From: Shinella fusca
Lineage (GTDB): Bacteria; Pseudomonadota; Alphaproteobacteria; Rhizobiales; Rhizobiaceae
Assembly: GCF_014203155.1 (NCBI RefSeq)
Contig: NZ_JACHIK010000018.1
Span: forward strand, 17,304-81,303
Length of the DNA: 64,000 bases
Direction: 5' to 3'
Part shown: positions 1-64,000 of the stretch, one piece after another
How the letters are laid out: each line of letters begins with the position of its first letter
How positions within the stretch are numbered: the first letter of the stretch is position 1
Notes under the pieces: model-generated
What the model saw: only the letters and a program-made list of their open reading frames with translations
The model's database searches: none
Told to the model about the DNA's origin: nothing
Program-made: the position numbers and the translations under genes

Positions 1-136
1 AGGCGAGCATGGCGGGGGTCAGGCGCTCGTAGCGCACGCCCGTGAAAAGAAGGATCCGGGCCGGGCTTTCCGGCCGTGCCGTCCCGCGCCGCGGCATCCG
101 CTCGCGCCATTCCGTCAATCGTACCACGTCTGCCAT
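1..136 (-). CDS. hypothetical protein, 3' end cut by the window
   Basis: The first 45 codons of a minus-strand gene are present and the rest lies outside the window. The start is an ATG (MADVVRLTEWRERM...) preceded by a clear GGAGG Shine-Dalgarno five bases upstream (137-146 region), which decides the start. The visible peptide is basic and then has a hydrophobic stretch (ARILLFTGVRYERL). I cannot assign a family. It faces away from the toxin-antitoxin pair, with about 475 non-coding bases between them. It is too short for a longer-frame filter to catch, but the ribosome binding site and a coherent reading frame to the edge support it. Confidence 0.6.
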   Translation of the reverse strand, partial: MADVVRLTEWRERMPRRGTARPESPARILLFTGVRYERLTPAMLA

Positions 137-470
137 TCTCGCCTCCAAAAGAAGAATCGAGACGGATGAAGCACCTTTACAATCTCACCCTGCCCGTCTC
201 AACGGGCCGGTGCATCCGGTTCCGTCCACCGGATGCGGCATCGGGTATCCTCGTCAACCCTGCCGCATACGGGCGGAAACGGCGATACGGGACCAGAAGT
301 TTCCCTTTCACGGGAATGTGTCTGGTGACCGCCCGGCATCCGGAACATCGCACCTTTCCCCTGCGAGGCGACGGCGCCCGAAAGCGAACCGCCGCGTCCA
401 TGGTGGAATCATAACACGTCCGTCGCAACAGACGAGCCGATCCATGTCCCTAAAACTAGCGACCACCGGG

Positions 471-485
471 TTAACAGGCTGTTAA
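471..485. promoter_or_regulatory. palindrome with an exact CtrA-type box
   Basis: TTAACAG-G-CTGTTAA is a perfect 7-bp-arm inverted repeat that also reads TTAA-N7-TTAA, the established half-site spacing of the cell-cycle regulator CtrA in alphaproteobacteria. Binding is inferred only. The nearest start is the antitoxin gene about 130 bases to the right. Confidence 0.4.
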
Positions 486-578
486 TCTAACCCGAGAGTG
501 CGAAACGGGCCGTTTCCTGCGGAACAGGCGAGCGCACCGCCGGCCCCCGTCCCAGACTTGCTACGCTATCGGAAAGGC

Positions 579-597
579 GTAATATATTTTGTATTAC
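579..597. promoter_or_regulatory. inverted repeat, candidate antitoxin operator
   Basis: GTAATA-N7-TATTAC, a perfect 6-bp inverted repeat in a short AT-rich island, ends 15 bases before the chosen start of the ribbon-helix-helix antitoxin. RHH antitoxins usually repress their own operon through such sites, so this is the likely operator. It probably overlaps the -10 region. Confidence 0.5.
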
Positions 598-612
598 ACA
601 ATGGAGGCGCGG

Positions 613-852
613 ATGGCATCGCTCATGAATTTCCGGGTCGATGACGACCTGAAGGATCGTTTCACCCAAGCGGCCGAAACAAGGCAGCAGACGCAAAGCG
701 AGGCCATGCGGGAAGCGCTGCTGCTCTATGTCAAGCGGGTACGAAACGAGCAATTGCGCGATGCCGCTGAACGCATCCGGCGCCACCGCGAGGATGAAGA
801 GGACATCATGCGCTGGATCGAGGCTCATGGCGTAGGGATCGCGGATGATTGA
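613..852 (+). CDS. ribbon-helix-helix antitoxin (CopG/MazE-like)
   Basis: A 79-residue protein whose N-terminus (MASLMNFRVDDDLKDRF) has the beta-strand plus helix pattern of RHH DNA-binding antitoxins. The charged, helical C-terminus (RIRRHREDEEDIMRWIEAHG) would be the toxin-binding part. I chose ATG 613 because GGAGG lies five bases upstream; ATGs at 589 and 601 are in frame but lack a site. It overlaps the following toxin gene by 8 bases, the usual coupling in type II toxin-antitoxin operons. Expected role: neutralise the MazF-like toxin and repress the operon. Family assignment is by pattern, not by search. Confidence 0.8.
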   Translation: MASLMNFRVDDDLKDRFTQAAETRQQTQSEAMREALLLYVKRVRNEQLRDAAERIRRHREDEEDIMRWIEAHGVGIADD

Positions 853-1186
853 GCGCGGCGCGATATACAGGATGACCGAGCGGGGCGCCTACACGGGCAA
901 GCCCCGTCCGGTGGTCATCATGCAGAACCCCAATATTCGAATGGACAGCATCATCGTGGTTCCGCTGACCTCGAACGACTCGCATGGTGCGCCGATCAGG
1001 ATCGGGATCGACCCGAACGCAGAAAACGGCCTCAGGCGGCATTCATTTGCGATGTGCGACAAGGTGCAGGCGATCCGCAGGGACAGCCTCGTCGAGCCTC
1101 CGGTCGGCAAGTTGTCCGATGCCCTGCTCAGGCAGATACGGGACACGGTCTATGACCTGATCGACGAAGGTGTCGCACTGGATTGA
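845..1186 (+). CDS. MazF/PemK-family endoribonuclease toxin
   Basis: 113 residues, the usual size of PemK/MazF toxins. The N-terminal RGAIYRM strand, the hallmark G-K-PRPVVIMQN loop and strand, and the VVPLTSN strand (about residues 38-44) match the family's SH3-like barrel. These enzymes cut single-stranded mRNA. The C-terminus (LLRQIRDTVYDLID) is the expected helix. Its start lies inside the antitoxin gene (8-base overlap), so translation is coupled. The pair forms a complete type II module with no visible damage. Confidence 0.85.
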   Translation: MIERGAIYRMTERGAYTGKPRPVVIMQNPNIRMDSIIVVPLTSNDSHGAPIRIGIDPNAENGLRRHSFAMCDKVQAIRRDSLVEPPVGKLSDALLRQIRDTVYDLIDEGVALD

Positions 1187-1411
1187 ATCCGCACATCCCC
1201 GGTGAACCCTTTACCCGCCGTTAATCATAAACGCCCTAAGATCGAAACCGGCGGCATGCAATGTGCCGACGCATCGAAATTTAGAGAAAACCCTTTGTTC
1301 CAAGGCACTTGCAAAGAGTGCGCGGCACAACGACAGACAAGCGTTTCCTCTGATTTTCATGAATGACAACAGGATCGCCAAGGGGCCGGCGGTCGGGACG
1401 ACAGGTGTTTC

Positions 1412-2356
1412 GTGGCGGACAGGTTTCGCGAACTGGAGAGACCGCAAGCCGGGCGGCCGAAGGACATCGTGCTGATGGCCACGGTCTCCAGCTTCGAGAG
1501 CCTGCGTTTTCCAAGGAAATCCGACCTCTACCAGTTCGGCGAGCTCTTCGAGCCGCTCTATGCTGCTTCCAGCGACGAGGCGCGCCGGCAGGCCGTCGCC
1601 GCGCTCTCGCGGTGCCCGCAGGTGCCGGAGGAGACGGCCTTCTTCATCGCCTGCCAGCCGATCGATATCGCCGCCATCTTCCTCATGGGCTCGAAAGCCA
1701 TCGCCGACCGGACGCTGCTGCGCGTCCTGCGCGCGGCCGGACCCGACCACGCCCGCGCCATCGGCCGGCGAGAGGATCTTTCCCCCGTCGTCGTCGAGGC
1801 GCTGGTCGGCACGCATCAGGATCAGGCGAGCCGCCGCACCGGCGAGGAGCGCGAGGCCGCCATGCGGGAAGCCGCACGGCTGGAGCGGGAAGAGGCGATC
1901 CGCGACGAATTGCGCGCCCTCGTGCGCGCCGCAACGCCCCCGGTGGAGGCACCCGTCCGCCTGGAACCGGCGACGCCGACCCATCAGGCCCTCCTCGTGC
2001 GCTTCGCGCGCACCGGCGAGGTCGGCATGATCGCCGTCACGCTCGCCGACGCCCTCGCCTCCAGCCAATGGCTGTCCGAGCGCATCCTTCTCGATGTCTC
2101 GGGGCGGCAGCTTGCCGAGACGCTGCTGGCGCTCGCCATGCCGGAGGCCGACGGCCGCTTCCTGCTGGAATGCATCTATCCGCACCTTGCCGGCGGCGGC
2201 GCGGAGGCGCTGCTTGCGGAGCTCGACGCCGAAGACGCGATCCGCCGCGTCGAAAGCTGGCAGCGCGCCGACAGCTATACCAGCGGCGCGCCGAAGGCTG
2301 CCAATGGCGAGGAAACCGCGGCGCCGGGCGAGACCCGCCGCGCCGCCGCCGGCTGA
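1412..2356 (+). CDS. DUF2336-family protein
   Basis: 314 residues starting with GTG (MADRFRELERPQ...). Sequence and length match rhizobial DUF2336 proteins, which consist of HEAT-like helical repeats. Here the repeats span about residues 25-235, with runs such as DEARRQAVAALSRCPQVPEETAFF, followed by an acidic/alanine-rich tail. A highly charged helical segment (EEREAAMREAARLEREEAIRDEL) lies in the middle. Function is unknown; some alphaproteobacterial DUF2336 proteins are linked to cell-cycle or motility control, which I do not claim here. A one-mismatch CtrA-type box (TTTA-N7-TTAA, 1210-1224) lies about 190 bases upstream. The gene stands alone. Confidence 0.75.
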   Translation: MADRFRELERPQAGRPKDIVLMATVSSFESLRFPRKSDLYQFGELFEPLYAASSDEARRQAVAALSRCPQVPEETAFFIACQPIDIAAIFLMGSKAIADRTLLRVLRAAGPDHARAIGRREDLSPVVVEALVGTHQDQASRRTGEEREAAMREAARLEREEAIRDELRALVRAATPPVEAPVRLEPATPTHQALLVRFARTGEVGMIAVTLADALASSQWLSERILLDVSGRQLAETLLALAMPEADGRFLLECIYPHLAGGGAEALLAELDAEDAIRRVESWQRADSYTSGAPKAANGEETAAPGETRRAAAG

Positions 2357-2363
2357 TCCGTCA

Positions 2364-2459
2364 TCAGAGAACCTTCCGCTCCGCACGAAGCGCGGCCAGC
2401 ATGGTCGCGACGAACATTCCCGAAATCAGCAGTGCAAGGGCAGGCAGCACGATAAACAC
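2364..2459 (-). CDS. 31-residue predicted membrane miniprotein
   Basis: A GTG start with GGAGG seven bases upstream opens a 31-codon frame: MFIVLPALALLISGM... followed by VATMLAALRAERKVL and stop. One hydrophobic helix (residues 2-22) and a positively charged tail predict a single-pass inner-membrane peptide with the tail in the cytosol. The strong ribosome binding site and clean hydrophobic-then-basic pattern are the only evidence. It sits convergent to the DUF2336 gene, 7 bases from its stop, and upstream of the DUF1491 gene is on its other side. No family recognised. Confidence 0.5.
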   Translation of the reverse strand: MFIVLPALALLISGMFVATMLAALRAERKVL

Positions 2460-2551
2460 GGGCGTTCCTCCAGGGTGAAGCACAGGCCGTTGCCTGTGTG
2501 TTCGCCTTCTCCCATGCTGCGCAGCACGGCGCTGTTTCCAGCGGAACAGCC

Positions 2552-2923
2552 CTACCGCCGGAAAAACCCGTCGTCCTGCGGCTTCGCCCCGGCGAAATCG
2601 ATGAGCCCGGAGAGATCGTCCGCCTCGATGGAGACCACCCAGAGATCGCCGTCGAAGCGCCGCTCGCGGGCGATGGCCTCGGCGACCGCATCCGCATCCG
2701 CGCGCTCCAGCCGCGTCTCGAAAAGCCGCCTGCCGTCGTCGTCCTCCTCGAAGAAGCTCTGCGGGGCCGGCGCATGGAGGCTTTCCGTGCCGTTGCGGAA
2801 CACCTGCCGCACGAACACCGCCCCCGCCTCCTCCGCCCCTTTCGCCTCCACGGCCGCGAAATCGCCGCGGGCGAACACGCGGCGCATCAGGGCGGAAACG
2901 AAGATATCGGTACGAAGGCGCAT
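2552..2923 (-). CDS. DUF1491-family protein
   Basis: A small alphaproteobacterial family of unknown function. The family start pattern MRLRTDIFVSALMRR and the following FAAVEAKGAEEAGAVFV and PAPQSFF motifs are all present. I placed the start at MRLR to match that pattern. An upstream ATG at 2950 is in frame and cannot be excluded because neither has a clear ribosome binding site. The C-terminus (DDLSGLIDFAGAKPQDDGFFRR) is typical. It lies 43 bases downstream of the chemoreceptor gene on the same strand and may be co-transcribed with it. Confidence 0.75.
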   Translation of the reverse strand: MRLRTDIFVSALMRRVFARGDFAAVEAKGAEEAGAVFVRQVFRNGTESLHAPAPQSFFEEDDDGRRLFETRLERADADAVAEAIARERRFDGDLWVVSIEADDLSGLIDFAGAKPQDDGFFRR

Positions 2924-2966
2924 CACGGCGGCATACACGCCGGCGCGCAAGCCGGCAATGGGCGCG

Positions 2967-4409
2967 CTACACCCTGATCGCCAGCCTCAGCCCGCCCCAG
3001 TGCCGGCCGTCCACGACGATGGGGGCGGAGATGTCCTTCATCAGCACGAACTGCCCGCCGCCCATGTCGCGCCGATAGGTCTGGAGGAGGAAGGGCTCGG
3101 TGTTGCGGCCGGCCGCCAGCCCCACGCGGTCGTTGAAGATACGGCGGTTGCGGCAGTTGGCGGTGTTCCAGGCCGGATCGCCCGGGCGCTGCGGCTCGGA
3201 GAATTTGCGGTTGTGCGTGGGCAGGTAGCCGTTCTCGTCCACGGCGGCGCAGAAGGCGATGCGGTCGTCGGCGGCCACCGCCGGCTCCTGGATCGCCGGC
3301 AGCACGCGGTCGGTGAAATCGACAAAGCGCGTCGTCATCTGCACCGGGTCCGTGCCGGAAACCGGCCGGTACTGCCGGTCGAACAGCGCGTCGAGGCCGA
3401 TCTCGCCGCTACGCACCGCCGCCGAAAACCGGCGGGAGACTTCTGCGGAAAGCTGCTGCACGAGGCGGATATAGGGCGTGTCCGGCGTCTCGATGCCGGC
3501 GCTCGCCGTCGCCTGGATGATGCGCTCGGAGATCGCCACCACCTCGCCGACCTTGCCGGAGGCGCCCTGCAGCACCTCGCTGGAACGGATGATCTCCGCC
3601 GAGGCCGCGCCGATGGAGCGGGCGAATTCGCTGCATTCGCGGTCCACCGCGCCGGTGGTCGCGGCCAGCGTCGAGGCGCTGTCGAGGATCTTCGACATCA
3701 CCGCCTCCACGCCGGAAAACGAGCCCTGCACGCCGGAGGCCGTCGCCTTCACGCCCTCGGCCGAAACGCGCGCCCCCTCGCCCGCCGCCTCCAGCCGGTC
3801 GATGCGCGCACGCAGTTCCTGCAGCGTCTTCTGGATCGAGGCGGTCGTGTTGGAGGTCTCCAGCGAGAGCGCCCGCACCTCCGCCGCCACCACGGCAAAG
3901 CCCTTGCCCGCCTCGCCCGCCCGGGCGGCCTCGATGGCGGCGTTGAGCGCCAGGAGGTTCGTCTGGCGCGCGATGGTGCCGATGGCGTCCGCCAGCCGGC
4001 CGACATCGGCAAGCGCCCCGGAAAAGGCGGAGATCTCCGTGCCGATCTCGTTGGAGGCGGTCACCATGTGGTCGATGGCGGCGATGGAACCGTCGAGACG
4101 CGCCGCCTGCTCGCCCAGCACCGTGCGGGCGCTGGCGGCAAGCTGGTCGGTCTCGCCGAGGGCGCGGGCGATGTCGCCGTTCGCCCCGGCGATCGCCGTT
4201 GCCGATTGCGTCAGCCGCGTGAAGAGGCCGGCATGCTCGCGCGACTGCGCGGCCGTGTCCTGGATGGACCCGGCGATGTCGACGAGGTGCAGGCCGAGGT
4301 CGGAGGCCTCGGCGGCGAGCGCCGCGACGACCGCGCGCAACGCCCCGGCATCGGCCGGTTCGTCCTCCTCAAGCGTATCGGCAGTCTCATGCAGGGCAGC
4401 AGCGGGCAT
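2967..4409 (-). CDS. soluble methyl-accepting chemotaxis protein with C-terminal sensor domain
   Basis: 480 residues with no transmembrane segment, so a cytosolic receptor. The MCP signalling hairpin tip is at about residues 145-182 ([21 protein letters not shown] followed by [15 protein letters not shown]), flanked by alanine-rich coiled coil. The last 160 residues form a separate conserved domain with [24 protein letters not shown] and [16 protein letters not shown] motifs, a likely sensory module placed after the signalling domain. The start is ATG 4409, with GGAGG ten bases upstream. It should couple to CheA/CheW; its ligand is unknown. A cluster of GTCGTA half-sites lies in its upstream gap. 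Confidence 0.9.
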
Positions 4410-4491
4410 GGCTCGACGATCCTCCGGTCATCGAAGGATCATCCGGCAGACATGGTTAACGCTTCCTTTAAAAGGCCTGACGCTACGGAAG

Positions 4492-4517
4492 GTCGTAGGC
4501 GTACGACTTTCGTCGTA
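4492..4517. promoter_or_regulatory. three alternating GTCGTA half-sites
   Basis: GTCGTA, TACGAC and GTCGTA follow one another with 4-base spacers, giving two overlapping perfect inverted repeats. The array lies about 85 bases upstream of the chemoreceptor start and is probably an operator for an unknown dimeric regulator. A one-mismatch CtrA-type box (TTAA-N7-TTTA, 4456-4470) lies between it and the gene. Confidence 0.45.
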
Positions 4518-4525
4518 TACAGGGT

Positions 4526-5216
4526 TTACAGTGCGCCGATGTCCTTGAGCTTGTCGAGGACGGCGACATTGGGCTCGCCGGTCACCGGCAGCCGGTAGTG
4601 CTTTTCGAAATGGCGGATCGCCGTGCGCGTCTTCTCGCCGATCAGGCCGTCCACCACGACATCCGCATAGGCGATGTTGCTGAGGCCCTTCTGGATCTTC
4701 ATCACGAGCTCGCTCGGCGCGGGCTTCTCGACGGCGGCGGTGACGCCGGGATCGGTCTCGGCCGCAAGGATCGCCGCGGCGACGGGATCGCCCTCGTCCC
4801 CGGCGGCCTGCTTGGCCGCGGGGCGCTTCTCGATGCTCTGCGTCACCTCGTCGAAGGGGCGCTCGGCGGGCGTCACATCGGCGACGGCGGGAAGGTCGCC
4901 CTCCTCGTCCTGGCGCTCGATGAGGAAGGTCGTCACGTCCTTCGGCTCGGGCTTCGTGGCCGAGAAGCCGAGGGAGTTTCCGGCAGCGCGGGTGCGCAGG
5001 AACGGCGAGGGATGGCCGCCCGGCTGATACCAGAGCGCATTGGCCGCGACGAAGGAGAAGACGACGATGAAGGCGCAGGAGCCCCCCACCACGCTCGGAT
5101 AGCGCGCGGCAAGCCCGCCGAGCGCGACAAGCCCGGCGATAACGACGTTCGGCCGGCGCTGCGGCTGTCCCCGCCCGCCGGAACGGCCCTTGCGGGCCGG
5201 GCCCTTCGGCCCCCGC

Positions 5217-5245
<29 letters not shown>
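4526..5245 (-). CDS. single-pass membrane protein with peptidoglycan-binding domain
   Basis: 239 residues. A very basic cytosolic N-terminus (RRQPERGPKGPARKGR) is followed by one transmembrane helix (about 52-72), an acidic/alanine-rich linker, and a C-terminal PG_binding_1 fold (about 175-235) with the family pattern IQKGLSNIAYADVVVDGLIGEKTRTAIRHFE. Topology places the binding domain in the periplasm. The ATG at 5245 is used because AAGGA lies upstream; it overlaps the kinase gene by 29 bases, implying translational coupling to the kinase. Role inferred: attaches to the cell wall; any link to kinase signalling is only suggested by the overlap. Confidence 0.8.
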
Positions 5246-6776
<1,531 letters not shown>

Positions 6777-7248
6777 CGCGAAACCCTGCCGTTTTTTGTC
6801 TTTTCTGTGCGCTCAAAATCGCATCGGCGACTTAAGGAAACAATAAACGGCGGGGGTGGAAAGCGCGGCAAAAAGGGCCAAAAGTCCCATTTCGGGGCAA
6901 TCCAAGGGTCATTCGTCCGGCGTGGTTAACGGGGCGTAAGCGCCTCATTTTGCGGCATTTTTCTGTTCGTATTAACTTGTGGGGCAAGGCGGCGCCGGCC
7001 CTCCTCCCGGCATTCCGGCGCCTTGGGCACGGTGGCCGCGCCATCATCCTTAACGCGAAACGCTAAAATCCGTCTCAAATGCCTGCAAAGCTGGGAATAG
7101 AGACAATTTTACTCAAAACTGGGCAAAACCCGAGCGATTCCAGCAAAAGGGAATTTCCTTCCGGCCCCTATTCTCGCATCAACGGTTCGCCAAGGACCAA
7201 TCTGCCGAAGGCCGCAAAGAGCCGAGGCGCTAACGAGGATGGCAAGCG
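6777..7248. other. non-coding gap between divergent genes
   Basis: About 470 bases with no supportable gene. It must contain the promoters of the leftward kinase and the rightward DUF5330 gene. A one-mismatch CtrA-type box (TTAA-N7-TAAG, 6926-6940) lies 150 bases upstream of the kinase. Composition is more AT-rich than the flanking genes, especially near 7080-7170. No hairpin strong enough to call an RNA gene was seen. Confidence 0.4.
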
Positions 7249-7668
7249 ATGTGGTTTCTGATCAAGGGAACGTTCTGGTTCTCACTGGTTCTCGTCCTGC
7301 TCCCCTTCCTGAATGCGGAATCCTCCGCGAAGCTGGAAAAGGGGCCGACGGTGGCGATCGGCGATACGTTCAGCGCGGCAAGCGAGGCGATCGAGTATGT
7401 GAGCGCCATCTGCCTGCAGAAGCCGGACGTCTGCGAGAAGGGTGCCGAGACCTTCGTCGCCCTCGGCCACCGGGCCCGTGAAGGCGCCCGCGTCGCCTAC
7501 CAGTTCCTCGACACGCAGTTCGCCGACGAAGAGGCCGCCAAGGCCGGCCCGGGCAAGAAGGAAGCGCTGACCCAGCCGCTTCCGGCCGTCGCCAGCGTCG
7601 ACGCCGACGACGAGGTCATCACCGGCACCATCGCCGTGCCGACCCGCCGTCCCGACCGGAAGGGCTGA
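7249..7668 (+). CDS. DUF5330-family protein, membrane-anchored or exported
   Basis: 139 residues. The N-terminus (MWFLIKGTFWFSLVLVLLPF) is a hydrophobic anchor or signal segment. It is followed by a short conserved region with two cysteines (ICLQKPDVC) and a helical segment (FVALGHRAREGARVAYQFLD), as in rhizobial DUF5330 proteins. The C-terminus is proline- and charge-rich. Function is unknown. It is monocistronic and followed by a clear terminator. Confidence 0.7.
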   Translation: MWFLIKGTFWFSLVLVLLPFLNAESSAKLEKGPTVAIGDTFSAASEAIEYVSAICLQKPDVCEKGAETFVALGHRAREGARVAYQFLDTQFADEEAAKAGPGKKEALTQPLPAVASVDADDEVITGTIAVPTRRPDRKG

Positions 7669-7716
7669 CCCCTCCGGCATTCAAGTTTCTGCCTGCCTCA
7701 CTCGTTGCCCCTGCAA

Positions 7717-7753
7717 CCGCCGCACGGACCCGTTCCCTGCGGCGTTTCTTTTT
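7717..7753 (+). terminator. rho-independent terminator of the DUF5330 gene
   Basis: CGCCGCA-N13-TGCGGCG forms a 7-bp GC stem, followed by GTTTCTTTTTG. It lies about 50 bases past the stop codon and before sufE. Confidence 0.7.
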
Positions 7754-7826
7754 GTCCGGGGCGCTTTTCGGTTCAAATCCCGCGGCCCCTCGCCTATATC
7801 AGGGCCAGAAACTTGGACGGACAGAC

Positions 7827-8246
7827 ATGGCCACGCTGCAGGACATCATCGACGACTTCGCCTTCCTCGAGGACTGGGAGGATCGCTACCGTTACGTCAT
7901 CGAACTCGGCAAGGCGCTGCCGGACCTGCCGGAAGACAAGCGCACGGCGCAGAACAAGGTGCAGGGCTGCGCCAGCCAGGTCTGGCTCGTCAGCCATACC
8001 GAAGGCGGCGCCGACCCGGTGATGACCTTCGAGGGCGATTCGGACGCCCATATCGTGCGCGGCCTCGTCGCCATCGTACTCGCCATCTATTCCGGCCGCC
8101 ATGCCTCGGACATCGCCGCGACCGACGCCATCGACACCTTCAACGAGATCGGCCTCGTCGAACACCTCTCCTCCCAGCGCGCCAACGGCCTGCGCTCGAT
8201 GGTCAAGCGCATCCGCGAAGAAGCGGCGATGACGGTGGCGGCATAA
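7827..8246 (+). CDS. sufE: SufE cysteine desulfurase activator / sulfur acceptor
   Basis: 139 residues, the usual SufE length. SufE accepts persulfide sulfur from the desulfurase SufS and passes it to the SufBCD scaffold for Fe-S cluster assembly in the cytosol. The acceptor Cys48 sits in the family motif KVQGCASQVWL. IDDFAFLEDWEDRYRYVIELG at the N-terminus and GLVEHLSSQRANGLRSMV near the C-terminus are also characteristic. ATG 7827 gives the family N-terminus; the ribosome binding site is weak. No other suf genes are in the window, as is common in rhizobia, where an extra sufE lies apart from the suf operon. Confidence 0.93.
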   Translation: MATLQDIIDDFAFLEDWEDRYRYVIELGKALPDLPEDKRTAQNKVQGCASQVWLVSHTEGGADPVMTFEGDSDAHIVRGLVAIVLAIYSGRHASDIAATDAIDTFNEIGLVEHLSSQRANGLRSMVKRIREEAAMTVAA

Positions 8247-8384
8247 GGCCCCTCCCCAACCCCTCCCCACAAGGGGGAGGGACTTAACGCGCGGCACGCT
8301 CGGCGTTCAAAAATCGAGGGAAAAGGGTGCTGCCAGCCTTTCTCCCCCCTTGTGGGGGAGATGCCGGCAGGCAGAGAGGGTCTT
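8247..8384. repeat. family B intergenic palindromic repeat
   Basis: Full copy between convergent sufE and the DUF6456 gene. The left arm is CCCCTCCCCA... with hairpin CCCCACAAGGGGG and GAGGGACTTA. The right arm is CTTTCTCCCC... TTGTGGGGGAGATGCCGGCAGG and ends in GAGAGGGTCTT. Confidence 0.85.
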
Positions 8385-8389
8385 ACCTC

Positions 8390-9175
8390 TCACCCGCCCA
8401 ACTCCGGCCGATACCCCTCCGCCCCCCAGGCATGCGCCCGGCGGCCCTTCGGCGCCGGCGGGGCATAGTGCCTGGCGAGCGCCATCAGGGCGGCGCGGAG
8501 CATCAGCTTGGCGGAGCGGGCCGGCCACTGGCGTTCGCGCTCCACCGTCTCCAGCCCCTTGGCAAAGCAGCAGACGTCGAGGGCGACGCCGGAAAGCTCC
8601 GGGCCGATCGCCTCGATGGCGCGGGCGACGCGCAGGCGCGCGGCAAGCGCCGTGTCGGTGATCTCGCGCGCCGCACCCGCCTCACCCTTCTGGCGGCCGG
8701 CGATGCGCGGCTCCCAGGACATGGTCGTGCGCGGCTGGAGCCCGCCGCGGGTGAAATCCGCATGCAGCCGCTCGCCAGCGGCGATCGCGCTTTCCGGCAG
8801 GTATGCGCCGCCCGTCTTCTCCTTCAGCCGGGCAAGGGCGGCGAGCGGCGATTCGAGCCGGTTCGCCATTGCCGTCTCCCGCACCCCGTCGCGCAGGACC
8901 GTCACCGGCGCCATGTCGCGATGCTGGCCGGCAAAGGGTGTCTGCGCATCGCAGAGCCGGCGCTTCAGGAAGGCGCGCGCCTCCGCCGTGGCCGCAAGCC
9001 GGCCGTCCCCATGCCGGACGAGGCCGAGGCGCAGCGCCTCGGCCAGGACGCCTTCCGGCAGCGGCATCGTGCGGCCGCCGGCGGCGTGAAGGCCGTCCTC
9101 GCGGACAACGGCCTCGCCCGAGGCAAGGAGGAAGCGCAGGAGCCGCGCCAGCCCGTCCGCCAGCGCCCTATTCAT
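8390..9175 (-). CDS. DUF6456-family protein
   Basis: 261 residues, found in this arrangement in Rhizobiales. The C-terminal part (about 90-245) carries the conserved region with ESPLAALARLKEK, LHADFTRGGLQPRTTMSWEPR and VCCFAKGLETVERERQWPARSAKLMLRAAL. It resembles a phage-terminase or replication-accessory type helical domain, but no function is established. It overlaps the upstream DnaA-domain gene by 8 bases on the same strand, so the two are very likely translated together and may act together on DNA (inference). Confidence 0.75.
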   Translation of the reverse strand: MNRALADGLARLLRFLLASGEAVVREDGLHAAGGRTMPLPEGVLAEALRLGLVRHGDGRLAATAEARAFLKRRLCDAQTPFAGQHRDMAPVTVLRDGVRETAMANRLESPLAALARLKEKTGGAYLPESAIAAGERLHADFTRGGLQPRTTMSWEPRIAGRQKGEAGAAREITDTALAARLRVARAIEAIGPELSGVALDVCCFAKGLETVERERQWPARSAKLMLRAALMALARHYAPPAPKGRRAHAWGAEGYRPELGG

Positions 9176-9635
9176 GGCTGCCGATCCCCGCCGGGCCGAA
9201 CACCGAGATCACGAGGCGCTCGATGGCCGAGACGAAGGCGTCGAAGGCCGCGTCGTCGCGCCGGTCCTCCACCACGTTGCAGGCATGGCCGACCGTCGTG
9301 CGGTCGCGCCCGAAGGCCGCCCCGATCTCCGACATCGACAGGCGCAGGACGACATGGCAGACATACATGGCGACCTGGCGCCCGTGGCAGGTGGCGCGGC
9401 GCCGGTCGCGCCGCCAGAGGGGCCTGTCCCCCGCCATCGCCGTCATTTCCAGGACGAGCTGGTGGACGATGCGGCAGGCGACGCCCGTGGGCACCGCCGG
9501 CATGGCAAGGCCGCTTTCCGCGGTGCGGGCGCCGCCATCCTCCGGGCGGCCCGCGCCCTTCGTTTCGGGAGCGGGACCGCCGGCGCGGCCGGGCGCCGTG
9601 CCGGCCCGCCCTTCGGATACGATGAACTGGTGCAT
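9168..9635 (-). CDS. DnaA domain IV-only DNA-binding protein
   Basis: 155 residues. Only the C-terminal half is recognisable: it has the helix-turn-helix of DnaA domain IV with RQVAMYVCHVVLRLSMSEIG and the DnaA signature GRDRTTVGHACNVVE. There is no AAA+ ATPase, so it cannot open an origin itself. It may read DnaA-box-like sites as a regulator. The N-terminal 55 residues are low-complexity (Gly/Ala/Pro). ATG 9635 has GGAGG eight bases upstream; longer in-frame starts lack a site. It is coupled to the DUF6456 gene downstream and lies next to mucR, an arrangement seen in rhizobia. Confidence 0.85.
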   Translation of the reverse strand: MHQFIVSEGRAGTAPGRAGGPAPETKGAGRPEDGGARTAESGLAMPAVPTGVACRIVHQLVLEMTAMAGDRPLWRRDRRRATCHGRQVAMYVCHVVLRLSMSEIGAAFGRDRTTVGHACNVVEDRRDDAAFDAFVSAIERLVISVFGPAGIGSHE

Positions 9636-9807
9636 GACTGGTCCCTCCATTGATAGGAATTTATTCATACACCCTAGAGGACGAGCGGGGATGAATGAAG
9701 CGACAAGCCACAATCATTCGTTGAATTTCCTCAGAAAATCACAATTCCCGTCCCCGATATAGGCTTTTATTCCTCAATTCCACTCTCAAAGCGCAAGGCC
9801 GCAACGC

Positions 9808-9839
9808 AAAAAGGCCGGAACCTTCCGGTCCCGGCCTTT
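9808..9839 (-). terminator. rho-independent terminator of mucR
   Basis: On the minus strand AAAGGCCGG pairs with CCGGCCTTT (9 bp, 12-base loop), followed by TTTGCG. It lies 25 bases past the mucR stop. Confidence 0.75.
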
Positions 9840-9863
9840 CCATTCCTGCCGTGATGACGGCGC

Positions 9864-10301
9864 TTACTTGCCCTTGCGGCGCTGGCCGAGGCCCATTTCC
9901 TTGGCGAGGCGCGAGCGGGCCTCTGCATAGGCCGGAGCGACCATCGGGTAATCGGCCGGCAGGTCCCACTTCTCGCGGTACTCTTCCGGGGTCATGCCGT
10001 AGTGGGTCATCAGGTGGCGCTTCAGCGACTTGAACTTCTGGCCGTCCTCCAGGCAGATGATGTAGTCGTTCTGCACGGACTTCTTCACCGGCACCGGCGG
10101 CTTCGGCTTTTCGGCGGCGACGGGCGCCTCGACGGCGGCCGACGGCTGCGTCGTGTTGTTGAGCGCGGCATGCACATCGGCGATCAGGCCCGGCAGTTCG
10201 CCGACCGGCACCACATGGTTGCCGACATAGGCGGCAACGATATCGGCCGTCAGTTCGACAAGCAGGCTGGAGCTGGCGGCGCCAAGGGTTGTTTCAGACA
10301 T
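9864..10301 (-). CDS. mucR: MucR/Ros-family zinc-finger transcriptional regulator
   Basis: 145 residues, matching MucR/Ros length throughout. The prokaryotic zinc finger is clear: Cys83, Asp86, His96 and His100 in [21 protein letters not shown]. This Cys-Asp-His-His version is known in the family. It is followed by the conserved [15 protein letters not shown] and the basic tail. MucR proteins oligomerise through the N-terminus, bind AT-rich DNA with T-A steps, and control exopolysaccharide, motility and cell-cycle genes, usually including themselves. The start is ATG 10301 with AGGAG seven bases upstream. The AT-rich gap upstream is a plausible autoregulatory target. Confidence 0.95.
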
Positions 10302-10814
10302 ATTCTTCTCCTGTCGGACAATAGGAAGACCGATGGCCCCATCCATCGGCCGGCATTCAATTCCGGTAAAGCGTCTTTTCAGCCGGGCTTGTGGCGAAAC
10401 ATTGCTTATGCGCGCACGAATTTCTAAACCCTGAGAACTCTGGTCAATATAACTTTTTACTACAACGGCCGCCGTTCCCGCCGCATCTTGGCGGGAACAT
10501 ATACCTGGTAATCGTGATCGAAGTGCTTATTCAACTTAAACAGGCAACTTGCAATCGAGCTAAATCAACCGGAATGCTTTACTTCGCCTGAAATATCATT
10601 CCGCTATTCAAAGTCCAGAATTATTTTGAAGAATAGTGAATATGCCCGCCGGCATCCGAAATGCTTCCGGCTCGACACCGTGGATACTGCCAACTTCCGC
10701 ACCGGATTATAAACCGAATGTCAACGCTTCTTGTCGGCACACGCCTCAGCCGCGCCAAAGACCACCGCGCCGGTGCCGGATGGGCCGCGACGGGCACTGA
10801 TGGCTACGGAACGA
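10302..10814. other. AT-rich non-coding gap upstream of mucR
   Basis: About 510 bases between vapC and mucR, both leftward. The part from about 10400 to 10660 is strikingly AT-rich compared with the rest of the window, the kind of DNA MucR binds. It should hold the mucR promoter. A perfect hairpin lies in its middle and is listed separately. No open frame with a ribosome binding site was found. Confidence 0.5.
10474..10498. repeat. perfect 9-bp inverted repeat in AT-rich gap
   Basis: GTTCCCGCC-N7-GGCGGGAAC without a mismatch. No T-run follows on either strand, so it does not look like an intrinsic terminator. A smaller inverted repeat (AACGG-CCG-CCGTT) ends just before it. It is a candidate operator or the core of an RNA. 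Confidence 0.45.
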
Positions 10815-11210
10815 TCAGAGCGCTTTTTCCAGGTCGGTATGTTCGAAATCGCCGCCCTTGAACAGCAAGGGCGCGGCATTCTCCCGCGCCAGCGCATAGG
10901 AGAAGCAATCGCCGTAGTTGAGATGCGCGGCGTGGCCGGTGCCGCGCCCGAAGCGGCGGAATGCCTCGAAGGCGACCTCCGCCTGCGCCGCCGTGACGGG
11001 CTCGATGCGGATATCCGCCTGCCGGAGGAAGGCATCGAGCGCATTGACGCCGGCGCCGCCATAGCGGGCGAAGAGGACCATCTTCGCTTCCAGAAGCGTC
11101 GCGGCGCTCATCAGGCAGCCCGGTGCATTCTCGATCGCCTCGTTGAAGGCCCGGCGCTCCGGTTCGTCGGTCAGGATGGCAACGAGCGCGGACGTATCGA
11201 GGACGATCAT
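10815..11210 (-). CDS. vapC: VapC-type PIN-domain ribonuclease toxin
   Basis: 131 residues, standard VapC size. PIN-domain acidic residues are visible: Asp5 in MIVLDTSALVAIL, Glu41 in LLEAKMV, Asp in LNYGDCFSYALA and Asp near the C-terminus (KGGDFEHTDL). These coordinate Mg2+ for cleavage of tRNA or rRNA targets. The start overlaps the antitoxin stop by 4 bases (ATGA). This subgroup pairs with short Rv0623-like antitoxins, as here. The module looks intact. Confidence 0.9.
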   Translation of the reverse strand: MIVLDTSALVAILTDEPERRAFNEAIENAPGCLMSAATLLEAKMVLFARYGGAGVNALDAFLRQADIRIEPVTAAQAEVAFEAFRRFGRGTGHAAHLNYGDCFSYALARENAAPLLFKGGDFEHTDLEKAL

Positions 11211-11455
11211 CGCGGCAGGCCGCTCTCGTCGTACCCGAGGATTTCCTCCGGCGTGCGCGGATCGAGCACCGGCAGGCTCGCGCAGTCGAGCGCGATGCGG
11301 TCGAGCCGGTCAGCAAGGCGGGGCCTGAGGTGGCGCACGCGTGCAAGCCGTTCCGCGATGGAGACCTTGACGGCACGCGTGAGGCTTTCGCCCGTCGCCT
11401 CGGCAAGCTCCCGGGCCAGCGCGTGCGCCTCCGCGTCCTTGATGTTCAGCGGCAT
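11207..11455 (-). CDS. vapB: VapB-type antitoxin (PSK/Rv0623-like)
   Basis: 82 residues from ATG 11455 (MPLNIKDAEAHALARELAEATGES). This is the N-terminal pattern of the Rv0623-like antitoxin family, in which a short RHH-like region is followed by a toxin-binding tail ending in ILGYDESGLPR. GGAGG lies five bases before this ATG; the ATG at 11467 overlaps that site and is unlikely. Overlap of 4 bases with vapC indicates coupled translation. Confidence 0.88.
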   Translation of the reverse strand: MPLNIKDAEAHALARELAEATGESLTRAVKVSIAERLARVRHLRPRLADRLDRIALDCASLPVLDPRTPEEILGYDESGLPR

Positions 11456-11573
11456 CTTTTCCTCCATAAGGTTGAAGATGGAGGATAGGAGGAAGGATTC
11501 CGTTTTTCAAGGATGCTGCCGATTGTCTTGCCACAATCGGCGCCTTATCTAAGGGCTCGACAGGAGGACGCCC

Positions 11574-11981
11574 ATGAGTGACGTAGCGACTTTGAAGGTC
11601 AACAAGACGAAGGACGAGTGGCGGCAGGTCCTGACGCCGGAGCAGTTCCGCATCACGCGCGAACACGGCACGGAGCGCGCCTTCTCCAGCCCCGATTTCG
11701 ACCTTTCCAAGAAGGGCACCTACCGCTGCATCTGCTGCAACCGGCCGCTCTACCGGTCGGAGGCGAAGTACAATTCGGGCACCGGCTGGCCGAGCTTCAC
11801 GCAGCCGATCGAGCCCGGCGCGGTGACGGACCACACGGACCATTCCTACGGCATGACGCGCACGGAGATCCGCTGCGCCGACTGCGACGCCCATCTCGGC
11901 CATGTCTTCCCCGACGGCCCGCCGCCGACGGGCCTGCGCTACTGCATGAACGGCGTCGCGCTCAGCTTCGATCCGGATTGA
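11574..11981 (+). CDS. msrB: peptide-methionine (R)-S-oxide reductase MsrB
   Basis: 135 residues. MsrB reduces the R epimer of methionine sulfoxide in proteins, using thioredoxin. Zinc-binding pairs are Cys52/Cys55 (CICC) and Cys101/Cys104 (CADC). The catalytic Cys124 is in LRYCMNG, and the substrate motif NSGTGWPSF and the GHVFPDGP motif are present. GGAGG lies upstream of ATG 11574. It is convergent with the GNAT gene, with zero bases between the stop codons. No msrA is adjacent. Confidence 0.95.
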
Positions 11982-12485
11982 TCAGCGCTTCGGCACCTTC
12001 AGTTCCATGCAGGTGAGGTCCAGCCAGCGGCCGAACTTGATGCCGACCTCGCTGAACCGCCCGACGATGCGGAAACCCAGCTTCTCGTGCAGCTTGATCG
12101 AGGCAAGGTTCTCCGCCTCGATGCCGGCGATCATGACATGGACGCCGTTGAAGCTCGCCCGGTCGATCAGCGCCGTCATCAGGCGCTTTCCCGTGCCCGT
12201 GCCGCGCGCGTCGCCCCGCACGTAGACGGAATGCTCCACCGTGTGGCGATAGCCGTCGAAGGCGCGCCAGTCGCCGTAGGAAGCGTAGCCGAGGACCTCC
12301 TTGCCGCGCAGGGCGGCAAGGACCGGGAAGCCGCGTTCGCGGCGCGCGGCAAGCCACGCCCTGCGGTTGTCGAGATCGACGACGGTGTCGTTCCAGATCG
12401 CCGTCATGTTGGCCACGGCATCGTTGTAGATGGCCATGATCGCCGGGAGGTCCGCCTCCACGGCATCGCGTATCGTCAGGTCCAT
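11982..12485 (-). CDS. GNAT N-acetyltransferase, phosphinothricin/methionine-sulfone type
   Basis: 167 residues. The N-terminal IRDAVEADLPAIMAIYNDAV and the T-A-I-W-N-D segment, then VRGDARGTGTGKRLM (acetyl-CoA pyrophosphate loop, about residues 90-104) and ENLASIKLHEKLGFRIVGRFSEVG, match the Pat/Bar/MddA branch. These enzymes acetylate the amine of phosphinothricin-like or methionine-derived compounds; the natural substrate here is unknown. The gene ends directly against the msrB stop, so the two units are convergent. A functional link through oxidised methionine derivatives is tempting but unproven. Confidence 0.85.
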   Translation of the reverse strand: MDLTIRDAVEADLPAIMAIYNDAVANMTAIWNDTVVDLDNRRAWLAARRERGFPVLAALRGKEVLGYASYGDWRAFDGYRHTVEHSVYVRGDARGTGTGKRLMTALIDRASFNGVHVMIAGIEAENLASIKLHEKLGFRIVGRFSEVGIKFGRWLDLTCMELKVPKR

Positions 12486-12553
12486 TGTGCCCCCCGGTTT
12501 TCCTGATGGCATACAGGAGGAGCGGGAAGGCTGTCCAGCGTTCCCGCGAGGGG

Positions 12554-13210
12554 TCAGAGGCCCGAAACGACGCTCGTGACGACCGCCGAATAATGGACGG
12601 CCGCGGCGGCGACGACGAAGCCGTGCCAGATGGCGTTCTGGAAGCGCAGCCTCTCCCAGACATGGAAGACGACGCCGACCGAATAGAGGACGCCGCCGGC
12701 GACGATGAGGGCGAGCGTGGCGGTGGAAAGATGCGTCGCCAGCGGCCCGGCGGCAAAGACGCCGCTCCAGCCCATGGCGAGGTAGACGAGGATGGCGAGC
12801 CTGTCGTAGCGGCCGGGGAAGAGGAACTTCAGCGCCACGCCCGCCGCCGCCATCAGCCAGATGAAGACCAGCATGCCGGCAAGGAACGGATTCTCGATGC
12901 CGCGCTGCAGGAAGGGGGTGTAGGTGGCGGCGATCAGCACGAAGATCGCCGAATGGTCGAAGCGGCGCAGGTGCCACTTCACCACCGAGACCGGCCAGAG
13001 ATTGTAGGCGAGGGAGGTGGAAAGCGCGAGGACCAGCCCGACGCCGTAGATCCAGGCGGCGGCGAGCTGCCCGCTCGTCGCCCACACGGTGGCGTAGAAG
13101 ATGAGCGCCGTCACGCCGACGAGGGCCAGCACCACGCCGACACCGTGCACGATGCCGTCGGCGATCACCTCGTAGCGGTCATAGTTCCATTTGACGCCCT
13201 TGATTTCCAT
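12554..13210 (-). CDS. hemolysin III / TrhA (PAQR-family) membrane protein
   Basis: 218 residues with seven predicted membrane helices. It carries the family residues H and D in YEVIADGIVHGVGVVLAL, the S-Y-N-L and RRFDHSAIFVLIAATYTPF motif (about 75-95), and H in FHVWERLRFQNAIWHGFVVAAAAVHY near the C-terminus. PAQR proteins have a conserved Ser-His-Asp metal site; bacterial TrhA members affect membrane-lipid homeostasis rather than lysing cells. ATG 13210 gives the family N-terminus. It is monocistronic and divergent from the VOC gene. Confidence 0.9.
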   Translation of the reverse strand: MEIKGVKWNYDRYEVIADGIVHGVGVVLALVGVTALIFYATVWATSGQLAAAWIYGVGLVLALSTSLAYNLWPVSVVKWHLRRFDHSAIFVLIAATYTPFLQRGIENPFLAGMLVFIWLMAAAGVALKFLFPGRYDRLAILVYLAMGWSGVFAAGPLATHLSTATLALIVAGGVLYSVGVVFHVWERLRFQNAIWHGFVVAAAAVHYSAVVTSVVSGL

Positions 13211-13479
13211 GGATGGCCCTGTTCTTCCTCCCGCCCCCATGGTGGCAAGTTCGGGCCGCGCGGGCAAGACCGCCCGCGCCCCGGGCGGATCACGAAAGTT
13301 TGCCGCCCGACATGTGCGGCCGACTGTTGAACGATAGCGGACGGAACCGGCATTTACCGCCTCACCGTCAACATTCCATTGACAGTAAATCGCCGATTTG
13401 CCGCCTTCCGTGAACAGCCGCACTCGGCCATATTTCCCGGCAGCAGAACGGTTCCGTGGGAACCGACGGGAAACCAACC

Positions 13480-14442
13480 ATGACGGACCTAGACAGACGG
13501 ACATTCGTCGGCGCCGCCGCCGCGGGTATCGCCGCAGGCAAGGCCGGCCCCATCCGCGCGGAGACCGCCCCCATGACCGAAGAGAGCGCCAACACCAACC
13601 ATGCCGTCGAGATGCCGGCCTTCGTCGACCATGCCCGCCTCCGCGTGGTCGACCTGCCGATGGTCTCGGCCTTCTACCAGAAGGTCATGGGCCTTTCCGT
13701 GCTGGAACGCTCGGCCTTTGGCGAGACGCTCGGCGTTGCCGGCCGCCGCCTCCTCACGCTGACGACGGAGGGCGGAACCATCCGCGCGCCGCGCAATGCG
13801 CCAGGCCTCTTCCACACCGCCTTCCTCGTGCCGAACCGCGAGGAGCTCGGCCGCTGGCTCGTCCATGCCGCCCATAACGACGTGCCGCTCACCGGCGCTT
13901 CAGACCACCTCGTCAGCGAGGCGATCTATCTCGACGACCCGGAAGGCAACGGCATCGAGATCTACCGCGACCGCGACCGTTCCGAATGGACCTACGTGCC
14001 GGACGACACGGTGAAGATGGCGACGCACCGGCTCGACCTGCAGGCGCTCTACGACGAGGCCCCGAAGGGCGGATGGGACGGTCAGGAGGCCGGCACGGCG
14101 ATCGGCCACATCCACCTCCAGGTCTCCGATATCCCGCAGGCCGACGCCTTCTTCCGCGACGTGCTGGGCCTCGACATCATGGCGCGCTATCCGGGGGCGA
14201 GCTTCTTCGCCACCGGCAAGTACCACCACCACGTCGCCGCCAATGTCTGGAATTCGGCCGGCCGGCCGAAGCGCGAGGCCGGCATGAGCGGGCTTGCGGA
14301 CTATGCGATCCGCTTCAGGGATCCCGCACGGCTTGCCGCCGCGGCGGACCGGATCGAGGCGCTTTCCCTGCCCGCCGCCCGCTCGGGCGATGCGATCGCG
14401 CTGGTCGATCCGTGGGGCATCGGCCTCACGCTGTCCGCCTGA
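13480..14442 (+). CDS. two-domain VOC (glyoxalase / extradiol dioxygenase-like) protein with a Tat-like leader
   Basis: 320 residues. Two vicinal-oxygen-chelate modules are visible (about residues 44-155 and 195-315). The metal ligand pattern is ARLRVVDLPMVSAFYQKVMGL with HTAFLV and NGIEIYRDR in the first, and IGHIHLQVSDIPQADAFFRDVLGLDI with YHHHVAANVW in the second. This resembles the CatE/YfiE group of catechol 2,3-dioxygenase-like proteins. The N-terminus MTDLDRRTFVGAAAAGIAAGKAG looks like a twin-arginine signal, which is unusual for this family. An internal ATG at 13573 would give a cytosolic form. Substrate unknown. Confidence 0.8.
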   Translation: MTDLDRRTFVGAAAAGIAAGKAGPIRAETAPMTEESANTNHAVEMPAFVDHARLRVVDLPMVSAFYQKVMGLSVLERSAFGETLGVAGRRLLTLTTEGGTIRAPRNAPGLFHTAFLVPNREELGRWLVHAAHNDVPLTGASDHLVSEAIYLDDPEGNGIEIYRDRDRSEWTYVPDDTVKMATHRLDLQALYDEAPKGGWDGQEAGTAIGHIHLQVSDIPQADAFFRDVLGLDIMARYPGASFFATGKYHHHVAANVWNSAGRPKREAGMSGLADYAIRFRDPARLAAAADRIEALSLPAARSGDAIALVDPWGIGLTLSA

Positions 14443-14448
14443 GGCGCC

Positions 14449-14886
14449 TCAATTGTAGAGGTAGTGCTCTTCCCAGTCCTCGTGCGGCACGACCTTGCCG
14501 ATGCTGTACTTGAAGGCGTTGACCTCCAGGCGGTCGGGGCTCGCCTCGCATTTGTAGGACAGCCGGTACCATTCGCCGCGGCTGCGGAACACGGCCCCCT
14601 TCGTCTTGAAGGTCGTGCCATTGAGCTTGGGATCGCCGAAGGCGTAGGCGATCACCTTGTCGGGGCGGAAGCCGCCCTTGGCCTTGCTGATCTGGTCCAT
14701 CGCCTCGATGTCGCAGCGCTGCTCCAGGCGTTCTTCGGGCGTCAGCTTCTGGAGCTGGGTGCGGATGCGTGCGTCTATGGCGAGCGCGGGGGACGCGACA
14801 AGCGGCACAAGGGCAAGGCCAAATAGGGCGTTCCGCAGCCCTTTCGGGTCGAGTTTCAACGGTTTGCCTCCTCTTCGCGGCGTCAT
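14449..14886 (-). CDS. DUF930-family exported protein
   Basis: 145 residues. A basic start, then a signal peptide (GLRNALFGLALVPLVASPALA, about 17-36), then the DUF930 domain with LQKLTPEERLEQRCDIEAMDQI, VIAYAFGDPKLNGTTFKTKGAVFRSRGEWYRLSY and a second Cys (YKCEASPDR). The two cysteines could form a disulfide in the periplasm. The C-terminus WEEHYLYN is typical. Function unknown. The gene is convergent with the VOC gene (6 bases between stops). Confidence 0.85.
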   Translation of the reverse strand: MTPRRGGKPLKLDPKGLRNALFGLALVPLVASPALAIDARIRTQLQKLTPEERLEQRCDIEAMDQISKAKGGFRPDKVIAYAFGDPKLNGTTFKTKGAVFRSRGEWYRLSYKCEASPDRLEVNAFKYSIGKVVPHEDWEEHYLYN

Positions 14887-15033
14887 TCATCCTGACGTCT
14901 AAATTCGGGGTTGGGTCGCAATATGTCGATTTGGCGGCGGCTGGCAACCCTTCGACGCTTTCGCGGGCATTTTCCGGGAACTTCCACCACGCCCGTGCGT
15001 TCATCGGCGCGAACGGGGCAGAGGGGAAAAACC

Positions 15034-16161
15034 ATGCACGACGTGTCGGGACAACCCGCCGAACGGCGGCTTCTGAAAGGCAGCCTCGACCTGGAGGCGG
15101 ACCCGGCCGAACCACGGCAGAAACGCTACGGCCTCGACATCGCCGCCGCCTGGGCGGCCATCGGCATCTTCGCCATCATGGCGATGGGCGTCGTCTATCT
15201 CATGGCGCCGATCCTCATCCCGCTCTCGCTCGCCATCGTCACCGGGCTCATCCTCGGAGTCGCCGCGGAAAAGCTGCACGAGCTCGGCATTCCCCCGCTG
15301 CCGACCGCGCTGCTGCTCGCCGGCGCCTTCGGCTTCGGCCTCTTCCTCGCCGCCGGCCTTCTCGCCGAGCCGATCACCCAGCTTGCGGCCAACGCGCCGG
15401 AGCTCGTGCGCGGGGCCTACGACCGCATCACGCCGCTCATTTCCCGCCTCGGCTGGCTGAACATCCGCCCGGAGACCTTCGAGACGGGGCAGATGTCGAT
15501 GGAGAAGGTGCTGGAGAACACCGGCAGCATCCTCTCCATCCTCTCGGCGAGCCTGACACCGGCACTGCTGCAGGCGATGATCTTCTTCGCCGCGCTCGTC
15601 CTCTTCCTCTCGGCGCGGCTGAGATTGCGGCAGATGATCATCATGGCCTTTCCCCGCCGCGGCCAGCGCCTCGCCACCATCCGTATCATGAACGCCATCG
15701 ACAGCGCGCTCGGCTATTATTTCGCCACCGCCGCGCTGGTCTACGGCGCGCTCGGCATCGTCACCACGCTCATCACCTGGGGCGGCGGGCTCGCCATGCC
15801 GGCGCTCTGGGGGCTCTTCGCCTTCCTCTCCAGCTTCGTGCCCTTTCTCGGCGTCACGCTGATGACCATCGCACTGACGGCGGCGGGGCTCCTGACGCAC
15901 GACACGCTGCTGATGGGCCTCCTGCCGGCGCTCGCCTTCTTCCTCGTGCACCTGACGATGGAAAACCTCATCATGCCGGCGGTGATGGGCAAGCGGCTGG
16001 AGGTCGACGCCTTCATCATCTTCACCGCCATCCTCTTCTGGACCTGGATGTGGGGCGCCGCCGGCGCCATGCTGGCCCTCCCCCTCTCCATCATCGGCAT
16101 GACCATCGCCGACGAACTGCGCCCCGCCAAGCGCAAGGCGAAGCGGAGCCTGCCGGGGTAG
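15034..16161 (+). CDS. AI-2E family (PerM/UPF0118) membrane transporter
   Basis: 375 residues with about eight membrane helices, beginning with the LDIAAAWAAIGIFAIMAMGVVY pair and ending with the family's FWTWMWGAAGAMLALPLSIIGMTIADE signature. The ALVYGALGIVTTLITWGGGLAMPALWG and PFLGVTLMTIALT loops are also typical. Family members export small molecules or ions (TqsA: autoinducer-2; others Na+/H+); the cargo here is unknown. ATG 15034 is chosen because GAGGGG precedes it. A second, more distant family member lies at 55.4-56.5 kb. Confidence 0.88.
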   Translation: MHDVSGQPAERRLLKGSLDLEADPAEPRQKRYGLDIAAAWAAIGIFAIMAMGVVYLMAPILIPLSLAIVTGLILGVAAEKLHELGIPPLPTALLLAGAFGFGLFLAAGLLAEPITQLAANAPELVRGAYDRITPLISRLGWLNIRPETFETGQMSMEKVLENTGSILSILSASLTPALLQAMIFFAALVLFLSARLRLRQMIIMAFPRRGQRLATIRIMNAIDSALGYYFATAALVYGALGIVTTLITWGGGLAMPALWGLFAFLSSFVPFLGVTLMTIALTAAGLLTHDTLLMGLLPALAFFLVHLTMENLIMPAVMGKRLEVDAFIIFTAILFWTWMWGAAGAMLALPLSIIGMTIADELRPAKRKAKRSLPG

Positions 16162-16175
16162 CAGAGCGTAGGGAA

Positions 16176-16296
16176 CACCCCCCTCTGCCCTGCCGGGCAT
16201 CTCCCCCACAAGGGGGGAGATCGACCTGGGGCAAGGCGGTGCCACGATCCAATCTCCCCACCTGTGGGGGAGATGCCCGGCAGGGCAGAGGGGGGT
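16176..16296. repeat. family A (RIME-like) repeat, short form
   Basis: About 120 bp inverted element. The left arm is CCCCCCTCTGCCCTGCCGGGCAT with hairpin CTCCCCC...GGGGGAG. The right arm is the near reverse complement. The inner right hairpin uses the CTCCCCAC-CTGT variant. It lies between the permease and ptrB, both rightward. Confidence 0.88.
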
Positions 16297-16400
16297 GAAC
16301 CTCACCCGCAAACGCTCCCCACCCGAAAACCCCCGCTTGATGCAAGCGCCCCGGCTCTCTATCTCTCAGGTCCCGCCTGTCGATTTGCCGGAGTGAACCC

Positions 16401-18494
16401 TTGTCCGTCTTCAAAAACCTTCCCGCCGCCCCCGTCGCCGCCAAGGAGCCGGTGTCCGACACCCGCCACGGCATCACCCGCACCGACGACTATGCCTGGT
16501 TCCGCGACGAGAACTGGCAGGCGATGTTCAAGGATCCCTCCATCCTCAAGCCGGAGATCCGCAAGCATCTCGAAGCCGAGAACGCCTATATGGCGGCCGC
16601 CATGGCCGATACCGAGGCGCTGCAGAAGACGCTGTTTGCCGAGATGCGCGGGCGCATCAAGGAGGACGACAGCTCCGTGCCGGTCAAGGACGGCCCCTTC
16701 GCCTACGGCACGGCCTATGTCACCGGCGGCGAGCAGCCGCGCTATTTCCGCGAGAAGCGCGAAGGCGGCGAGCGCAAGCTGCTGCTCGACGGCGACAGCG
16801 AGGCCGCCGGCAAGGACTATTTCCGCCTTTCCGGCATCGACCATTCCACCGACCATTCGCTCGGCATCTGGGGCTATGACGACAAGGGCTCGGAATATTT
16901 CACGCTGAAGGTGCGCGACCTTGCGAGCGGCAAGGACCATGCCGACGAGATCGTCAATACGGGCGGCGGCGGGGTCTGGGCGCCCGATGCGAAGAGCTTC
17001 TTCTACACCGCGCTCGACGAGAACCACCGCCCCTCGAAGATCTTCCACCACATCCTCGGCGAGCGGCAGGAAAACGACCGGCTGGTCTACGAGGAGAAGG
17101 ACCCCGGCTTCTTCATGTCGGTCGGCGGCTCGCTGATCGACGATTTCATCTACGTCGACATCCACGACCACGAGACGAGCGAATACCGCCTCATCCCGAC
17201 GAAGGACCTTCTGGCCACCCCCGCCGTCGTCGCCCCGCGCCAGACGGGCCTCGAATATGCGATGACGGAGGGCGGCGACGTCTTCTACATCCTGACGAAC
17301 GCCGACGGCGCCAAGGACTTCAAGATCATGGAGGCGCCGGTGACGGCGCCGGGCCGCGAGAACTGGACGGAGGTGGTGCCGCACCGCCCCGGCACGCTGA
17401 TCCTCAGCCACATGGCGTTTGCCCGCCACCTCGTCTGGCTGGAGCGCCACGAGGGCCTGCCGCGCATCGTCGTGCGCGACCGCAGGAGCGGCGAGGAACA
17501 CGCCATCGCCTTCGCCGAGGAGGCCTATTCGCTCGGCCTTTCGGGCGCGGCGGAATACGACACCGACGTCATCCGCTTCTCCTACTCGTCGATGACGACG
17601 CCCTCGCAGCTCTTCGACTACGACATGGCGAGCCGCGAGCGCACGCTTTTGAAGACACAGGAAGTGCCTTCCGGCCACAACCCGGACGACTACGTCACCC
17701 GCCGCGTCTTCGCCCCCGCATGGGACGGCGAGAGCGTGCCAGTCACCCTCCTCTACCGCAAGGATACGCCGCTTGACGGCTCCGCGCCGTGCCTCCTCTA
17801 CGGCTACGGCGCCTACGGCATCACCATACCGGCGTCCTTCAACACCAACTGCCTGTCGCTCGTCGACCGCGGCTTCGTCTATGCCATCGCCCATATCCGC
17901 GGCGGCAAGGACAAGGGCTTTGCCTGGTACGAGAACGGCAAGATGGACAAGAAGACCAATACCTTCAAGGACTTCATCGCCGCGGCCGACTATCTGAATC
18001 AAGAGAAGTTCACGTCCTACGCGAAGATCGTCGCCGAGGGCGGATCGGCCGGCGGCATGCTGATGGGGGCGATCGCCAACATGGCGCCGGAAAAGTTCGG
18101 CGGCATCATCGCGGCCGTGCCCTTCGTCGACGTGCTCAACACCATGCTCGACGACACGCTGCCGCTCACCCCGCCGGAATGGCCCGAATGGGGCAACCCC
18201 ATCGAGAGCAGGGATTTCTACCAGCTCATGGCAAGCTACTCGCCCTATGACAACGTGGCGGAAAAGCCCTACCCCGCCATCCTCGCCCTGTCCGGCCTCA
18301 CCGACCCGCGCGTCACCTACTGGGAGCCGACCAAGTGGGTGGCGAAGCTGCGCGAGAAGACGACGGGGTCCGAACCCATCCTCCTCAAGACCAACATGGG
18401 CGCCGGCCACGGCGGCGCCTCGGGCCGCTTCCAGCGGCTGGAGGAAATCGCCTTCGAATATGCGTTCGCGATCAAGGTGGCGGGGAAGATGTAG
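16401..18494 (+). CDS. ptrB: oligopeptidase B (serine protease, S9 family)
   Basis: 697 residues, full length. An N-terminal seven-bladed beta-propeller (about 70-410) gates a C-terminal alpha/beta-hydrolase. The triad is visible: Ser549 in EGGSAGGMLMG, Asp635 in GLTDPRV, His670 in GAGHGGASGR. The DTRHGITRTDDYAWFRD N-terminus and the IRGGKDKGFAWYENGKM motif are typical of oligopeptidase B, which cuts short peptides after Arg/Lys. No signal peptide, so cytosolic. It starts with TTG 16401, supported by GGAG seven bases upstream; no ATG fits the family start. Confidence 0.95.
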   Translation: MSVFKNLPAAPVAAKEPVSDTRHGITRTDDYAWFRDENWQAMFKDPSILKPEIRKHLEAENAYMAAAMADTEALQKTLFAEMRGRIKEDDSSVPVKDGPFAYGTAYVTGGEQPRYFREKREGGERKLLLDGDSEAAGKDYFRLSGIDHSTDHSLGIWGYDDKGSEYFTLKVRDLASGKDHADEIVNTGGGGVWAPDAKSFFYTALDENHRPSKIFHHILGERQENDRLVYEEKDPGFFMSVGGSLIDDFIYVDIHDHETSEYRLIPTKDLLATPAVVAPRQTGLEYAMTEGGDVFYILTNADGAKDFKIMEAPVTAPGRENWTEVVPHRPGTLILSHMAFARHLVWLERHEGLPRIVVRDRRSGEEHAIAFAEEAYSLGLSGAAEYDTDVIRFSYSSMTTPSQLFDYDMASRERTLLKTQEVPSGHNPDDYVTRRVFAPAWDGESVPVTLLYRKDTPLDGSAPCLLYGYGAYGITIPASFNTNCLSLVDRGFVYAIAHIRGGKDKGFAWYENGKMDKKTNTFKDFIAAADYLNQEKFTSYAKIVAEGGSAGGMLMGAIANMAPEKFGGIIAAVPFVDVLNTMLDDTLPLTPPEWPEWGNPIESRDFYQLMASYSPYDNVAEKPYPAILALSGLTDPRVTYWEPTKWVAKLREKTTGSEPILLKTNMGAGHGGASGRFQRLEEIAFEYAFAIKVAGKM

Positions 18495-18526
18495 GGGCAG
18501 AGCCTTCTACGCCGACGCCAGAATTG

Positions 18527-18646
18527 CCCCCCCTCTGGCCTGCCGGCCATCTCCCCCACAGGTGGGGAGATTGAATCGTGGCACCGCCTCGCTCCAAGCC
18601 AATCTCCCCCCTTGTGGGGGAGATGCCCGGCAGGGCAGAGGGGGGT
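18527..18646. repeat. family A (RIME-like) repeat, short form
   Basis: About 120 bp between convergent ptrB and the caspase-like gene. The left-arm hairpin reads TGGCC-TGCC-GGCCA, a compensated variant of TGCCC-TGCC-GGGCA. The right arm has the common sequence. Confidence 0.88.
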
Positions 18647-18657
18647 GTCACCGCCCT

Positions 18658-20676
18658 CTACCGGAACGCCCCCACGCAGTCCTGCAAATCTCCCAGCATG
18701 GCGCTGGAGCCCTTGAGGCTGGTGCGAACGTCGCCGATGCGCAGGAACCGGCCGCGCTTCAGGGCGTCGACCACCGCACGGTCGCTGCCGAGGTCGTAGG
18801 CGATCTCCCGCCGGCCGTAGGCCCTGCCGGCCACGTCGTAGCCCCGGCCGTCGTCGATCCAGTAGGTGCCGTCCTTTGCATAGCCGTCGGCATAATCGTA
18901 GGCCGCGTCCCGGAAGCCGAAGGTCAGGTGGCCGTCGGCATACCAGCGGAAGGCGGCGGAGCGGCCGCCATCACGACGCACGGCGCTGCAGTTGAGGAAG
19001 CGCCGGCTGCCGTCGAAATCCGCGACCACGTCCCAGCCGCCGACCGTGCGCACCGCCCGGTAGGGATCGGCATCCGCGCCGTAGCCGTCATCCTCACGGC
19101 CGGACGCGCCGGCATCCGGATAGCTCTCCGTGGCCGCCGCCTGGACCGCATGGTCCTCCTCGGCCGGGAAGTCGCGCAGCGCGTCGCGGTAGCGGTCGAA
19201 ATAGCCGAGGCGCCGCACGTCGACGAACGCGAACTCGTAGTCCTCCAGCGTGCGCACGGAATTGTCGCGGAAGCGCACGAGGCCGCGGAAGCGCAGGCAC
19301 CCATCGCCGCAATCGACCGTATCGACATATTCGCGGGCATTGTCGTCCGGCGTCTTCACCGCGATGCCGAAGCCGTGGCGGCGCGCGTCGTCGATGGCGC
19401 GGAACATCAGCGATTGCGCATAGCCTCGACGGTCCTCGTCGAAATAATCGTAGATCGAGCGCTCCTCGCTGGGGCTGAGGTCGTCCTGGCCGGAGACGTA
19501 GATCCGCCGCTCGGGAATGCTCGCGGCGGTGATGACGTTGCGCAGCCGCTCGTGCGAATAGACGGTCGTGAAATAGGAGAGGTCCTCGCAGCTTTCCGGC
19601 GGCGCCCAGAAGCGGATGTCGATCAGAACGAGCTGGCCGTCCTTGTAGACGTCGGAGAGGCGCCGGTCGCGGTCGTTGCCGGAAAAGACCATGCGCCCGC
19701 AGGGATCGTGCCGGTCGTTGGAAAGCGTCAGGTACGGCAGGTTGCCGATGTCCTCGTGCGTATCCTCGAAGCGCTTGCCGAGCAGTTCCACCTTACGCTC
19801 GGCGACGGCGGAAAAGATGCCGTCCGGGTAGCGGCTGAGGTAGCGGTCGTAGGCCTCGCGGTTGTCGGAGAGCGAGGCGAAGTCGTAGAAGGCGATCTCA
19901 GCCGCGTCGACCTTGCCGTCCTTCGGGCTGAGGGCGAAGCCGCCGTAGTCGTCGTTGCTCTGCCAGATCGCCTGCCGGTCCTTGCTGCGTTCCTTGACGA
20001 TGTCGCCGACCTTGCGGAACACCTCTTCCAGCGGCAGGCCCGGAATGCTCGCCGCATCGGCGAAGGCCGAGGCGAAGGGGCTGATCGGCGTGCCGTCATA
20101 GTCATAGGCCGTGCCGGGGGCCGCCGCATAGGCATAGTGGATGCCGCCGGCGTTCTTCGGCGCGGCGAGCCCGTCGCGGATATCGCGCAGCGTGAGGAAG
20201 GGGTTTTCGTGCGGGGCATCGAACAGCACGACCTTGAGGCCCGTGCCGAGCCTGCGCAGCGCATCGGCGACCTCCGAGACGGCGAGCGAGCGGTTGCGCA
20301 GGCCCGTCAGCGTGCGGCCGGACGCGTCCGTCGGCAGAAGGTAGTTCTCGCCGTCGATCTCCACCGCATAGCCGGAGAAATAGACGAAGAGCACCGGGTT
20401 TTCCGCCTTCTCCGCCGCGCGCGTGAAATTGTTGAGCGCGGAGAGCATGCCGAGCTGGTCGGCATCGGTGGCGCGCGTCACGTCGAAATCGGCCCGCTCC
20501 AGCACCTCGCCGACGAGGTCGACATCGTTCAGCGGGTTTTCCAGCGGCTCGGCATCCTCGTAGTCGCCGTTGCCGATGAGGAGCGCATAGCGCTCGGCGG
20601 CGAAGGCCGCGGGCGCTGCAAGCAAGAGAAGACAGGCGGCAAGCGCCCCGACCAGCCGATGGACATTGCGCTGCAC
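18658..20676 (-). CDS. exported caspase-fold (C14/p20) protein with both catalytic residues lost
   Basis: 672 residues from GTG 20676 (GGAGG five bases upstream), giving a clean signal peptide (QRNVHRLVGALAACLLLLAAPAAFA). An ATG at 20733 would add a charged extension. Residues about 28-240 are a caspase p20 domain: RYALLIGNGDYEDAEPLENPLNDV, LFVYFSGYAVEIDGENYLLPTD and VVLFDAPHENPF. In active members these read SGHG and DACxxNPF. Here the His is Tyr103 and the Cys is Pro155, so it should be proteolytically dead. The remaining 430 residues are unrecognised, rich in Asp/Arg/Tyr, with several Cys. It is probably a periplasmic binding or scaffold protein. Monocistronic. Confidence 0.8.
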   Translation of the reverse strand: MQRNVHRLVGALAACLLLLAAPAAFAAERYALLIGNGDYEDAEPLENPLNDVDLVGEVLERADFDVTRATDADQLGMLSALNNFTRAAEKAENPVLFVYFSGYAVEIDGENYLLPTDASGRTLTGLRNRSLAVSEVADALRRLGTGLKVVLFDAPHENPFLTLRDIRDGLAAPKNAGGIHYAYAAAPGTAYDYDGTPISPFASAFADAASIPGLPLEEVFRKVGDIVKERSKDRQAIWQSNDDYGGFALSPKDGKVDAAEIAFYDFASLSDNREAYDRYLSRYPDGIFSAVAERKVELLGKRFEDTHEDIGNLPYLTLSNDRHDPCGRMVFSGNDRDRRLSDVYKDGQLVLIDIRFWAPPESCEDLSYFTTVYSHERLRNVITAASIPERRIYVSGQDDLSPSEERSIYDYFDEDRRGYAQSLMFRAIDDARRHGFGIAVKTPDDNAREYVDTVDCGDGCLRFRGLVRFRDNSVRTLEDYEFAFVDVRRLGYFDRYRDALRDFPAEEDHAVQAAATESYPDAGASGREDDGYGADADPYRAVRTVGGWDVVADFDGSRRFLNCSAVRRDGGRSAAFRWYADGHLTFGFRDAAYDYADGYAKDGTYWIDDGRGYDVAGRAYGRREIAYDLGSDRAVVDALKRGRFLRIGDVRTSLKGSSAMLGDLQDCVGAFR

Positions 20677-21046
20677 GACACCCTCCAGAAAACGGCCGGC
20701 CGCACGGCCGGGACCCCGAAACGCAGCTTTCATGCTGCAAAAGGAAACGGCCCGCCCCCGCCGCTTATTCAGCAGGCGGTGAAATTCCATTGCGTCGTGC
20801 CGGCAAGGGCAGGGCAATCGCATGTGGAGCAAAGGCCCCTCCCCAACCCCTCCCCACAAGGGGGAGGGACTTAACGCGCGGCGTCCTTAGCGCGAAAAAT
20901 GGAAAGAAGAGCAAGCGTCTAGCCTTTCTCCCCCCTTGTGGGGGAGATGCCGGCAGGCAGAGAGGGTCTTCCCGCCCGCACGGCAAGCCTTTCACTCGTC
21001 CGCCCAAGGCCCTATCTAGAATGCAGGCGACAGAAGGACGAAGACC
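20677..21046. other. non-coding gap between divergent genes, holding one repeat
   Basis: The gap between the caspase-like gene and selO holds a family B repeat (20834-20970) and otherwise only about 150 bases on the left and 75 on the right for two divergent promoters. No further gene is supported. Confidence 0.5.
20834..20970. repeat. family B intergenic palindromic repeat
   Basis: Full copy in the same orientation as the one after sufE. Unusually, it lies upstream of two divergent genes rather than downstream of one. Confidence 0.85.
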
Positions 21047-22552
21047 ATGAGCGGCGCAACGACGGCAGCAGCGGCGGAGACCTCCCCCGTCCTTCCCTTC
21101 GACAACAGCTATGCGCGCCTGCCGGAGGCCTTCTTCGCGCCGGTCGAGCCGACGCCGGTGGCAGCGCCCCGGCTCGTCAGGTTCAACCGGCCGCTCGCAG
21201 AAGAGCTCGGCCTCGACGCCGATGCGCTGGAGCGGCACGGCGCGGCCTATTTCTCCGGCAACGTGCCGCTGCCCGGCTCCCTGCCGCTCGCCATGGCCTA
21301 TGCCGGCCACCAGTTCGGCCAGTTCGTGCCGCAACTCGGCGACGGGCGGGCGATCCTGCTCGGCGAGGTGATCGACCGCGAGGGCAGCCGCCGCGACATC
21401 CAGCTCAAGGGCGCCGGCCCGACCCCCTTTTCCCGGCGCGGCGACGGGCGGGCGGCGCTCGGCCCGGTGCTGCGCGAATATATTATCAGCGAGGCGATGC
21501 ATGCGCTCGGCGTGCCGACGACGCGGGCGCTCGCGGCCGTTTCCACCGGCCAGCCGGTCTACCGCGAGCGGGCGCTGCCCGGCGCGGTCTTCACGCGCGT
21601 CGCGGCAAGCCATGTGCGTGTCGGCACCTTCCAGTTCTTCGCCGCGCGGGGCGACAAGGCGAACCTGCGCGTCCTCGCCGATCACGTCATCGGCCGGCAC
21701 TATCCGGAGCTGGAGGGCGCTGAAAAACCCTATCTCGCCCTGCTCGACGCGGTGGCGGAGCGGCAGGCTGGGCTGATCGCGAAATGGCTCGGCGTCGGCT
21801 TCATCCACGGCGTCATGAACACCGACAACATGACGATCTCGGGCGAGACCATCGACTTCGGCCCCTGCGCCTTCATGGACCGCTACGACCCGCGCACCGT
21901 CTATTCCTCCATCGACCGCGGCGGGCGCTATGCCTTCGGCAACCAGCCGATGATCGGCCAGTGGAACATCGCGCGCCTTGCCGAGGCGATGCTGCCCATC
22001 CTCGACGACGACGAGGACAAGGCGGTGGAGGCGGCGAACGCCGCCGTCGCCCGCTTCATGGACCGCTTCCAGGAACACTGGAAGGCGACGATCCGAGCCA
22101 AGCTCGGCCTCGGAGACAAGGAGGAAGAAGCCGACCAGGAGCTGATCCGCGACCTCCTCGTGACGCTCTACGAAGGAAAGGCCGACTACACGCTCGCCTT
22201 CCGCCGGCTTGCCGACGCGGCCGAAAAGCCGAATGCCACGCTCGGTACGCTGCTGGAAAATCCGGACGCCCTCTCGCCATGGCTTGCCGCATGGCGCGCA
22301 AGGCTTTCCCGCGAGGAAACGCCACCGGCCGTCCGCGCGGCGGCGATGCGCCGCGTCAACCCGGCCTTCATCCCGCGCAACCACAAGGTCGAGGAGGCCC
22401 TGACGGCTGCCGCCGACCACGGCGACTTCTCGCTGTTTATGGCGCTGAACGACGTGCTGGCGAAACCCTACGAGGACCAGCCCCGCTTTGCCGCCTACGC
22501 CGAGCCGCCGAAACCGGGCGAGGAGATTACCGCGACGTTCTGCGGGACGTGA
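21047..22552 (+). CDS. selO: SelO/YdiU protein adenylyltransferase (AMPylase)
   Basis: 501 residues, full length pseudokinase-fold AMPylase that transfers AMP from ATP to Ser/Thr/Tyr of proteins, linked to oxidative stress. Family blocks seen: FDNSYARLPEAFF, AMAYAGHQFGQFVPQLGDGRAILLGE, GAGPTPFSRRGDGRAALGPVLREYI, and the metal/ATP-binding GFIHGVMNTDNMTISGETIDFGPCAFMD. In eukaryotes the penultimate region carries selenocysteine; here the tail is FCGT with Cys, the normal bacterial form. Cytosolic. The ribosome binding site is weak (GAAGACC). It is followed directly by a repeat. Confidence 0.95.
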   Translation: MSGATTAAAAETSPVLPFDNSYARLPEAFFAPVEPTPVAAPRLVRFNRPLAEELGLDADALERHGAAYFSGNVPLPGSLPLAMAYAGHQFGQFVPQLGDGRAILLGEVIDREGSRRDIQLKGAGPTPFSRRGDGRAALGPVLREYIISEAMHALGVPTTRALAAVSTGQPVYRERALPGAVFTRVAASHVRVGTFQFFAARGDKANLRVLADHVIGRHYPELEGAEKPYLALLDAVAERQAGLIAKWLGVGFIHGVMNTDNMTISGETIDFGPCAFMDRYDPRTVYSSIDRGGRYAFGNQPMIGQWNIARLAEAMLPILDDDEDKAVEAANAAVARFMDRFQEHWKATIRAKLGLGDKEEEADQELIRDLLVTLYEGKADYTLAFRRLADAAEKPNATLGTLLENPDALSPWLAAWRARLSREETPPAVRAAAMRRVNPAFIPRNHKVEEALTAAADHGDFSLFMALNDVLAKPYEDQPRFAAYAEPPKPGEEITATFCGT

Positions 22553-22564
22553 GGGCGAAAGAGA

Positions 22565-22726
22565 AGACCCCTCCCCAACCCTCCCCACAAGGGGGAGGGA
22601 CTTAAACGGCCGCCCTACATCATTTTCCTTTCGACGCTTCTGCTAGTAGCAACGTTTTAAGAACGTACCGCGGGCGCGGCATCGTAAGTCCCTCCCCCTT
22701 GTGGGGAGGGGTTGGGGAGGGGTCTT
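22565..22726. repeat. family B repeat with two left arms head to head
   Basis: The arm CCCCTCCCCAA...CAAGGGGGAGGGACTTA appears at both ends in inverted orientation around about 75 bases of unrelated, less GC-rich sequence. The usual right arm (CTTTCTCCCC... GAGAGGGTCTT) is absent. It lies between selO and gcd. Confidence 0.8.
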
Positions 22727-22837
22727 TGCATCCCGGCATTGAAGCCGCCTCGCCCCTGCCCTAGTTTCCTCCACGTCCCTCCTTGAGCCGGACGTCATGT
22801 CGGCCCTTCCCGGCCTGCATCACCAACGGAGACCATC

Positions 22838-25171
22838 ATGTTGCTCACGCTGACCGCCGCCCTCATCGCCATCATCGGACTGGTGCTGACGGGCGGAGGG
22901 GGATGGTTGCTGTCGCTGGGCGGCAGTCCCTATTACCTCGTCACGGGCATCGCCTTCCTCGCCACGGCCGTGCTGCTGTTCCGCCGCTCGGCGGCGGCCC
23001 TCTGGCTCTATGCGCTGATCGTCCTCGGCTCGCTTGCCTGGGCTATATGGGAAGTCGGCTTCGACTGGTGGCAGCTCGGCCCGCGCGGCGGGGTCATCGT
23101 GCTCCTCGGCCTGTGGCTGATGCTGCCGGCGATCCGCCGGCCGCTCGGCTTTGCCAGCCCCACCGGCACGGCCTATCCCGCCTCGGCCCTGCCGCTCGCC
23201 GTCGCGGTCGTCGTCGCCATCGCCGTTGCCGGCTATTCGATGACACAGGACCCGCACGACCTCGCCGGCACCCTGCCGACGAAGATCGCCAACGCCTCCC
23301 CCGCCCTCGGCGGCAACGTGCCGGCGGGCGAATGGCACCAGTACGGCCGCACGCCCTTCGGCCAGCGCTATTCGCCGCTCGACCAGATCAACACGGACAA
23401 CGTTTCCACGCTCAAGGTCGCCTGGCAGTACCAGACGGGCGACGTGAAGAAACCCGACGACGTCGGCGAAACCACCTATCAGGTGACGCCGCTGAAGATC
23501 GGCGACACGCTCTACATGTGTACGCCGCACAACATCGCCATCGCGCTCGACGCGGCGAGCGGCAAGGAGAAATGGCGCTACGATTCCAATCCCGGCATGA
23601 ACCCGGACCGCCAGCACCAGACCTGCCGGGGCGTCACCTACTACGCCGATGCGGCGGCAAGCGCCGGCACGACCTGCGCGGCCCGCGTCTACCTTCCGAC
23701 CTCCGATGCCCGGCTGATCGCGCTCGACGCGGAAACCGGCGACGTCTGCACGAACTTTGCCGAGAACGGCGTGCTGCATCTCGAAAAGGGCATGCCCTAC
23801 AACCCGGCCGGCTACTACTATTCCACCTCGCCGCCCGTCATCACCGACGGCAAGATCATCATCGGCGGGGCGGTGAACGACAACTATTCGACCAAGGAGC
23901 AGTCCGGCGTTATCCGCGCCTTCGACGTCAATTCCGGGGCCCTCATCTGGAACTGGGATTCGGGCAATCCGGACGTCACCACGCCGCTGCCGGAGGGCGA
24001 GGTCTACACCGTCAACTCGCCGAACTCCTGGTCGGTCTTCAGCTATGACGACGCCCTCGGCCTCGTCTATGTGCCGCTCGGCAACCAGGTGCCGGACCAG
24101 CTCGGCATGGGCCGCAGCGAGAATGTCGAGAAATATTCCTCCTCCATCGTCGCGCTCGACATCAGGACGGGCGCGGTGCGCTGGGTGCGCCAGACGGTCC
24201 ACCACGACCTGTGGGACATGGACGTGCCGGCCCAGCCGGCGCTGATCGACATCACGAAGGACGGCAGCACCATTCCCGCCCTCGTCGGCCCCACCAAGCA
24301 GGGCGACATCTACGTGCTTGACCGGCGTACCGGCGAGCCGATCGTCCCGGTCAAGGAAGTGCCGGCCCCGACGGGCGCGATCCCGGAGGACTTCACCTCG
24401 CCGACACAGCCGCTCTCCGACCTCACCTTCACGCCGCCCCCGCTGACGGAGAAGAACATGTGGGGCATCACCATGTTCGACCAGCTCGCCTGCCGCATCG
24501 ACTTCCGTTCGATGAAGTACGAGGGCCGCTACACGCCGCCCTCGCTTCAGGGCACCATCGTCTATCCCGGCAATTTCGGCACGTTCAACTGGGGCTCGGT
24601 GGCGGTCGATCCCGAGCGGCAGGTCATGTTCGGCATGCCGACCTATCTCGCCTTCACCTCCCGCCTCGTGCCGCGCGACCAGATCCCGCCGAAGGGGCAG
24701 GACGAAAAGGGCTCCGAACAGGGCCTCAACCGCAACGACGGCGCGCCCTACGGCGTCTATATGGGTCCGTTCCTCGGCCCCCTCGGCATTCCCTGCCAGG
24801 CCCCGCCATGGGGCTATGTCGCCGGCGCCGACCTTGCCACCGGCAAGATCGCCTGGAAGCACAAGAACGGCACGGTCAGGGACATGACCCCGCTGCCGCT
24901 GCCCTTCAAGGTGGGCGTGCCCGGCATCGGCGGGCCAATCGTCACCAAGGGCGGCGTCGCCTTCCTCGGCGCTGCGGTCGACGACTATATCCGCGCCTAC
25001 GACGTGACGAGCGGGCGCCAGCTCTGGGAGGGCCGCCTTCCGGCCGGCGGGCAGGCAACGCCCATGACCTACACGGTCGGCGACAAGCAGTACGTGCTGA
25101 TCGTCGCCGGCGGCCACGGCTCGGTCGGGACGAAGCCCGGCGACTACGTCATCGCCTATACGCTGCCGTAG
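22838..25171 (+). CDS. gcd: membrane-bound PQQ-dependent glucose dehydrogenase
   Basis: 777 residues, full length. It oxidises glucose to gluconolactone in the periplasm and passes electrons to ubiquinone. Five N-terminal membrane helices (about 1-140) precede an eight-bladed propeller with GEWHQYGRTPFGQRYSPLDQIN, NPDRQHQTCRGVTYY and VHHDLWDMDVPAQPAL (PQQ and catalytic region) and the closing GGHGSVGTKPGDYVIAYTLP. ATG 22838 has GGAG eight bases upstream. PQQ synthesis genes are not in the window. The product links to mineral-phosphate solubilisation in rhizobia. Monocistronic. Confidence 0.95.
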   Translation: MLLTLTAALIAIIGLVLTGGGGWLLSLGGSPYYLVTGIAFLATAVLLFRRSAAALWLYALIVLGSLAWAIWEVGFDWWQLGPRGGVIVLLGLWLMLPAIRRPLGFASPTGTAYPASALPLAVAVVVAIAVAGYSMTQDPHDLAGTLPTKIANASPALGGNVPAGEWHQYGRTPFGQRYSPLDQINTDNVSTLKVAWQYQTGDVKKPDDVGETTYQVTPLKIGDTLYMCTPHNIAIALDAASGKEKWRYDSNPGMNPDRQHQTCRGVTYYADAAASAGTTCAARVYLPTSDARLIALDAETGDVCTNFAENGVLHLEKGMPYNPAGYYYSTSPPVITDGKIIIGGAVNDNYSTKEQSGVIRAFDVNSGALIWNWDSGNPDVTTPLPEGEVYTVNSPNSWSVFSYDDALGLVYVPLGNQVPDQLGMGRSENVEKYSSSIVALDIRTGAVRWVRQTVHHDLWDMDVPAQPALIDITKDGSTIPALVGPTKQGDIYVLDRRTGEPIVPVKEVPAPTGAIPEDFTSPTQPLSDLTFTPPPLTEKNMWGITMFDQLACRIDFRSMKYEGRYTPPSLQGTIVYPGNFGTFNWGSVAVDPERQVMFGMPTYLAFTSRLVPRDQIPPKGQDEKGSEQGLNRNDGAPYGVYMGPFLGPLGIPCQAPPWGYVAGADLATGKIAWKHKNGTVRDMTPLPLPFKVGVPGIGGPIVTKGGVAFLGAAVDDYIRAYDVTSGRQLWEGRLPAGGQATPMTYTVGDKQYVLIVAGGHGSVGTKPGDYVIAYTLP

Positions 25172-25244
25172 CACGGCCGGATTCCAGTCTCGCAAAAGCC
25201 GCAACCGCTAATGGTTCCCTGAAGTCTTTCAGGGAGCCATTGTC

Positions 25245-25706
25245 ATGAAGATCGACGGCAGCACGCTTTCCGCCTATGCGCTCTCCCGCCAGCGCACGGC
25301 GACGGCCGACAACAGCCTTTCCGGCGACACGGGCGGCGGCGGCGGTTCTTCATCGGGGCGCAACATCCCGACCGTCGAGCCCACCGCCGCGATGCCCTCC
25401 GGCCTTGCCAACGCGCTCTGGCTGACGACGGCGAAGCTGGAAAAATCCGGCACGGAAAGCGACGATCTTCTCTCCGAATTCATGGACCTTGCGAAGATGA
25501 CGCCCATCGAGCGGCTGCGCAAGGAGCTCCTGGAGAAGATGGGCCTCACCGAGGACAGCCTCGCGCAGATGCCGGAGGAACAGCGCGCGGCCATCGAGGA
25601 AGAGATCCGCCGCGCCATCAAGGAACGTCTCGGCATCGACGACACGCAACACGCCGGCGCCATGGAAGGGCAATCCACCGCCGGCACGCCGGAAGCGGAG
25701 GCCTGA
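25245..25706 (+). CDS. hypothetical protein with acidic helical core
   Basis: 153 residues, not recognised. The N-terminal third is low-complexity (Ser/Gly/Thr with GGGGGSSS), the middle (about 52-125) is a helical segment with LLSEFMDLAKMTPIERLRKELLEKMGL and EEQRAAIEEEIRRAIKERLGI, and the tail is Ala/Glu-rich. No signal peptide. The start ATG has GGGAG upstream. The helical part resembles domains found in Rhizobiaceae proteins of unknown role. It is downstream of gcd by 73 bases and could share its transcript. Confidence 0.6.
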   Translation: MKIDGSTLSAYALSRQRTATADNSLSGDTGGGGGSSSGRNIPTVEPTAAMPSGLANALWLTTAKLEKSGTESDDLLSEFMDLAKMTPIERLRKELLEKMGLTEDSLAQMPEEQRAAIEEEIRRAIKERLGIDDTQHAGAMEGQSTAGTPEAEA

Positions 25707-25734
25707 CCAGCCTTCGCTTTCCTGCTTCGAGGTA

Positions 25735-25872
25735 AAGACCCTCTCTGCCTGCCGGCATCTCCCCCACAAGGGGGGAGAACGCTGACGGCTTGCTCTTCCT
25801 TCCCATTTTTCGCGCGAAGGAGCGGCACGTTAAGTCCCTCCCCCTTGTGGGGAGGGGTTGGGGAGGGGTCTT
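25735..25872. repeat. family B intergenic palindromic repeat, inverted orientation
   Basis: Full copy in the opposite orientation: it begins AAGACCCTCTCTGCC and ends GGGGAGGGGTCTT. It separates the upstream unit from the attenuator promoter by 22 bases. Confidence 0.85.
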
Positions 25873-25894
25873 CATTTTTCCGCAACAGACCCGA

Positions 25895-25922
25895 TTGACA
25901 ATCACCGCGAAAGAGAGAATAT
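25895..25922 (+). promoter_or_regulatory. predicted sigma-70 promoter of the leader/GNAT operon
   Basis: TTGACA (25895-25900) is a perfect -35 box; GAATAT (25917-25922) at 16-base spacing is the best -10. The predicted start falls 7-8 bases later, at 25929-25930, exactly on the A of the leader-peptide ATG. The transcript would therefore be leaderless, as reported for the rhizobial trp leader. Confidence 0.55.
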
Positions 25923-25929
25923 CGCGTCC

Positions 25930-25980
25930 ATGATCAAGAGCACGCACATCGCCGCAACGTATTTTTGGCTGTTCCGATAG
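25930..25980 (+). CDS. candidate aromatic leader peptide (attenuator)
   Basis: A 16-residue frame, MIKSTHIAATYFWLFR, with Tyr11-Phe12-Trp13 and Phe15 codons just before the stop. Consecutive scarce-amino-acid codons followed by Arg-stop are the design of transcription-attenuation leaders; the rhizobial trp leader has the analogous IWWWAR ending. The frame starts at the predicted transcription start, so it may be translated without a ribosome binding site. Downstream, two alternative stems fit the classic mechanism: a ribosome reaching the stop would cover 25983-25991 and let the terminator form; a ribosome stalled on Tyr/Phe/Trp codons would leave it free. The regulated genes are a GNAT and a DJ-1/PfpI protein. 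Confidence 0.6.
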   Translation: MIKSTHIAATYFWLFR

Positions 25981-25982
25981 GA

Positions 25983-26011
25983 GCGGCTGTTCGATCATGT
26001 CAACAAGCCGC
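25983..26011 (+). promoter_or_regulatory. predicted antiterminator stem
   Basis: GCGGCTGTT (25983-25991) can pair with AACAAGCCGC (26002-26011) with one bulged A. The second strand is the same sequence that forms the 5' arm of the terminator, so the two structures exclude each other. Confidence 0.55.
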
Positions 26012-26033
26012 CATCAGGCGGCTTTGTTGTTTT
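26002..26033 (+). terminator. attenuator terminator
   Basis: AACAAGCCGCC-ATCA-GGCGGCTTTGTT forms a GC-rich hairpin with one bulge, followed by GTTTT. It lies between the leader stop and the GNAT start (37 bases before it), so it should stop transcription before the genes unless the antiterminator forms. Confidence 0.65.
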
Positions 26034-26070
26034 AAGGGCACCTGATGGCAGAAAAACCAAGGAGCCCGAA

Positions 26071-26571
26071 ATGCAAAATACCGTCATCAAGCTCGAACCC
26101 CTGCCCGTCGAACGCCCGCCGGTGCTGACCATCCGCGCCGCCCGCCAGGGCGACCTGCAGCAGATCCTCGACATGATCGCGCTGCATGCCGAATGCCACG
26201 GCGACACGGCGAAACTCACGGCCGCCGACCTCGACCGCGACCTCTTCGGCGCCCATCCCTGGATCACCGCGCTGGTGGCCGAAGCCGGCGGGCGGCTGAT
26301 CGGCTACGCCCTGCTCGTGCCGATGTACCGCGCCGCCGAAGGCCTGCGCGGCATGGAGCTGCACCAGATCTTCGTGCGCGCGGGCCATCGCGGCAACGGC
26401 ATCGGCCACCATCTCGTCTCGCGCGCCCGCGAGCATGCCCGCATCGCCGGCTGCGGCTACCTCTCGGTGAGCGCGGCGACCGGCAACTTCAACGCCCACC
26501 GCTTCTACGAGCAGATGAATTTCCGCGCCGGCCCCGTCACCGGCATGCGCTACGTGCAGGCCCTCGGCTGA
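26071..26571 (+). CDS. GNAT-family N-acetyltransferase under predicted attenuation
   Basis: 166 residues. Acetyl-CoA fold: N-terminal LTIRAARQGDLQQILDMIALHAE, beta-4 strand MELHQIFVRAGHRGNGIGHHLV with the pyrophosphate loop RGNGIG (about residues 110-115), and the AATGNFNAHRFYEQMNF C-terminal motif shared with polyamine/amino-acid acetyltransferases. AAGGAG precedes the ATG. The substrate is unknown; regulation by an aromatic-rich leader suggests an aromatic amino acid or a related amine, which is inference. It is 22 bases upstream of the DJ-1/PfpI gene and clearly in one operon with it. Confidence 0.85.
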   Translation: MQNTVIKLEPLPVERPPVLTIRAARQGDLQQILDMIALHAECHGDTAKLTAADLDRDLFGAHPWITALVAEAGGRLIGYALLVPMYRAAEGLRGMELHQIFVRAGHRGNGIGHHLVSRAREHARIAGCGYLSVSAATGNFNAHRFYEQMNFRAGPVTGMRYVQALG

Positions 26572-26593
26572 CCGCCCCTTCAAGGAGACCACC

Positions 26594-27178
26594 ATGGCAA
26601 AGCGTCTGGCAATCGTCCTCACCGAGGGCTACGCGGACTGGGAATGCGCGCTGCTGATGGCGACGGCGCGCGGAGACTGCGGGGCCGAGACCGTCGTCCT
26701 GACACCGGGCGGGGCCGACGTCACCTCGCTCGGCGGCCTCACCGCGCGCTCCGCCGGCCGGGCCGAGGAGGCCGCGCCCGGCGATTTCGACATCCTGGTG
26801 ATCTGCGGCGGCACGATCTGGCAATCCGGCAAGGCGCCGGACCTTGCCGCGCCCGTCCGCCGCTTCCTGAATGCCGGAAAGCCGGTGGCGGGGATCTGCG
26901 ACGCGACGCTGGAGCTCGGCCGCCTCGGCGTGCTCGACGAACGGGCGCATACCGGCAACTACCGCAGCCAGCTTGCGGACAAGGTGCCAGCCTATCGCGG
27001 CGGCGCGCTCTACCGCGACCAGCCGCAGGCGGTGAACGACCGCAGCGTCATCACGGCCTCGGGCGCCGCGCCCGTCACCTTCGCGAAGGAAGTGCTGGAG
27101 GCCATCGGCCTCGGCTCGCCCGAGCTTCTCGACTATCTGCGCCTTTACGGCGACGAGCACCGCCCGGCTTCCGCCTGA
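26594..27178 (+). CDS. DJ-1/PfpI-family protein (class I glutaminase-like fold)
   Basis: 194 residues. The fold is marked by AIVLTEGYADWECALLM with the conserved Glu, FDILVICGGTIWQSG, and the nucleophile-elbow Cys in VAGICDATLELGRLGVL. These proteins act as glyoxalases, amidases or small-molecule hydratases; the exact reaction cannot be told from sequence. The histidine normally after the Cys is replaced (CDATLE), a subgroup feature. AAGGAG precedes the ATG. As the second gene of the operon behind the aromatic leader, it may act on the same metabolite as the acetyltransferase. Confidence 0.82.
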   Translation: MAKRLAIVLTEGYADWECALLMATARGDCGAETVVLTPGGADVTSLGGLTARSAGRAEEAAPGDFDILVICGGTIWQSGKAPDLAAPVRRFLNAGKPVAGICDATLELGRLGVLDERAHTGNYRSQLADKVPAYRGGALYRDQPQAVNDRSVITASGAAPVTFAKEVLEAIGLGSPELLDYLRLYGDEHRPASA

Positions 27179-27186
27179 CGCTGCAC

Positions 27187-27579
27187 CTATTCCTGTCCGG
27201 CGTCGTCCACCGTCTTGTCGTCGCCCGTTTCGGCGCGCTTTGCGGCGGCGGCCGCGCGCTCGCTCTCGCGCACCACATGCAGGAACTCCGCGGCGATCGG
27301 CGGGGAGACTTCTACCGTCTTCTTCTCTTTGTCGTAGATGCAGACATAGGTGATCTGGCTCTTGGCCTCCGGCGAAAGCCCCTCGACGGCGGCGATGCCG
27401 AAGGATTGGGTCCCCGTCGGCTCGACGAAGACGGTGGGCGTTCCGAGCGCCTCGGGAAGGCTTGCAAGGCAGCTCTTCTCCACGTCCGCGCGGAATTCCT
27501 CCCAGGCATCGGGCGAGGAGGCATGCGCCGCCGGGGCGGCAAGGGCGAGGGAAAGGACGGCAAGGGGATGAACGCGCAT
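27187..27579 (-). CDS. hypothetical exported protein
   Basis: 130 residues. A signal peptide (MRVHPLAVLSLALAAPAAHA) precedes a small domain with two cysteines (EKSCLASLPEAL and TYVCIYDKEKKTVEV), probably disulfide-bonded in the periplasm, then a charged alanine-rich tail. No family recognised with confidence. GGAG lies upstream of the ATG. It is convergent with the DJ-1 gene (8 bases between stops). Confidence 0.65.
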   Translation of the reverse strand: MRVHPLAVLSLALAAPAAHASSPDAWEEFRADVEKSCLASLPEALGTPTVFVEPTGTQSFGIAAVEGLSPEAKSQITYVCIYDKEKKTVEVSPPIAAEFLHVVRESERAAAAAKRAETGDDKTVDDAGQE

Positions 27580-27650
27580 CGAAAGGCTCCGTGTTGCATG
27601 GACTTCGGGCGAAATGTCCTTGATCGGATCTCGTTCCGCCCGCCCTTGAT

Positions 27651-27688
27651 CTGACAGGGGAAACGGGAATGATTTTGTCGCCTGTCAG
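27651..27688. promoter_or_regulatory. 8-bp inverted repeat upstream of sodB
   Basis: CTGACAGG and CCTGTCAG, perfect arms 22 bases apart, about 100-140 bases before the sodB start. The spacing fits two operator half-sites flanking a promoter better than a terminator. Confidence 0.3.
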
Positions 27689-27789
27689 GAAAATTTGGAA
27701 GCCGGGCGGTTGCCTCTTCCGGTTGCCGCTCCTATGTTCCGATCACGGATTTCATTCATAAAATCCCGTCGCCAAGAGGAGACACCACC

Positions 27790-28392
27790 ATGGCTTTCGA
27801 ACTTCCGCCGCTTCCCTACGATTACGACGCGCTTTCGCCCTTCATGTCGCGCGAAACGCTCGAATATCACCACGACAAGCACCACAAGGCCTATGTCGAC
27901 AACGGCAACAAGCTGGCGGAGGAAGCCGGCCTTGCGAACCTCTCGCTCGAGGAGATCGTCAAGAAGTCCTACGGCACCAACCAGGGCCTCTTCAACAATG
28001 CGGGCCAGCACTACAACCACCTGCATTTCTGGAACTGGATGAAGAAGGGCGGCGGCGGCAAGAGCCTGCCGGGCGCGCTCCAGAAGGCCATCGACAGCGA
28101 CCTCGGCGGCTATGACAAGTTCAAGGCCGATTTCGTCGCCGCCGGCACCACGCAGTTCGGCTCCGGCTGGGCCTGGCTCTCCGTCAAGGACGGCAAGCTC
28201 GCCATCTCCAAGACCCCGAACGGCGAGAACCCGCTGGTCCACGGCGCTCAGCCGATCCTCGGCGTCGACGTGTGGGAACACTCCTACTACATCGACTACC
28301 GCAACGCCCGCCCGAAGTACCTCGAAGCCTTCGTCGACAGCCTGATCAACTGGGACTATGTCCTCGAACGCTACGAAGCCGCCACGAAGTAG
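27790..28392 (+). CDS. sodB: superoxide dismutase, Fe/Mn family
   Basis: 200 residues. It dismutates superoxide in the cytosol. Metal ligands are visible: His27 in LEYHHDKHHKAYV, His in NAGQHYNHLHFWNWM, and Asp and His in GVDVWEHSYYIDY. The QFGSGWAWL motif with Gly-Ser before Trp and the second-shell residues suggest a cambialistic or Fe-type enzyme; metal choice cannot be fixed by eye. GGAG lies upstream of the ATG. It is monocistronic and followed by a strong terminator. Confidence 0.96.
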   Translation: MAFELPPLPYDYDALSPFMSRETLEYHHDKHHKAYVDNGNKLAEEAGLANLSLEEIVKKSYGTNQGLFNNAGQHYNHLHFWNWMKKGGGGKSLPGALQKAIDSDLGGYDKFKADFVAAGTTQFGSGWAWLSVKDGKLAISKTPNGENPLVHGAQPILGVDVWEHSYYIDYRNARPKYLEAFVDSLINWDYVLERYEAATK

Positions 28393-28419
28393 TCCTTTCG
28401 CGGGTTTAGCGCTTTACGG

Positions 28420-28448
28420 AACCCCGGCTGGAAACGGCCGGGGTTTTT
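28420..28448 (+). terminator. rho-independent terminator of sodB
   Basis: AACCCCGGC-N8-GCCGGGGTT, a perfect 9-bp stem, followed by TTT. Confidence 0.85.
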
Positions 28449-28475
28449 CCTTGGCCGGCACCCTCGCCTCACGCA

Positions 28476-28560
28476 CTCCGTCATCCTCGGGCTCGACCCG
28501 AGGATCCAAGCAACACCCGGGGCATGGATAGTCGGGTCAAGCCCGACCATGACGGAGGAG
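28476..28560. repeat. family C hairpin repeat, copy 1 of tandem pair
   Basis: Two hairpins: CCTCGGG-CTCGA-CCCGAGG, and GTCGGG-TCAAG-CCCGAC, framed by CTCCGTCAT at the left and ATGACGGAG at the right, which are inverted copies of each other. Confidence 0.8.
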
Positions 28561-28637
28561 AGGTTCGGCAAATTGCAACACAGTGCTCTGGCTAGAAATG
28601 GCCCGAGTTTTCTTTTGTAGGCAACATCACCCCCACA

Positions 28638-28722
28638 CTCCGTCATCCTCAGGCTTGCCCCGAGGATCCAGTCGGCACCGGGGCATGGATGGTCGGGGCA
28701 AGCCCGACCATGACGGAGGAGA
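28638..28722. repeat. family C hairpin repeat, copy 2 of tandem pair
   Basis: Same layout and orientation as the copy 78 bases upstream, with small changes (CTCAGGCTTGCCCCGAGG). Framing CTCCGTCAT and ATGACGGAG are conserved. Confidence 0.8.
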
Positions 28723-28814
28723 GGCCAGTGGAGTTGCCGGCAATCTGACCGGGTCGTCTCCGGTCGGTGTTTCTTTGGTCGACAAACCGCCGTGTTGATG
28801 GCATAAATGCCAAC

Positions 28815-29096
28815 ATGGATGCCGTTCTTCTCGAGCGCTCGAAGACGGTCCTGCCGGACGGTTCGATCGTCGAGATCGTGCTCTGGCAGGTTCCCGAACC
28901 CGTTCCCGGAAGCACGCATCTTTTCAAATACCGCCTGTTCTACGGGCGGGACGGCCGGCGGATCGTCGGCTTCGATAATGAGCGCGGCAAGGGCGACCAT
29001 TGCCATCTCGACGGGCGCGAGCGGCCCTATGCGTTCTCGACCGTCGCCGCGCTGCTCGAAGATTTCCGGGCCGAGATCGCCAAAAGGAGACGTTGA
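28815..29096 (+). CDS. TumE-like (DUF6516) toxin component
   Basis: 93 residues. The YRLFYGRDGRRIVGFDNERGKGDHCHLDGRERPYAF core (about residues 42-75; DHCHLDG with conserved His) is typical of the DUF6516/TumE toxin family. It is followed immediately, with no gap between TGA and ATG, by a winged-helix protein of the type that serves as its antitoxin. The mode of action is not well established. ATG 28815 is preferred over in-frame upstream codons because it gives the family N-terminus. Confidence 0.75.
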   Translation: MDAVLLERSKTVLPDGSIVEIVLWQVPEPVPGSTHLFKYRLFYGRDGRRIVGFDNERGKGDHCHLDGRERPYAFSTVAALLEDFRAEIAKRRR

Positions 29097-29465
29097 ATGA
29101 AGCGCGCCTGCATCCAGATCCGCAGCGATTCCGAGGCTCTCCTCGCAGAAAGCCTGGCACGGGCGGCCGAAGCGGCACGCACGGGCGTGCCTTCCGATCC
29201 TGTCGCGACCTTCACTTTCAGCTCCCCCGCGCAGCTCTTTTCCGTCATCAGCCCCAAGCGCTGGGAATTGATCGAACATTTGCAGAAGATCGGCCCGAGC
29301 AGCATCCGGGCGCTCGCCCGTTCGCTCGGACGGGATGTGAAACGGGTGCATGAGGACGTGGTCGCTCTCGCAGACTGGGGGATCGTCGAGCGCACCGATA
29401 CCGGCAAAGTGGTAGTGCCTTTCGACGTCATCCATGCCGACTTCGATTTGCGGGCCGTCGCGTAG
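29097..29465 (+). CDS. winged-helix antitoxin/regulator (TumA / HVO_A0114-like)
   Basis: 122 residues. The helix-turn-helix is at about residues 55-100 (KRWELIEHLQKIGPSSIRALARSLGRDVKRVHEDVVALADWGIVE), a MarR/ArsR-like winged helix, ending VPFDVIHADFDL. In this toxin-antitoxin type the regulator follows the toxin and represses the operon. AAAGGAG lies inside the end of the toxin gene and serves as its ribosome binding site. Confidence 0.78.
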   Translation: MKRACIQIRSDSEALLAESLARAAEAARTGVPSDPVATFTFSSPAQLFSVISPKRWELIEHLQKIGPSSIRALARSLGRDVKRVHEDVVALADWGIVERTDTGKVVVPFDVIHADFDLRAVA

Positions 29466-30164
29466 TCACACCGCACCGGCCGGCCTTTCCGCCCACCCCG
29501 AAATCCACAATTGCCGCAACCCATTCCCCTCGCCGCGGAAATGACTGCCGGTCGCTTCACAGGCTTCCACGCGGTCGGCGCGGAAGTTGCGGAGGGCGCG
29601 GCGCAGCTCGCACCAGGCGACGATATTGGCGTTTTCCGAATAATAGATCAGGGCGATGGGGCGGATGGTGCGCTCGGTGGGGCGGGCCTGTTCGTCGCGG
29701 TAGCGGATCGACAGCGTCTCCTCGTCGCGGATCGCCCGGCGCACGCCCGCAAGGTCGATGCCCTCCGGCTGGCGTGGCGCCGAGCCCCAAGCGTGCAGCG
29801 CTCGGGCCGAAAGCGTCTGGCGCAGCGGCGGCGGTACGGCGCCGGCGATCTTCTCGCCGACGCGGCGGGCGGCGGCCTTGAGTTCGGCATCGCCTGTGCG
29901 CTCCAGCAGCGCGAGCGCCAGCACCACCGCCTCTGTCTCCTCGATGGAGAACATCAGCGGCGGCAGGTCGAAGCCGGGCCGCAGGATATAGCCGATGCCG
30001 CGCTCGCCCTCGACCGGCACGCGCATGGCCTGGAGAGCCGCGATGTCGCGGTAGATCGAGCGCACCGTCACCTCCAGCCGCAAGGCGATCTCCGCCGCCG
30101 TTATCGGGTGGCGGGCGAGCCGCAGGATCTGGATGATCTCGAAAAGCCGTGATGCCTTGCGCAT
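29466..30164 (-). CDS. HTH-WYL transcriptional regulator (YafY-like)
   Basis: 232 residues from ATG 30164 (MRKASRLFEIIQILRLARHPITAAEIA), the normal family start; GGGGGA lies just upstream. It has an N-terminal HTH_11 domain (about 1-60, with VRSIYRDIAALQAMRVPVEGERGIGY) and a WYL domain (about 130-215: LSIRYRDEQARPTERTIRPIALIYYSENANIVAWCELR and FRADRVEA). WYL domains sense nucleotides or other ligands. The gene is divergent from a LysE exporter; a perfect CAACTGACA palindrome 12 bases before its start is the likely operator for both. Confidence 0.88.
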   Translation of the reverse strand: MRKASRLFEIIQILRLARHPITAAEIALRLEVTVRSIYRDIAALQAMRVPVEGERGIGYILRPGFDLPPLMFSIEETEAVVLALALLERTGDAELKAAARRVGEKIAGAVPPPLRQTLSARALHAWGSAPRQPEGIDLAGVRRAIRDEETLSIRYRDEQARPTERTIRPIALIYYSENANIVAWCELRRALRNFRADRVEACEATGSHFRGEGNGLRQLWISGWAERPAGAV

Positions 30165-30175
30165 GTCCCCCATCA

Positions 30176-30199
30176 CAACTGACACATCCCTGTCAGTTG
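30176..30199. promoter_or_regulatory. operator palindrome between WYL regulator and LysE gene
   Basis: CAACTGACA-N6-TGTCAGTTG, a perfect 9-bp inverted repeat. It lies 12 bases from the regulator start and about 85 bases from the exporter start. Confidence 0.65.
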
Positions 30200-30274
30200 C
30201 CTTTCGCTATAGCACGCCCCAAACGCTTGAAACTGAACGCATCATAGGCCCTTCGCGCGGGGCCCGGCAATGGA

Positions 30275-30283
30275 CAACTGACA
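30275..30283 (+). promoter_or_regulatory. second CAACTGACA half-site at the LysE start
   Basis: An exact copy of the operator half-site, ending on the first base of the LysE ATG. The chance of an exact 9-mer recurring in this short gap is low, so it may be a second binding site. Confidence 0.5.
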
Positions 30284-30918
30284 TGACCTACAGCGAAAAC
30301 CTCTGGCTCTTCTTCCTCCTCGTCGCCGGCATCATCGTCGTGCCGGGCATGGACATGGTGTTCGTGCTGGCAAGTTCGCTTTCGGGCGGGCGCAGGGCCG
30401 GCCTCTCGGCGACCCTTGGCATCATGGCGGGCGGGCTCGTGCACACGCTCTACGGCGCGCTCGGCGTCGGCCTGCTTCTCCATTTCGCGCCGAAACTCTT
30501 CGAGGTGCTGCTGGTCGCGGGTGCGGCCTATGTCGCCTATATCGGCTGGCAGCTCTTCCGAAGCTCCATCGTGATCGAGGCGGTGGACGGGCTCGACCGG
30601 CGCGGCCTCCTCACCCGCTTCCGCCAGGGCGCGCTGACGAGCCTCATGAACCCCAAGGCCTATCTCTTCATGCTCGCCGTCTTCCCGCAGTTCCTGAGGC
30701 CCGAGTTCGGCCCGGTCTGGCGGCAGGCGGCGGTGATGGTGCTGGTGATCTGGGCAACCCAGCTTGCCGTCTACGGCGGCCTTGCGCTCGCCGCCAGCCG
30801 CAGCCGCTCCGCGCTCCTCGCCAGCCCCGCCGCCACCCGCTTCATCGGCCGCGCCGCCGGCGTGCTGCTGATCGCGATCGCGGCGTTTACGGTGTGGCGG
30901 GGCTGGGGAAGCCTGTGA
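30283..30918 (+). CDS. LysE/RhtB-family exporter
   Basis: 211 residues, about six membrane helices. The family start (NLWLFFLLVAGIIVVPGMDMVFVLASSLSGGRRAGLSATLGI) with the P-G-x-D/N motif, and FRQGALTSLMNPKAYLFMLAVFPQF in the middle, are clear. It exports amino acids or analogues (Lys, Thr, homoserine lactone in known members); the cargo is unknown. Weak ribosome binding site; the start codon overlaps an operator half-site, so repressor binding would block initiation or elongation. Confidence 0.9.
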   Translation: MTYSENLWLFFLLVAGIIVVPGMDMVFVLASSLSGGRRAGLSATLGIMAGGLVHTLYGALGVGLLLHFAPKLFEVLLVAGAAYVAYIGWQLFRSSIVIEAVDGLDRRGLLTRFRQGALTSLMNPKAYLFMLAVFPQFLRPEFGPVWRQAAVMVLVIWATQLAVYGGLALAASRSRSALLASPAATRFIGRAAGVLLIAIAAFTVWRGWGSL

Positions 30919-31046
30919 GGGCGCAAACAGGTTCCCGCCCGCGGCATCAAAAAGATTTTACTGTCCGGATTCGTTCAAAATGCAATCATGCGGTCGCATC
31001 GTAAACCGGCGGCGCGTGGAGCGGCTGCCAGAATCGGGAGACCTCG

Positions 31047-31490
31047 ATGAAGTTCAGGACTTTGGCGGTCGCGGCCGCGCTTGCGGTCATCGGCGCGGGC
31101 GTCGTCGCAGCGGCGGACGAGCCGCAGGTCGTGCGTCAGGGCATGATGAAGAAGATGGGCGGCGCCGCCGGGGCGCTTGCCGGCATCGCGAAGGGCGAGA
31201 AGCCCTATGACGCGGAGATCGTCAAGGCATCGCTTTCCACCATGGTGGAGGTGGCCAAGACCTTCCCCGACCAGTTCCCCGCCGGCTCGGAGACCGGCCA
31301 CGAGACCGAGGCGAGCCCGAAGATCTGGGAAGCCATGGACGACTTCAAGGCGCATGCCGCCAAGCTCGGCGCGGACGCCGAGGCCGCCCTTGCCAACCTT
31401 CCGGCGGACCAGGCGGCGGTCGGCGCAGCGCTCAAGACCATCGGCGCCGATTGCGGCAGCTGTCACGAGGTCTACCGCATCAAGAAATAA
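31047..31490 (+). CDS. cytochrome c' / c-556 family protein
   Basis: 147 residues. A signal peptide (MKFRTLAVAAALAVIGAGVVAAA) leads to a four-helix-bundle cytochrome with a single C-terminal heme site CGSCH (DCGSCHEVYRIKK), the layout of class II cytochromes c. QGMMKKMGGAAGALAGIAKG supplies the N-terminal helix, where Met may be the distal ligand (c-556 type). It is periplasmic, with a role in electron transfer or NO binding. GGGAG lies upstream. It precedes a diheme cytochrome by 91 bases and probably shares its operon. Confidence 0.92.
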   Translation: MKFRTLAVAAALAVIGAGVVAAADEPQVVRQGMMKKMGGAAGALAGIAKGEKPYDAEIVKASLSTMVEVAKTFPDQFPAGSETGHETEASPKIWEAMDDFKAHAAKLGADAEAALANLPADQAAVGAALKTIGADCGSCHEVYRIKK

Positions 31491-31581
31491 GCGGTAGACC
31501 GGCCTTCCCGAAGCTGCGCGCCGCCCGGCCCTTCCTGCCGGGCCGGCGCCTTTCGGTCCGGATGCGTCACAGGAGGCCCGC

Positions 31582-32490
31582 ATGGCACTTCGCAAATTCC
31601 TCGGCGGCATCGTCCTCCTCGCGGCGGCGGGCGCGGGGGCATTCTATTTCATCACCGCGCCGCAGCGCCTTCCCGCGCAGACCTGGGCCTCGGCCGGCGA
31701 ACCGGACCTTGCCAACGGCGAGCGCCTCTTCAATGCCGGCGGCTGCGCAAGCTGTCATGCCGCGCCGGGCGCTACGGATGCAGACCGGCTGGTGCTTGCC
31801 GGCGGCCTTGCGCTGAAGAGCCCGTTCGGCACCTTCCATGCGCCGAACATCTCGCCGGACGAGACGGCGGGCATCGGCGGCTGGACATTGGCCGAGTTCG
31901 GCGATGCGATGAAGCGCGGCACGGGGCGACGGGGCGAGCATCTCTACCCCGCCTTCCCCTACGCCTCCTATGCGCGCATGACCGTCAAGGATATCGGCGA
32001 TCTCTACGGCTACCTGAAGACGCTGCCGAAGAGCGCCAGCGTGCCGCCGGGGCACGACCTGCCCTTCCCCTTCAACATGCGCCTGCTGCTCGGCGGCTGG
32101 AAGTTCCTCTATCTCAACGAGGCGCCGCGCGTGGTGCTCGCCGATGCTAGCGAGACGGTGAAGCACGGCCAGTACCTCGTGGAAGGCCCCGGCCATTGCG
32201 GCGAATGCCACACGCCGCGCGACGTGCTGGGCGGACTGAAGACGGACGAATGGCTTGCCGGCGGGCCGAACCCGGAGGGCGAAGGCCGCATCCCGGACAT
32301 CACGCCGGTCGAGGGCAAGTTCGGCGACTGGAGCGCGGGGGATATCGCCGGCTATCTCGAAACCGGCTTCACGCCGGACTTCGACAGCGTCGGCGGGGCG
32401 ATGGTCGCCGTGCAGAAGAACATGGCGCGCCTGCCGAAGGAGGACCGCGAGGCGATCGCGGCGTATCTCAAGGCGGTGCCGGCGCGGTGA
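31582..32490 (+). CDS. diheme cytochrome c
   Basis: 302 residues. An N-terminal anchor or signal (KFLGGIVLLAAAGAGAFYFI) is followed by two class I heme domains with CASCH (about residue 55) and CGECH (about residue 210). The NISPDETAGIGGWTLAEFGDAMKRG and MTVKDIGDLYGYLKTLP segments match the cytochrome subunits of membrane alcohol/aldehyde or gluconate dehydrogenases, but no dehydrogenase subunit is adjacent. It is likely a periplasmic electron carrier. AGGAGG lies upstream of the ATG. Confidence 0.9.
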   Translation: MALRKFLGGIVLLAAAGAGAFYFITAPQRLPAQTWASAGEPDLANGERLFNAGGCASCHAAPGATDADRLVLAGGLALKSPFGTFHAPNISPDETAGIGGWTLAEFGDAMKRGTGRRGEHLYPAFPYASYARMTVKDIGDLYGYLKTLPKSASVPPGHDLPFPFNMRLLLGGWKFLYLNEAPRVVLADASETVKHGQYLVEGPGHCGECHTPRDVLGGLKTDEWLAGGPNPEGEGRIPDITPVEGKFGDWSAGDIAGYLETGFTPDFDSVGGAMVAVQKNMARLPKEDREAIAAYLKAVPAR

Positions 32491-32503
32491 AGTGGAGGTG
32501 GTA

Positions 32504-32643
32504 AAGACCCCTCCCTAAATCCCTCCCCACAAGGGGGAGGGACTTACCGTGCGGCACGCCCGGCATTCAAGAATTGCGGGAAAAGCGGGCTTCCAGCCTT
32601 TCTCCCCCCTTGTGGGGGAGATGCCGGCAGGCAGAGAGGGCCT
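32504..32643. repeat. family B intergenic palindromic repeat
   Basis: Full copy between the convergent cytochrome and ilvE genes. The left arm has the CCCTAAATCCC variant. Confidence 0.85.
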
Positions 32644-33525
32644 TTACGCATCCCCGCCCGAATGGGCCCAGTCGAAATAGAGGTCCCGCGCCTTGGCGGT
32701 GACGGGGCCGGCTTGCAGGTCGCGGTCGTCGAGGCGGGTGACGGGGACGACCTTGGAATAGTTGCCGGAGGTGAAGATCTCGTCGGCGCCGGCGAAATCG
32801 GCGACCGTCAGCGTCGTTTCGACCACCTCGAAGCCGGCCTCGCGCAGGAGGCCGATGACGCGGCTGCGGGTGATGCCGGCAAGGAAGGTGCGGTTGGCGG
32901 CGGGCGTGAAGACGACGCCGTCCTTCACCATGAAGACGTTGGACGAGGCCGTCTCGGCGACGTTGCCCAGCATGTCGCGCACCAGCGCGTTGTCGAAGCC
33001 GCGCTTCCTCGCCTCCACCAGCATGCGGGCGTTGTTGGGGTAGAGGCAACCGGCCTTGGCGTCCGTCGGCATGCATTCCACCGTCGGGCGGCGGAAGGGC
33101 GAAAGGGTGAGCGAGGAGCCGGCCTTGGCGTCGCCCATCGAGGCCTCGAAGAGGCAGAGCGCGAAGCGGGTCGATTCCGGGTCGGGCGCGACGACGCTGA
33201 ACGAGCCGTGCTCGGCCCAGTACATCGGCTTGATGTAGATCGCCGTCTTTCCGTCGAACTTCTTCACGCCCTCCCAGGCGAGCGCCTCGATCTCCTCGGC
33301 CGCCATCGTCGCCTTGAGGCCGAGCGCCTCGGCGGAGCGGTTGACGCGCCGGCAATGAAGGTCGAGGTCCGGCGAAATGCCGTCGAACCAGCGCCCGCCG
33401 TCGAACACGGTCGAGCCCAGCCACATGGCATGGGAGGTGGGGCCGATGAGCGGCGGATTGCCCGAAATCCATTCGCCGTCCACGAAGGTAAAGGTCGCGG
33501 AACGCGGTGCGGTATCGACTGGCAT
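32644..33525 (-). CDS. ilvE: branched-chain amino acid aminotransferase (class IV PLP enzyme)
   Basis: 293 residues. It carries the final transamination of Leu/Ile/Val synthesis in the cytosol. The class IV signature is NVAETASSNVFMVKDGVVFTP; the PLP lysine is in TDAKAGCLYPNN; TFVDGEWISGNPPLIGPTSHAMWLGSTVFDG is the N-terminal block. ATG 33525 with AAGGAG seven to eight bases upstream is chosen over an in-frame ATG 36 codons earlier. A D-amino acid or aminodeoxychorismate role is less likely given the length and N-terminus. Monocistronic. Confidence 0.88.
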   Translation of the reverse strand: MPVDTAPRSATFTFVDGEWISGNPPLIGPTSHAMWLGSTVFDGGRWFDGISPDLDLHCRRVNRSAEALGLKATMAAEEIEALAWEGVKKFDGKTAIYIKPMYWAEHGSFSVVAPDPESTRFALCLFEASMGDAKAGSSLTLSPFRRPTVECMPTDAKAGCLYPNNARMLVEARKRGFDNALVRDMLGNVAETASSNVFMVKDGVVFTPAANRTFLAGITRSRVIGLLREAGFEVVETTLTVADFAGADEIFTSGNYSKVVPVTRLDDRDLQAGPVTAKARDLYFDWAHSGGDA

Positions 33526-33705
33526 CTTGAAAACTCCTTTCACCGTTCTGGCCGGGCCGGCGGGCCGGTCCGTTCGCAAATGCCTTCCGCCAGCAGGGCC
33601 GGCTTGTCCATTCAAGATGTTGAATGGGTGCATCAGGTCTTATCATGAATGGCGTTCTGGCGGGTCCCCATCCGCCATGCGATAGAAGGGCAAAGGGAGG
33701 CCAGC

Positions 33706-34746
33706 ATGCGCGCGATGTATTACGAAGCCTTCGGGGCGGTGCCGGAAATCCGCACCCTGCCCGATCCGACGCCGGGCGAGGACGGCGTCGTCATCAAGGT
33801 GGAGGCGACGGGGCTCTGCCGCAGCGACTGGCACGGCTGGATGGGGCACGACCCGGATATCCGCCTGCCGCATGTGCCGGGGCACGAGCTTGCCGGCCGC
33901 GTGGTGGCGAAGGGCAAGGCGGTGCGGCGCTTTTACGAGGGCGAGCGGGTGACGGTGCCTTTCGTCTCGGGCTGCGGCCATTGCAGCGAGTGCCGCTCGG
34001 GCAACCAACAGGTCTGCGAGGCGCAGTTCCAGCCGGGCTTTACCCATTGGGGCTCGTTTGCCGAATATGTCGCCATCGACCATGCCGATCACAATCTCGT
34101 GCATCTGCCCGAGGCGATCGATTTTCCCACCGCCGCCAGCCTCGGCTGCCGTTTCGCCACCTCGTTCCGCGCGGTGGTCGACCAGGCGCGGGTGACGGGC
34201 GGGGAATGGGTGGCGGTGCATGGCTGCGGCGGCGTCGGCCTTTCCGCCATCATGATCGCCGCCGCGCTCGGGGCCAATCCGATCGCCATCGATATTTCGG
34301 CCGAGAAGCTGGATTTGGCCCGGAAGATGGGCGCCGTCGCGACGGTCGACGCGCGCGCCGTGGCGGATGTCGCGGAGGCCGTGCGCGAAATCACGGGCGG
34401 CGGGGCACATGCCTCCATCGATGCGCTCGGCTCGCCCGTCACCTGCTTCAACTCGATCAGGAATTTGCGCCGGCGCGGGCGGCATGTGCAGGTCGGGCTG
34501 ATGCTGGCGGACCACGCGACGCCGCAAATCCCCATGGCCCAGGTCATCGGCCACGAACTGGAGATCTACGGCAGCCACGGCATGCAGGCCTGGCGCTACG
34601 ACGCGATGCTTTCGATGATGGAAAGCGGCAGGCTCGCGCCGCAGAAGCTGATCGGGCGGCATATCGGGCTGGAGGAAGCCGTGCCGGCGCTGATGGCGAT
34701 GGACCGGGCGACGGATCTGGGGATCAGCGTGATTACGCGGTTTTGA
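33706..34746 (+). CDS. zinc-dependent alcohol dehydrogenase (MDR family)
   Basis: 346 residues. Catalytic-zinc ligands are Cys in [12 protein letters not shown] and His-Glu in [10 protein letters not shown]. The structural-zinc cluster is [17 protein letters not shown]. The NAD(P) fold has [20 protein letters not shown]. The full MDR layout suggests an NAD-dependent dehydrogenase for a short alcohol or polyol; the substrate is not set. GGGAGG upstream of ATG 33706 fixes the start. It is divergent from ilvE. Confidence 0.9.
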
Positions 34747-34772
34747 GAACGTAGCGGGCTTGCCTTCGGCAT

Positions 34773-34892
34773 ACCCCCCTCTGCCCTGCCGGGCATCTCC
34801 CCCACAAGGGGGGAGATTGAATCGTGGCACTGCTTTGCCCCAAGCTGATCTCCCCCCTTGTGGGGGAGATGCCCGGCAGGGCAGAGGGGGGT
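34773..34892. repeat. family A (RIME-like) repeat, short form
   Basis: About 120 bp with both common arms, between the alcohol dehydrogenase and dehalogenase genes (same direction). Confidence 0.88.
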
Positions 34893-34974
34893 GCCATCGC
34901 ACGCCCTAGCCGATTGACATTCCCGCCCCGATATCCGCCAATCGCGGGCGCCACCAGAGGAGAATACCCCCGCC

Positions 34975-35625
34975 ATGTCCCACGCCGCCTATGTCTTCGA
35001 CGCCTACGGCACGCTGTTCGACGTGCATGCGGCCGTGCGCCGCCATGCGGGGGATGTGGGGCCGAACTACCAGATCTTCTCCGAGATGTGGCGCGCCAAG
35101 CAGCTCGAATATTCCTGGACACGGGCGCTGATGGGGGCCTATGCGGATTTCTGGCAGCTTACCGAACAGGCGCTCGACTATACGTTCCAGCATGTCGGCG
35201 GCGTCGATCCGGCGCTGAGGCAAAAACTGCTTGATGCCTACTGGAAGCTCGACTGCTACCCGGAGGTGCCAGCCGTGCTGAAGGCGCTGAAGAGCCGCGG
35301 CGCGCATATCGCGATCCTCTCCAACGGCTCGCCCGCCATGCTCGCCTCGGCGGTGAGGAACGCCGCGCTCGACACGGTCATCGACGACATCTTCTCCGTC
35401 GACGCGGTGAAGACCTACAAGACCGCCCCCGCCGTCTACGACCTCGTGACGACGAGTTACCGGCTCTATCCGAATGCCGTGTCCTTCCAGTCCTCCAACC
35501 GCTGGGACGTGGCGGGTGCGACGAAGTTCGGCTTCCGCACCGTCTGGATCAACCGCGGCAACATGCCGGATGAATATTTCGATCTCGGGCCGGCGCTGAT
35601 CCTGCCCTCGCTGGAGAGTCTGTAA
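34975..35625 (+). CDS. haloacid dehalogenase, type II (HAD superfamily)
   Basis: 216 residues. HAD motifs in order: Asp9 nucleophile in YVFDAYGTLFDV; SNGS (residues about 115-118); Lys in DAVKTYKTAPAVYD; and SSNRWDVAGATKFGFRTVWINR, the type II L-2-haloacid dehalogenase pattern. It hydrolyses L-2-haloacids to D-2-hydroxyacids, or acts on an unrelated small substrate. GAGGAG-like sequence precedes the ATG. Its TAA stop abuts the ATG of tam, so the two genes form an operon. Confidence 0.9.
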   Translation: MSHAAYVFDAYGTLFDVHAAVRRHAGDVGPNYQIFSEMWRAKQLEYSWTRALMGAYADFWQLTEQALDYTFQHVGGVDPALRQKLLDAYWKLDCYPEVPAVLKALKSRGAHIAILSNGSPAMLASAVRNAALDTVIDDIFSVDAVKTYKTAPAVYDLVTTSYRLYPNAVSFQSSNRWDVAGATKFGFRTVWINRGNMPDEYFDLGPALILPSLESL

Positions 35626-36399
35626 ATGGCCTGGTCTGCCGCGCAATACCTGAAATTCGAAGACGAACGCACGCGGCCGGCCCGCGACCTCCTCGCGCAG
35701 GTGCCGGACGACCTCGTCGCCGGCACGGTCTACGACCTCGGCTGCGGGCCGGGCAATTCGACGGAGCTGCTGGTCAGGCGCTTTCCCGGCCGGGGCGTGC
35801 GCGGTGTCGACAGCGCGGCCGACATGCTGCGCGCCGCCCGCGAGCGGCTGCCGGGCGTCGATTTCGTCGAATGCGACCTTGCCCGCTGGAACCCGCCGGA
35901 GCCCGCCGCCCTGCTCTTCGCCAACGCCGTCTTCCAGTGGCTGCCGGACCATGTGGCGTTGCTCGCGCGGCTGATGGACGGCCTTCGCCCCGGCGGCGTG
36001 CTCGCCGTGCAGATGCCGGACAATCTGAACGAGCCCTCCCACCTCATGATGGAGGAAAGCGCGCTCGCCGGAAATTGGCGCGGGGCCTTTTCCGAGGGGA
36101 CGCCGCGGCGCAAGACCCTCCCCGCCCCCGCCGCCTATTTCGATGCGCTCGGGCCGAAGGCGGCGCGCGTCGATGTGTGGCTCACCGCCTACAACCATCC
36201 GATGGCCGATGCCGGCGCCATCGTCGAATGGGTCAAGGGCACGGGCCTTCGCCCCTATCTCGACCGCATCCCGGCCGAGGAGCGCGACGGCTTTGCCGCC
36301 GACTACGAACGCCGCCTCGCCGCCGCCTACCCGCCGATGGCCGACGGACGGCTGCTGCTGCGCTTCCCGCGGCTGTTCATCGTTGCCGTGAAGGCGTGA
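35626..36399 (+). CDS. tam: trans-aconitate 2-methyltransferase
   Basis: 257 residues. The family start [26 protein letters not shown], the SAM-binding [15 protein letters not shown], the acidic loop [16 protein letters not shown], and [12 protein letters not shown] are diagnostic of Tam. It methylates trans-aconitate, an inhibitor formed from aconitate, with SAM. Cytosolic. It starts directly after the dehalogenase stop codon; the ribosome binding site lies in that gene's end. Confidence 0.93.
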
Positions 36400-36537
36400 A
36401 GGCCCCTCCCTAAATCCCTCCCCACAAGGGGGAGGGACTTACAGTGCGGCACTCTCAGCGGAAAATTTTGGGAAAAACACGCCCCCAGCCTTTCTCCCCC
36501 CTTGTGGGGGAGATGCCGGCGGGCAGAGAGGGTCTTT
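36400..36537. repeat. family B intergenic palindromic repeat
   Basis: Full copy between convergent tam and the HerA-like gene, with the CCCTAAATCCC left-arm variant and GCCGGCGGGCAG in the right arm. Confidence 0.85.
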
Positions 36538-36544
36538 TAGCCCT

Positions 36545-38119
36545 CTACCGTCGCAAACTTCCGAGGATGCCGCGCACAAGGGCGCGGCCGAGGGAGGAGG
36601 CGACGGTGCGGGCGACGGACTTCATCGCGGCTTCGGCGATCGTCTCGCGCTGGTAGCCGGAGCGGGCCTTGGGCTTTGCGGCGGAAGGCGATGCCGGCTC
36701 CTCGTCGCCGAAGCCGGGCAAGGTCCAGCGGCTGCCGCCGGAGGACGGCTGGCTCGCCTCCTGCGTTGCGGCCTCCTGCTGCGCGGCGGCGGTCTCGGCC
36801 GCCTTCTTGGCGCGCGCCGTCAGGATCTCGTAGGCCGATTCCCGGTCGACATCCTCGTCATAGAGGCCGGCGACGGGGCTGACGCCCATGATCTCCTTGC
36901 GCTCGGCATCCGTGACCGGGCCGAGGCGCGAGGACGGCGGACGGATCAGCGTGCGCTCGACCATGGAGGGCGAGCCCTTGCCTTCGAGCGTGGAGACCAG
37001 CGCCTCGCCGGTGCCGAGATTGGTGATGACCGTGGCGCAGTCGAAATCCGGGTTGGGGCGGAAGGTATCGGCCGCCGTCTTCACCGCCTTCTGCTCGCGC
37101 GGCGTATAGGCGCGAAGCGCATGCTGCACGCGGTTGCCGAGCTGGGCGAGCACCGTTTCCGGTACGTCGAGCGGGTTCTGCGTGACGAAATAGACGCCGA
37201 CGCCCTTGGAGCGGATGAGGCGGACGACCTGCTCGACGCGCTCGATCAGCACCTTCGGCGCCTCGTTGAAGAGCAGGTGCGCCTCGTCGAAGAAGAAGAC
37301 GAGCTTCGGCTTGTCGGGATCGCCCACTTCCGGCAGCACCTCGAAGAGTTCGGAGAGCATCCAGAGCAGGAAGGTGCCGTAGAGGCGCGGGTTCATCATC
37401 AGCTTGTCGGCGGCGAGCACCGAGATTGCCCCGCGCCCGTCGTTCGTCGTGCGCATGATGTCGGAGATCTTCAGCGCCGGCTCGCCGAAGAACTGCTCGG
37501 CGCCCTGCTGCTCGAGGATCAGCAGCTCGCGCTGGATGGAGCCGACCGAGGCCTTGGAGATGAAGCCGAACTGGCTGGAGAGCGCCCCGGCATTCTCGCC
37601 CATGTAGTTGAGCAGCGCCTGGAAATCCTTGAGGTCGAGCAGCGGCAGGCCGCCCTGGTCGGCGATCTTGAAGGCGATGTTGATGACGCCTTCCTGCGCG
37701 TCCGTCGCGTTCATCAGGCGCGAGAGGAGGAGCGGGCCCATCTCGGAGATGGTGGTGCGCACCCGATGGCCCTTCTCGCCGTAGAGGTCCCAGAAGATCA
37801 CCGGGAACTGCTGGAACTCGTAAGGGGTAAGGCCGATCTGGTCGGCGCGCTTCTGAAGGAAATCCTTCGCCTCGCCGATGGCGCCGATGCCGGAAAGGTC
37901 GCCCTTCACGTCGGCGCAGAACACCGGCACGCCGGCATTGGAGAACCCTTCGGCGAGGATCTGCAGCGTCACCGTCTTGCCGGTGCCCGTCGCGCCCGTG
38001 ACGAGGCCGTGCCGGTTGCCGAACTTCAGCTCGAGATACTCGGGCTTGTTGTTCGTGTCGTCCGGCTTGCGGCTCGTGCCGATATAGAGTTTTCCGTCCT
38101 GAAGAATGGGTTCCGCCAC
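36545..38119 (-). CDS. HerA-like helicase/ATPase (DUF853)
   Basis: 524 residues. Walker A is [12 protein letters not shown] (about 42-53) and Walker B is [30 protein letters not shown] and [20 protein letters not shown] are further DUF853 motifs. HerA/FtsK-type ATPases translocate on DNA; the DUF853 branch has no assigned cellular role. The C-terminal 90 residues are Gln/Ala/Ser-rich and then form a helix ([33 protein letters not shown]). It begins with GTG, supported by AAGGAG seven bases upstream. Monocistronic. Confidence 0.92.
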
Positions 38120-38308
38120 GTTGAAACTCCTTGGCTGCCGGTCCCTTCACGATTCGCGGCCGGTTGTCGCCCCGGCCATGTTTTCATTGAATCGTCTCAC
38201 GCAGGTTATAAGGATAGTCCGGCGGGCAAACAACACGCTTTCAGGGCCTTGCGGATGAGGCCGCCCGCGTGCCGCACCCGCTTGAGTTTGCCGGGGATTT
38301 CATTTACC

Positions 38309-38324
38309 TTGACGTTAACGTCAA
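38309..38324. promoter_or_regulatory. 16-bp perfect palindrome, likely operator
   Basis: TTGACGTTAACGTCAA lies 19 bases before the start of the next gene, overlapping a TTGAC -35-like element. It resembles the symmetric operators of MerR-type regulators such as LiuR; no candidate regulator is nearby. Confidence 0.55.
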
Positions 38325-38343
38325 TTCGTTCGGAGGATTTTGC

Positions 38344-38733
38344 ATGAACGATCTCGTCACCCGCGTTGCCGATGCCGTCGGCATCGAGCCGGCACTCGCC
38401 GAAAAGGCCATCGGCATGATGCTCGGCTTCCTGCAGCGGGAAGCCGCCGACGGCCCGGTCGCCAAGATGATCGAGGCCATTCCCGGCGCGTCCGACCTCG
38501 TCGCGCAGTATAACGGCGAAGGTGCGGGCGGCGGCCTCCTCGGCGGCCTGATGAACGCCATCGGCGGCGGCGGCGTGATGGCGCTCGGCCAGCAGCTCAT
38601 GAGCCAGGGCCTCGGCATGGGCGAGATCACCGGCCTTGCCAAAGAAACCATGGCCGTCGCCCGCGAACATGCCGGGCCCGACGTGGTCGACGAGGTCGTC
38701 GCCTCGGTGCCGGGGCTCAGCCAGTTCGTCTGA
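38344..38733 (+). CDS. hypothetical protein, DUF2267/DUF2780-like
   Basis: 129 residues from ATG 38344, with GGAGG seven bases upstream. The helical N-terminus (NDLVTRVADAVGIEPALAEKAIGMMLGFLQREA) is followed by a glycine-rich hinge (GAGGGLLGGLMNAIGGGG) and a helical tail. The first part resembles DUF2267-like or DUF2780 domains of small helical proteins with no known reaction. A 16-bp palindrome at its promoter suggests specific regulation. Confidence 0.7.
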   Translation: MNDLVTRVADAVGIEPALAEKAIGMMLGFLQREAADGPVAKMIEAIPGASDLVAQYNGEGAGGGLLGGLMNAIGGGGVMALGQQLMSQGLGMGEITGLAKETMAVAREHAGPDVVDEVVASVPGLSQFV

Positions 38734-38745
38734 TCGGGTGGGCGA

Positions 38746-38885
38746 AGGCCCCTCCCCAACCCCTCCCCACAAGGGGGAGGGACTTACCGTGCAGCACGCC
38801 CGGCGGAAAATTTCGGGCGAGGAGCAAGCCTCTCGTTTTCTCCCCCCTTGTGGGGGAGATGCCCGGCAGGGCAGAGAGGGCCTTT
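38746..38885. repeat. hybrid family B/A repeat
   Basis: The left arm is that of family B, but the right arm has the family A sequence GATGCCCGGCAGGGCAGAG before GAGGGCCTTT. This shows that the two families share and exchange arms. Confidence 0.8.
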
Positions 38886-38886
38886 C

Positions 38887-40041
38887 CTACCGCCGCCGCG
38901 AAAACACCAGCGCGGCGGTGAAAACGGCAAGGCCGAGGCCGACGGAGAGCGGGCCTGCGGTCGGCCCGCCCGCCTCCATGATGGCGCCCGTCAGGCCCGA
39001 GCCGGTGGCGCTTCCCGCCGCGTAGACGAGCGCGAAGGCGGCCGAGCCCGCGACCAGCATCGCGCCGTTGTAGCGTTCGCCGAGCATGGTCAGCGCGCAG
39101 GTATAGAGCGAGAAGACGGCCGCGCCCATCACGGCGAACACCACCAGGATCGCGATTTCCGAGGTCAGCATCGGCAGGACGAGGTAGCTCGCGGCGGCGG
39201 TGCCGACGGCGGCGAGCGCCACCCGTTCGCGCGGCAGCCGGTCGAGCAGCACGCCGATGAAGGGCTGTGCAAGCGCCGTGGGCAGCGCCAGCACCGTCAC
39301 GCTGACGGCGGCGAAGGCCTCGCTGTAGCCCATCTTCACGAAATAGACCGGCATGGCGGAGATCGCCGCGATATCGGCGAAGCCGAAGACGAAGACCATG
39401 CCGACGAGAAGCGGCGCCGCCTTGAAGAAGCGGAAGACATCGGCCGTGGAGGACGGCTCCGGCACCGTCTTCGTGGAGAACATCAGCATGCCCGTCGCGA
39501 AGGCGACGATGGCGAGGTAGACCGCCGTCAGCGCGAAGCCGAGCCCGCCGGCGCTGCCGAAGAGCGGAATGGCGAGCGGCCCGGCGGCGAACCCCGCGCA
39601 GATGCCCATGCCGTAGAGGCCCGAGACGCGGCCGCGCAGCCGGTCCGGGCAGGCGGCGTTGAGCCAGGCTTCGCCGAGCATGAAGATGACGCTGGCGAAG
39701 AAGCCGAGCAGGGAGCGCGCAAGGCTCCAGACCGTGAACGAGGCCGAGGCCGCGAAGGTGGCAAGGCAGAGCGAGCAGATGGCGAGGCTGGCGATGATGA
39801 GCCGGTCGGCGCGCCAGCGCGCGGTGAGCCCGCCGATGAGCAGCGTGGAGGCCCCCATGCCGGCGGCATAGGCGATGGCGTTGACGCCGATCATCGAGGA
39901 GGAGTAGCCGCGCGCCTCCAGCGTCAGCGAGACGAGCGGATAGGTGAGCCCCTGCGCCACCGAAAAGGCGGTCGCGCCGAGCACGACGGCGACAATGGCC
40001 GGCCAGTCCGGCGAAAGGACGGTCGAAGACGAGGTCTGCAT
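38887..40041 (-). CDS. MFS transporter (YcaD/bicyclomycin-like)
   Basis: 384 residues with twelve predicted helices. The family's motif between helices 2 and 3 (GGLTARWRADRLIIASLAI) and RLRGRVSGLYGMGICAGFAAGPL are present. It is similar in style to the MFS gene at 45.8 kb (both have AEAWLNAA / VESWLNAA with a following R-G/A-R), so they belong to the same UPF/YcaD branch. Cargo unknown, probably efflux. GGGAG lies upstream. Confidence 0.88.
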   Translation of the reverse strand: MQTSSSTVLSPDWPAIVAVVLGATAFSVAQGLTYPLVSLTLEARGYSSSMIGVNAIAYAAGMGASTLLIGGLTARWRADRLIIASLAICSLCLATFAASASFTVWSLARSLLGFFASVIFMLGEAWLNAACPDRLRGRVSGLYGMGICAGFAAGPLAIPLFGSAGGLGFALTAVYLAIVAFATGMLMFSTKTVPEPSSTADVFRFFKAAPLLVGMVFVFGFADIAAISAMPVYFVKMGYSEAFAAVSVTVLALPTALAQPFIGVLLDRLPRERVALAAVGTAAASYLVLPMLTSEIAILVVFAVMGAAVFSLYTCALTMLGERYNGAMLVAGSAAFALVYAAGSATGSGLTGAIMEAGGPTAGPLSVGLGLAVFTAALVFSRRR

Positions 40042-40119
40042 GAAGGGCTCCCTGCCGCATCGCAGGGCGGCGCGCGACCATATCTGCAGGAACGCGCCGT
40101 GGGAAGCGCCCTGCCCGCG

Positions 40120-40869
40120 CTAGGCGATGCGCGGATCGGCGCGGAAATCCTCGCGGGAAAAGCCGATGCGGCGCGGCGGGTGATCGCACAGCGCCTGCAC
40201 GCCGAGGGCGGAAAGCCGGATGCGCCAGGTCTGGCGCTCCACCGGCTTCGGCGCGGCGAAGGCCTTCGCCGTCAGCAGCGCCATGTTGGTGCCGCCGGCC
40301 GGATCGCGCACCGAGCGGTAGAGGATGGCGGCAAGGCCTGCCGCACGCGCACCGTCGGCGAGCGACTGGCAGGCGGCGTAGTCGGTCGGGTGGGTCCGCA
40401 GGCCCGCATCCCGGTCGAGCGGCGGGCGGGTGAGGTCGAGCGCTTCTTCCGTCGCGACCGCGGCGGAAAAGGCGGTGTAGTCGGCGGCGTTGGCCGGCAG
40501 CGGCGTTGCGGGCGATTCGGCAAAGAAGAGCAGCCGGTAGAAGGCCATTTCGGCCAGCGCCGTCTCCACCGAGAGCGCCGCATAGTAGACGCCGAGGGTG
40601 CGCCCTGCCCGGCGGAAGCGCGAGCCGTATGGATAGGCCGCGCCGTAGCGGAAGGGCGTGGCGAGCAGGTAGTCGAGCCCGGCGCATTCGGGCGGCAGCA
40701 CGGGCTTGCTCTCTTCGAGGATGTCTTCCAGCAGCGCCTGCTCGTCCAGCGTATCGACGAGCTTCAGCGTCGAGACGCGGTGCTGCGCCTCGACGAAGCG
40801 CCAGACCGGACCCGAAAAGGGCCGCGCCTCAGACGAGAGCGCGGCGGGCGTCCAGATAGGCAAGGACAT
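40120..40869 (-). CDS. RES-domain NAD-degrading toxin
   Basis: 249 residues from ATG 40869; a TTG two codons earlier is possible. The RES domain carries FRYGAAYPYGSRFRRAGRTLGVYYAALSVETALAEMAFYR, which includes the conserved Arg, Tyr and Glu, and Ser in the Y-R-S-V-R-D-P motif. RES toxins deplete NAD+ by phosphorolysis or hydrolysis. It overlaps the Xre/MbcA antitoxin gene by 41 bases, so expression is coupled. Confidence 0.88.
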   Translation of the reverse strand: MSLPIWTPAALSSEARPFSGPVWRFVEAQHRVSTLKLVDTLDEQALLEDILEESKPVLPPECAGLDYLLATPFRYGAAYPYGSRFRRAGRTLGVYYAALSVETALAEMAFYRLLFFAESPATPLPANAADYTAFSAAVATEEALDLTRPPLDRDAGLRTHPTDYAACQSLADGARAAGLAAILYRSVRDPAGGTNMALLTAKAFAAPKPVERQTWRIRLSALGVQALCDHPPRRIGFSREDFRADPRIA

Positions 40870-41203
40870 CGACAAGGCCGGAAATGGAAACGATGCGGTC
40901 GACGGGACGCGCGCCGAGCGCGCTGTTGTCCGCCGTCATCCAGGCGCGCGCGACCGTCTCGTCGCCGCCGGCAATGGCGTCGAGCGAGCGGAAGAGCCGC
41001 ACCAGCAGCACCGCCAACTCGAAGGGCTTCGTGCCGCGCTCCAGCAGCACGTCCTGCCGCTTCAGCCGCGACACCGTCGCCTCGGACACGCCGATGACCG
41101 CCGAGAGGATGCGCGCCGTCAACCCCAGCCGCTCCGCCGCATTGACGGCCGCCTTGGTGAGCACAGTGCCTTCGTCGATTTGGGGTGCGGGTTTGCGGTG
41201 CAT
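40829..41203 (-). CDS. Xre/MbcA/ParS-type antitoxin
   Basis: 124 residues. An HTH region (about 20-55: LGLTARILSAVIGVSEATVSRLKRQ) is followed by the DUF2384 toxin-binding domain (FELAVLLVRLFRSLDAIAGGDETVARAWMTADNSALGARPVD, then an ISGLVDVLAYLDARRA tail). It is the partner of the RES toxin downstream. AAGGAG lies upstream of the ATG, and a near-consensus promoter precedes it. Confidence 0.9.
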   Translation of the reverse strand: MHRKPAPQIDEGTVLTKAAVNAAERLGLTARILSAVIGVSEATVSRLKRQDVLLERGTKPFELAVLLVRLFRSLDAIAGGDETVARAWMTADNSALGARPVDRIVSISGLVDVLAYLDARRALV

Positions 41204-41228
41204 GGGGACGCTCCTTTCACGAGAAAGA

Positions 41229-41256
41229 ATATAGGCTGTATTTTTCTAATGACAAG
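41229..41256 (-). promoter_or_regulatory. predicted promoter of the RES-Xre operon
   Basis: On the minus strand CTTGTC-N16-CTATAT, close to the rhizobial housekeeping consensus CTTGAC-N17-CTATAT. The predicted start is about 20 bases before the antitoxin ATG. Confidence 0.65.
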
Positions 41257-41294
41257 AGCTTGACCGTGAAGGCAAGGCCAAGCAAGTTTCCCGC

Positions 41295-41579
41295 ATGGCG
41301 GGTTATGTCTATATCCTCACCAACCAGAAGCACGGAACGCTCTATATCGGCGTGACGTCCGAGCTTGAGCGCCGCATCTACGAACATCGCGAGGGTCTGA
41401 CGCCCGGCTTTTCATCGCGATACGGATGCGCCCGCCTCGTCTGGTACGAGGAGCACGACAGCATCGGCACGGCCATCCAGCGGGAGAAGTCGCTGAAGCG
41501 GTGGTACCGGCAGTGGAAGATCGACCTGATCGAGGCGATGAACCCGGAGTGGCGGGATTTGTACCTGGAGCTGTGGTGA
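41295..41579 (+). CDS. GIY-YIG endonuclease-superfamily protein (UPF0213)
   Basis: 94 residues, a single GIY-YIG domain. The signature strands are GYVYILTN and TLYIGVT, followed by ELERRIYEHREG with the catalytic-type Arg and IQREKSLKRWYRQWKIDLIE with Glu. Such stand-alone proteins are widespread in alphaproteobacteria; activity is rarely tested. It is divergent from the RES-Xre operon. The ribosome binding site is poor. Confidence 0.88.
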   Translation: MAGYVYILTNQKHGTLYIGVTSELERRIYEHREGLTPGFSSRYGCARLVWYEEHDSIGTAIQREKSLKRWYRQWKIDLIEAMNPEWRDLYLELW

Positions 41580-41580
41580 G

Positions 41581-41768
41581 GGCGTGCCGTGGGGTGTGGA
41601 TCCTCGGGTCAAGCCCGAGGATGACGATAGGAGGGGAGAAGCGGGCAAAAGCGGCGGCGTCGAATGCCGCACCGTCAAACATGCCACAGCACCTGATGGA
41701 CGGGAATCCTTCTCCTCCCCTCCGTCATCCTCGGGCTTGACCCGAGGATCCACGCCCCACGGCACGCC
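41581..41768. repeat. family C inverted pair forming a 188-bp MITE-like unit
   Basis: The first about 55 bases (GGCGTGCCGTGGGGTGTGGA followed by TCCTCGGGTCAAGCCCGAGGATGACG, split here) recur at the right end as a near-perfect reverse complement. About 70 bases of unrelated sequence lie in between. Each end carries its own CCTCGGG...CCCGAGG hairpin. Confidence 0.8.
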
Positions 41769-41801
41769 AAAAAACCCCGGACGCAGGGAGCATCCGGGGT
41801 T
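41769..41801 (-). terminator. rho-independent terminator of the small exported protein gene
   Basis: On the minus strand AACCCCGGA-N11-TCCGGGGTT (9 bp) is followed by six Ts counting the stem end. It starts 23 bases past the stop codon. Confidence 0.85.
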
Positions 41802-41823
41802 CCGGGGAGGTCGGCGCTGAGCG

Positions 41824-42000
41824 TTACCTGCAGACCTTGATCTTCCTGACGATCACGTTGCCGTAGTAATCGTAGGACTTCACCTTCTTAATGAAGCAGT
41901 GCGGCTTGTAGCCGTAGCTGTAGTAGCCGGCCTCGGAGGGCGCGGCGAAGGAAACGGCGGCGATGGCTGCGATGGCGGCGGAAACGATGATCTTGCGCAT
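41824..42000 (-). CDS. 58-residue exported protein with two cysteines
   Basis: ATG 42000 with GGAGAG seven bases upstream opens a 58-codon frame. A signal peptide (RKIIVSAAIAAIAAVSFAAPSEA) precedes a tiny mature peptide rich in Tyr and Lys (GYYSYGYKPHCFIKK, DYYGNVIVRKIKVC), with two Cys that could form a disulfide. A strong terminator follows its stop, confirming a transcription unit. Similar small periplasmic peptides occur across rhizobia with no known function. Confidence 0.78.
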   Translation of the reverse strand: MRKIIVSAAIAAIAAVSFAAPSEAGYYSYGYKPHCFIKKVKSYDYYGNVIVRKIKVCR

Positions 42001-42075
42001 GGGTCTCTCCTGATCTCTTGAGGATGAGCCTCTCTCATCCGGTGATCGGAATGTCCCATATCGCCCCGCCCGGCG

Positions 42076-42119
42076 CTGTTCCTTGAGGAACAGGGCCGCC
42101 GGGAATGCCGGCGGCCCTG
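42076..42119. terminator. two overlapping hairpins downstream of ohr
   Basis: CTGTTCC-TTGA-GGAACAG (42076-42093) and a perfect 12-bp stem CAGGGCCGCCGG-N5-CCGGCGGCCCTG (42091-42119) share CAG, so only one can form fully. The longer stem is 9 bases past the ohr stop and is followed on the minus strand by TTCC, a weak tail; it is the probable ohr terminator. Confidence 0.55.
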
Positions 42120-42127
42120 CGGAACGG

Positions 42128-42550
42128 TCAGGCGATCGTCGTCTTGACGTCGAGGTTGCCGCGCGTGGCGTGGCTGTAGGGGCAGACGACGTGGGCCTTC
42201 TTCACGAGGTCTTCCAGGACGGCCTTGTCGACGCCGGGGGCGGAGACTTCCAGCGAAGCCTCGATGCCGAAGCCGCCGCCGTCCTCGCGCGGGCCGATGC
42301 CGACGGTCGCCGTCACCTTGGCCTCGTCCGGGATCTTCACCTTCTCCTTGCCGGCGACGAACTTCAGCGCACCGAGGAAGCAGGCGGAATAGCCGACCGC
42401 GAAGAGCTTTTCCGGGTTGGCGCCCGTCGCGCCGTCGCCGCCGAGTTCCTTCGGCACGGTCAGCGTCACGTCGACGGTGCCGTCCTCGGTTGCGCCGTGG
42501 CCGGCGCGCCCGCCGGTTGCATGAGCTTTGGTCCTGTAGAGAATGGGCAT
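42128..42550 (-). CDS. ohr: organic hydroperoxide resistance protein Ohr
   Basis: 140 residues, OsmC/Ohr fold. The catalytic pair is Cys57 (VGYSACFLGAL) and Cys123 (VVCPYSHATRGN); the YRTKAHATGGRAG start is the Ohr rather than OsmC pattern. It reduces organic hydroperoxides with lipoylated proteins as reductant, in the cytosol. AGGAG lies upstream of the ATG. It is divergent from its regulator ohrR, with operator-like palindromes between them. Confidence 0.95.
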   Translation of the reverse strand: MPILYRTKAHATGGRAGHGATEDGTVDVTLTVPKELGGDGATGANPEKLFAVGYSACFLGALKFVAGKEKVKIPDEAKVTATVGIGPREDGGGFGIEASLEVSAPGVDKAVLEDLVKKAHVVCPYSHATRGNLDVKTTIA

Positions 42551-42605
42551 GGATGTCTCCTTCCGTTCCGTCGTTGATGATGGCAGTTCAATAGCGTAAA
42601 ATTAG

Positions 42606-42636
42606 ATTGCGCGCAATATGATTTTGCAAATTGCAA
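42606..42636. promoter_or_regulatory. OhrR operator candidates
   Basis: ATTGCGCGCAAT (42606-42617) is a perfect 12-bp palindrome, and TTGCAA-A-TTGCAA (42624-42636) is a second symmetric site 6 bases away. Both lie in the short AT-rich gap between ohr and ohrR, where OhrR is expected to repress both genes until its Cys is oxidised. Confidence 0.6.
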
Positions 42637-42665
42637 TTTTGCCCCTTTCCTGCGATAATAACAGG

Positions 42666-43157
42666 ATGAGCGACAAACGTGACGAAGCTGAGACGAACGA
42701 CATTCCCGCCGGCCTGCTGGCGCTCGACCAGCAGCTCTGCTTTGCCGTCTATGCCGCGGCCCATGCGCTCAACCGCACCTACAAGCCGCTGCTCGATCCC
42801 TACGGCCTCACCTACCCGCAATATATCGTGCTGATGACGCTGTGGGAGGAGGACGGGCGCACGGTCAAGGCGCTGGGCGCGACGCTGGGGCTCGATTCCG
42901 GCACGCTCTCCCCTCTCCTCAAGCGGCTGGAGGCGGCCGGCTTCATCCACCGCGCCCGCGACAGGAGCGACGAGCGGCAGGTGCTGGTGACCCTTACCGA
43001 CAAGGGCCGCGCCATGCGGCACGAGGCCCTTTCCATCCGCATGGAGATCGGCAAGGCGACCGGCTGCTCCGTCGAGGCCCTCACGGCGCTGACGGCGGAG
43101 CTCCAGACCCTGACGCGGCGGCTGGAGACAGGCGAGGCGCACGACGACGCGGCCTGA
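42666..43157 (+). CDS. ohrR: OhrR, MarR-family peroxide-sensing repressor
   Basis: 163 residues from ATG 42666. The reactive Cys25 sits in LDQQLCFAVYAAAHALNRTYKPLLD with the conserved Tyr residues of the sensing pocket. The winged helix (about 50-110) has VKALGATLGLDSGTLSPLLKRLEAAGFIHRARDRSDERQVLVTLT. Oxidation of the Cys by organic peroxides releases the operator and derepresses ohr. It is divergent from ohr. Confidence 0.95.
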   Translation: MSDKRDEAETNDIPAGLLALDQQLCFAVYAAAHALNRTYKPLLDPYGLTYPQYIVLMTLWEEDGRTVKALGATLGLDSGTLSPLLKRLEAAGFIHRARDRSDERQVLVTLTDKGRAMRHEALSIRMEIGKATGCSVEALTALTAELQTLTRRLETGEAHDDAA

Positions 43158-43251
43158 CGGATTTCTTGCCGGCATCACCTTACGGGACCTGTTCGCGATT
43201 CAACCTTCGCGCTAGAGTGCGCGCGGCGGGAGGGAACGCCGCGGGGGCCGG

Positions 43252-45204
43252 ATGAACAGGGAATGGTCGTGGAAGAAGGCGAATATCATGGCGGGCCTGT
43301 GGTGCCTTGCCGTGGGCCTCGCCATGATGGCGCTGTGGCTCGCCAAACCCGCGGAGCTCGCCGCCGGCCATCCCGCCGTCTTCGGCATGAAGTTCAACGC
43401 GGCGCTCGCCTTTTCCGTCATGGGCGTCGCGCTTCTGCTTGCCGCGCGTGAATTCCACCGCCTGCCGGCGCTGATGCTGGCGCTCGTCTTCCTCTACGGC
43501 GCGGCGGCCCTGTCGCAGCACCTCTTCGGCATCGACACGGGCATCGACACGGCGCTGAACGTGCCCTTCGTCGACATCGGCACCAGCGTGCCGGGGCGCA
43601 TCGCGCCCAACACGGCGCTGTGCTTCATGCTGACGAGCCTTGCGCTCGGCCTGCGCGCGCTGCAGAGGCGCAACGGCCTCGTGCCGGTGGGACTGGGCTT
43701 CGCCACCTTCGTCATCGCCGCCGTCGCGCTGCTCGGCTATGTGATCGCGCTGGATTTCGCGCATGACTGGATCCGCTTCACGCGCATGTCGCTGCAGAGC
43801 GCGAGCTGTTTCTTCATCCTCGCCATCGCCATCATCTTTTCCGGCAAGGAGCCGGCGGGCTACCACCGGGCGGTGCTGGCCGGCGCCCTCGGCGCGCTCA
43901 GCTATCTCCTCCTGCTCGCCATGACCTATTTCGAGCTGGCGCGCTACGAATCCTCCTTCGGCATCACGTTTTCCAGCGGCGGAACGAACGCCCGCTCGAC
44001 GCTCTCCTCGCTGGTGCTGATTTCCGCCGCGCTCTACGGCGGCCTGATGGTGCACCTCTACCTCTCCTCGCGCCGCTCGCGGGCGATGGCGGCGGACCTC
44101 GCCGCCCACCGCATCCGCCTTGCCGCCATCATCGCCAACGCGGTGGACGGCATCATCACCATCGACGAGCGCGGCGTCGTCCTGTCGGTCAACCCCGCCT
44201 CGGAGCGCATCTTCGGCTACGGCGCGGAGGAGATGGTGGGCCGCAACGTCAAGATGCTGATGCCCGAGCCCTACCGCAGCGAGCACGACCGCTACATCGC
44301 CAACTACCAGCGCGGCGGCGAGGCGAAGGTCATCGGCATCGGCCGCGAGGTGGAGGGCCGGCGCAAGGACGGCTCGACCTTCCCGCTCGACCTTGCCGTC
44401 GCCAAGCTGGAGCTCGGCGACACCGTGCTCTACAGCGGCACCGTGCGCGACATCTCCGAGCGCAAGGCGAGCGAGCAGGCGCTGCTCGACGCCAATGCGG
44501 AGCTGGAGGAATTCGCCTACCGCACCTCGCACGACCTGCGTTCGCCGATCGCCTCCTCGCTCGGCCTCCTCGGCATCTCGCGCGACATGCTGGCGGAGGG
44601 CGACCTTCCCGCGCTCGGCCAGACGCTCCAGCGCATGGAGGGCAATTTCCGCCGCCTCGACCATCTCATCCAGAACATCATCACCATCACGCGCAACCGG
44701 CTGATGGAAGAGGACACGCAGCCGATCGACCTTCGCGCGCTCGTCGCCGAATCGATCGACGCCCTCTCCCACCTCGACGAGTTCAAGCGGATCCGCATCG
44801 AAAATCATGTGCCGGCGGAATTGACAATCGAAAGCAAGCCATCGAAATTCCAGGTCATCGTCGGCAACATGCTCTCCAACGCGGTCAAGTATCACGACCC
44901 GAAGGAGGCCGAGCCGGCGATCGACGTCCGCGCCGTCCGCCATGCCGGCAGGGTGCGGCTGTCGGTGGAGGACAACGGCCTGGGCGTTCCGCCCGCCAGC
45001 CGCCATTTGTTGTTCAAGATGTTCAAACGGCTGCACCCCAACCGATCCTTCGGCAGCGGGCTCGGCCTCTACATATTGAGAAAGAGTGCGGAATCCCTCG
45101 GCGGGACCGCCCTTTACGAAGCAAAAGATAAGGGCAGCCGGTTCATCATCGAACTGCCCGACGGGGACCATAATGAAAATCCACTCGATCCTGGTCGTCG
45201 ATGA
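43252..45204 (+). CDS. membrane sensor histidine kinase with FixL-like PAS domain
   Basis: 650 residues. Eight hydrophobic segments in about residues 12-285 form a membrane sensor module of unknown type. A PAS domain (about 300-420) contains VNPASERIFGYGAEEMVGRNVKMLMPEPYRSEHDRYI, strikingly like FixL. However, the position of the FixL heme-ligand histidine (PHIIG) is Lys359 (AKVIG), so heme binding in the FixL manner is unlikely. The phosphoacceptor is His427 in YRTSHDLRSPIAS; the ATPase boxes NMLSNAVKY, DNGLGVP and SGLGLYI follow. The overlapping response regulator is its likely partner. Confidence 0.88.
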   Translation: MNREWSWKKANIMAGLWCLAVGLAMMALWLAKPAELAAGHPAVFGMKFNAALAFSVMGVALLLAAREFHRLPALMLALVFLYGAAALSQHLFGIDTGIDTALNVPFVDIGTSVPGRIAPNTALCFMLTSLALGLRALQRRNGLVPVGLGFATFVIAAVALLGYVIALDFAHDWIRFTRMSLQSASCFFILAIAIIFSGKEPAGYHRAVLAGALGALSYLLLLAMTYFELARYESSFGITFSSGGTNARSTLSSLVLISAALYGGLMVHLYLSSRRSRAMAADLAAHRIRLAAIIANAVDGIITIDERGVVLSVNPASERIFGYGAEEMVGRNVKMLMPEPYRSEHDRYIANYQRGGEAKVIGIGREVEGRRKDGSTFPLDLAVAKLELGDTVLYSGTVRDISERKASEQALLDANAELEEFAYRTSHDLRSPIASSLGLLGISRDMLAEGDLPALGQTLQRMEGNFRRLDHLIQNIITITRNRLMEEDTQPIDLRALVAESIDALSHLDEFKRIRIENHVPAELTIESKPSKFQVIVGNMLSNAVKYHDPKEAEPAIDVRAVRHAGRVRLSVEDNGLGVPPASRHLLFKMFKRLHPNRSFGSGLGLYILRKSAESLGGTALYEAKDKGSRFIIELPDGDHNENPLDPGRR

Positions 45205-45547
45205 CGACGAGAACGACCAGTTCATCTGCGAATACACGATCCGCAAGTTCGATCCGTCGATCCGCGTGATCAAGGCCTTCGACGGCACCGAAGCGCTCGA
45301 CGTGCTGCGCCGCGAGACGCCGGACGCCATCATCCTCGACATCAACATGCCGGTGATGAACGGCTTCGAGTTCCTCGACCGCTATGCCGAGGAATTCGAG
45401 GTGCACGCCCCCGTCGTCGCCATGCTCACCAGCTCCCACCTCGGCAAGGACCGCGAGCGGGCCATGCAATACGCCTTCGTCAAGAGCTACTTCGAAAAGC
45501 CGCTGCAGGCGGATCATCTGCGCGTCATGGCGGAGTTGCTGGAGTAA
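45173..45547 (+). CDS. single-domain response regulator (CheY-like)
   Basis: 124 residues, receiver domain only. Acidic pocket VVDDDENDQ, phospho-acceptor Asp in AIILDINMPVMNG (about residue 59), Thr/Ser in AMLTSSHL, and Lys in YFEKPLQ are all present. It starts 32 bases inside the end of the kinase gene, so the two are a coupled pair. With no output domain it must act through protein contacts or phosphotransfer. Confidence 0.92.
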   Translation: MKIHSILVVDDDENDQFICEYTIRKFDPSIRVIKAFDGTEALDVLRRETPDAIILDINMPVMNGFEFLDRYAEEFEVHAPVVAMLTSSHLGKDRERAMQYAFVKSYFEKPLQADHLRVMAELLE

Positions 45548-45567
45548 TTGACGCTTCGGGGTGAAGC

Positions 45568-45687
45568 CACCCCCTCTGGCCTGCCGGCCATCTCCCCCAC
45601 AAGGGGGGAGATTGAATCATGGTACCGCCTTGCCCCAAGCCGATCTCCCCCCTTGTGGGGGAGATGTCCGGCAGGACAGAGGGGGGT
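45568..45687. repeat. family A (RIME-like) repeat with two compensated hairpins
   Basis: The left hairpin is TGGCC-TGCC-GGCCA and the right is TGTCC-GGCA-GGACA, each keeping base pairing while differing from the common TGCCC/GGGCA. It lies between the response regulator and the MFS gene. Confidence 0.88.
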
Positions 45688-45768
45688 GCAAGGGCACGGC
45701 GCCCAAAATTTCATCACCCACAACGCTTTCCCTCTCCCTTTCCGCAAAACCTCCGCCATAGTGCCGCG

Positions 45769-46998
45769 ATGTCGACGCTTCGCCCGCTGATTCCCCTTCT
45801 CGTCACCGCTGGCATCCTGATCGGGGGCAACGGGCTGCAGGGCACGTTCATTGCGCTCAGGGCCTCGCAGGAGGGGTTCTCCACCGCGCTGATCGGCCTT
45901 CTCGGCGCCGGCTACAGCATCGGTTTCGCCATCGGCTGCATCTATGTGACGCGCGTGCTGCGGGCCATCGGCCATATCCGCACCTTCGCGGCCATGGCGG
46001 CTATCGCGTCCGCCTCGGCCATCGCCATGGCGCTCGTCATCGATCCCTTCTTCTGGTTCGCCCTGCGGCTTGTGACCGGCATCTGCATCGCCAGCCTCTT
46101 CGCCACCGTCGAAAGCTGGCTGAACGCCGCCGTCACCAATGCCAACCGGGCGCGCACGCTCTCGCTCTACCGCCTCGTCGACCTCGGCTCGGTCACGGCC
46201 GCGCAATATGTCATGGCGGGCGTCGGCATCGGCGGCTTCGACCTCTTCGCCATCATCGCCATGGCGCTGTCGCTCTCGCTGGTGCCGATCTCGCTGGCCG
46301 ACCGCTCCAGCCCCACCGTGCCGGAAGCCATCCGCTTCGACGTGAAGAAGCTCTGGAACATCTCGCCGCTCGCCACCATCGGCTGCATCGTCGTCGGCCT
46401 CACCAATGCCGCCTTCCGCAATCTCGGGCCGATCTACGCGCACGACATCGGCCTTTCGGTGACGGCCATCGCCAGCTTCATGAGCGCCGGCATCGTCGGC
46501 GGCGTGGTGCTGCAATATCCACTCGGCATCTATTCCGACCGGCTGGACCGGCGCCTCGTCATCCTCGTCGCCACGCTCGGCTCGACGCTCGCCGCCCTCT
46601 ACCTCGCCTTCCTTGCCGGCGGCAACGAATGGAAGAACATGGTCGGCATCTTCGTCTTCGGCGCCTTCGCCATGCCGCTCTATTCGCTCTGTTCGGCCCA
46701 TGCCAACGACCATGCGGGCGCAGGCGAGCATGCGCTGGTCTCGGCCGGGCTCCTGTTCTTCTGGTCCTGCGGGGCGATCATCGGCCCGCTCTTCGCCTCC
46801 GTCCTGCTGGAGGCCTTCGGCCCGTCGGCGCTCTTCCTCTACACCGCCGTCGTGCTCGTCGCCTTCATGGCCTATACGGGGCTGCGCATGGGCGCGCGCC
46901 CGCCCGTGCCCGCCGGCCCGCGGCGCAGCCGCTTCCGCGCGCTCCTGCGCACCTCGCTGTTCTTCAACAAGCTCGCCGCGCCCGACCGGGAGACGTAA
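45769..46998 (+). CDS. MFS transporter (YcaD-like)
   Basis: 409 residues from ATG 45769, twelve predicted helices. LIPLLVTAGILIGGNGLQGTFIALRA opens the protein, and LVTGICIASLFATVESWLNAAVTNANRAR and HDIGLSVTAIASFMSAGIVGGVVLQYPLGIYSDRLDRR (motif A-like) are typical of the YcaD branch. The C-terminus has a basic tail (RRSRFRALLRTS). The substrate is unknown. Monocistronic. Confidence 0.88.
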   Translation: MSTLRPLIPLLVTAGILIGGNGLQGTFIALRASQEGFSTALIGLLGAGYSIGFAIGCIYVTRVLRAIGHIRTFAAMAAIASASAIAMALVIDPFFWFALRLVTGICIASLFATVESWLNAAVTNANRARTLSLYRLVDLGSVTAAQYVMAGVGIGGFDLFAIIAMALSLSLVPISLADRSSPTVPEAIRFDVKKLWNISPLATIGCIVVGLTNAAFRNLGPIYAHDIGLSVTAIASFMSAGIVGGVVLQYPLGIYSDRLDRRLVILVATLGSTLAALYLAFLAGGNEWKNMVGIFVFGAFAMPLYSLCSAHANDHAGAGEHALVSAGLLFFWSCGAIIGPLFASVLLEAFGPSALFLYTAVVLVAFMAYTGLRMGARPPVPAGPRRSRFRALLRTSLFFNKLAAPDRET

Positions 46999-47081
46999 AC
47001 TGCGGCAATTCGCGTGGCCGCCGCTTATTGCTGAGCGGCCGCCTCAGGTTTAGAAGCGGGGCAAGCACCGGAGGGATTGCC

Positions 47082-48467
47082 ATGCTGACACGCCGCACGC
47101 TGATGAAGGGCGCACTCGTTGCCGGGGCCTATGCCGGCGGGATCGGCCTTGCCGGCAATCTCGGCGGTTCTGCGCGCGCAAAAGCCGCGACCAGCCTTGC
47201 CGCCCGCCGCACCGAGGCGATGCTGACCGAGCACGGGCCGACGAAGGGCGCCATGACCTACGGCGACGGCGAGGTGCCGCCGGTGCTGCGCCTTCGCCGG
47301 GGAGACCCCTTCGCGCTGAGGCTCGACAACCGGCTGGACGAGCCGACCACCATCCACTGGCACGGTCTTCGCATCGACAACAGGATGGACGGCGTGCCCT
47401 TCCTCACCCAGCCCTATGTCTACGGCGGCGACGGCTTCGACTATGCCTTCACCCCGCCCGATGCCGGCACCTACTGGTATCACCCCCATTGCAACACGCT
47501 CACGCAGATGGGCCGCGGCCTTGCCGGCGTCCTCGTGGTGGAAGACCCGTCCGATCCCGCCTTCGACGCGGAGATCGTGCTGAACCTTCGCGACTGGCGG
47601 CTCGGCGGCGACGGGCAGTTCATCGCCCAGTTCCGCCCACGCGATGCCGCGCGCGCCGGCACCTTCGGCACGGTGCGCACCGCCAACTGGCGCCAGTCGC
47701 CGCAATACGACGCGCCGGCGGGCGGGCTGGTGCGCCTGCGCCTCGCCGCGACCGACGTCACCCGCATCCTCGCCCTTTCGGTCGAGGGGGCGGAGGCCAC
47801 GGTGATCGCCCGCGACGGCAATCCCGCCCGGGAGCGCTTCGCGCTCGACCACCTGATGATCGGCCCCGGCCAGCGGCTCGACCTTGCCCTGCGCATGCCT
47901 GATGCGGAAGGCACGGTCGCCGTGCTGAGGGACCTGCGCGGCACGAAGCCGGCGGCGCTCGCCAGCTTCCGGGCCGTCGGCGCCTCGCTGAAGCGCGACG
48001 TGCGCGACCTGCCGGCGCTGGCCGCCAATCCCCTGCCCGAGCCCGACCTTTCCGCCGCAACGCAAATCCCCTTCATCCTCAGCGCGTCTGCCGAGGAGCG
48101 GCCGAAGGACGGCATCTGCGGCTCGCTCGGCTACAATTTCTGGGCCATCAACAAGGTGCCGTGGGCGGACGATTCAGGCGACCCGACCGCCCCGCTCGCC
48201 GAGATGAAGGCGGGCCGCACCTACATATTCAACGTCGAGAACCCGACGCCGCAGCTTCACCCGCTGCACCTGCACGGCCTCGTCTTCCGGCCGATGAATT
48301 CCAACAAGCAGGCGATCCGCCCGCATTTCTCCGACACCTACCTCATCCAGCCCGACGAAAAGGTGCAGCTCGCCCTCGTCGCCGACAATCCCGGCGACTG
48401 GGTGTTCCACTGCCACATCATCGAGCACCAGAAGACCGGCATGACAAGCTATGTGCGGGTGACGTGA
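47082..48467 (+). CDS. Tat-exported multicopper oxidase
   Basis: 461 residues. The twin-arginine signal (MLTRRTLMKGALVAGAYAGGI) sends it to the periplasm folded. Copper sites are complete: HWHG (about 105), YWYHPHC, HPLHLHGLVF and HCHIIEHQKTGM with the type 1 Cys flanked by His and the axial Met. This is the three-domain CueO/laccase layout; it oxidises Cu(I), phenols or metals with O2. GGAGGG precedes ATG 47082. No copper-export gene is adjacent, so a role in copper tolerance is only suggested. Confidence 0.94.
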   Translation: MLTRRTLMKGALVAGAYAGGIGLAGNLGGSARAKAATSLAARRTEAMLTEHGPTKGAMTYGDGEVPPVLRLRRGDPFALRLDNRLDEPTTIHWHGLRIDNRMDGVPFLTQPYVYGGDGFDYAFTPPDAGTYWYHPHCNTLTQMGRGLAGVLVVEDPSDPAFDAEIVLNLRDWRLGGDGQFIAQFRPRDAARAGTFGTVRTANWRQSPQYDAPAGGLVRLRLAATDVTRILALSVEGAEATVIARDGNPARERFALDHLMIGPGQRLDLALRMPDAEGTVAVLRDLRGTKPAALASFRAVGASLKRDVRDLPALAANPLPEPDLSAATQIPFILSASAEERPKDGICGSLGYNFWAINKVPWADDSGDPTAPLAEMKAGRTYIFNVENPTPQLHPLHLHGLVFRPMNSNKQAIRPHFSDTYLIQPDEKVQLALVADNPGDWVFHCHIIEHQKTGMTSYVRVT

Positions 48468-48469
48468 CG

Positions 48470-48630
48470 GGCGTGCCGTGCGGCCGTGGATCCTCGGGTC
48501 GAGCCCGAGGATGACGGTGGGGAGGAAGCGGTTTCCGTCCATCCGGCGGTGCGGCATGCGGGATCGCCCCTTGTTGTCGCGCCTTCTCTTCTTCCGTCAT
48601 CCTCGGGCTCGACCCGAGGATCCACGCCCC
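48470..48630. repeat. family C inverted pair (MITE-like)
   Basis: The left end carries GGCGTGCCGTG and the GGATCCTCGGG-TCGAG-CCCGAGG hairpin; the right end is its near reverse complement ending in GGATCCACGCCCC. The two hairpin ends are separated by about 70 bases. This is the same design as at 41.6 kb. Confidence 0.78.
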
Positions 48631-48752
48631 GCCCGCAGCGCCCGCGACACCCCTTTCCGGTTGCAGGCGGGCAAGTTTTTGATTGTGGCAAAACCGTGGA
48701 CCGTCTAAAGCTGCCCCATCAAAAACATAAGAAAGTTGCGCCCGAGCCCGCC

Positions 48753-49904
48753 ATGCAGATCATCGAGACAACCGCAGCCCTTCGCGACGCCTGTGAGACG
48801 CTCGCCCGTTCCGAGTATCTGACGATCGACACGGAGTTCCTGCGGGAGACGACGTTCTGGCCGGAGCTCTGCCTCATCCAGCTCGCCGGACCCGAGACCG
48901 AGGTGATCGTCGATCCGCTCGCCAAGGGTATCGACCTTGCCCCCTTCTTCGAGCTGATGGCCAATCCCGCCGTACTGAAGGTGTTCCACGCCGCGCGGCA
49001 GGACATCGAGATCATCGTCAACCGCGGCAACCTCATTCCGCACCCGATCTTCGACACGCAGGTTGCCGCCATGGTCTGCGGCTTCGGCGACAGCGTCTCC
49101 TACGACCAGCTCGTGCAGAAGATCAAGGGCGTGCATATCGACAAGTCCTCGCGCTTCACCGACTGGAGCCGCCGGCCACTCACCGAAAAGCAGCTCGAAT
49201 ATGCGCTGGCCGACGTCACGCATCTGCGCGACGTCTATCTCGCGCTCAAGGAAAAGCTGGAAAGCGCCGGCCGCTCGCTGTGGCTGACGGAGGAAATGGC
49301 GGTCCTGGAATCGCGCGACACCTACGACCTGCACCCGGACGACGCCTGGAAGCGCCTGAAGATGCGCGTCAAGAAGCCGATGGAGCTGGCCGTCCTGCAG
49401 AAGGTCGCCGCCTGGCGCGAACGCGAGGCGCGCGCGCGCAACGTGCCGCGCTCGCGCATCCTCAAGGACGACACGATCTACGAGATCGCCCAGCAGCAGC
49501 CGGCCGACGCCGAGGCGCTGGCGCGCCTTCGCACCATCCCCAAGGGCTGGGAGCGCTCGCAATCGGGCGCTGCGCTGCTCGAGGCCGTCGGCGAGGCGCT
49601 TGCCATCCCGAAGGCCGACCTGCCGCGCCTGCCGCGCCAGAACCATGTGCCGGAGGGCGCGGCCGCCGCCAGCGAGATGCTGAAGGTGCTTTTGAAGATC
49701 GTCGCGGAAAAGCAGGGCGTCGCCGCCAAGATCATCGCCAATTCCGACGACCTCGAAAAGATCGCCGTCGACGGCGAGAACGCCGAAGTCGCCGCCCTCA
49801 GCGGCTGGCGCCGCGACCTCTTCGGCGAAACCGCCCTCAACCTCATCTCCGGCAAGGTGGCGCTGCGCTTCATCGACAAGAAGATCGAGGCGGTGGAGCT
49901 TTAA
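48753..49904 (+). CDS. rnd: ribonuclease D
   Basis: 383 residues, full length. The DEDD exonuclease domain (about 1-200) has TIDTEFLRETTFWPELCLIQ, HAARQDIEI, DTQVAAMVCGFGDSVSY and YALADVTHL, giving the four acidic residues. An HRDC domain follows (about 205-285: VLQKVAAWREREARARNVPRSRILKDDTIYEIA). It trims tRNA and other structured RNA 3' ends. ATG 48753 gives the family start. In many rhizobia rnd lies near ppx and ppk, as here. Confidence 0.95.
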   Translation: MQIIETTAALRDACETLARSEYLTIDTEFLRETTFWPELCLIQLAGPETEVIVDPLAKGIDLAPFFELMANPAVLKVFHAARQDIEIIVNRGNLIPHPIFDTQVAAMVCGFGDSVSYDQLVQKIKGVHIDKSSRFTDWSRRPLTEKQLEYALADVTHLRDVYLALKEKLESAGRSLWLTEEMAVLESRDTYDLHPDDAWKRLKMRVKKPMELAVLQKVAAWREREARARNVPRSRILKDDTIYEIAQQQPADAEALARLRTIPKGWERSQSGAALLEAVGEALAIPKADLPRLPRQNHVPEGAAAASEMLKVLLKIVAEKQGVAAKIIANSDDLEKIAVDGENAEVAALSGWRRDLFGETALNLISGKVALRFIDKKIEAVEL

Positions 49905-49952
49905 CCGAAGGCCCTCTCTGCCCCTGCAAAGGTCGCAATCGCCTATCGACTG

Positions 49953-50093
49953 AAGACCCCTCCCTAAATCCCTCCCCACAAGGGGGAGGGACTTAACCCG
50001 CGGCACACTCGGCGTTCAAAAATCGAGGGAAAAGCAGGCTGCCAGCCTTTCTCCCCCCTTGTGGGGGAGATGCCGGCAGGCAGAGAGGGTCTT
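49953..50093. repeat. family B intergenic palindromic repeat
   Basis: Full copy between convergent rnd and the DUF922 gene. A stray 15-base fragment of a right arm (AAGGCCCTCTCTGCC) precedes it at 49908-49922, likely the remnant of an older copy. Confidence 0.85.
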
Positions 50094-50098
50094 GGGCG

Positions 50099-50683
50099 TT
50101 ACTGCGGGTCGACCAGTTGCAGGATGAGCTGGTGGACGTTGCCGCCGTCGCTCATTTCGGCCTTGTCGAAATCGCGGCTGCGGGCGCGTTCGGCTTTCGA
50201 GAGTTCGCCGAGGCGGGCCTGGAGCTGAGGGCGGATCTTCCAGCAGTCCGGGTCGTCCTCGACGCGCATGCCGACGCTCATCGCCTCGATGTCGCGCACG
50301 AGCTCCTTGATGAAATCGCCGTGCACCTTCTCATGCGCGGTGACGCCGGCGATGAAGGTGTCCCAGCGGTCCTTCACCGGGCCGGAGAGCTTGGTCTTCA
50401 GCTTCGGCAGCGTGTAGGTGATGACGAGCTTCGGCCTGTTGACCGTGATGACGCAGGCTCTGCCCTGCCGCTCGTACCTGCGCGTCCAGGTGAGCTTGAA
50501 GCCGGTATGGGCGATGACGCGGCCGGCGCCGAGCTTCGGGCCGTTCGCGCCGATCGACTGGTAGATTTCAAGGCCCGTCGTGCCCGTCACCGCATAGGGC
50601 ACCACCTGCTCCACGGCCTGCCAGTCCGCGGCCGCGGCGCCCGTGGCGAAGAAAAGGCCGGCGGCAAGGAAAAGGCCCCTCAT
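50099..50683 (-). CDS. exported DUF922 (HExxH) putative zinc protease
   Basis: 194 residues. A signal peptide (MRGLFLAAGLFFATGAAAA) is followed by the DUF922 domain. The zinc motif HEKVH is at residues 117-121 (FIAGVTAHEKVHGDFI), with WDTF before it. Two cysteines (about 77 and 146) may form a disulfide. Members are thought to be periplasmic metallopeptidases; no substrate is known. Its ATG overlaps the ppx stop by 4 bases, so it is translated with ppx. Confidence 0.85.
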   Translation of the reverse strand: MRGLFLAAGLFFATGAAAADWQAVEQVVPYAVTGTTGLEIYQSIGANGPKLGAGRVIAHTGFKLTWTRRYERQGRACVITVNRPKLVITYTLPKLKTKLSGPVKDRWDTFIAGVTAHEKVHGDFIKELVRDIEAMSVGMRVEDDPDCWKIRPQLQARLGELSKAERARSRDFDKAEMSDGGNVHQLILQLVDPQ

Positions 50684-52203
50684 CGCAGGAACTTGAAGGC
50701 GAGTTTCTTGCCGGTGAGCCTAGCGAGTTGCTGGAGGCGGCCGTCGAGGCGTTCTCCGGCAAGCTCGGCATAATCCGCCGGCACGGCAAATTCGAGGTCC
50801 ACGTCCGGCTGGCTCGCCTTGCGGAAGGCAAGGTGCGGCACGACGCCGGGCATGGAGGCGGAGAAGAGGTAGACGACGCGCAGGAGGCCGCCGACGAGCT
50901 TGGCCAGCTCGCGAAGGCGGGGCGTCGCGATACCGGCCAGCGAGCTGCTGACGGCATCGTCGTTCAGCCCCTCGAAGCGGTAGTAATTGGTGAGCGCGAT
51001 GAAGGCGCGGCCGGGGTGGGTGATGCCGATGAAGGTGCCGTGGGCGATGAGGTTCAGCGCCTGGAGGCCGCGGTAGTCCGGATGCGCGCGCCAGCTTATG
51101 TCGGCCAGCAGGCAGGCGGCCTCGCGGTAGCGGCGCTCCTCCTCCGTCTCGGCAATGCCGAAGAGCGGCATCATGCGGCCGGTCCATTCGGCAAGCTCGC
51201 GGGCGTGCTCGGGCGAGCGGGCGCGCAGGATGGCAAGCTCGCTTGCCGCGGCGATGAGCGGGTCGCGCGCCTTCTCCCGGTCCGGCAGCAGCGAATAGAG
51301 ATAGCCTTCGCGCACGCCCTGCGCGGAGAAGAAGACCCGCGCGGGCTTCATGATGGCGATGGTCTCCTGCAGGGCGACGGCGCCGAAGGGCAGGAGATTG
51401 CGGCGGCCCTTGGAGATCGCCGAATAGGCCGGGTCCTTCTGGTCCTTGGCGGTCACGATATCCGTCAGGAAGTCCATGGCGTCGGAAAAGCCGAGCTCGT
51501 AGCCCTGGATCATGTGCAGCGGGTAGTTCTGTATCGCCATGTGCAGGGCGCCGATGGCGCGCCATGTGCCGCCGACGGCGTAGAAGGCGCGGCCCGCGCC
51601 GTGCTTGAGGAGGTTGGCGGTGCGCAGGTATTTTCGCGCGACGATGCGGGCCTGCGCGGGCGAGCCGCCGGAGGCTTCCGAAAGCCGGATGCCGCCGAGC
51701 GGCAGGGTGATGCCCTTGCCGATGGCGTTGCCGGCCACATCGATGAGTTCCAGCGAGCCGCCGCCGAGGTCGCCGACGATGCCGTCGGGATCGTGAAAGC
51801 CGCTGACGACGCCGAGGGCGGAGAAATAGGCCTCCTCCTCGCCGGTCAGGACACGCACCTTCTGGCCGAGGATCGCCTCGGCGCGGCGGATGAAATCGGG
51901 GCCGTTCTCCGCCTCGCGCGCGGCGGCGGTCGCCAGCGCGAACATGGTGGAGGTGCGGGCCTGCCAGGAGAGCGCCTTGAAGCGGTGAAGGGCGGCGAGC
52001 GCCCGCTCGACGCTTGCCGGATCCATGCGGCCGGTCTTGGCAATCCCCTTGCCGAGACCGCACATGACCTTCTCGTTGAAGAGGATCGCGGGGGCCCGGC
52101 TCATGCCCTCGTAGATGACGAGGCGAATCGAGTTGGAACCGATATCCACGACCGACACCGGGGCAATTCCAGGCAAACGCCCCTGGGCTTCAGATTCGAC
52201 CAT
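50680..52203 (-). CDS. ppx: exopolyphosphatase / pppGpp phosphatase (Ppx/GppA)
   Basis: 507 residues. Phosphate 1 motif VVDIGSNSIRLVIYEG, ALATAAAREAENG with TGEEEA, and DLGGGSLEL (phosphate 2) mark the actin-like ATPase fold of Ppx/GppA. A C-terminal HD-like helical domain follows (about 320-507: EHARELAEWTGRMM, with HP/H residues). It removes phosphate from polyphosphate ends and/or pppGpp. It is located 10 bases downstream of ppk on the same strand, a classic ppk-ppx operon. Confidence 0.95.
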   Translation of the reverse strand: MVESEAQGRLPGIAPVSVVDIGSNSIRLVIYEGMSRAPAILFNEKVMCGLGKGIAKTGRMDPASVERALAALHRFKALSWQARTSTMFALATAAAREAENGPDFIRRAEAILGQKVRVLTGEEEAYFSALGVVSGFHDPDGIVGDLGGGSLELIDVAGNAIGKGITLPLGGIRLSEASGGSPAQARIVARKYLRTANLLKHGAGRAFYAVGGTWRAIGALHMAIQNYPLHMIQGYELGFSDAMDFLTDIVTAKDQKDPAYSAISKGRRNLLPFGAVALQETIAIMKPARVFFSAQGVREGYLYSLLPDREKARDPLIAAASELAILRARSPEHARELAEWTGRMMPLFGIAETEEERRYREAACLLADISWRAHPDYRGLQALNLIAHGTFIGITHPGRAFIALTNYYRFEGLNDDAVSSSLAGIATPRLRELAKLVGGLLRVVYLFSASMPGVVPHLAFRKASQPDVDLEFAVPADYAELAGERLDGRLQQLARLTGKKLAFKFLR

Positions 52204-52213
52204 GCAGATCCGT

Positions 52214-54433
52214 TTATTTCTTCCGGCGGCCTTGCCAGCCCGCGATCGCCTTCGGTGCCGAGGACTTCAGGGCCTCGCCCCGGCCGGACAGGCTGGGGTT
52301 GGTCATGAAGTAGTGCTGAGCGTTGAACGGCTCGGCGCCGGGCTGCACTTCCATGCGCCGGGACGTTCCGTCCGCAAGGATCTCGTAGCTCTGCTGGTTA
52401 TCGATAAGATTGCCCAGCATGATCTGCGAAAGAACCTGCTCATGCACCGTCCGGTTGATCAGAGGCACGAGTGTCTCGACCCGCCGGTCCAGATTGCGCG
52501 GCATCATGTCCGCCGAGCCTATATAGACCAGCGCCTTGTCGGAGGGAAGACCGTGGCCGTTGCCGAAGCAGAAGATGCGGGAATGCTCGAGGAACCGGCC
52601 GACGATGGACTTGACGCGGATGTTCTCCGAAAGGCCGGGAACCTGCGGGCGAAGGCAGCAGATGCCGCGCACGACGAGGTCCACTTCCACGCCCGCCTGG
52701 CTGGCGCGGTAGAGCGCGTCGATGATCTCGGGATCGACCAGCGAGTTCATCTTCATCCAGATCGCCGCCGGCGCGCCGTTCTTCGCATGGGCGATCTCCT
52801 CGTCGATGTGACGCAGGATGCGCGGGCGCAGCGTATAGGGCGAGAAGGCGAGCTTCATGCCGGCCTCCGGCTCGCCGTAGCCGGTGATGAAATTGAAGAT
52901 GTTCGCCATGTCGTTGGCGATGGTGGGATTGCAGGTGAAGAAGGAAAGGTCGGTGTAGATCTTCGCCGTCACCGGATGGTAGTTGCCCGTGCCGAGGTGG
53001 CAATAGGTGCGCAGCCTGCCCTCCTCGCGGCGCACGATCAGCGACATCTTGGCGTGGGTCTTCAGCTCGATGAAGCCGAAGACGACCTGCACGCCGGCGC
53101 GCTCCAGGTCGCGCGCCCAGCGGATGTTCGCCTCCTCGTCGAAGCGGGCCTTGAGCTCGACCAGCGCCGTCACCGACTTGCCCGCCTCGGCGGCATCGAT
53201 CAGCGCACGCACGATGGGACTGTCGTTGGAGGTGCGGTAGAGCGTCTGCTTTATCGCCAGCACGTCAGGATCGCGCGCAGCCTGGAGAAGGAACTGGACC
53301 ACCACGTCGAAGCTCTCGTAGGGGTGGTGGACGACCATGTCCTTTTCGCGGATGGCGGCGAGGCAGTCTCCGGCGTGCTCTCGGACGCGTTCGGGAAATC
53401 GGGCATTGTAGGGCTCGAACCTCAGGTCCTCGCGCGGGGCCCTGGCGATCTCCGACAGCGTGTTGAGGGCGAGCAGGCCCGGAAGGACGGCGACGCGGTT
53501 GTCCGGCACGCCGAGCTCGCCGACCACGAAGCGGCGCAGCGATTCCGGCATTTCGGAATCGGTCTCGATACGGATCACCGAGCCGCGGCGGCGGCGCTTC
53601 AGCGCCGTCTCGAAGAAGCGCACGAGGTCTTCGGCCTCTTCCTCCACCTCGATATCGCTGTCGCGGATGATGCGGAAGGTGCCCGATCCGCGCACGATAT
53701 AGCCGGGGAAGAGCCGGCCGATGAAGAGGCCGACGGCATCCTCCAGCGTGATGTAGCGGATCGCCCCGCCGGCATCCGGCAGGCGGATGAAGCGGTCGAG
53801 CGCGACCGGCAGGCGCAGGAGCGCCGTCATCGGCTCCTTGCCCATCGTGCTTTCGAGCTGCAGGCCGATGGAAAAGCCGAGGTTCGGGATGAACGGGAAG
53901 GGATGGGCCGGATCGATGGAGAGCGGCGTCAGCACCGGGAAGATCGACTGGTTGAACTCCTGCTGGAGCCAGACCTTGTCCTCGCTCGACAGCGCCGTCG
54001 GGCGGACGATGAGGATATCTTCCTTGGCGAGGTATTGCTGGAGCACGGCAAGCGAGGCCTGCTGCTCCATCTGGAGATTGTCGATCTCCTTGAGGATATC
54101 GTCGAGCTGCTCGGCCGCGGTCTTGCCGTCCGGGCTGCGGATGCCGACGCGCTGGCGCACCTGCCCTTCGAGGCCGGCGACGCGCACCATGAAGAACTCG
54201 TCGAGATTGGCGGCAGAGATGGAGAGGAAGCGCACGCGCTCCAGCAGCGGATGGGCGGTGTTCAGCGTCTCCTCGAGGACGCGGCGGTTGAACTGCAGCC
54301 AGGAGAATTCGCGGTTGATGAAGCGCTCGGGGCTCGCCATCAGGGCCTCGATGTCGACGCCTGCGCCCTCCGGCGCCGCACGGCCGGCGGGCTTTTCCTG
54401 AGCAAGGTCCGAAGTCGCTGTATCCATTTCCAT
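52214..54433 (-). CDS. ppk: polyphosphate kinase 1
   Basis: 739 residues. Motifs: [18 protein letters not shown] at the N-terminus, the ATP and phospho-histidine regions ([63 protein letters not shown] with the catalytic His in [15 protein letters not shown]) and [15 protein letters not shown] near the end. It makes polyphosphate from ATP at the membrane. Two in-frame ATGs (54433, 54427) are close; the first is used. It heads the ppk-ppx-DUF922 operon. Confidence 0.97.
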
Positions 54434-54535
54434 TTCCGCCCGTTGACCGTCACCCGGCTCCTATCCCAGTTTGACGACGGAACTGTGACAGTCAATCCGG
54501 GGTGGTGGAATAAGGGGGGGGGCGACGCCGTGAAA

Positions 54536-54690
54536 TACCCCCTCTGCCCTGCCGGGCATCTCCCCCACAAGGGGGGAGATTGGATGGAGCGAGGTTTCGC
54601 CCCTATCCGACGCTGCCGATTGAGTGGGGTTTTCGCCTCTTGCCGATCTCCCCCCTTGTGGGGGAGATGCCCGGCAGGGCAGAGGGGGGT
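54536..54690. repeat. family A (RIME-like) repeat, long form
   Basis: About 155 bp: the same arms as the short form but a longer spacer (starting TTGGATGGAG and ending TTGCCGATC). It lies between hdaA and ppk, same strand. Confidence 0.88.
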
Positions 54691-54707
54691 GCTCCGGGAT
54701 ACGCCCC

Positions 54708-55394
54708 CTACTCCTCCCCGCCGACCATTTCGCCCAGCACCTCCTGCGCCAGCGCCCGCGTGATGCGGCTGCCGCGGGAAAGGGCGAGGCGGTCGAGGCG
54801 GTCCACCAGCGTCTGGGCGGCCTCCAGCGAGCGCTCCATGCGCGCGACGATATAGGCGACCAGCTTGTCGTCGACGAAGAGCTGGCGGTCGGCGAAGAGC
54901 TTGACGATGACCTGCGAGAGCAGTTCGTCGTCCGGCTCGCCGATCTCCACCACGGTCGCGGCCTTGAGGCGCGAGCGCAGGTCCGCAAGCTCGACCGGCC
55001 AGGACATCGGCCACAGCCGGCTGGTGATGAGCAGCGTGTGGCCGTGCTGGCGCACGTTGTTGATGACGTGGAAGAGCGTGCGGTCGTCGAAGCCGGCGCG
55101 GTCGGCATCCTCGATGAGGACGGGGCCGCGCTCGGCGGCCGCCTCCGCGCCCTCGCCCGGCTGCGCCAAGACCAGCGCCGCGCCAGCCTTCTCGCGCCAG
55201 ATGGCGGCAAGGTGCGATTTTCCCGAGCCGACGGGGCCGGCGATGACCACGACGGGCGCCGGCCAGTGCGGCCAGGCGTCGATCATCGCCACGGCCGCGT
55301 CCACCGGCTTTGCGAGCAAAAGGTCGTCGCGCCCCGTCGCGGGGTCGTGCCCGAAGGCCAGCGGCAACTGTTCGGCGGTCTTGCGCGGGGTCAT
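54708..55394 (-). CDS. hdaA: HdaA, DnaA-related inactivator of replication initiation
   Basis: 228 residues. Walker A AGPVGSGKSHLAAIW and the Hda-type start EQLPLAFGHDPATGRDDLLLAKPV, plus VLIEDADRAGFDDRTLFHVINNVRQHG (Walker B region) and TSRLWPMSW, identify a short DnaA-like AAA+ protein. Hda with the beta clamp stimulates ATP hydrolysis by DnaA after initiation; the clamp-binding motif QLPLAF is at the N-terminus. ATG 55394 is used. It is 30 bases downstream of the PerM-like gene and probably co-transcribed, as in other rhizobia. Confidence 0.93.
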   Translation of the reverse strand: MTPRKTAEQLPLAFGHDPATGRDDLLLAKPVDAAVAMIDAWPHWPAPVVVIAGPVGSGKSHLAAIWREKAGAALVLAQPGEGAEAAAERGPVLIEDADRAGFDDRTLFHVINNVRQHGHTLLITSRLWPMSWPVELADLRSRLKAATVVEIGEPDDELLSQVIVKLFADRQLFVDDKLVAYIVARMERSLEAAQTLVDRLDRLALSRGSRITRALAQEVLGEMVGGEE

Positions 55395-55424
55395 TGTCTT
55401 ACTCGGATACACGTTTGCGGCCCG

Positions 55425-56543
55425 TTATTCTTCCGGCGTGCTCTCTTCGAGGAGAACGGGCTTGCTGGCCCCGTAATAGAGGTCGCTGTCAAGGTAGCGG
55501 CTGAGGCCGAAGCGGACAAGCACGCCCACGGCCGCGGCCGCCGGCACCGCGATCATCAGCCCGACGAAGCCGAACAGCGCGCCGAAGGCGACCAGCGCGA
55601 ACATCAGCCAGACCGGATGCAGGCCGACGCGCGAGCCGACGAGCTTGGGCTGGAGGATGTTGCCCTCGATGAACTGGCCGGAGAAGAAGATGACGGCGAT
55701 CAGCACGACCATCCAGTAATCCGGCCAGAACTGCACGACGGCGACGCCGATGGCCAGCACCAGCCCGACCAGCGAGCCGACATAGGGGATGAAGCTGATG
55801 ACGCCGGCGAAAAGGCCGATCAGCAGGCCGAAATTCAGCCCCGCGAAGGAGAGCCCGATGCCGTAGTAGAGGCCGAGGATGATGCAGATGGAGCCCTGCC
55901 CGCGCACGAAGCCGGCGATCGCCGCATCCATCTCGGAGGCGATCTGGCGGACATTGTCGACATAGTCGCGCGGCACCCAGCTGTCGACCTTGGCGATCAT
56001 GTGGTCCCAGTCGAGCAGCAGATAGAAGGCGACGACGGGCGTGACGACCAGAAGCGAGACGATGTTGACCAGCGCCATGCCGGAATTCCAGAGCTGCTTC
56101 ATCACCGTGCCGAGGAAGCCCGCGCCCTCTGCGAGGATGGAGGAGAAGCTCTCCTTGATCGTGCCCATCTGGCTGCCGATCCATTTCGGCAGCAGGTCCG
56201 GGTTGAAGCTCGCCACGAGCTGCTGGAGCTGGGTGACGTAGCCCGGCAGCTTTTCCAGGAAATCGGCGGCCTGGGTTGCCAAGAGCGGGATGACGATCAT
56301 CAGCGACAGGGCGAAGAGCACGACGAAGGTGATGAGGATCACCACCGTCGCCATCATGCGCGAGAGGCCGATGCGCTCCAGCCGGTCGGCCACCGGATCG
56401 AGGAAATAGGCGAGCGCCATGCCGGCGATGAACGGCAGCAGGATATCGGAAAAGATAAGGAGGAAGAGCACGAAGAAAGCGAGCGCGATGAGCCAGAAGA
56501 TCGCCTGCCGCTTCAGTCCCGCGCCGCTGATATGGGCTGCCAT
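55425..56543 (-). CDS. AI-2E family (PerM) membrane transporter
   Basis: 372 residues, about eight helices, PerM branch. The FWLIALAFFVLFLLIFSDILLPFIAGMALAYFLDPVADRLE start and the GLSFAGLNFGLLIGLFAGVISFIPYVGS and QFIEGNILQPKLVGSRVGLHPVWLMFALVAFGALFGFVGLMIAVP signature near the end are clear. The exported substrate is unknown. It lies directly upstream of hdaA, a conserved rhizobial arrangement in which purM lies divergently. Confidence 0.9.
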   Translation of the reverse strand: MAAHISGAGLKRQAIFWLIALAFFVLFLLIFSDILLPFIAGMALAYFLDPVADRLERIGLSRMMATVVILITFVVLFALSLMIVIPLLATQAADFLEKLPGYVTQLQQLVASFNPDLLPKWIGSQMGTIKESFSSILAEGAGFLGTVMKQLWNSGMALVNIVSLLVVTPVVAFYLLLDWDHMIAKVDSWVPRDYVDNVRQIASEMDAAIAGFVRGQGSICIILGLYYGIGLSFAGLNFGLLIGLFAGVISFIPYVGSLVGLVLAIGVAVVQFWPDYWMVVLIAVIFFSGQFIEGNILQPKLVGSRVGLHPVWLMFALVAFGALFGFVGLMIAVPAAAAVGVLVRFGLSRYLDSDLYYGASKPVLLEESTPEE

Positions 56544-56950
56544 CGCGCTTTTCCCGTGTTTGCCGTTTACATGAGGAGATAGGATGCGCGCCTGAGAAAG
56601 GTCAAGGCTGGGCGGGGAAATGGTCTCGTGGGGCCATGTTTTCCTCGGTTTCCCCAGAGCCAGCGGCTACCCCCCCTCTGCCCTGCCGGGCATCTCCCCC
56701 ACAAGGGGGGAGATTGGATGGAGGGGCGTTTCGCCCATCTTTCACGTCGCAATTTGAGCGGGGTGCTCGCTTCTTGCCGATCTCCCTCCTTGTGGGGGAG
56801 ATGCCCGGCAGGGCAGAGGGGGGTGTCGCCGCCGCGCCGCCGTCCCCCGCAATCCAGTGAAAAAATCCCCGCAATACCGGCATTCTCCTTGCACTTGCCG
56901 CCCCGCCATGCCAATCGGGCGCGAACAGCGCGCAAGCCGGAGGCGAGAGC
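56544..56950. other. non-coding gap between PerM-like gene and purM
   Basis: About 400 bases between divergent genes. It holds a long family A repeat (56669-56824) and on each side about 125 bases for the promoters. I saw no convincing PurR-type or purine-riboswitch sequence. Confidence 0.45.
56669..56824. repeat. family A (RIME-like) repeat, long form
   Basis: About 155 bp, long-spacer type as at 54.5 and 60.8 kb. The right inner hairpin has one unpaired change (CTCCCTCCTTGTGGGGGAG). Confidence 0.88.
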
Positions 56951-58024
56951 ATGAGCCAGTCGGGAAAGAACGGTCTGACCTATAGCGATGCGGGCGTCGA
57001 CATCGACGCGGGCAACCTGATGGTCGAGAAGATCAAGCCGGCGGTGCGCTCCACCCGCCGCCCGGGCGCCGACGGCGAGATCGGCGGCTTCGGCGGGCTC
57101 TTCGACCTCAAGGCGGCCGGCTTTTCCGATCCGGTCCTCGTTGCGGCCAACGACGGCGTCGGCACCAAGCTGAAGATCGCCATCGACGCGGACCGGCACG
57201 ACACGGTCGGCATCGACCTCGTCGCCATGTGCGTCAACGACCTCGTGGTGCAGGGCGCCGAACCCCTCTTCTTCCTCGACTATTTCGCGACCGGCAAGCT
57301 CGATCCCGAGCAGGGCGCGGCCATCGTCGAGGGCATCGCGGAAGGCTGCCGGCAGGCTGGCTGCGCGCTCATCGGCGGCGAGACGGCCGAAATGCCCGGC
57401 ATGTATTCGCACGGCGACTACGACCTCGCCGGCTTTGCGGTCGGCGCGGCCGAGCGCGGCCGGCTGCTGCCGGCGGGCGACATTGCCGAAGGCGACGTCA
57501 TCCTCGGCCTTGCCTCCTCGGGCGTCCATTCCAACGGCTATTCGCTGGTGCGCAGGATCGTCACGCTCTCGGGCCTTGCCTGGGACGCGGCGGCTCCGTT
57601 CGACGGCGGAAAGAGCCTCGGCGAGGCGCTGCTGACGCCGACGAAGATCTATGTGAAGCCGCTGCTGAAAGCGATCCGCGAGACGGGCGCGATCAAGGCG
57701 CTGGCGCATATCACCGGCGGCGGCTTCCCGGAGAACATTCCGCGCGTGCTGCCAAAACACCTTGCCGCCGAGATCGACCTTGCCGCCGTCAGGGCGCCGG
57801 CCGTGTTCTCGTGGCTCGCGAAAACCGGCGGCGTGGAAGCGACGGAAATGCTGCGCACCTTCAACTGCGGCGTCGGCATGATCGCCGTGGTGCCGGAGGA
57901 CAAGGCCGACGCGGTCGCCGCCGTGCTGGCCCGCGAAGGCGAAAGCGTCTTCCGCCTCGGCCGCATGGTCGCCCGCGCGGAAGGCGCGGCCGGCACGATC
58001 TACAAGGGCACGCTCGCCCTATGA
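56951..58024 (+). CDS. purM: phosphoribosylformylglycinamidine cyclo-ligase (AIR synthetase)
   Basis: 357 residues, full length. Fifth step of purine synthesis: FGAM plus ATP to [66 protein letters not shown] and [11 protein letters not shown] are diagnostic. GGAGGCGAGAGC precedes the ATG. The stop overlaps the ATG of purN by 4 bases. Confidence 0.98.
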
Positions 58025-58686
58025 GCGGCGCCCGCAAGCGCGTCGTCGCCTTCATCTCCGGCGGCGGCTCCAACATGCTGGCGCTGGCAAAAGCCTGCGC
58101 GGCGGCGGATTTCCCGGCGGAGATCGTCGCGGTCTTCTCCGACAAGGCGGAGGCCGGCGGGCTTGCGAAGGCCGAGGCGCTCGGCATTGCGACCCGCACC
58201 TTCCTGCGCCGGGATTTTCCCAGCAAGGAAGCGCATGAAGCGGCGATCCTCGATGCGCTCGATGCGCTCTCGCCGGATATCGTCTGCCTTGCCGGCTACA
58301 TGCGCCTTCTCTCCGGCACTTTCATCCAGCGCCACGAAGGCCGCATCCTCAACATCCACCCGTCCCTGCTGCCGCTCTTTCCCGGCCTCCACACGCATCA
58401 GCGCGCCATCGACGCGGGCATGCGGATCGCCGGCTGCACGGTGCATTTCGTGACGGAGGGCATGGACGAGGGCCCGGCGATCGTGCAGGCCGCCGTGCCG
58501 GTGCTGCCGGCCGACACCGCCGACACGCTCGCCGCGCGCGTGCTGACGGTCGAGCACCGGAGCTACCCGCTGGCGCTGCGTCTCGTCGCGGAAGGCAATG
58601 TGCGGATGGAGGGCGGCAAGGCGGTTACGGCGGGGGATTTGCCGGCGCTGGACGGCGCGTGCCTGATTTCGCCGGCGGCGGGTTAG
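58021..58686 (+). CDS. purN: phosphoribosylglycinamide formyltransferase (GART)
   Basis: 221 residues. Third step of purine synthesis, using 10-formyl-[13 protein letters not shown] phosphate loop, [17 protein letters not shown], the catalytic [18 protein letters not shown] with Asn and His, and [17 protein letters not shown] with the active Asp are all present. Coupled to purM by ATGA overlap. Confidence 0.97.
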
Positions 58687-58690
58687 GTTC

Positions 58691-58810
58691 ACCCCCCTCT
58701 GCCCTGCCGGGCATCTCCCCCACAGGTGGGGAGATTGAATCGTGGCACCGCCTCGCCCCAAGCCGATCTCCCCCCTTGTGGGGGAGATGCCCGGCAGGGC
58801 AGAGGGGGGT
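58691..58810. repeat. family A (RIME-like) repeat, short form
   Basis: About 120 bp between convergent purN and the L,D-transpeptidase gene. The left inner hairpin is the CTCCCCCACAGGTGGGGAG variant. Confidence 0.88.
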
Positions 58811-58827
58811 GCGCTACAAGTTCCCCC

Positions 58828-59604
58828 TCAGATCACCAGGATCGGCGCCTTGCCCTTCACGCGGTCGTAGAGATCGATGACGTCCTGGTTGAGCATGCGC
58901 ACGCAGCCGGAGGAGACCGCCTTGCCGATGGATTTCCATTCCGGCGAGCCGTGCAGGCGGTAGAGCGTGTCCTTGCCGTTCTGGAAGATGTAGAGCGCGC
59001 GGGCGCCGAGCGGGTTGTTGAGGCCGCCGGGCATGCCGCCGTTGGCGCTCGAATATTTGATGAGTTCCGGCTGGCGCGCGACCATTTCGTCCGGCGGCGT
59101 CCATTTCGGCCAGGTCTGCTTCCACTGGATGACGCCACGGCCCGACCAGGCGAAGCCCTCGCGGCCGATGCCGACGCCGTAGCGCATGGCCCGGCCGTTC
59201 GGCAGGATGAGATAGAGGAAGCGGTTACCCGTATCGACGATGATCGTGCCCGGCTTTTCGGCGAAGGGGCTTTCGACCTCCTGCCGGTAGAAGCGCGGGT
59301 CGATCTGCTGGTAGGGCACGGCCGGCACCTGGAAGCCGCCGTCGCTCACCGGGCCGTAGATCGAGGCGTATTGCGAGGATTCGGGCAGAAGGCCCGAGGG
59401 CGGCGTCTGGCCGTAGAGGCCGATCGGCCCCCTGTTGTCGATATATTCCGGCCGGCCTTCCAGCGCGGAATTGCGGAAATAGGGCCGCGTCTCGTAGCGG
59501 AAGCGATCGGTGTTCATGGAGGAGGTGCAGCCGGCAAGGCCGCCTGCCATGGCAAGGCCGGTGAACTGCAGGAAGCGGCGGCGGGAGAGCGCGGTGTCGG
59601 TCAT
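58828..59604 (-). CDS. L,D-transpeptidase (YkuD family), Tat/lipoprotein signal
   Basis: 258 residues from ATG 59604. The N-terminus has a twin-arginine motif (SRRRFLQFTGLAMAGGLAGC) ending in a lipobox-like LAGC, so it may be a Tat-exported lipoprotein. The YkuD domain (about 110-255) ends with the catalytic LHGSPEWKSIGKAVSSGCVRM, where His and Cys act in 3-3 peptidoglycan cross-linking or protein attachment. A GTG 19 codons earlier is in frame but would bury the signal. No strong ribosome binding site. Confidence 0.88.
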   Translation of the reverse strand: MTDTALSRRRFLQFTGLAMAGGLAGCTSSMNTDRFRYETRPYFRNSALEGRPEYIDNRGPIGLYGQTPPSGLLPESSQYASIYGPVSDGGFQVPAVPYQQIDPRFYRQEVESPFAEKPGTIIVDTGNRFLYLILPNGRAMRYGVGIGREGFAWSGRGVIQWKQTWPKWTPPDEMVARQPELIKYSSANGGMPGGLNNPLGARALYIFQNGKDTLYRLHGSPEWKSIGKAVSSGCVRMLNQDVIDLYDRVKGKAPILVI

Positions 59605-59849
59605 GAAGAGCGTCGGTATCCGTTTTGCGGAAGGAGAAAATGAAGGCGAGAGCTGAATCACTAACTAACGAGGCGCCAATTAGGTCCACAATCCTGCCCC
59701 AAATGTGGCATTTGCGGCTGACCTGTGGCTTGCGGGCATCATTTTTCGGCGTCCCGCCCGCTTTGTGAACGCTGTGTCAAACGGCGGCGCGATTGCCCTT
59801 CGCACGCGCGGGGAATACCTCAGGGGACACGACGAAAGGAAGGTGCACG

Positions 59850-60809
59850 ATGCTCGTCAACGGCAAGTGGACGCAAGACTGGCAGCCGGTTCAGGCGATC
59901 GACGCCAAGGGCGGCTTCGTGCGGCAGGTCTCCAGTTTCCGCAACTGGGTGACGCCGGACGGCAGCGCCGGCCCGACCGGCGAAGACGGCTTTGCCGCCG
60001 CCAAGGGCCGCTATCACCTCTATGTCGCCTATATCTGCCCCTGGGCCTCGCGCACGCTGATCGCCCGCAAATTGAAGAAGCTGGAGGACGTCGTTTCCGT
60101 CTCGGTCGTCGAGCCGGTGCTGTCCGACGAGGGCTGGCGCTTCGGCGACTATCCGGGATCAAACCGCGACGACCTTAACGGCGCGACCTATCTCCACGAG
60201 CTCTATTCCCGCGCCGAGCCCACCTTCACCGGCCGGGCCACCGTGCCCGTGCTGTGGGACAGGGAAAGGAAGACCATCGTCAACAACGAATCCGCCGATA
60301 TCGTGCGCATGCTGAACAGCGGCTTCGGCGCGCTTTCGGACGAGAGCGTCGACTTCTATCCCGAGGCGCTGCGCGGCGAGATCGACGGGCTGAACGAACG
60401 CATCTATCCCGCCCTCAACAACGGCGTCTACCGCGCGGGCTTCGCCACCACGCAGGTCGCCTACGAGGAGGCCTATCAGGGCGTTTTCGCCATGCTGGAC
60501 GAGCTGGAGGCCCGCCTTGGCGACGGACGGGCTTTCCTGACGGGCGAGACCTTCACCGAGGCCGACATCCGGCTCTTCGTCACGCTCATCCGCTTCGATG
60601 CGGCCTATTACGGCCTCTTCAAGTGCAACCGCCGGCGCCTTGCCGACTATCCGGCGCTTTCGGCCTATACGCGGCGCGTGCTCGATCTGCCCGGCGTGCG
60701 CGGGACGGTGAACATCGACCATATCAAGCAGGGCTATTATTCGATCAAGGCGCTCAACCCGAACCGCATCGTGCCGCTGGGGCCGGATCTTTCCGCGCTG
60801 GGGTTCTAA
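59850..60809 (+). CDS. yqjG: glutathionyl-hydroquinone reductase (xi-class GST)
   Basis: 319 residues. Catalytic Cys63 in LYVAYICPWASRTLIARKL, then PVLWDRERKTIVNNESADIVRML and the helical domain with YRAGFATTQVAYEEAYQGVF and LTGETFTEADIRLFVTLIRFD match YqjG/ECM4. It reduces glutathionyl-hydroquinones to hydroquinones in the cytosol. GGAAGG lies upstream of ATG 59850. It is divergent from the L,D-transpeptidase gene. Confidence 0.94.
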   Translation: MLVNGKWTQDWQPVQAIDAKGGFVRQVSSFRNWVTPDGSAGPTGEDGFAAAKGRYHLYVAYICPWASRTLIARKLKKLEDVVSVSVVEPVLSDEGWRFGDYPGSNRDDLNGATYLHELYSRAEPTFTGRATVPVLWDRERKTIVNNESADIVRMLNSGFGALSDESVDFYPEALRGEIDGLNERIYPALNNGVYRAGFATTQVAYEEAYQGVFAMLDELEARLGDGRAFLTGETFTEADIRLFVTLIRFDAAYYGLFKCNRRRLADYPALSAYTRRVLDLPGVRGTVNIDHIKQGYYSIKALNPNRIVPLGPDLSALGF

Positions 60810-60829
60810 CAAGGCCGCGTTCCTGGGTT

Positions 60830-60984
60830 ACCCCCCTCTGCCCTGCCGGGCATCTCCCCCACAAGGAGGGAGATCGGCTAGAGGCAGCAACCCTGCTCAA
60901 ATCGCAGCGCTAGAGAGTGGCGAAACAGTGCTCCATCCAATCTCCCCCCTTGTGGGGGAGATGTCCGGCAGGACAGAGGGGGGT
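60830..60984. repeat. family A (RIME-like) repeat, long form
   Basis: About 155 bp between convergent yqjG and the ligase gene. The right arm hairpin is the compensated TGTCC-GGCA-GGACA; the left is TGCCC-TGCC-GGGCA. Confidence 0.88.
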
Positions 60985-60995
60985 GTTAAGCCCCC

Positions 60996-62621
60996 CTACC
61001 CCTCCTTCGCCTCCACCATCGCCATCAGCGTCTCCAGCCGGTCGGCATCGGCCGGCAGCTTGTCCTCTCTCAGCCGCGCGATGCGGGGGAAGCGCATGGC
61101 GACGCCGGATTTGTGGCGGGTGGAGCGGTTGATGCCCTCGAAGGCGACTTCCAGCACGAAGCCGAAGCCGGGCTCGGCGCGCACCGCCCGCACGGGACCG
61201 AAGCGGTCCGTCGTGTTGTTGCGCACGAAGCGGTCGAGCACTTCCAGTTCCGCATCGGTGAAGCCGAAATAGGCCTTGCCCACCGGCACCAGCACGTCGC
61301 CGCCCTCGCCCTCCGTCCACACGCCGAAGGTGAAATCGGAATAGTAGCTGGAGCGCTTGCCGTGGCCGCGCTGGGCATACATCATCACCGCGTCGATATT
61401 GTAGGGATCGCGCTTCCACTTGAACCACGGCCCCTTGAGGCGGCCGGCCTGGTAGGGGCTGTCGAGCCGCTTGATCATCACCCCCTCGATCACCGGGTCG
61501 GGCGGCTCGCGGCGCAGCGCCTCCAGTTCTCCCCAGTTCGAGAAGGGCACGAGCGGCGAGAGATCGAAGCGGTCGTGCGGGGCCTTGTCGATGAGGCCGG
61601 AAAGCCGGGCGCGGCGGGCGGTGAAGGGGTTCGGCCGCACGTCCTCCTCGCCGTCGAAGAGCACGTCGTAGGCGCGCACGAAGGCGGGATAGTCCTCCAG
61701 CATCCTGCCCGTGACGGTTTTGCGATTGAGGCGCTGCTGGAGATCGGAGAAGGTGCGCGTCGGGCTGTTGGTGCGCGCCGTGCCGCCGACCAGCAGCTCG
61801 CCGTCGATGACGCCTTCGAAGCCGACGGCCTCCAGCACATCCGGGAAGGCGGCGGAGATGTCGTCGCCGGAGCGCGAATAGAGCCGGCGCGTCGCGCCCG
61901 CGGCGGAAAGCTGCACGCGGATGCCGTCCCATTTCCATTCGGCGGCGAAATCGGTGGGGTCGAGCGCATCGAGGTCGCCCTCGCCCACCGGGTTTGCCAG
62001 CATGACGGAATGGAAGATGGCGGGCGTCGCCAGCACCGGGCGTTCCGCGCGGCCCTCCAGCCAGGCGAAGAGCGGCTCGTAGGGCGGGGAAAGGCCGTGC
62101 CACAGCGTCTCGATCTCCGCGACGTCCTTGCCGGAGAAATCGGCGAGCGCCTGCTTGGCGAGGCGCGCCGAGACGCCGATGCGCAGGCCCCCGGTCGCGA
62201 GCTTCAGGAAGGCGAAGCGGGCGGAAGGGTCGAGCCGGTCGAGAAGATCGCGCACGGCGGCGCGCACCTCCGTGCGGCCGAGCGAATTCATGCGGGCGAC
62301 GACCGCGCCGAGCCGCGGTTCGTCCGCCTCCGGCGGCAGGTCCTTCCGCTCCTCGCTCCAGACCAGCGCGATGGTCTCGGCAAGGTCGCCGACATAGTCG
62401 TAGGAATAGCGGAACAGCACCTCGTCCATGCGCTCCAGCACGAGCTCGCGCAGCAGCGCGGGCTTGACGCCCTTCAAGTCCAGCGTGCCGGCAATGGCGG
62501 CAAGGCCGTAGCCGCGGTCGGGATCGGGCGTATCGCGGAAATAATCGGCGAGCAGCTTCAGCTTGCCGTTGCGCGCGGGGGTGAGGACGAGGCGGTCGAG
62601 GAGGGTTGCGAAGGCTTTCAT
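60996..62621 (-). CDS. ATP-dependent DNA ligase (Lhr/exonuclease-associated type)
   Basis: 541 residues from ATG 62621. The N-terminal DNA-binding domain (about 1-200) precedes the adenylation domain with nucleophile Lys230 in FAAEWKWDGIRVQ, then FEGVIDGELLVG and EGVMIKRLDSPYQAGRLKGPWFKWKRDP, and an OB fold. This is the bacterial ligase type found with a beta-CASP-like exonuclease and the Lhr helicase, active in repair of cross-links and similar damage. The exonuclease gene is just upstream on the same strand, separated by a repeat. Confidence 0.94.
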   Translation of the reverse strand: MKAFATLLDRLVLTPARNGKLKLLADYFRDTPDPDRGYGLAAIAGTLDLKGVKPALLRELVLERMDEVLFRYSYDYVGDLAETIALVWSEERKDLPPEADEPRLGAVVARMNSLGRTEVRAAVRDLLDRLDPSARFAFLKLATGGLRIGVSARLAKQALADFSGKDVAEIETLWHGLSPPYEPLFAWLEGRAERPVLATPAIFHSVMLANPVGEGDLDALDPTDFAAEWKWDGIRVQLSAAGATRRLYSRSGDDISAAFPDVLEAVGFEGVIDGELLVGGTARTNSPTRTFSDLQQRLNRKTVTGRMLEDYPAFVRAYDVLFDGEEDVRPNPFTARRARLSGLIDKAPHDRFDLSPLVPFSNWGELEALRREPPDPVIEGVMIKRLDSPYQAGRLKGPWFKWKRDPYNIDAVMMYAQRGHGKRSSYYSDFTFGVWTEGEGGDVLVPVGKAYFGFTDAELEVLDRFVRNNTTDRFGPVRAVRAEPGFGFVLEVAFEGINRSTRHKSGVAMRFPRIARLREDKLPADADRLETLMAMVEAKEG

Positions 62622-62659
62622 GGGCGGGCGCCTCCGACAGGGCACCGTGGCGGATGGGC

Positions 62660-62780
62660 CCCCCCCCTCTGCCCTGCCGGGCATCTCCCCCACGAGGGGG
62701 GAGATCGGCTTGGGGCGAAGCGGTGCCACGATTCAATCTCCCCACCTGTGGGGGAGATGCCCGGCAGGGCAGAGGGGGGT
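62660..62780. repeat. family A (RIME-like) repeat, short form, within the operon
   Basis: About 120 bp between exonuclease and ligase genes that are probably co-transcribed. The left inner hairpin is CTCCCCCACGAGGGGGGAG. Confidence 0.85.
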
Positions 62781-62821
62781 AAGCCACGCCCGCATCGCTC
62801 AACCCGGAAAGACGAAATCAT

Positions 62822-63832
62822 TCAATCCCCCTCATCCTCATAGCCCACCAGATGCAGCGGCCGCGCGGGTATGCCGGTAAGCTCGCACCAGCGCACCAGC
62901 GCCTCCTCGCGGCCGTGCGTCACCCAGACCTCGCTGGGCGCGAGCTCGCGGATCGTGGCGGTGAGTTCCGGCCAGTCGCAATGGTCGGAGATGACGAGCG
63001 GCAGTTCGACGCCGCCCTGTTTCGCCCGCTGGCGCACCATCATCCAGCCGGAGGCGAAGGCGACAAGCGGCTCGTTGAAGCGGCGCGCCCAGCGGTCGGC
63101 GAAGGCCGAGGGCGGGCCGACGACGACGGCGCCGCGGAAATCGGCGGGGCTGCTCTTTTCGAGCGTTGCGGGGCGAAGCTCGCCGAGGTCGATGCCGCGG
63201 CCGACATAGTAGTCGCACAGCCGCGCGAGCGAGCCGTGGATATGGATCGGCGCGTCATGGCCGCAGTCGCGCAAAAGGCGGATGACGCGCTGCGCCTTGC
63301 CGAGCGAATAGGCGCCGACGAGATGGGTGCGCTCGGGAAATTGCCTGAGCGAGGTGAGGAGCTTGCCGATCTCGGCCTTCGGGTCCGGGTGGTGGAAGAC
63401 CGGCAGGCCGAAGGTCGCCTCGGTGATGAAGACGTCGCAGGGGACCGGCTCGTAGGGCGCGCAGGTCGGATCGGTGCCACGCTTGTAGTCGCCCGAGGCG
63501 ACGATGGTGAGGCCGCTCTTCTCCACGGCGATCTGCGCGGAGCCGAGCACATGGCCGGCCGGGTGGAAGGAGACGGCGACGCCGGAAAGGTCGATGCGCT
63601 CGCCGAGGGCGGCGGCCTGCATGGTGCCGCAAAAGTCCTCGCCGTAGCGGATCGCCATGATGTCCAGCGTCTCGCGCGTCGCCAGCACCGCACCGTGGCC
63701 GGCCCGGGCATGGTCGGCATGGCCGTGGGTGATCAGCGCCCTTGCGACGGGGCGCACGGGGTCGATGTAGAAATCGCCGGCCGGGCAATAGAGGCCGGCG
63801 GGCGCCGGGCGAAGGAGCTGGTCTGGCTTCAT
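62822..63832 (-). CDS. ligase-associated DNA exonuclease (metallo-beta-lactamase fold)
   Basis: 336 residues from ATG 63832. The zinc motif THGHADHARAGH (about 37-48), HPAGHVLGSAQI, ASGDYKRG and the beta-CASP part with SDHCDWPEL and VWVTHGREEALVRWCE identify the YSH1-like exonuclease always found near this DNA ligase type. It trims DNA ends for ligation. The N-terminal Met-Lys-Pro start avoids an upstream in-frame extension from a repeat. The Lhr helicase and metallophosphoesterase of the full cluster are not in the window. Confidence 0.92.
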   Translation of the reverse strand: MKPDQLLRPAPAGLYCPAGDFYIDPVRPVARALITHGHADHARAGHGAVLATRETLDIMAIRYGEDFCGTMQAAALGERIDLSGVAVSFHPAGHVLGSAQIAVEKSGLTIVASGDYKRGTDPTCAPYEPVPCDVFITEATFGLPVFHHPDPKAEIGKLLTSLRQFPERTHLVGAYSLGKAQRVIRLLRDCGHDAPIHIHGSLARLCDYYVGRGIDLGELRPATLEKSSPADFRGAVVVGPPSAFADRWARRFNEPLVAFASGWMMVRQRAKQGGVELPLVISDHCDWPELTATIRELAPSEVWVTHGREEALVRWCELTGIPARPLHLVGYEDEGD

Positions 63833-63884
63833 GGCGGGGAAGATAGCGGCTTTTGCGCCGGCTTCCAGTGGGAGGATGGTGGAT

Positions 63885-63922
63885 GGCGTGCCCGGCGGGT
63901 GGATCCTCGGGTCAAGCCCGAG
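63885..63922. repeat. family C repeat truncated by an insertion sequence
   Basis: The left end of a family C element (GGCGTGCC... GGATCCTCGGGTCAAGCCCG) stops one base before the end of its hairpin. The next base onward does not match the family. Confidence 0.8.
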
Positions 63923-64000
63923 CAACTGTGTTTGTGATGTCAAGTACGCACTGGTTTGTTGTCCCTGATAGCGGCATTGAGCGTGACGAGCAGGCGCCTT
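63923..64000 (-). mobile_element. IS110-type insertion sequence, 3' end only
   Basis: The window ends inside the element. From the junction with the family C hairpin there are 17 non-coding bases, then the stop codon of a transposase reading leftward. The short end next to the transposase stop and the absence of an inverted repeat fit the IS110 group, whose long non-coding end lies at the other side. Confidence 0.65.
63940..64000 (-). CDS. IS110-family transposase, C-terminal 19 residues only
   Basis: The visible end reads RRLLVTLNAAIRDNKPVRT and stop. It resembles the C-terminal helix of IS110/IS116/IS902 transposases, which usually ends like MRKLL-x-LNA-x-(I/M)RD followed by a few residues. 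The DEDD RuvC-like and Ser domains are outside the window, so the assignment rests on this short tail. Confidence 0.6.
   Translation of the reverse strand, partial: RRLLVTLNAAIRDNKPVRT

Follow-up and report, generated by a model that had tools for sequence, protein, structure and literature searches.

In the enterobacterial trp and pheA leaders, four regions of the RNA pair alternately into an antiterminator or a terminator, and the codons at which the ribosome stalls are located a few codons before the stop of the leader reading frame; each of these leaders reads a single amino acid, has a ribosome binding site before its reading frame and serves a biosynthetic target. The vmlR leader of Bacillus subtilis is reportedly controlled at both transcription and translation, to go by the title of a paper on it; it belongs to an antibiotic resistance factor of a Gram-positive bacterium, unlike the leader presented here, which is a predicted amino-acid-reading attenuator. 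In Sinorhizobium meliloti, a member of the same bacterial family as our locus, the trpL frame is reported to be leaderless (PMC10117765, PMC7298713), and rnTrpL and peTrpL are reported to act in trans (PMC7298713, PMC10117765).

Here, we have examined the region 25930-26070 of a 64-kb window (the whole stretch of DNA that was analysed), read directly from the window sequence. This region is a conserved leader, predicted with fairly high confidence from its sequence and its relatives to act as a leaderless, ribosome-mediated transcription attenuator that reads Tyr, Phe and Trp codons ahead of a GNAT acetyltransferase gene. It shares the four-region logic and the stall codons near the stop with the enterobacterial leaders, and differs from them in the number of amino acids read and in the downstream gene, and probably also in having no ribosome binding site before its frame. 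The trpE(G) attenuator of S. meliloti is alike in its short ORF, the sensed codons near its end and the intrinsic terminator, and its leaderless start is the one predicted for our leader, but Trp is the single amino acid that it reads and the one whose synthesis it controls, whereas our leader has codons for Tyr, Phe and Trp and precedes a GNAT gene; the likeness meant here is one of layout. Membership in the rhizobial trp attenuator (rnTrpL) has been rejected, as the leader carries one Trp codon, not consecutive Trp codons, and precedes the GNAT gene, not trpE(G). Within the open-licence literature searched, the type of mechanism is known, while the three-aromatic leader before a GNAT gene, the related Tyr-Tyr family and the conserved second set of pairings are new.

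The leader, its promoter and its conservation

The features of the locus are collected in Table 1. The sequence elements that had been named in the original prediction (promoter, reading frame, pairings and terminator) are all present in the window, among them GCGGCTGTT at 25983-25991, which is able to pair with AACAAGCCGC at 26002-26011. At 25755-25870, past the upstream gene and ahead of the promoter, CCCCCACAAGGGGGGAG and CCTCCCCCTTGTGGGGAGGGG make up a facing pair of C/G-rich stretches that resembles a dispersed intergenic repeat.

Table 1. Features of the leader and of the genes that follow it, in window coordinates (helices numbered as in alignment A2)
Feature	Position	Strand	Description
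Promoter TTGACA-16-GAATAT	25895..25922	+	TTGACA 25895-25900, 16 nt, GAATAT 25917-25922, 7 nt, ATG 25930-25932
Leader ORF MIKSTHIAATYFWLFR	25930-25977, stop TAG 25978-25980	+	Tyr-Phe-Trp codons 25960-25968
Region 1, within the leader ORF	25967..25975	+	Pairs with the region 2 part 25980-25988 (fold; helices 2 and 3 of A2)
Region 2	25980..25991	+	Partner is region 1, or region 3 (antiterminator)
GATCAT	25993..25998	+	Complements the first six bases of the leader RNA, ATGATC (fold; helix 1 of A2)
Region 3	26002..26012	+	Antiterminator when paired with region 2, terminator when paired with region 4
Intrinsic terminator, hairpin 26005-26024 and T-rich tail	26005..26033	+	Arms AAGCCGCC-ATCA-GGCGGCTT
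Terminator loop with flanks GCCATCAGG	26010..26018	+	Complementary to region 5
GGGCACC, 5' arm of the hairpin predicted to mask the GNAT Shine-Dalgarno	26036..26042	+	Partner 26061-26067
Region 5 CCTGATGGC	26041..26049	+	Partner is the terminator loop; shares bases with the Shine-Dalgarno-pairing arm
GNAT Shine-Dalgarno region AAGGAGCCC	26059..26067	+	Read from sequence
GNAT acetyltransferase, 166 aa, constant downstream gene	26071..26571	+	PF00583, E 6e-17
DJ-1/PfpI family protein, 194 aa; second gene, frequent, not constant	26594..27178	+	PF01965

Of 297 Rhizobiaceae genomes searched, 68 have an orthologue of the GNAT (E<=1e-25), the genome of the window being one of them. We trained a covariance model (R1) on 27 leaders, some of which come from these 297 genomes; it scores more than 50 bits ahead of 67 of the 68 orthologues, at a distance of 31-159 nt from the matched part of the GNAT. 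In front of the 68th (L126), we have recognised by eye a terminator, the spacing of the promoter and the frame MIKRLPTLCWFYYANLP. In the opposite direction, R1 exceeds 50 bits at 71 places in the 297 genomes, and the GNAT is present in the genome of all 71, four of the places not lying in front of it. A second model, built from 43 leaders (R2), scores 127.7 bits on the window at 25930-26050, as is expected for a leader that is one of its training rows (L026), while the runner-up place in the window scores 17.4 bits. By this comparison of sequences, the leader first noticed in the window is confirmed and is strongly conserved. The window has no match to Rfam at the gathering threshold, and the relatives L050, L113, L116 and L123 match only below it; a T-box or another Rfam leader has been ruled out on the ground that no curated model matched at that threshold.

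The hexamer core TTGAC is located 34-37 nt ahead of the leader ATG in 86 of 87 distinct upstream sequences, in a scan that covered -28 to -45 only; counted from its first T to the A of the ATG, the distance is 34, 35, 36, 37 and 39 nt in 5, 52, 28, 1 and 1 cases, respectively. With this spacing, transcription is expected to start at or next to the ATG, and the leader is thus probably leaderless, in agreement with the start that had been proposed. In 25 of the 87 sequences, a Shine-Dalgarno-like 4-mer lies between -17 and -4 relative to the leader ATG; a start at the ATG would place these 4-mers within the -10 region, but they would speak against a leaderless start if transcription began further upstream.

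A simple scan for promoters does not list the leader promoter, whose GAATAT agrees with TATAAT in 3 of 6 bases, and a scan for terminators finds 2, with 2.0 expected from shuffles, i.e. no excess; with both elements unremarkable in simple scans, their support is their conservation. It might be argued that the locus is an ordinary terminator of the upstream gene next to a chance ORF, considering that such terminators are common, that the scan shows no excess and that low-scoring matches of the models are ordinary terminators; however, the leader, the promoter spacing and the hairpins accompany the GNAT in all 68 genomes that have it, and by this comparison such a reading is refuted and has next to no probability left.

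Aromatic codons and alternative pairings

We have compared 54 distinct GNAT leader peptides, drawn from 80 leaders kept by script, L126 not included. Counting back from the stop, residue -6 is Tyr and residue -5 is Phe in all 54, residue -4 is Trp in 49 and Thr in 5 (with the Trp moved to -7 in four of these five), and residue -2 is Phe or Tyr in 50. All three aromatic residues occur in 53 peptides, L123 being the one without Trp, and they are confined to the last eight residues in all 54. A short ORF with a cluster of cognate codons near its stop, one of the marks of an attenuator, is therefore found with Tyr-Phe in 54 of 54 peptides and with Trp in 53, and the aromatic codons that had been noted at fixed places before the stop in the window are conserved in these leaders. 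In L126, the aromatic run is Trp-Phe-Tyr-Tyr; since the order changes (YFW, WYF, WFYY) and the make-up is constant, it is the composition, rather than the order, that is kept. TAC is found as a synonymous replacement of TAT, and most residues ahead of -7, as well as the middle of the peptide, are variable. Conservation at -4 to -1 may be due in part to the overlapping region 1 of the RNA, while codons -6 and -5 fall outside it. Outside the Rhizobiaceae, a distant GNAT (L159, 38% identical) follows a leader, MNLVQNHLNSYHRRLN, that has Tyr and His, is devoid of Phe and Trp, and has TTGAC at -36.

The single-strand fold of the leader has an energy of -41.5 kcal/mol (z -3.61 against dinucleotide shuffles). 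In alignment A2, 87.6% of the cells are paired in the start helix ATGATC/GATCAT (helix 1), 85.1% and 81.2% in the region 1:region 2 pairing (helices 2 and 3), 97.4% in the terminator helix (helix 4) and 93.4% in the antiterminator helix, the latter two counted over 43 leaders. The attenuator layout is thereby borne out, with mutually exclusive 1:2, 2:3 and 3:4 pairings and with a terminator and a competing antiterminator right after the ORF (43 leaders; masked folds). When a ribosome is mimicked by masking the leader RNA of the window as far as 11 nt past the Tyr codon, 2:3 has a probability of 0.68 and 3:4 one of 0.22; under a mask at the stop, 3:4 reaches 1.0. Averaged over 80 leaders at full length and at equilibrium, 3:4 drops from 0.97 to 0.73 in the stalled state, with 2:3 at 0.23; as this shift is small, the switch must act during transcription.

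Paired with its own partner, 2:3 has an energy of -12.7 kcal/mol, versus -12.0 with permuted partners, a small gain that 1 of 20,000 permutations equals. The pairs of the antiterminator, taken together with those between the terminator loop and region 5 (loop:5), are kept in 92.5% of the cells of 43 leaders, a share that falls to 25.9-56.7% once the structure is shifted by 1 to 3 columns, the tested structure having been written from one of the 43 aligned sequences, which favours it over the shifted versions. Covariation of the stems across relatives, which the original prediction had put forward as a check, stands in part: for 2:3 plus loop:5 in A2, three of five measures beat all shuffles (0/500), but the other two lie within them (114/500 and 370/500).

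We propose that, with ample aromatic aminoacyl-tRNA, the ribosome would reach the stop and cover region 2, and the 3:4 hairpin would terminate transcription, whereas scarcity of any one of the three charged tRNAs would stall the ribosome over region 1, allowing 2:3 to form and the polymerase to read through into the GNAT gene. As Tyr, Phe and Trp are all shikimate-derived, the cell would probably be responding to a lack of aromatic amino acids in general or to a block that keeps their tRNAs from being charged, and the GNAT, often with the DJ-1 protein, would remove or modify a small amine tied to aromatic stress.

The start helix is not required by an attenuator, and it invites another explanation of the conserved sequence, namely an action in trans of the peptide or of the terminated leader RNA of ~100 nt, the latter having been suggested as a possible sRNA in the original prediction. 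Such action is reported for rnTrpL and peTrpL of S. meliloti, from the same bacterial family and the same class of leaderless attenuator RNA (PMC7298713, PMC10117765). Apart from that helix, however, conservation is found mainly in the codons and arms that an attenuator requires, with the middle of the peptide variable, and we consider an action in trans unlikely.

Genes behind the leaders

The four R1 places in the Rhizobiaceae that are not in front of a GNAT gene have leaders with Tyr-Tyr codons, e.g. MIKTALIAANYYATSP (L113, L115, L116 and L119). In L113 and L116, the leader is located ahead of a second complete TyrS, the other TyrS of the genome being 55-56% identical (G258, G197); in L115 only a TyrS fragment follows (G298), and in L119 there is no TyrS match behind the leader (G115). 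Run over 397 genomes of the order (Hyphomicrobiales), R2 has 12 matches outside the Rhizobiaceae, with a leader visible in nine. The matches L182, L185 and L186 have been set aside by eye as ordinary terminators, likewise the low-scoring L124 and L125.

TyrS follows such leaders in three families (L180, L187 and L189; NCBIfam TIGR00234 above its cut-off), the codons being Tyr-Phe-Tyr-Tyr in L180 and Tyr-Tyr in L187 and L189; L181 and L188 are near-identical to tested TyrS loci, judged by the starts of their sequences. Prephenate dehydrogenase follows Tyr-Tyr leaders in four families (L178, L179, L183 and L184), its genes being above the cut-off of Pfam PDH_N and below those of the NCBIfam equivalogs; L183 and L184 are weak R2 matches, at 40.7 and 36.9 bits. 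In the open-licence literature searched, we have found no description of a Tyr-Tyr attenuator of prephenate dehydrogenase. These leaders share the RNA model with the GNAT leaders and differ in having Tyr-Tyr, not Tyr-Phe-Trp, ahead of genes that make or charge tyrosine. Wherever the gene is known, the codons match its function, and this is the strongest support for amino-acid sensing.

Behind the three-aromatic leader, it is the GNAT gene that never varies. The window comes from an alphaproteobacterial genome with Shinella as its closest named relatives, the GNAT identity being 82-90% at the Shinella loci L001-L010, L012, L020 and L024. A downstream gene that belongs to the sensed amino acid is usual for an attenuator, not defining; the GNAT is no known aromatic amino acid gene, as had been noted of the window, while tyrS and prephenate dehydrogenase follow the sister leaders. 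The DJ-1 gene had been grouped with the GNAT gene in one operon; that it is an obligatory partner is not supported, a match being located downstream in 45 of 80 loci. Two of these matches are short (L005 and L006, both Shinella), with 103 and 47 aligned residues, which may reflect decay of the second gene, and the leader and GNAT frames are still open in both. In L076, the protein encoded downstream resembles, by eye, a glutathione-S-transferase. By sequence, the DJ-1 protein is closest to 2fex, a conserved hypothetical protein.

Sequence and fold searches with the GNAT single out no substrate; the nearest solved relatives include spermidine/spermine and thialysine acetyltransferases, so that the aromatic amine once suggested as the target of the enzyme is not supported, and a small-molecule amine is our guess. 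Aminoglycoside acetyltransferases are also among its fold neighbours, and its NCBIfam matches are weak and all below cut-off, with antibiotic acetyltransferases among them. Both observations would suit a leader that acts as a nascent-chain arrest peptide or a general translation-stress sensor for ribosome-targeting antibiotics, with the aromatic residues acting in the exit tunnel and the GNAT serving as a resistance gene; the uORF of topAI-yjhQ in E. coli is reported to sense several such antibiotics (PMC12121999). Against this stand the variable order and stable make-up of the aromatic residues, the mostly variable residues before -7, and the sister leaders with Tyr-Tyr codons before TyrS and prephenate dehydrogenase, and we regard an arrest peptide as very unlikely. 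The reading that we prefer remains an attenuator that would sense the charging of aromatic tRNAs.

Pairings downstream of the terminator

Two further pairings, absent from the original prediction, have been found downstream of the terminator. The arm GGGCACC pairs with GGAGCCC at the GNAT Shine-Dalgarno, with one A-A mismatch, and region 5 pairs with the terminator loop. In the window sequence at equilibrium, the unpaired probability of the Shine-Dalgarno is only 0.06-0.07. Across the leaders, loop:5 has -15.1 kcal/mol with its own partner versus -11.6 when swapped (27 loop types), and the region 5 arm with the Shine-Dalgarno has -10.8 versus -7.9 permuted (73 Shine-Dalgarno types); in each case, 0 of 20,000 permutations is as good. 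Examples of arms with their own partners are GCAUCC/GGAUGC, GCGUCC/GGACGC and GCUUCCC/GGGAAGC. On a tree of 80 GNATs, the contrasts listed for four loop positions number 4, 2, 1 and 3 on supported branches, which is too few for a sign test to reach significance; for the Shine-Dalgarno hairpin, independent contrasts among those listed are likewise too few. In L099, L117 and L123, region 5 pairs poorly with the terminator loop, and the second lock described below may be absent there or differently built.

As the two helices overlap and are mutually exclusive, a stalled ribosome would, in our proposal, expose the Shine-Dalgarno by way of loop:5. Region 5 on the Shine-Dalgarno would keep translation of the GNAT off, and the RNA of leaky read-through would remain untranslated; once 2:3 has formed, the free terminator loop would capture region 5, and translation would be on. 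Of 80 leaders folded with 2:3 imposed and the RNA cut at region 5, 77 have loop:5 above 0.5, while at equilibrium over the whole RNA the hairpin on the Shine-Dalgarno prevails and loop:5 has a mean of 0.09 and a median of 0.0005. Compared with the dual control reported for vmlR, the pairings are conserved, yet in silico the switch is kinetic only. That these pairings form a second, translational lock, which in silico works only if folding is co-transcriptional, is to our judgement an evenly poised question.

An account that has a real, if somewhat smaller, claim confines control to transcription and assigns the pairings after the terminator to mRNA stability, RNA processing or a brake on the Shine-Dalgarno that does not switch. 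It is consistent with the loss of loop:5 to the Shine-Dalgarno hairpin at equilibrium in most sequences, with the small number of independent covariations, and with region 5 being made after the termination point. It does not readily accommodate two mutually exclusive helices that each beat all 20,000 permutations, or the recurrence of loop:5 outside the GNAT leaders. There, without the permutation control, all eight tyrS leaders tested show it clearly, as does the prephenate dehydrogenase leader L179, with a Shine-Dalgarno hairpin identified by eye, CGTCTCC/GGAGACG; of the other prephenate dehydrogenase leaders, L178 and L183 show it more weakly, L184 not being among those parsed.

Taking the two locks together, we tentatively suggest, as a possibility of rather low probability, that a Tyr-Tyr switch of tyrosine genes has been rewritten to Tyr-Phe-Trp and now serves as an alarm for a breakdown of the entire shikimate supply or of aromatic tRNA charging, wired to an acetyltransferase that would detoxify the causative agent; one ribosome stalled at any of the aromatic codons would both let the polymerase pass and open the ribosome binding site. 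The predicted attenuator would carry leader-peptide attenuation beyond amino acid synthesis, in that three amino acids from a single pathway would be read at once in the control of a gene without a known role in making them. The leader offers a concrete lead to the function of the GNAT/DJ-1 pair in the Rhizobiaceae, next to a tyrosine attenuator family across several families of the Hyphomicrobiales and a two-level switch design that is open to test.
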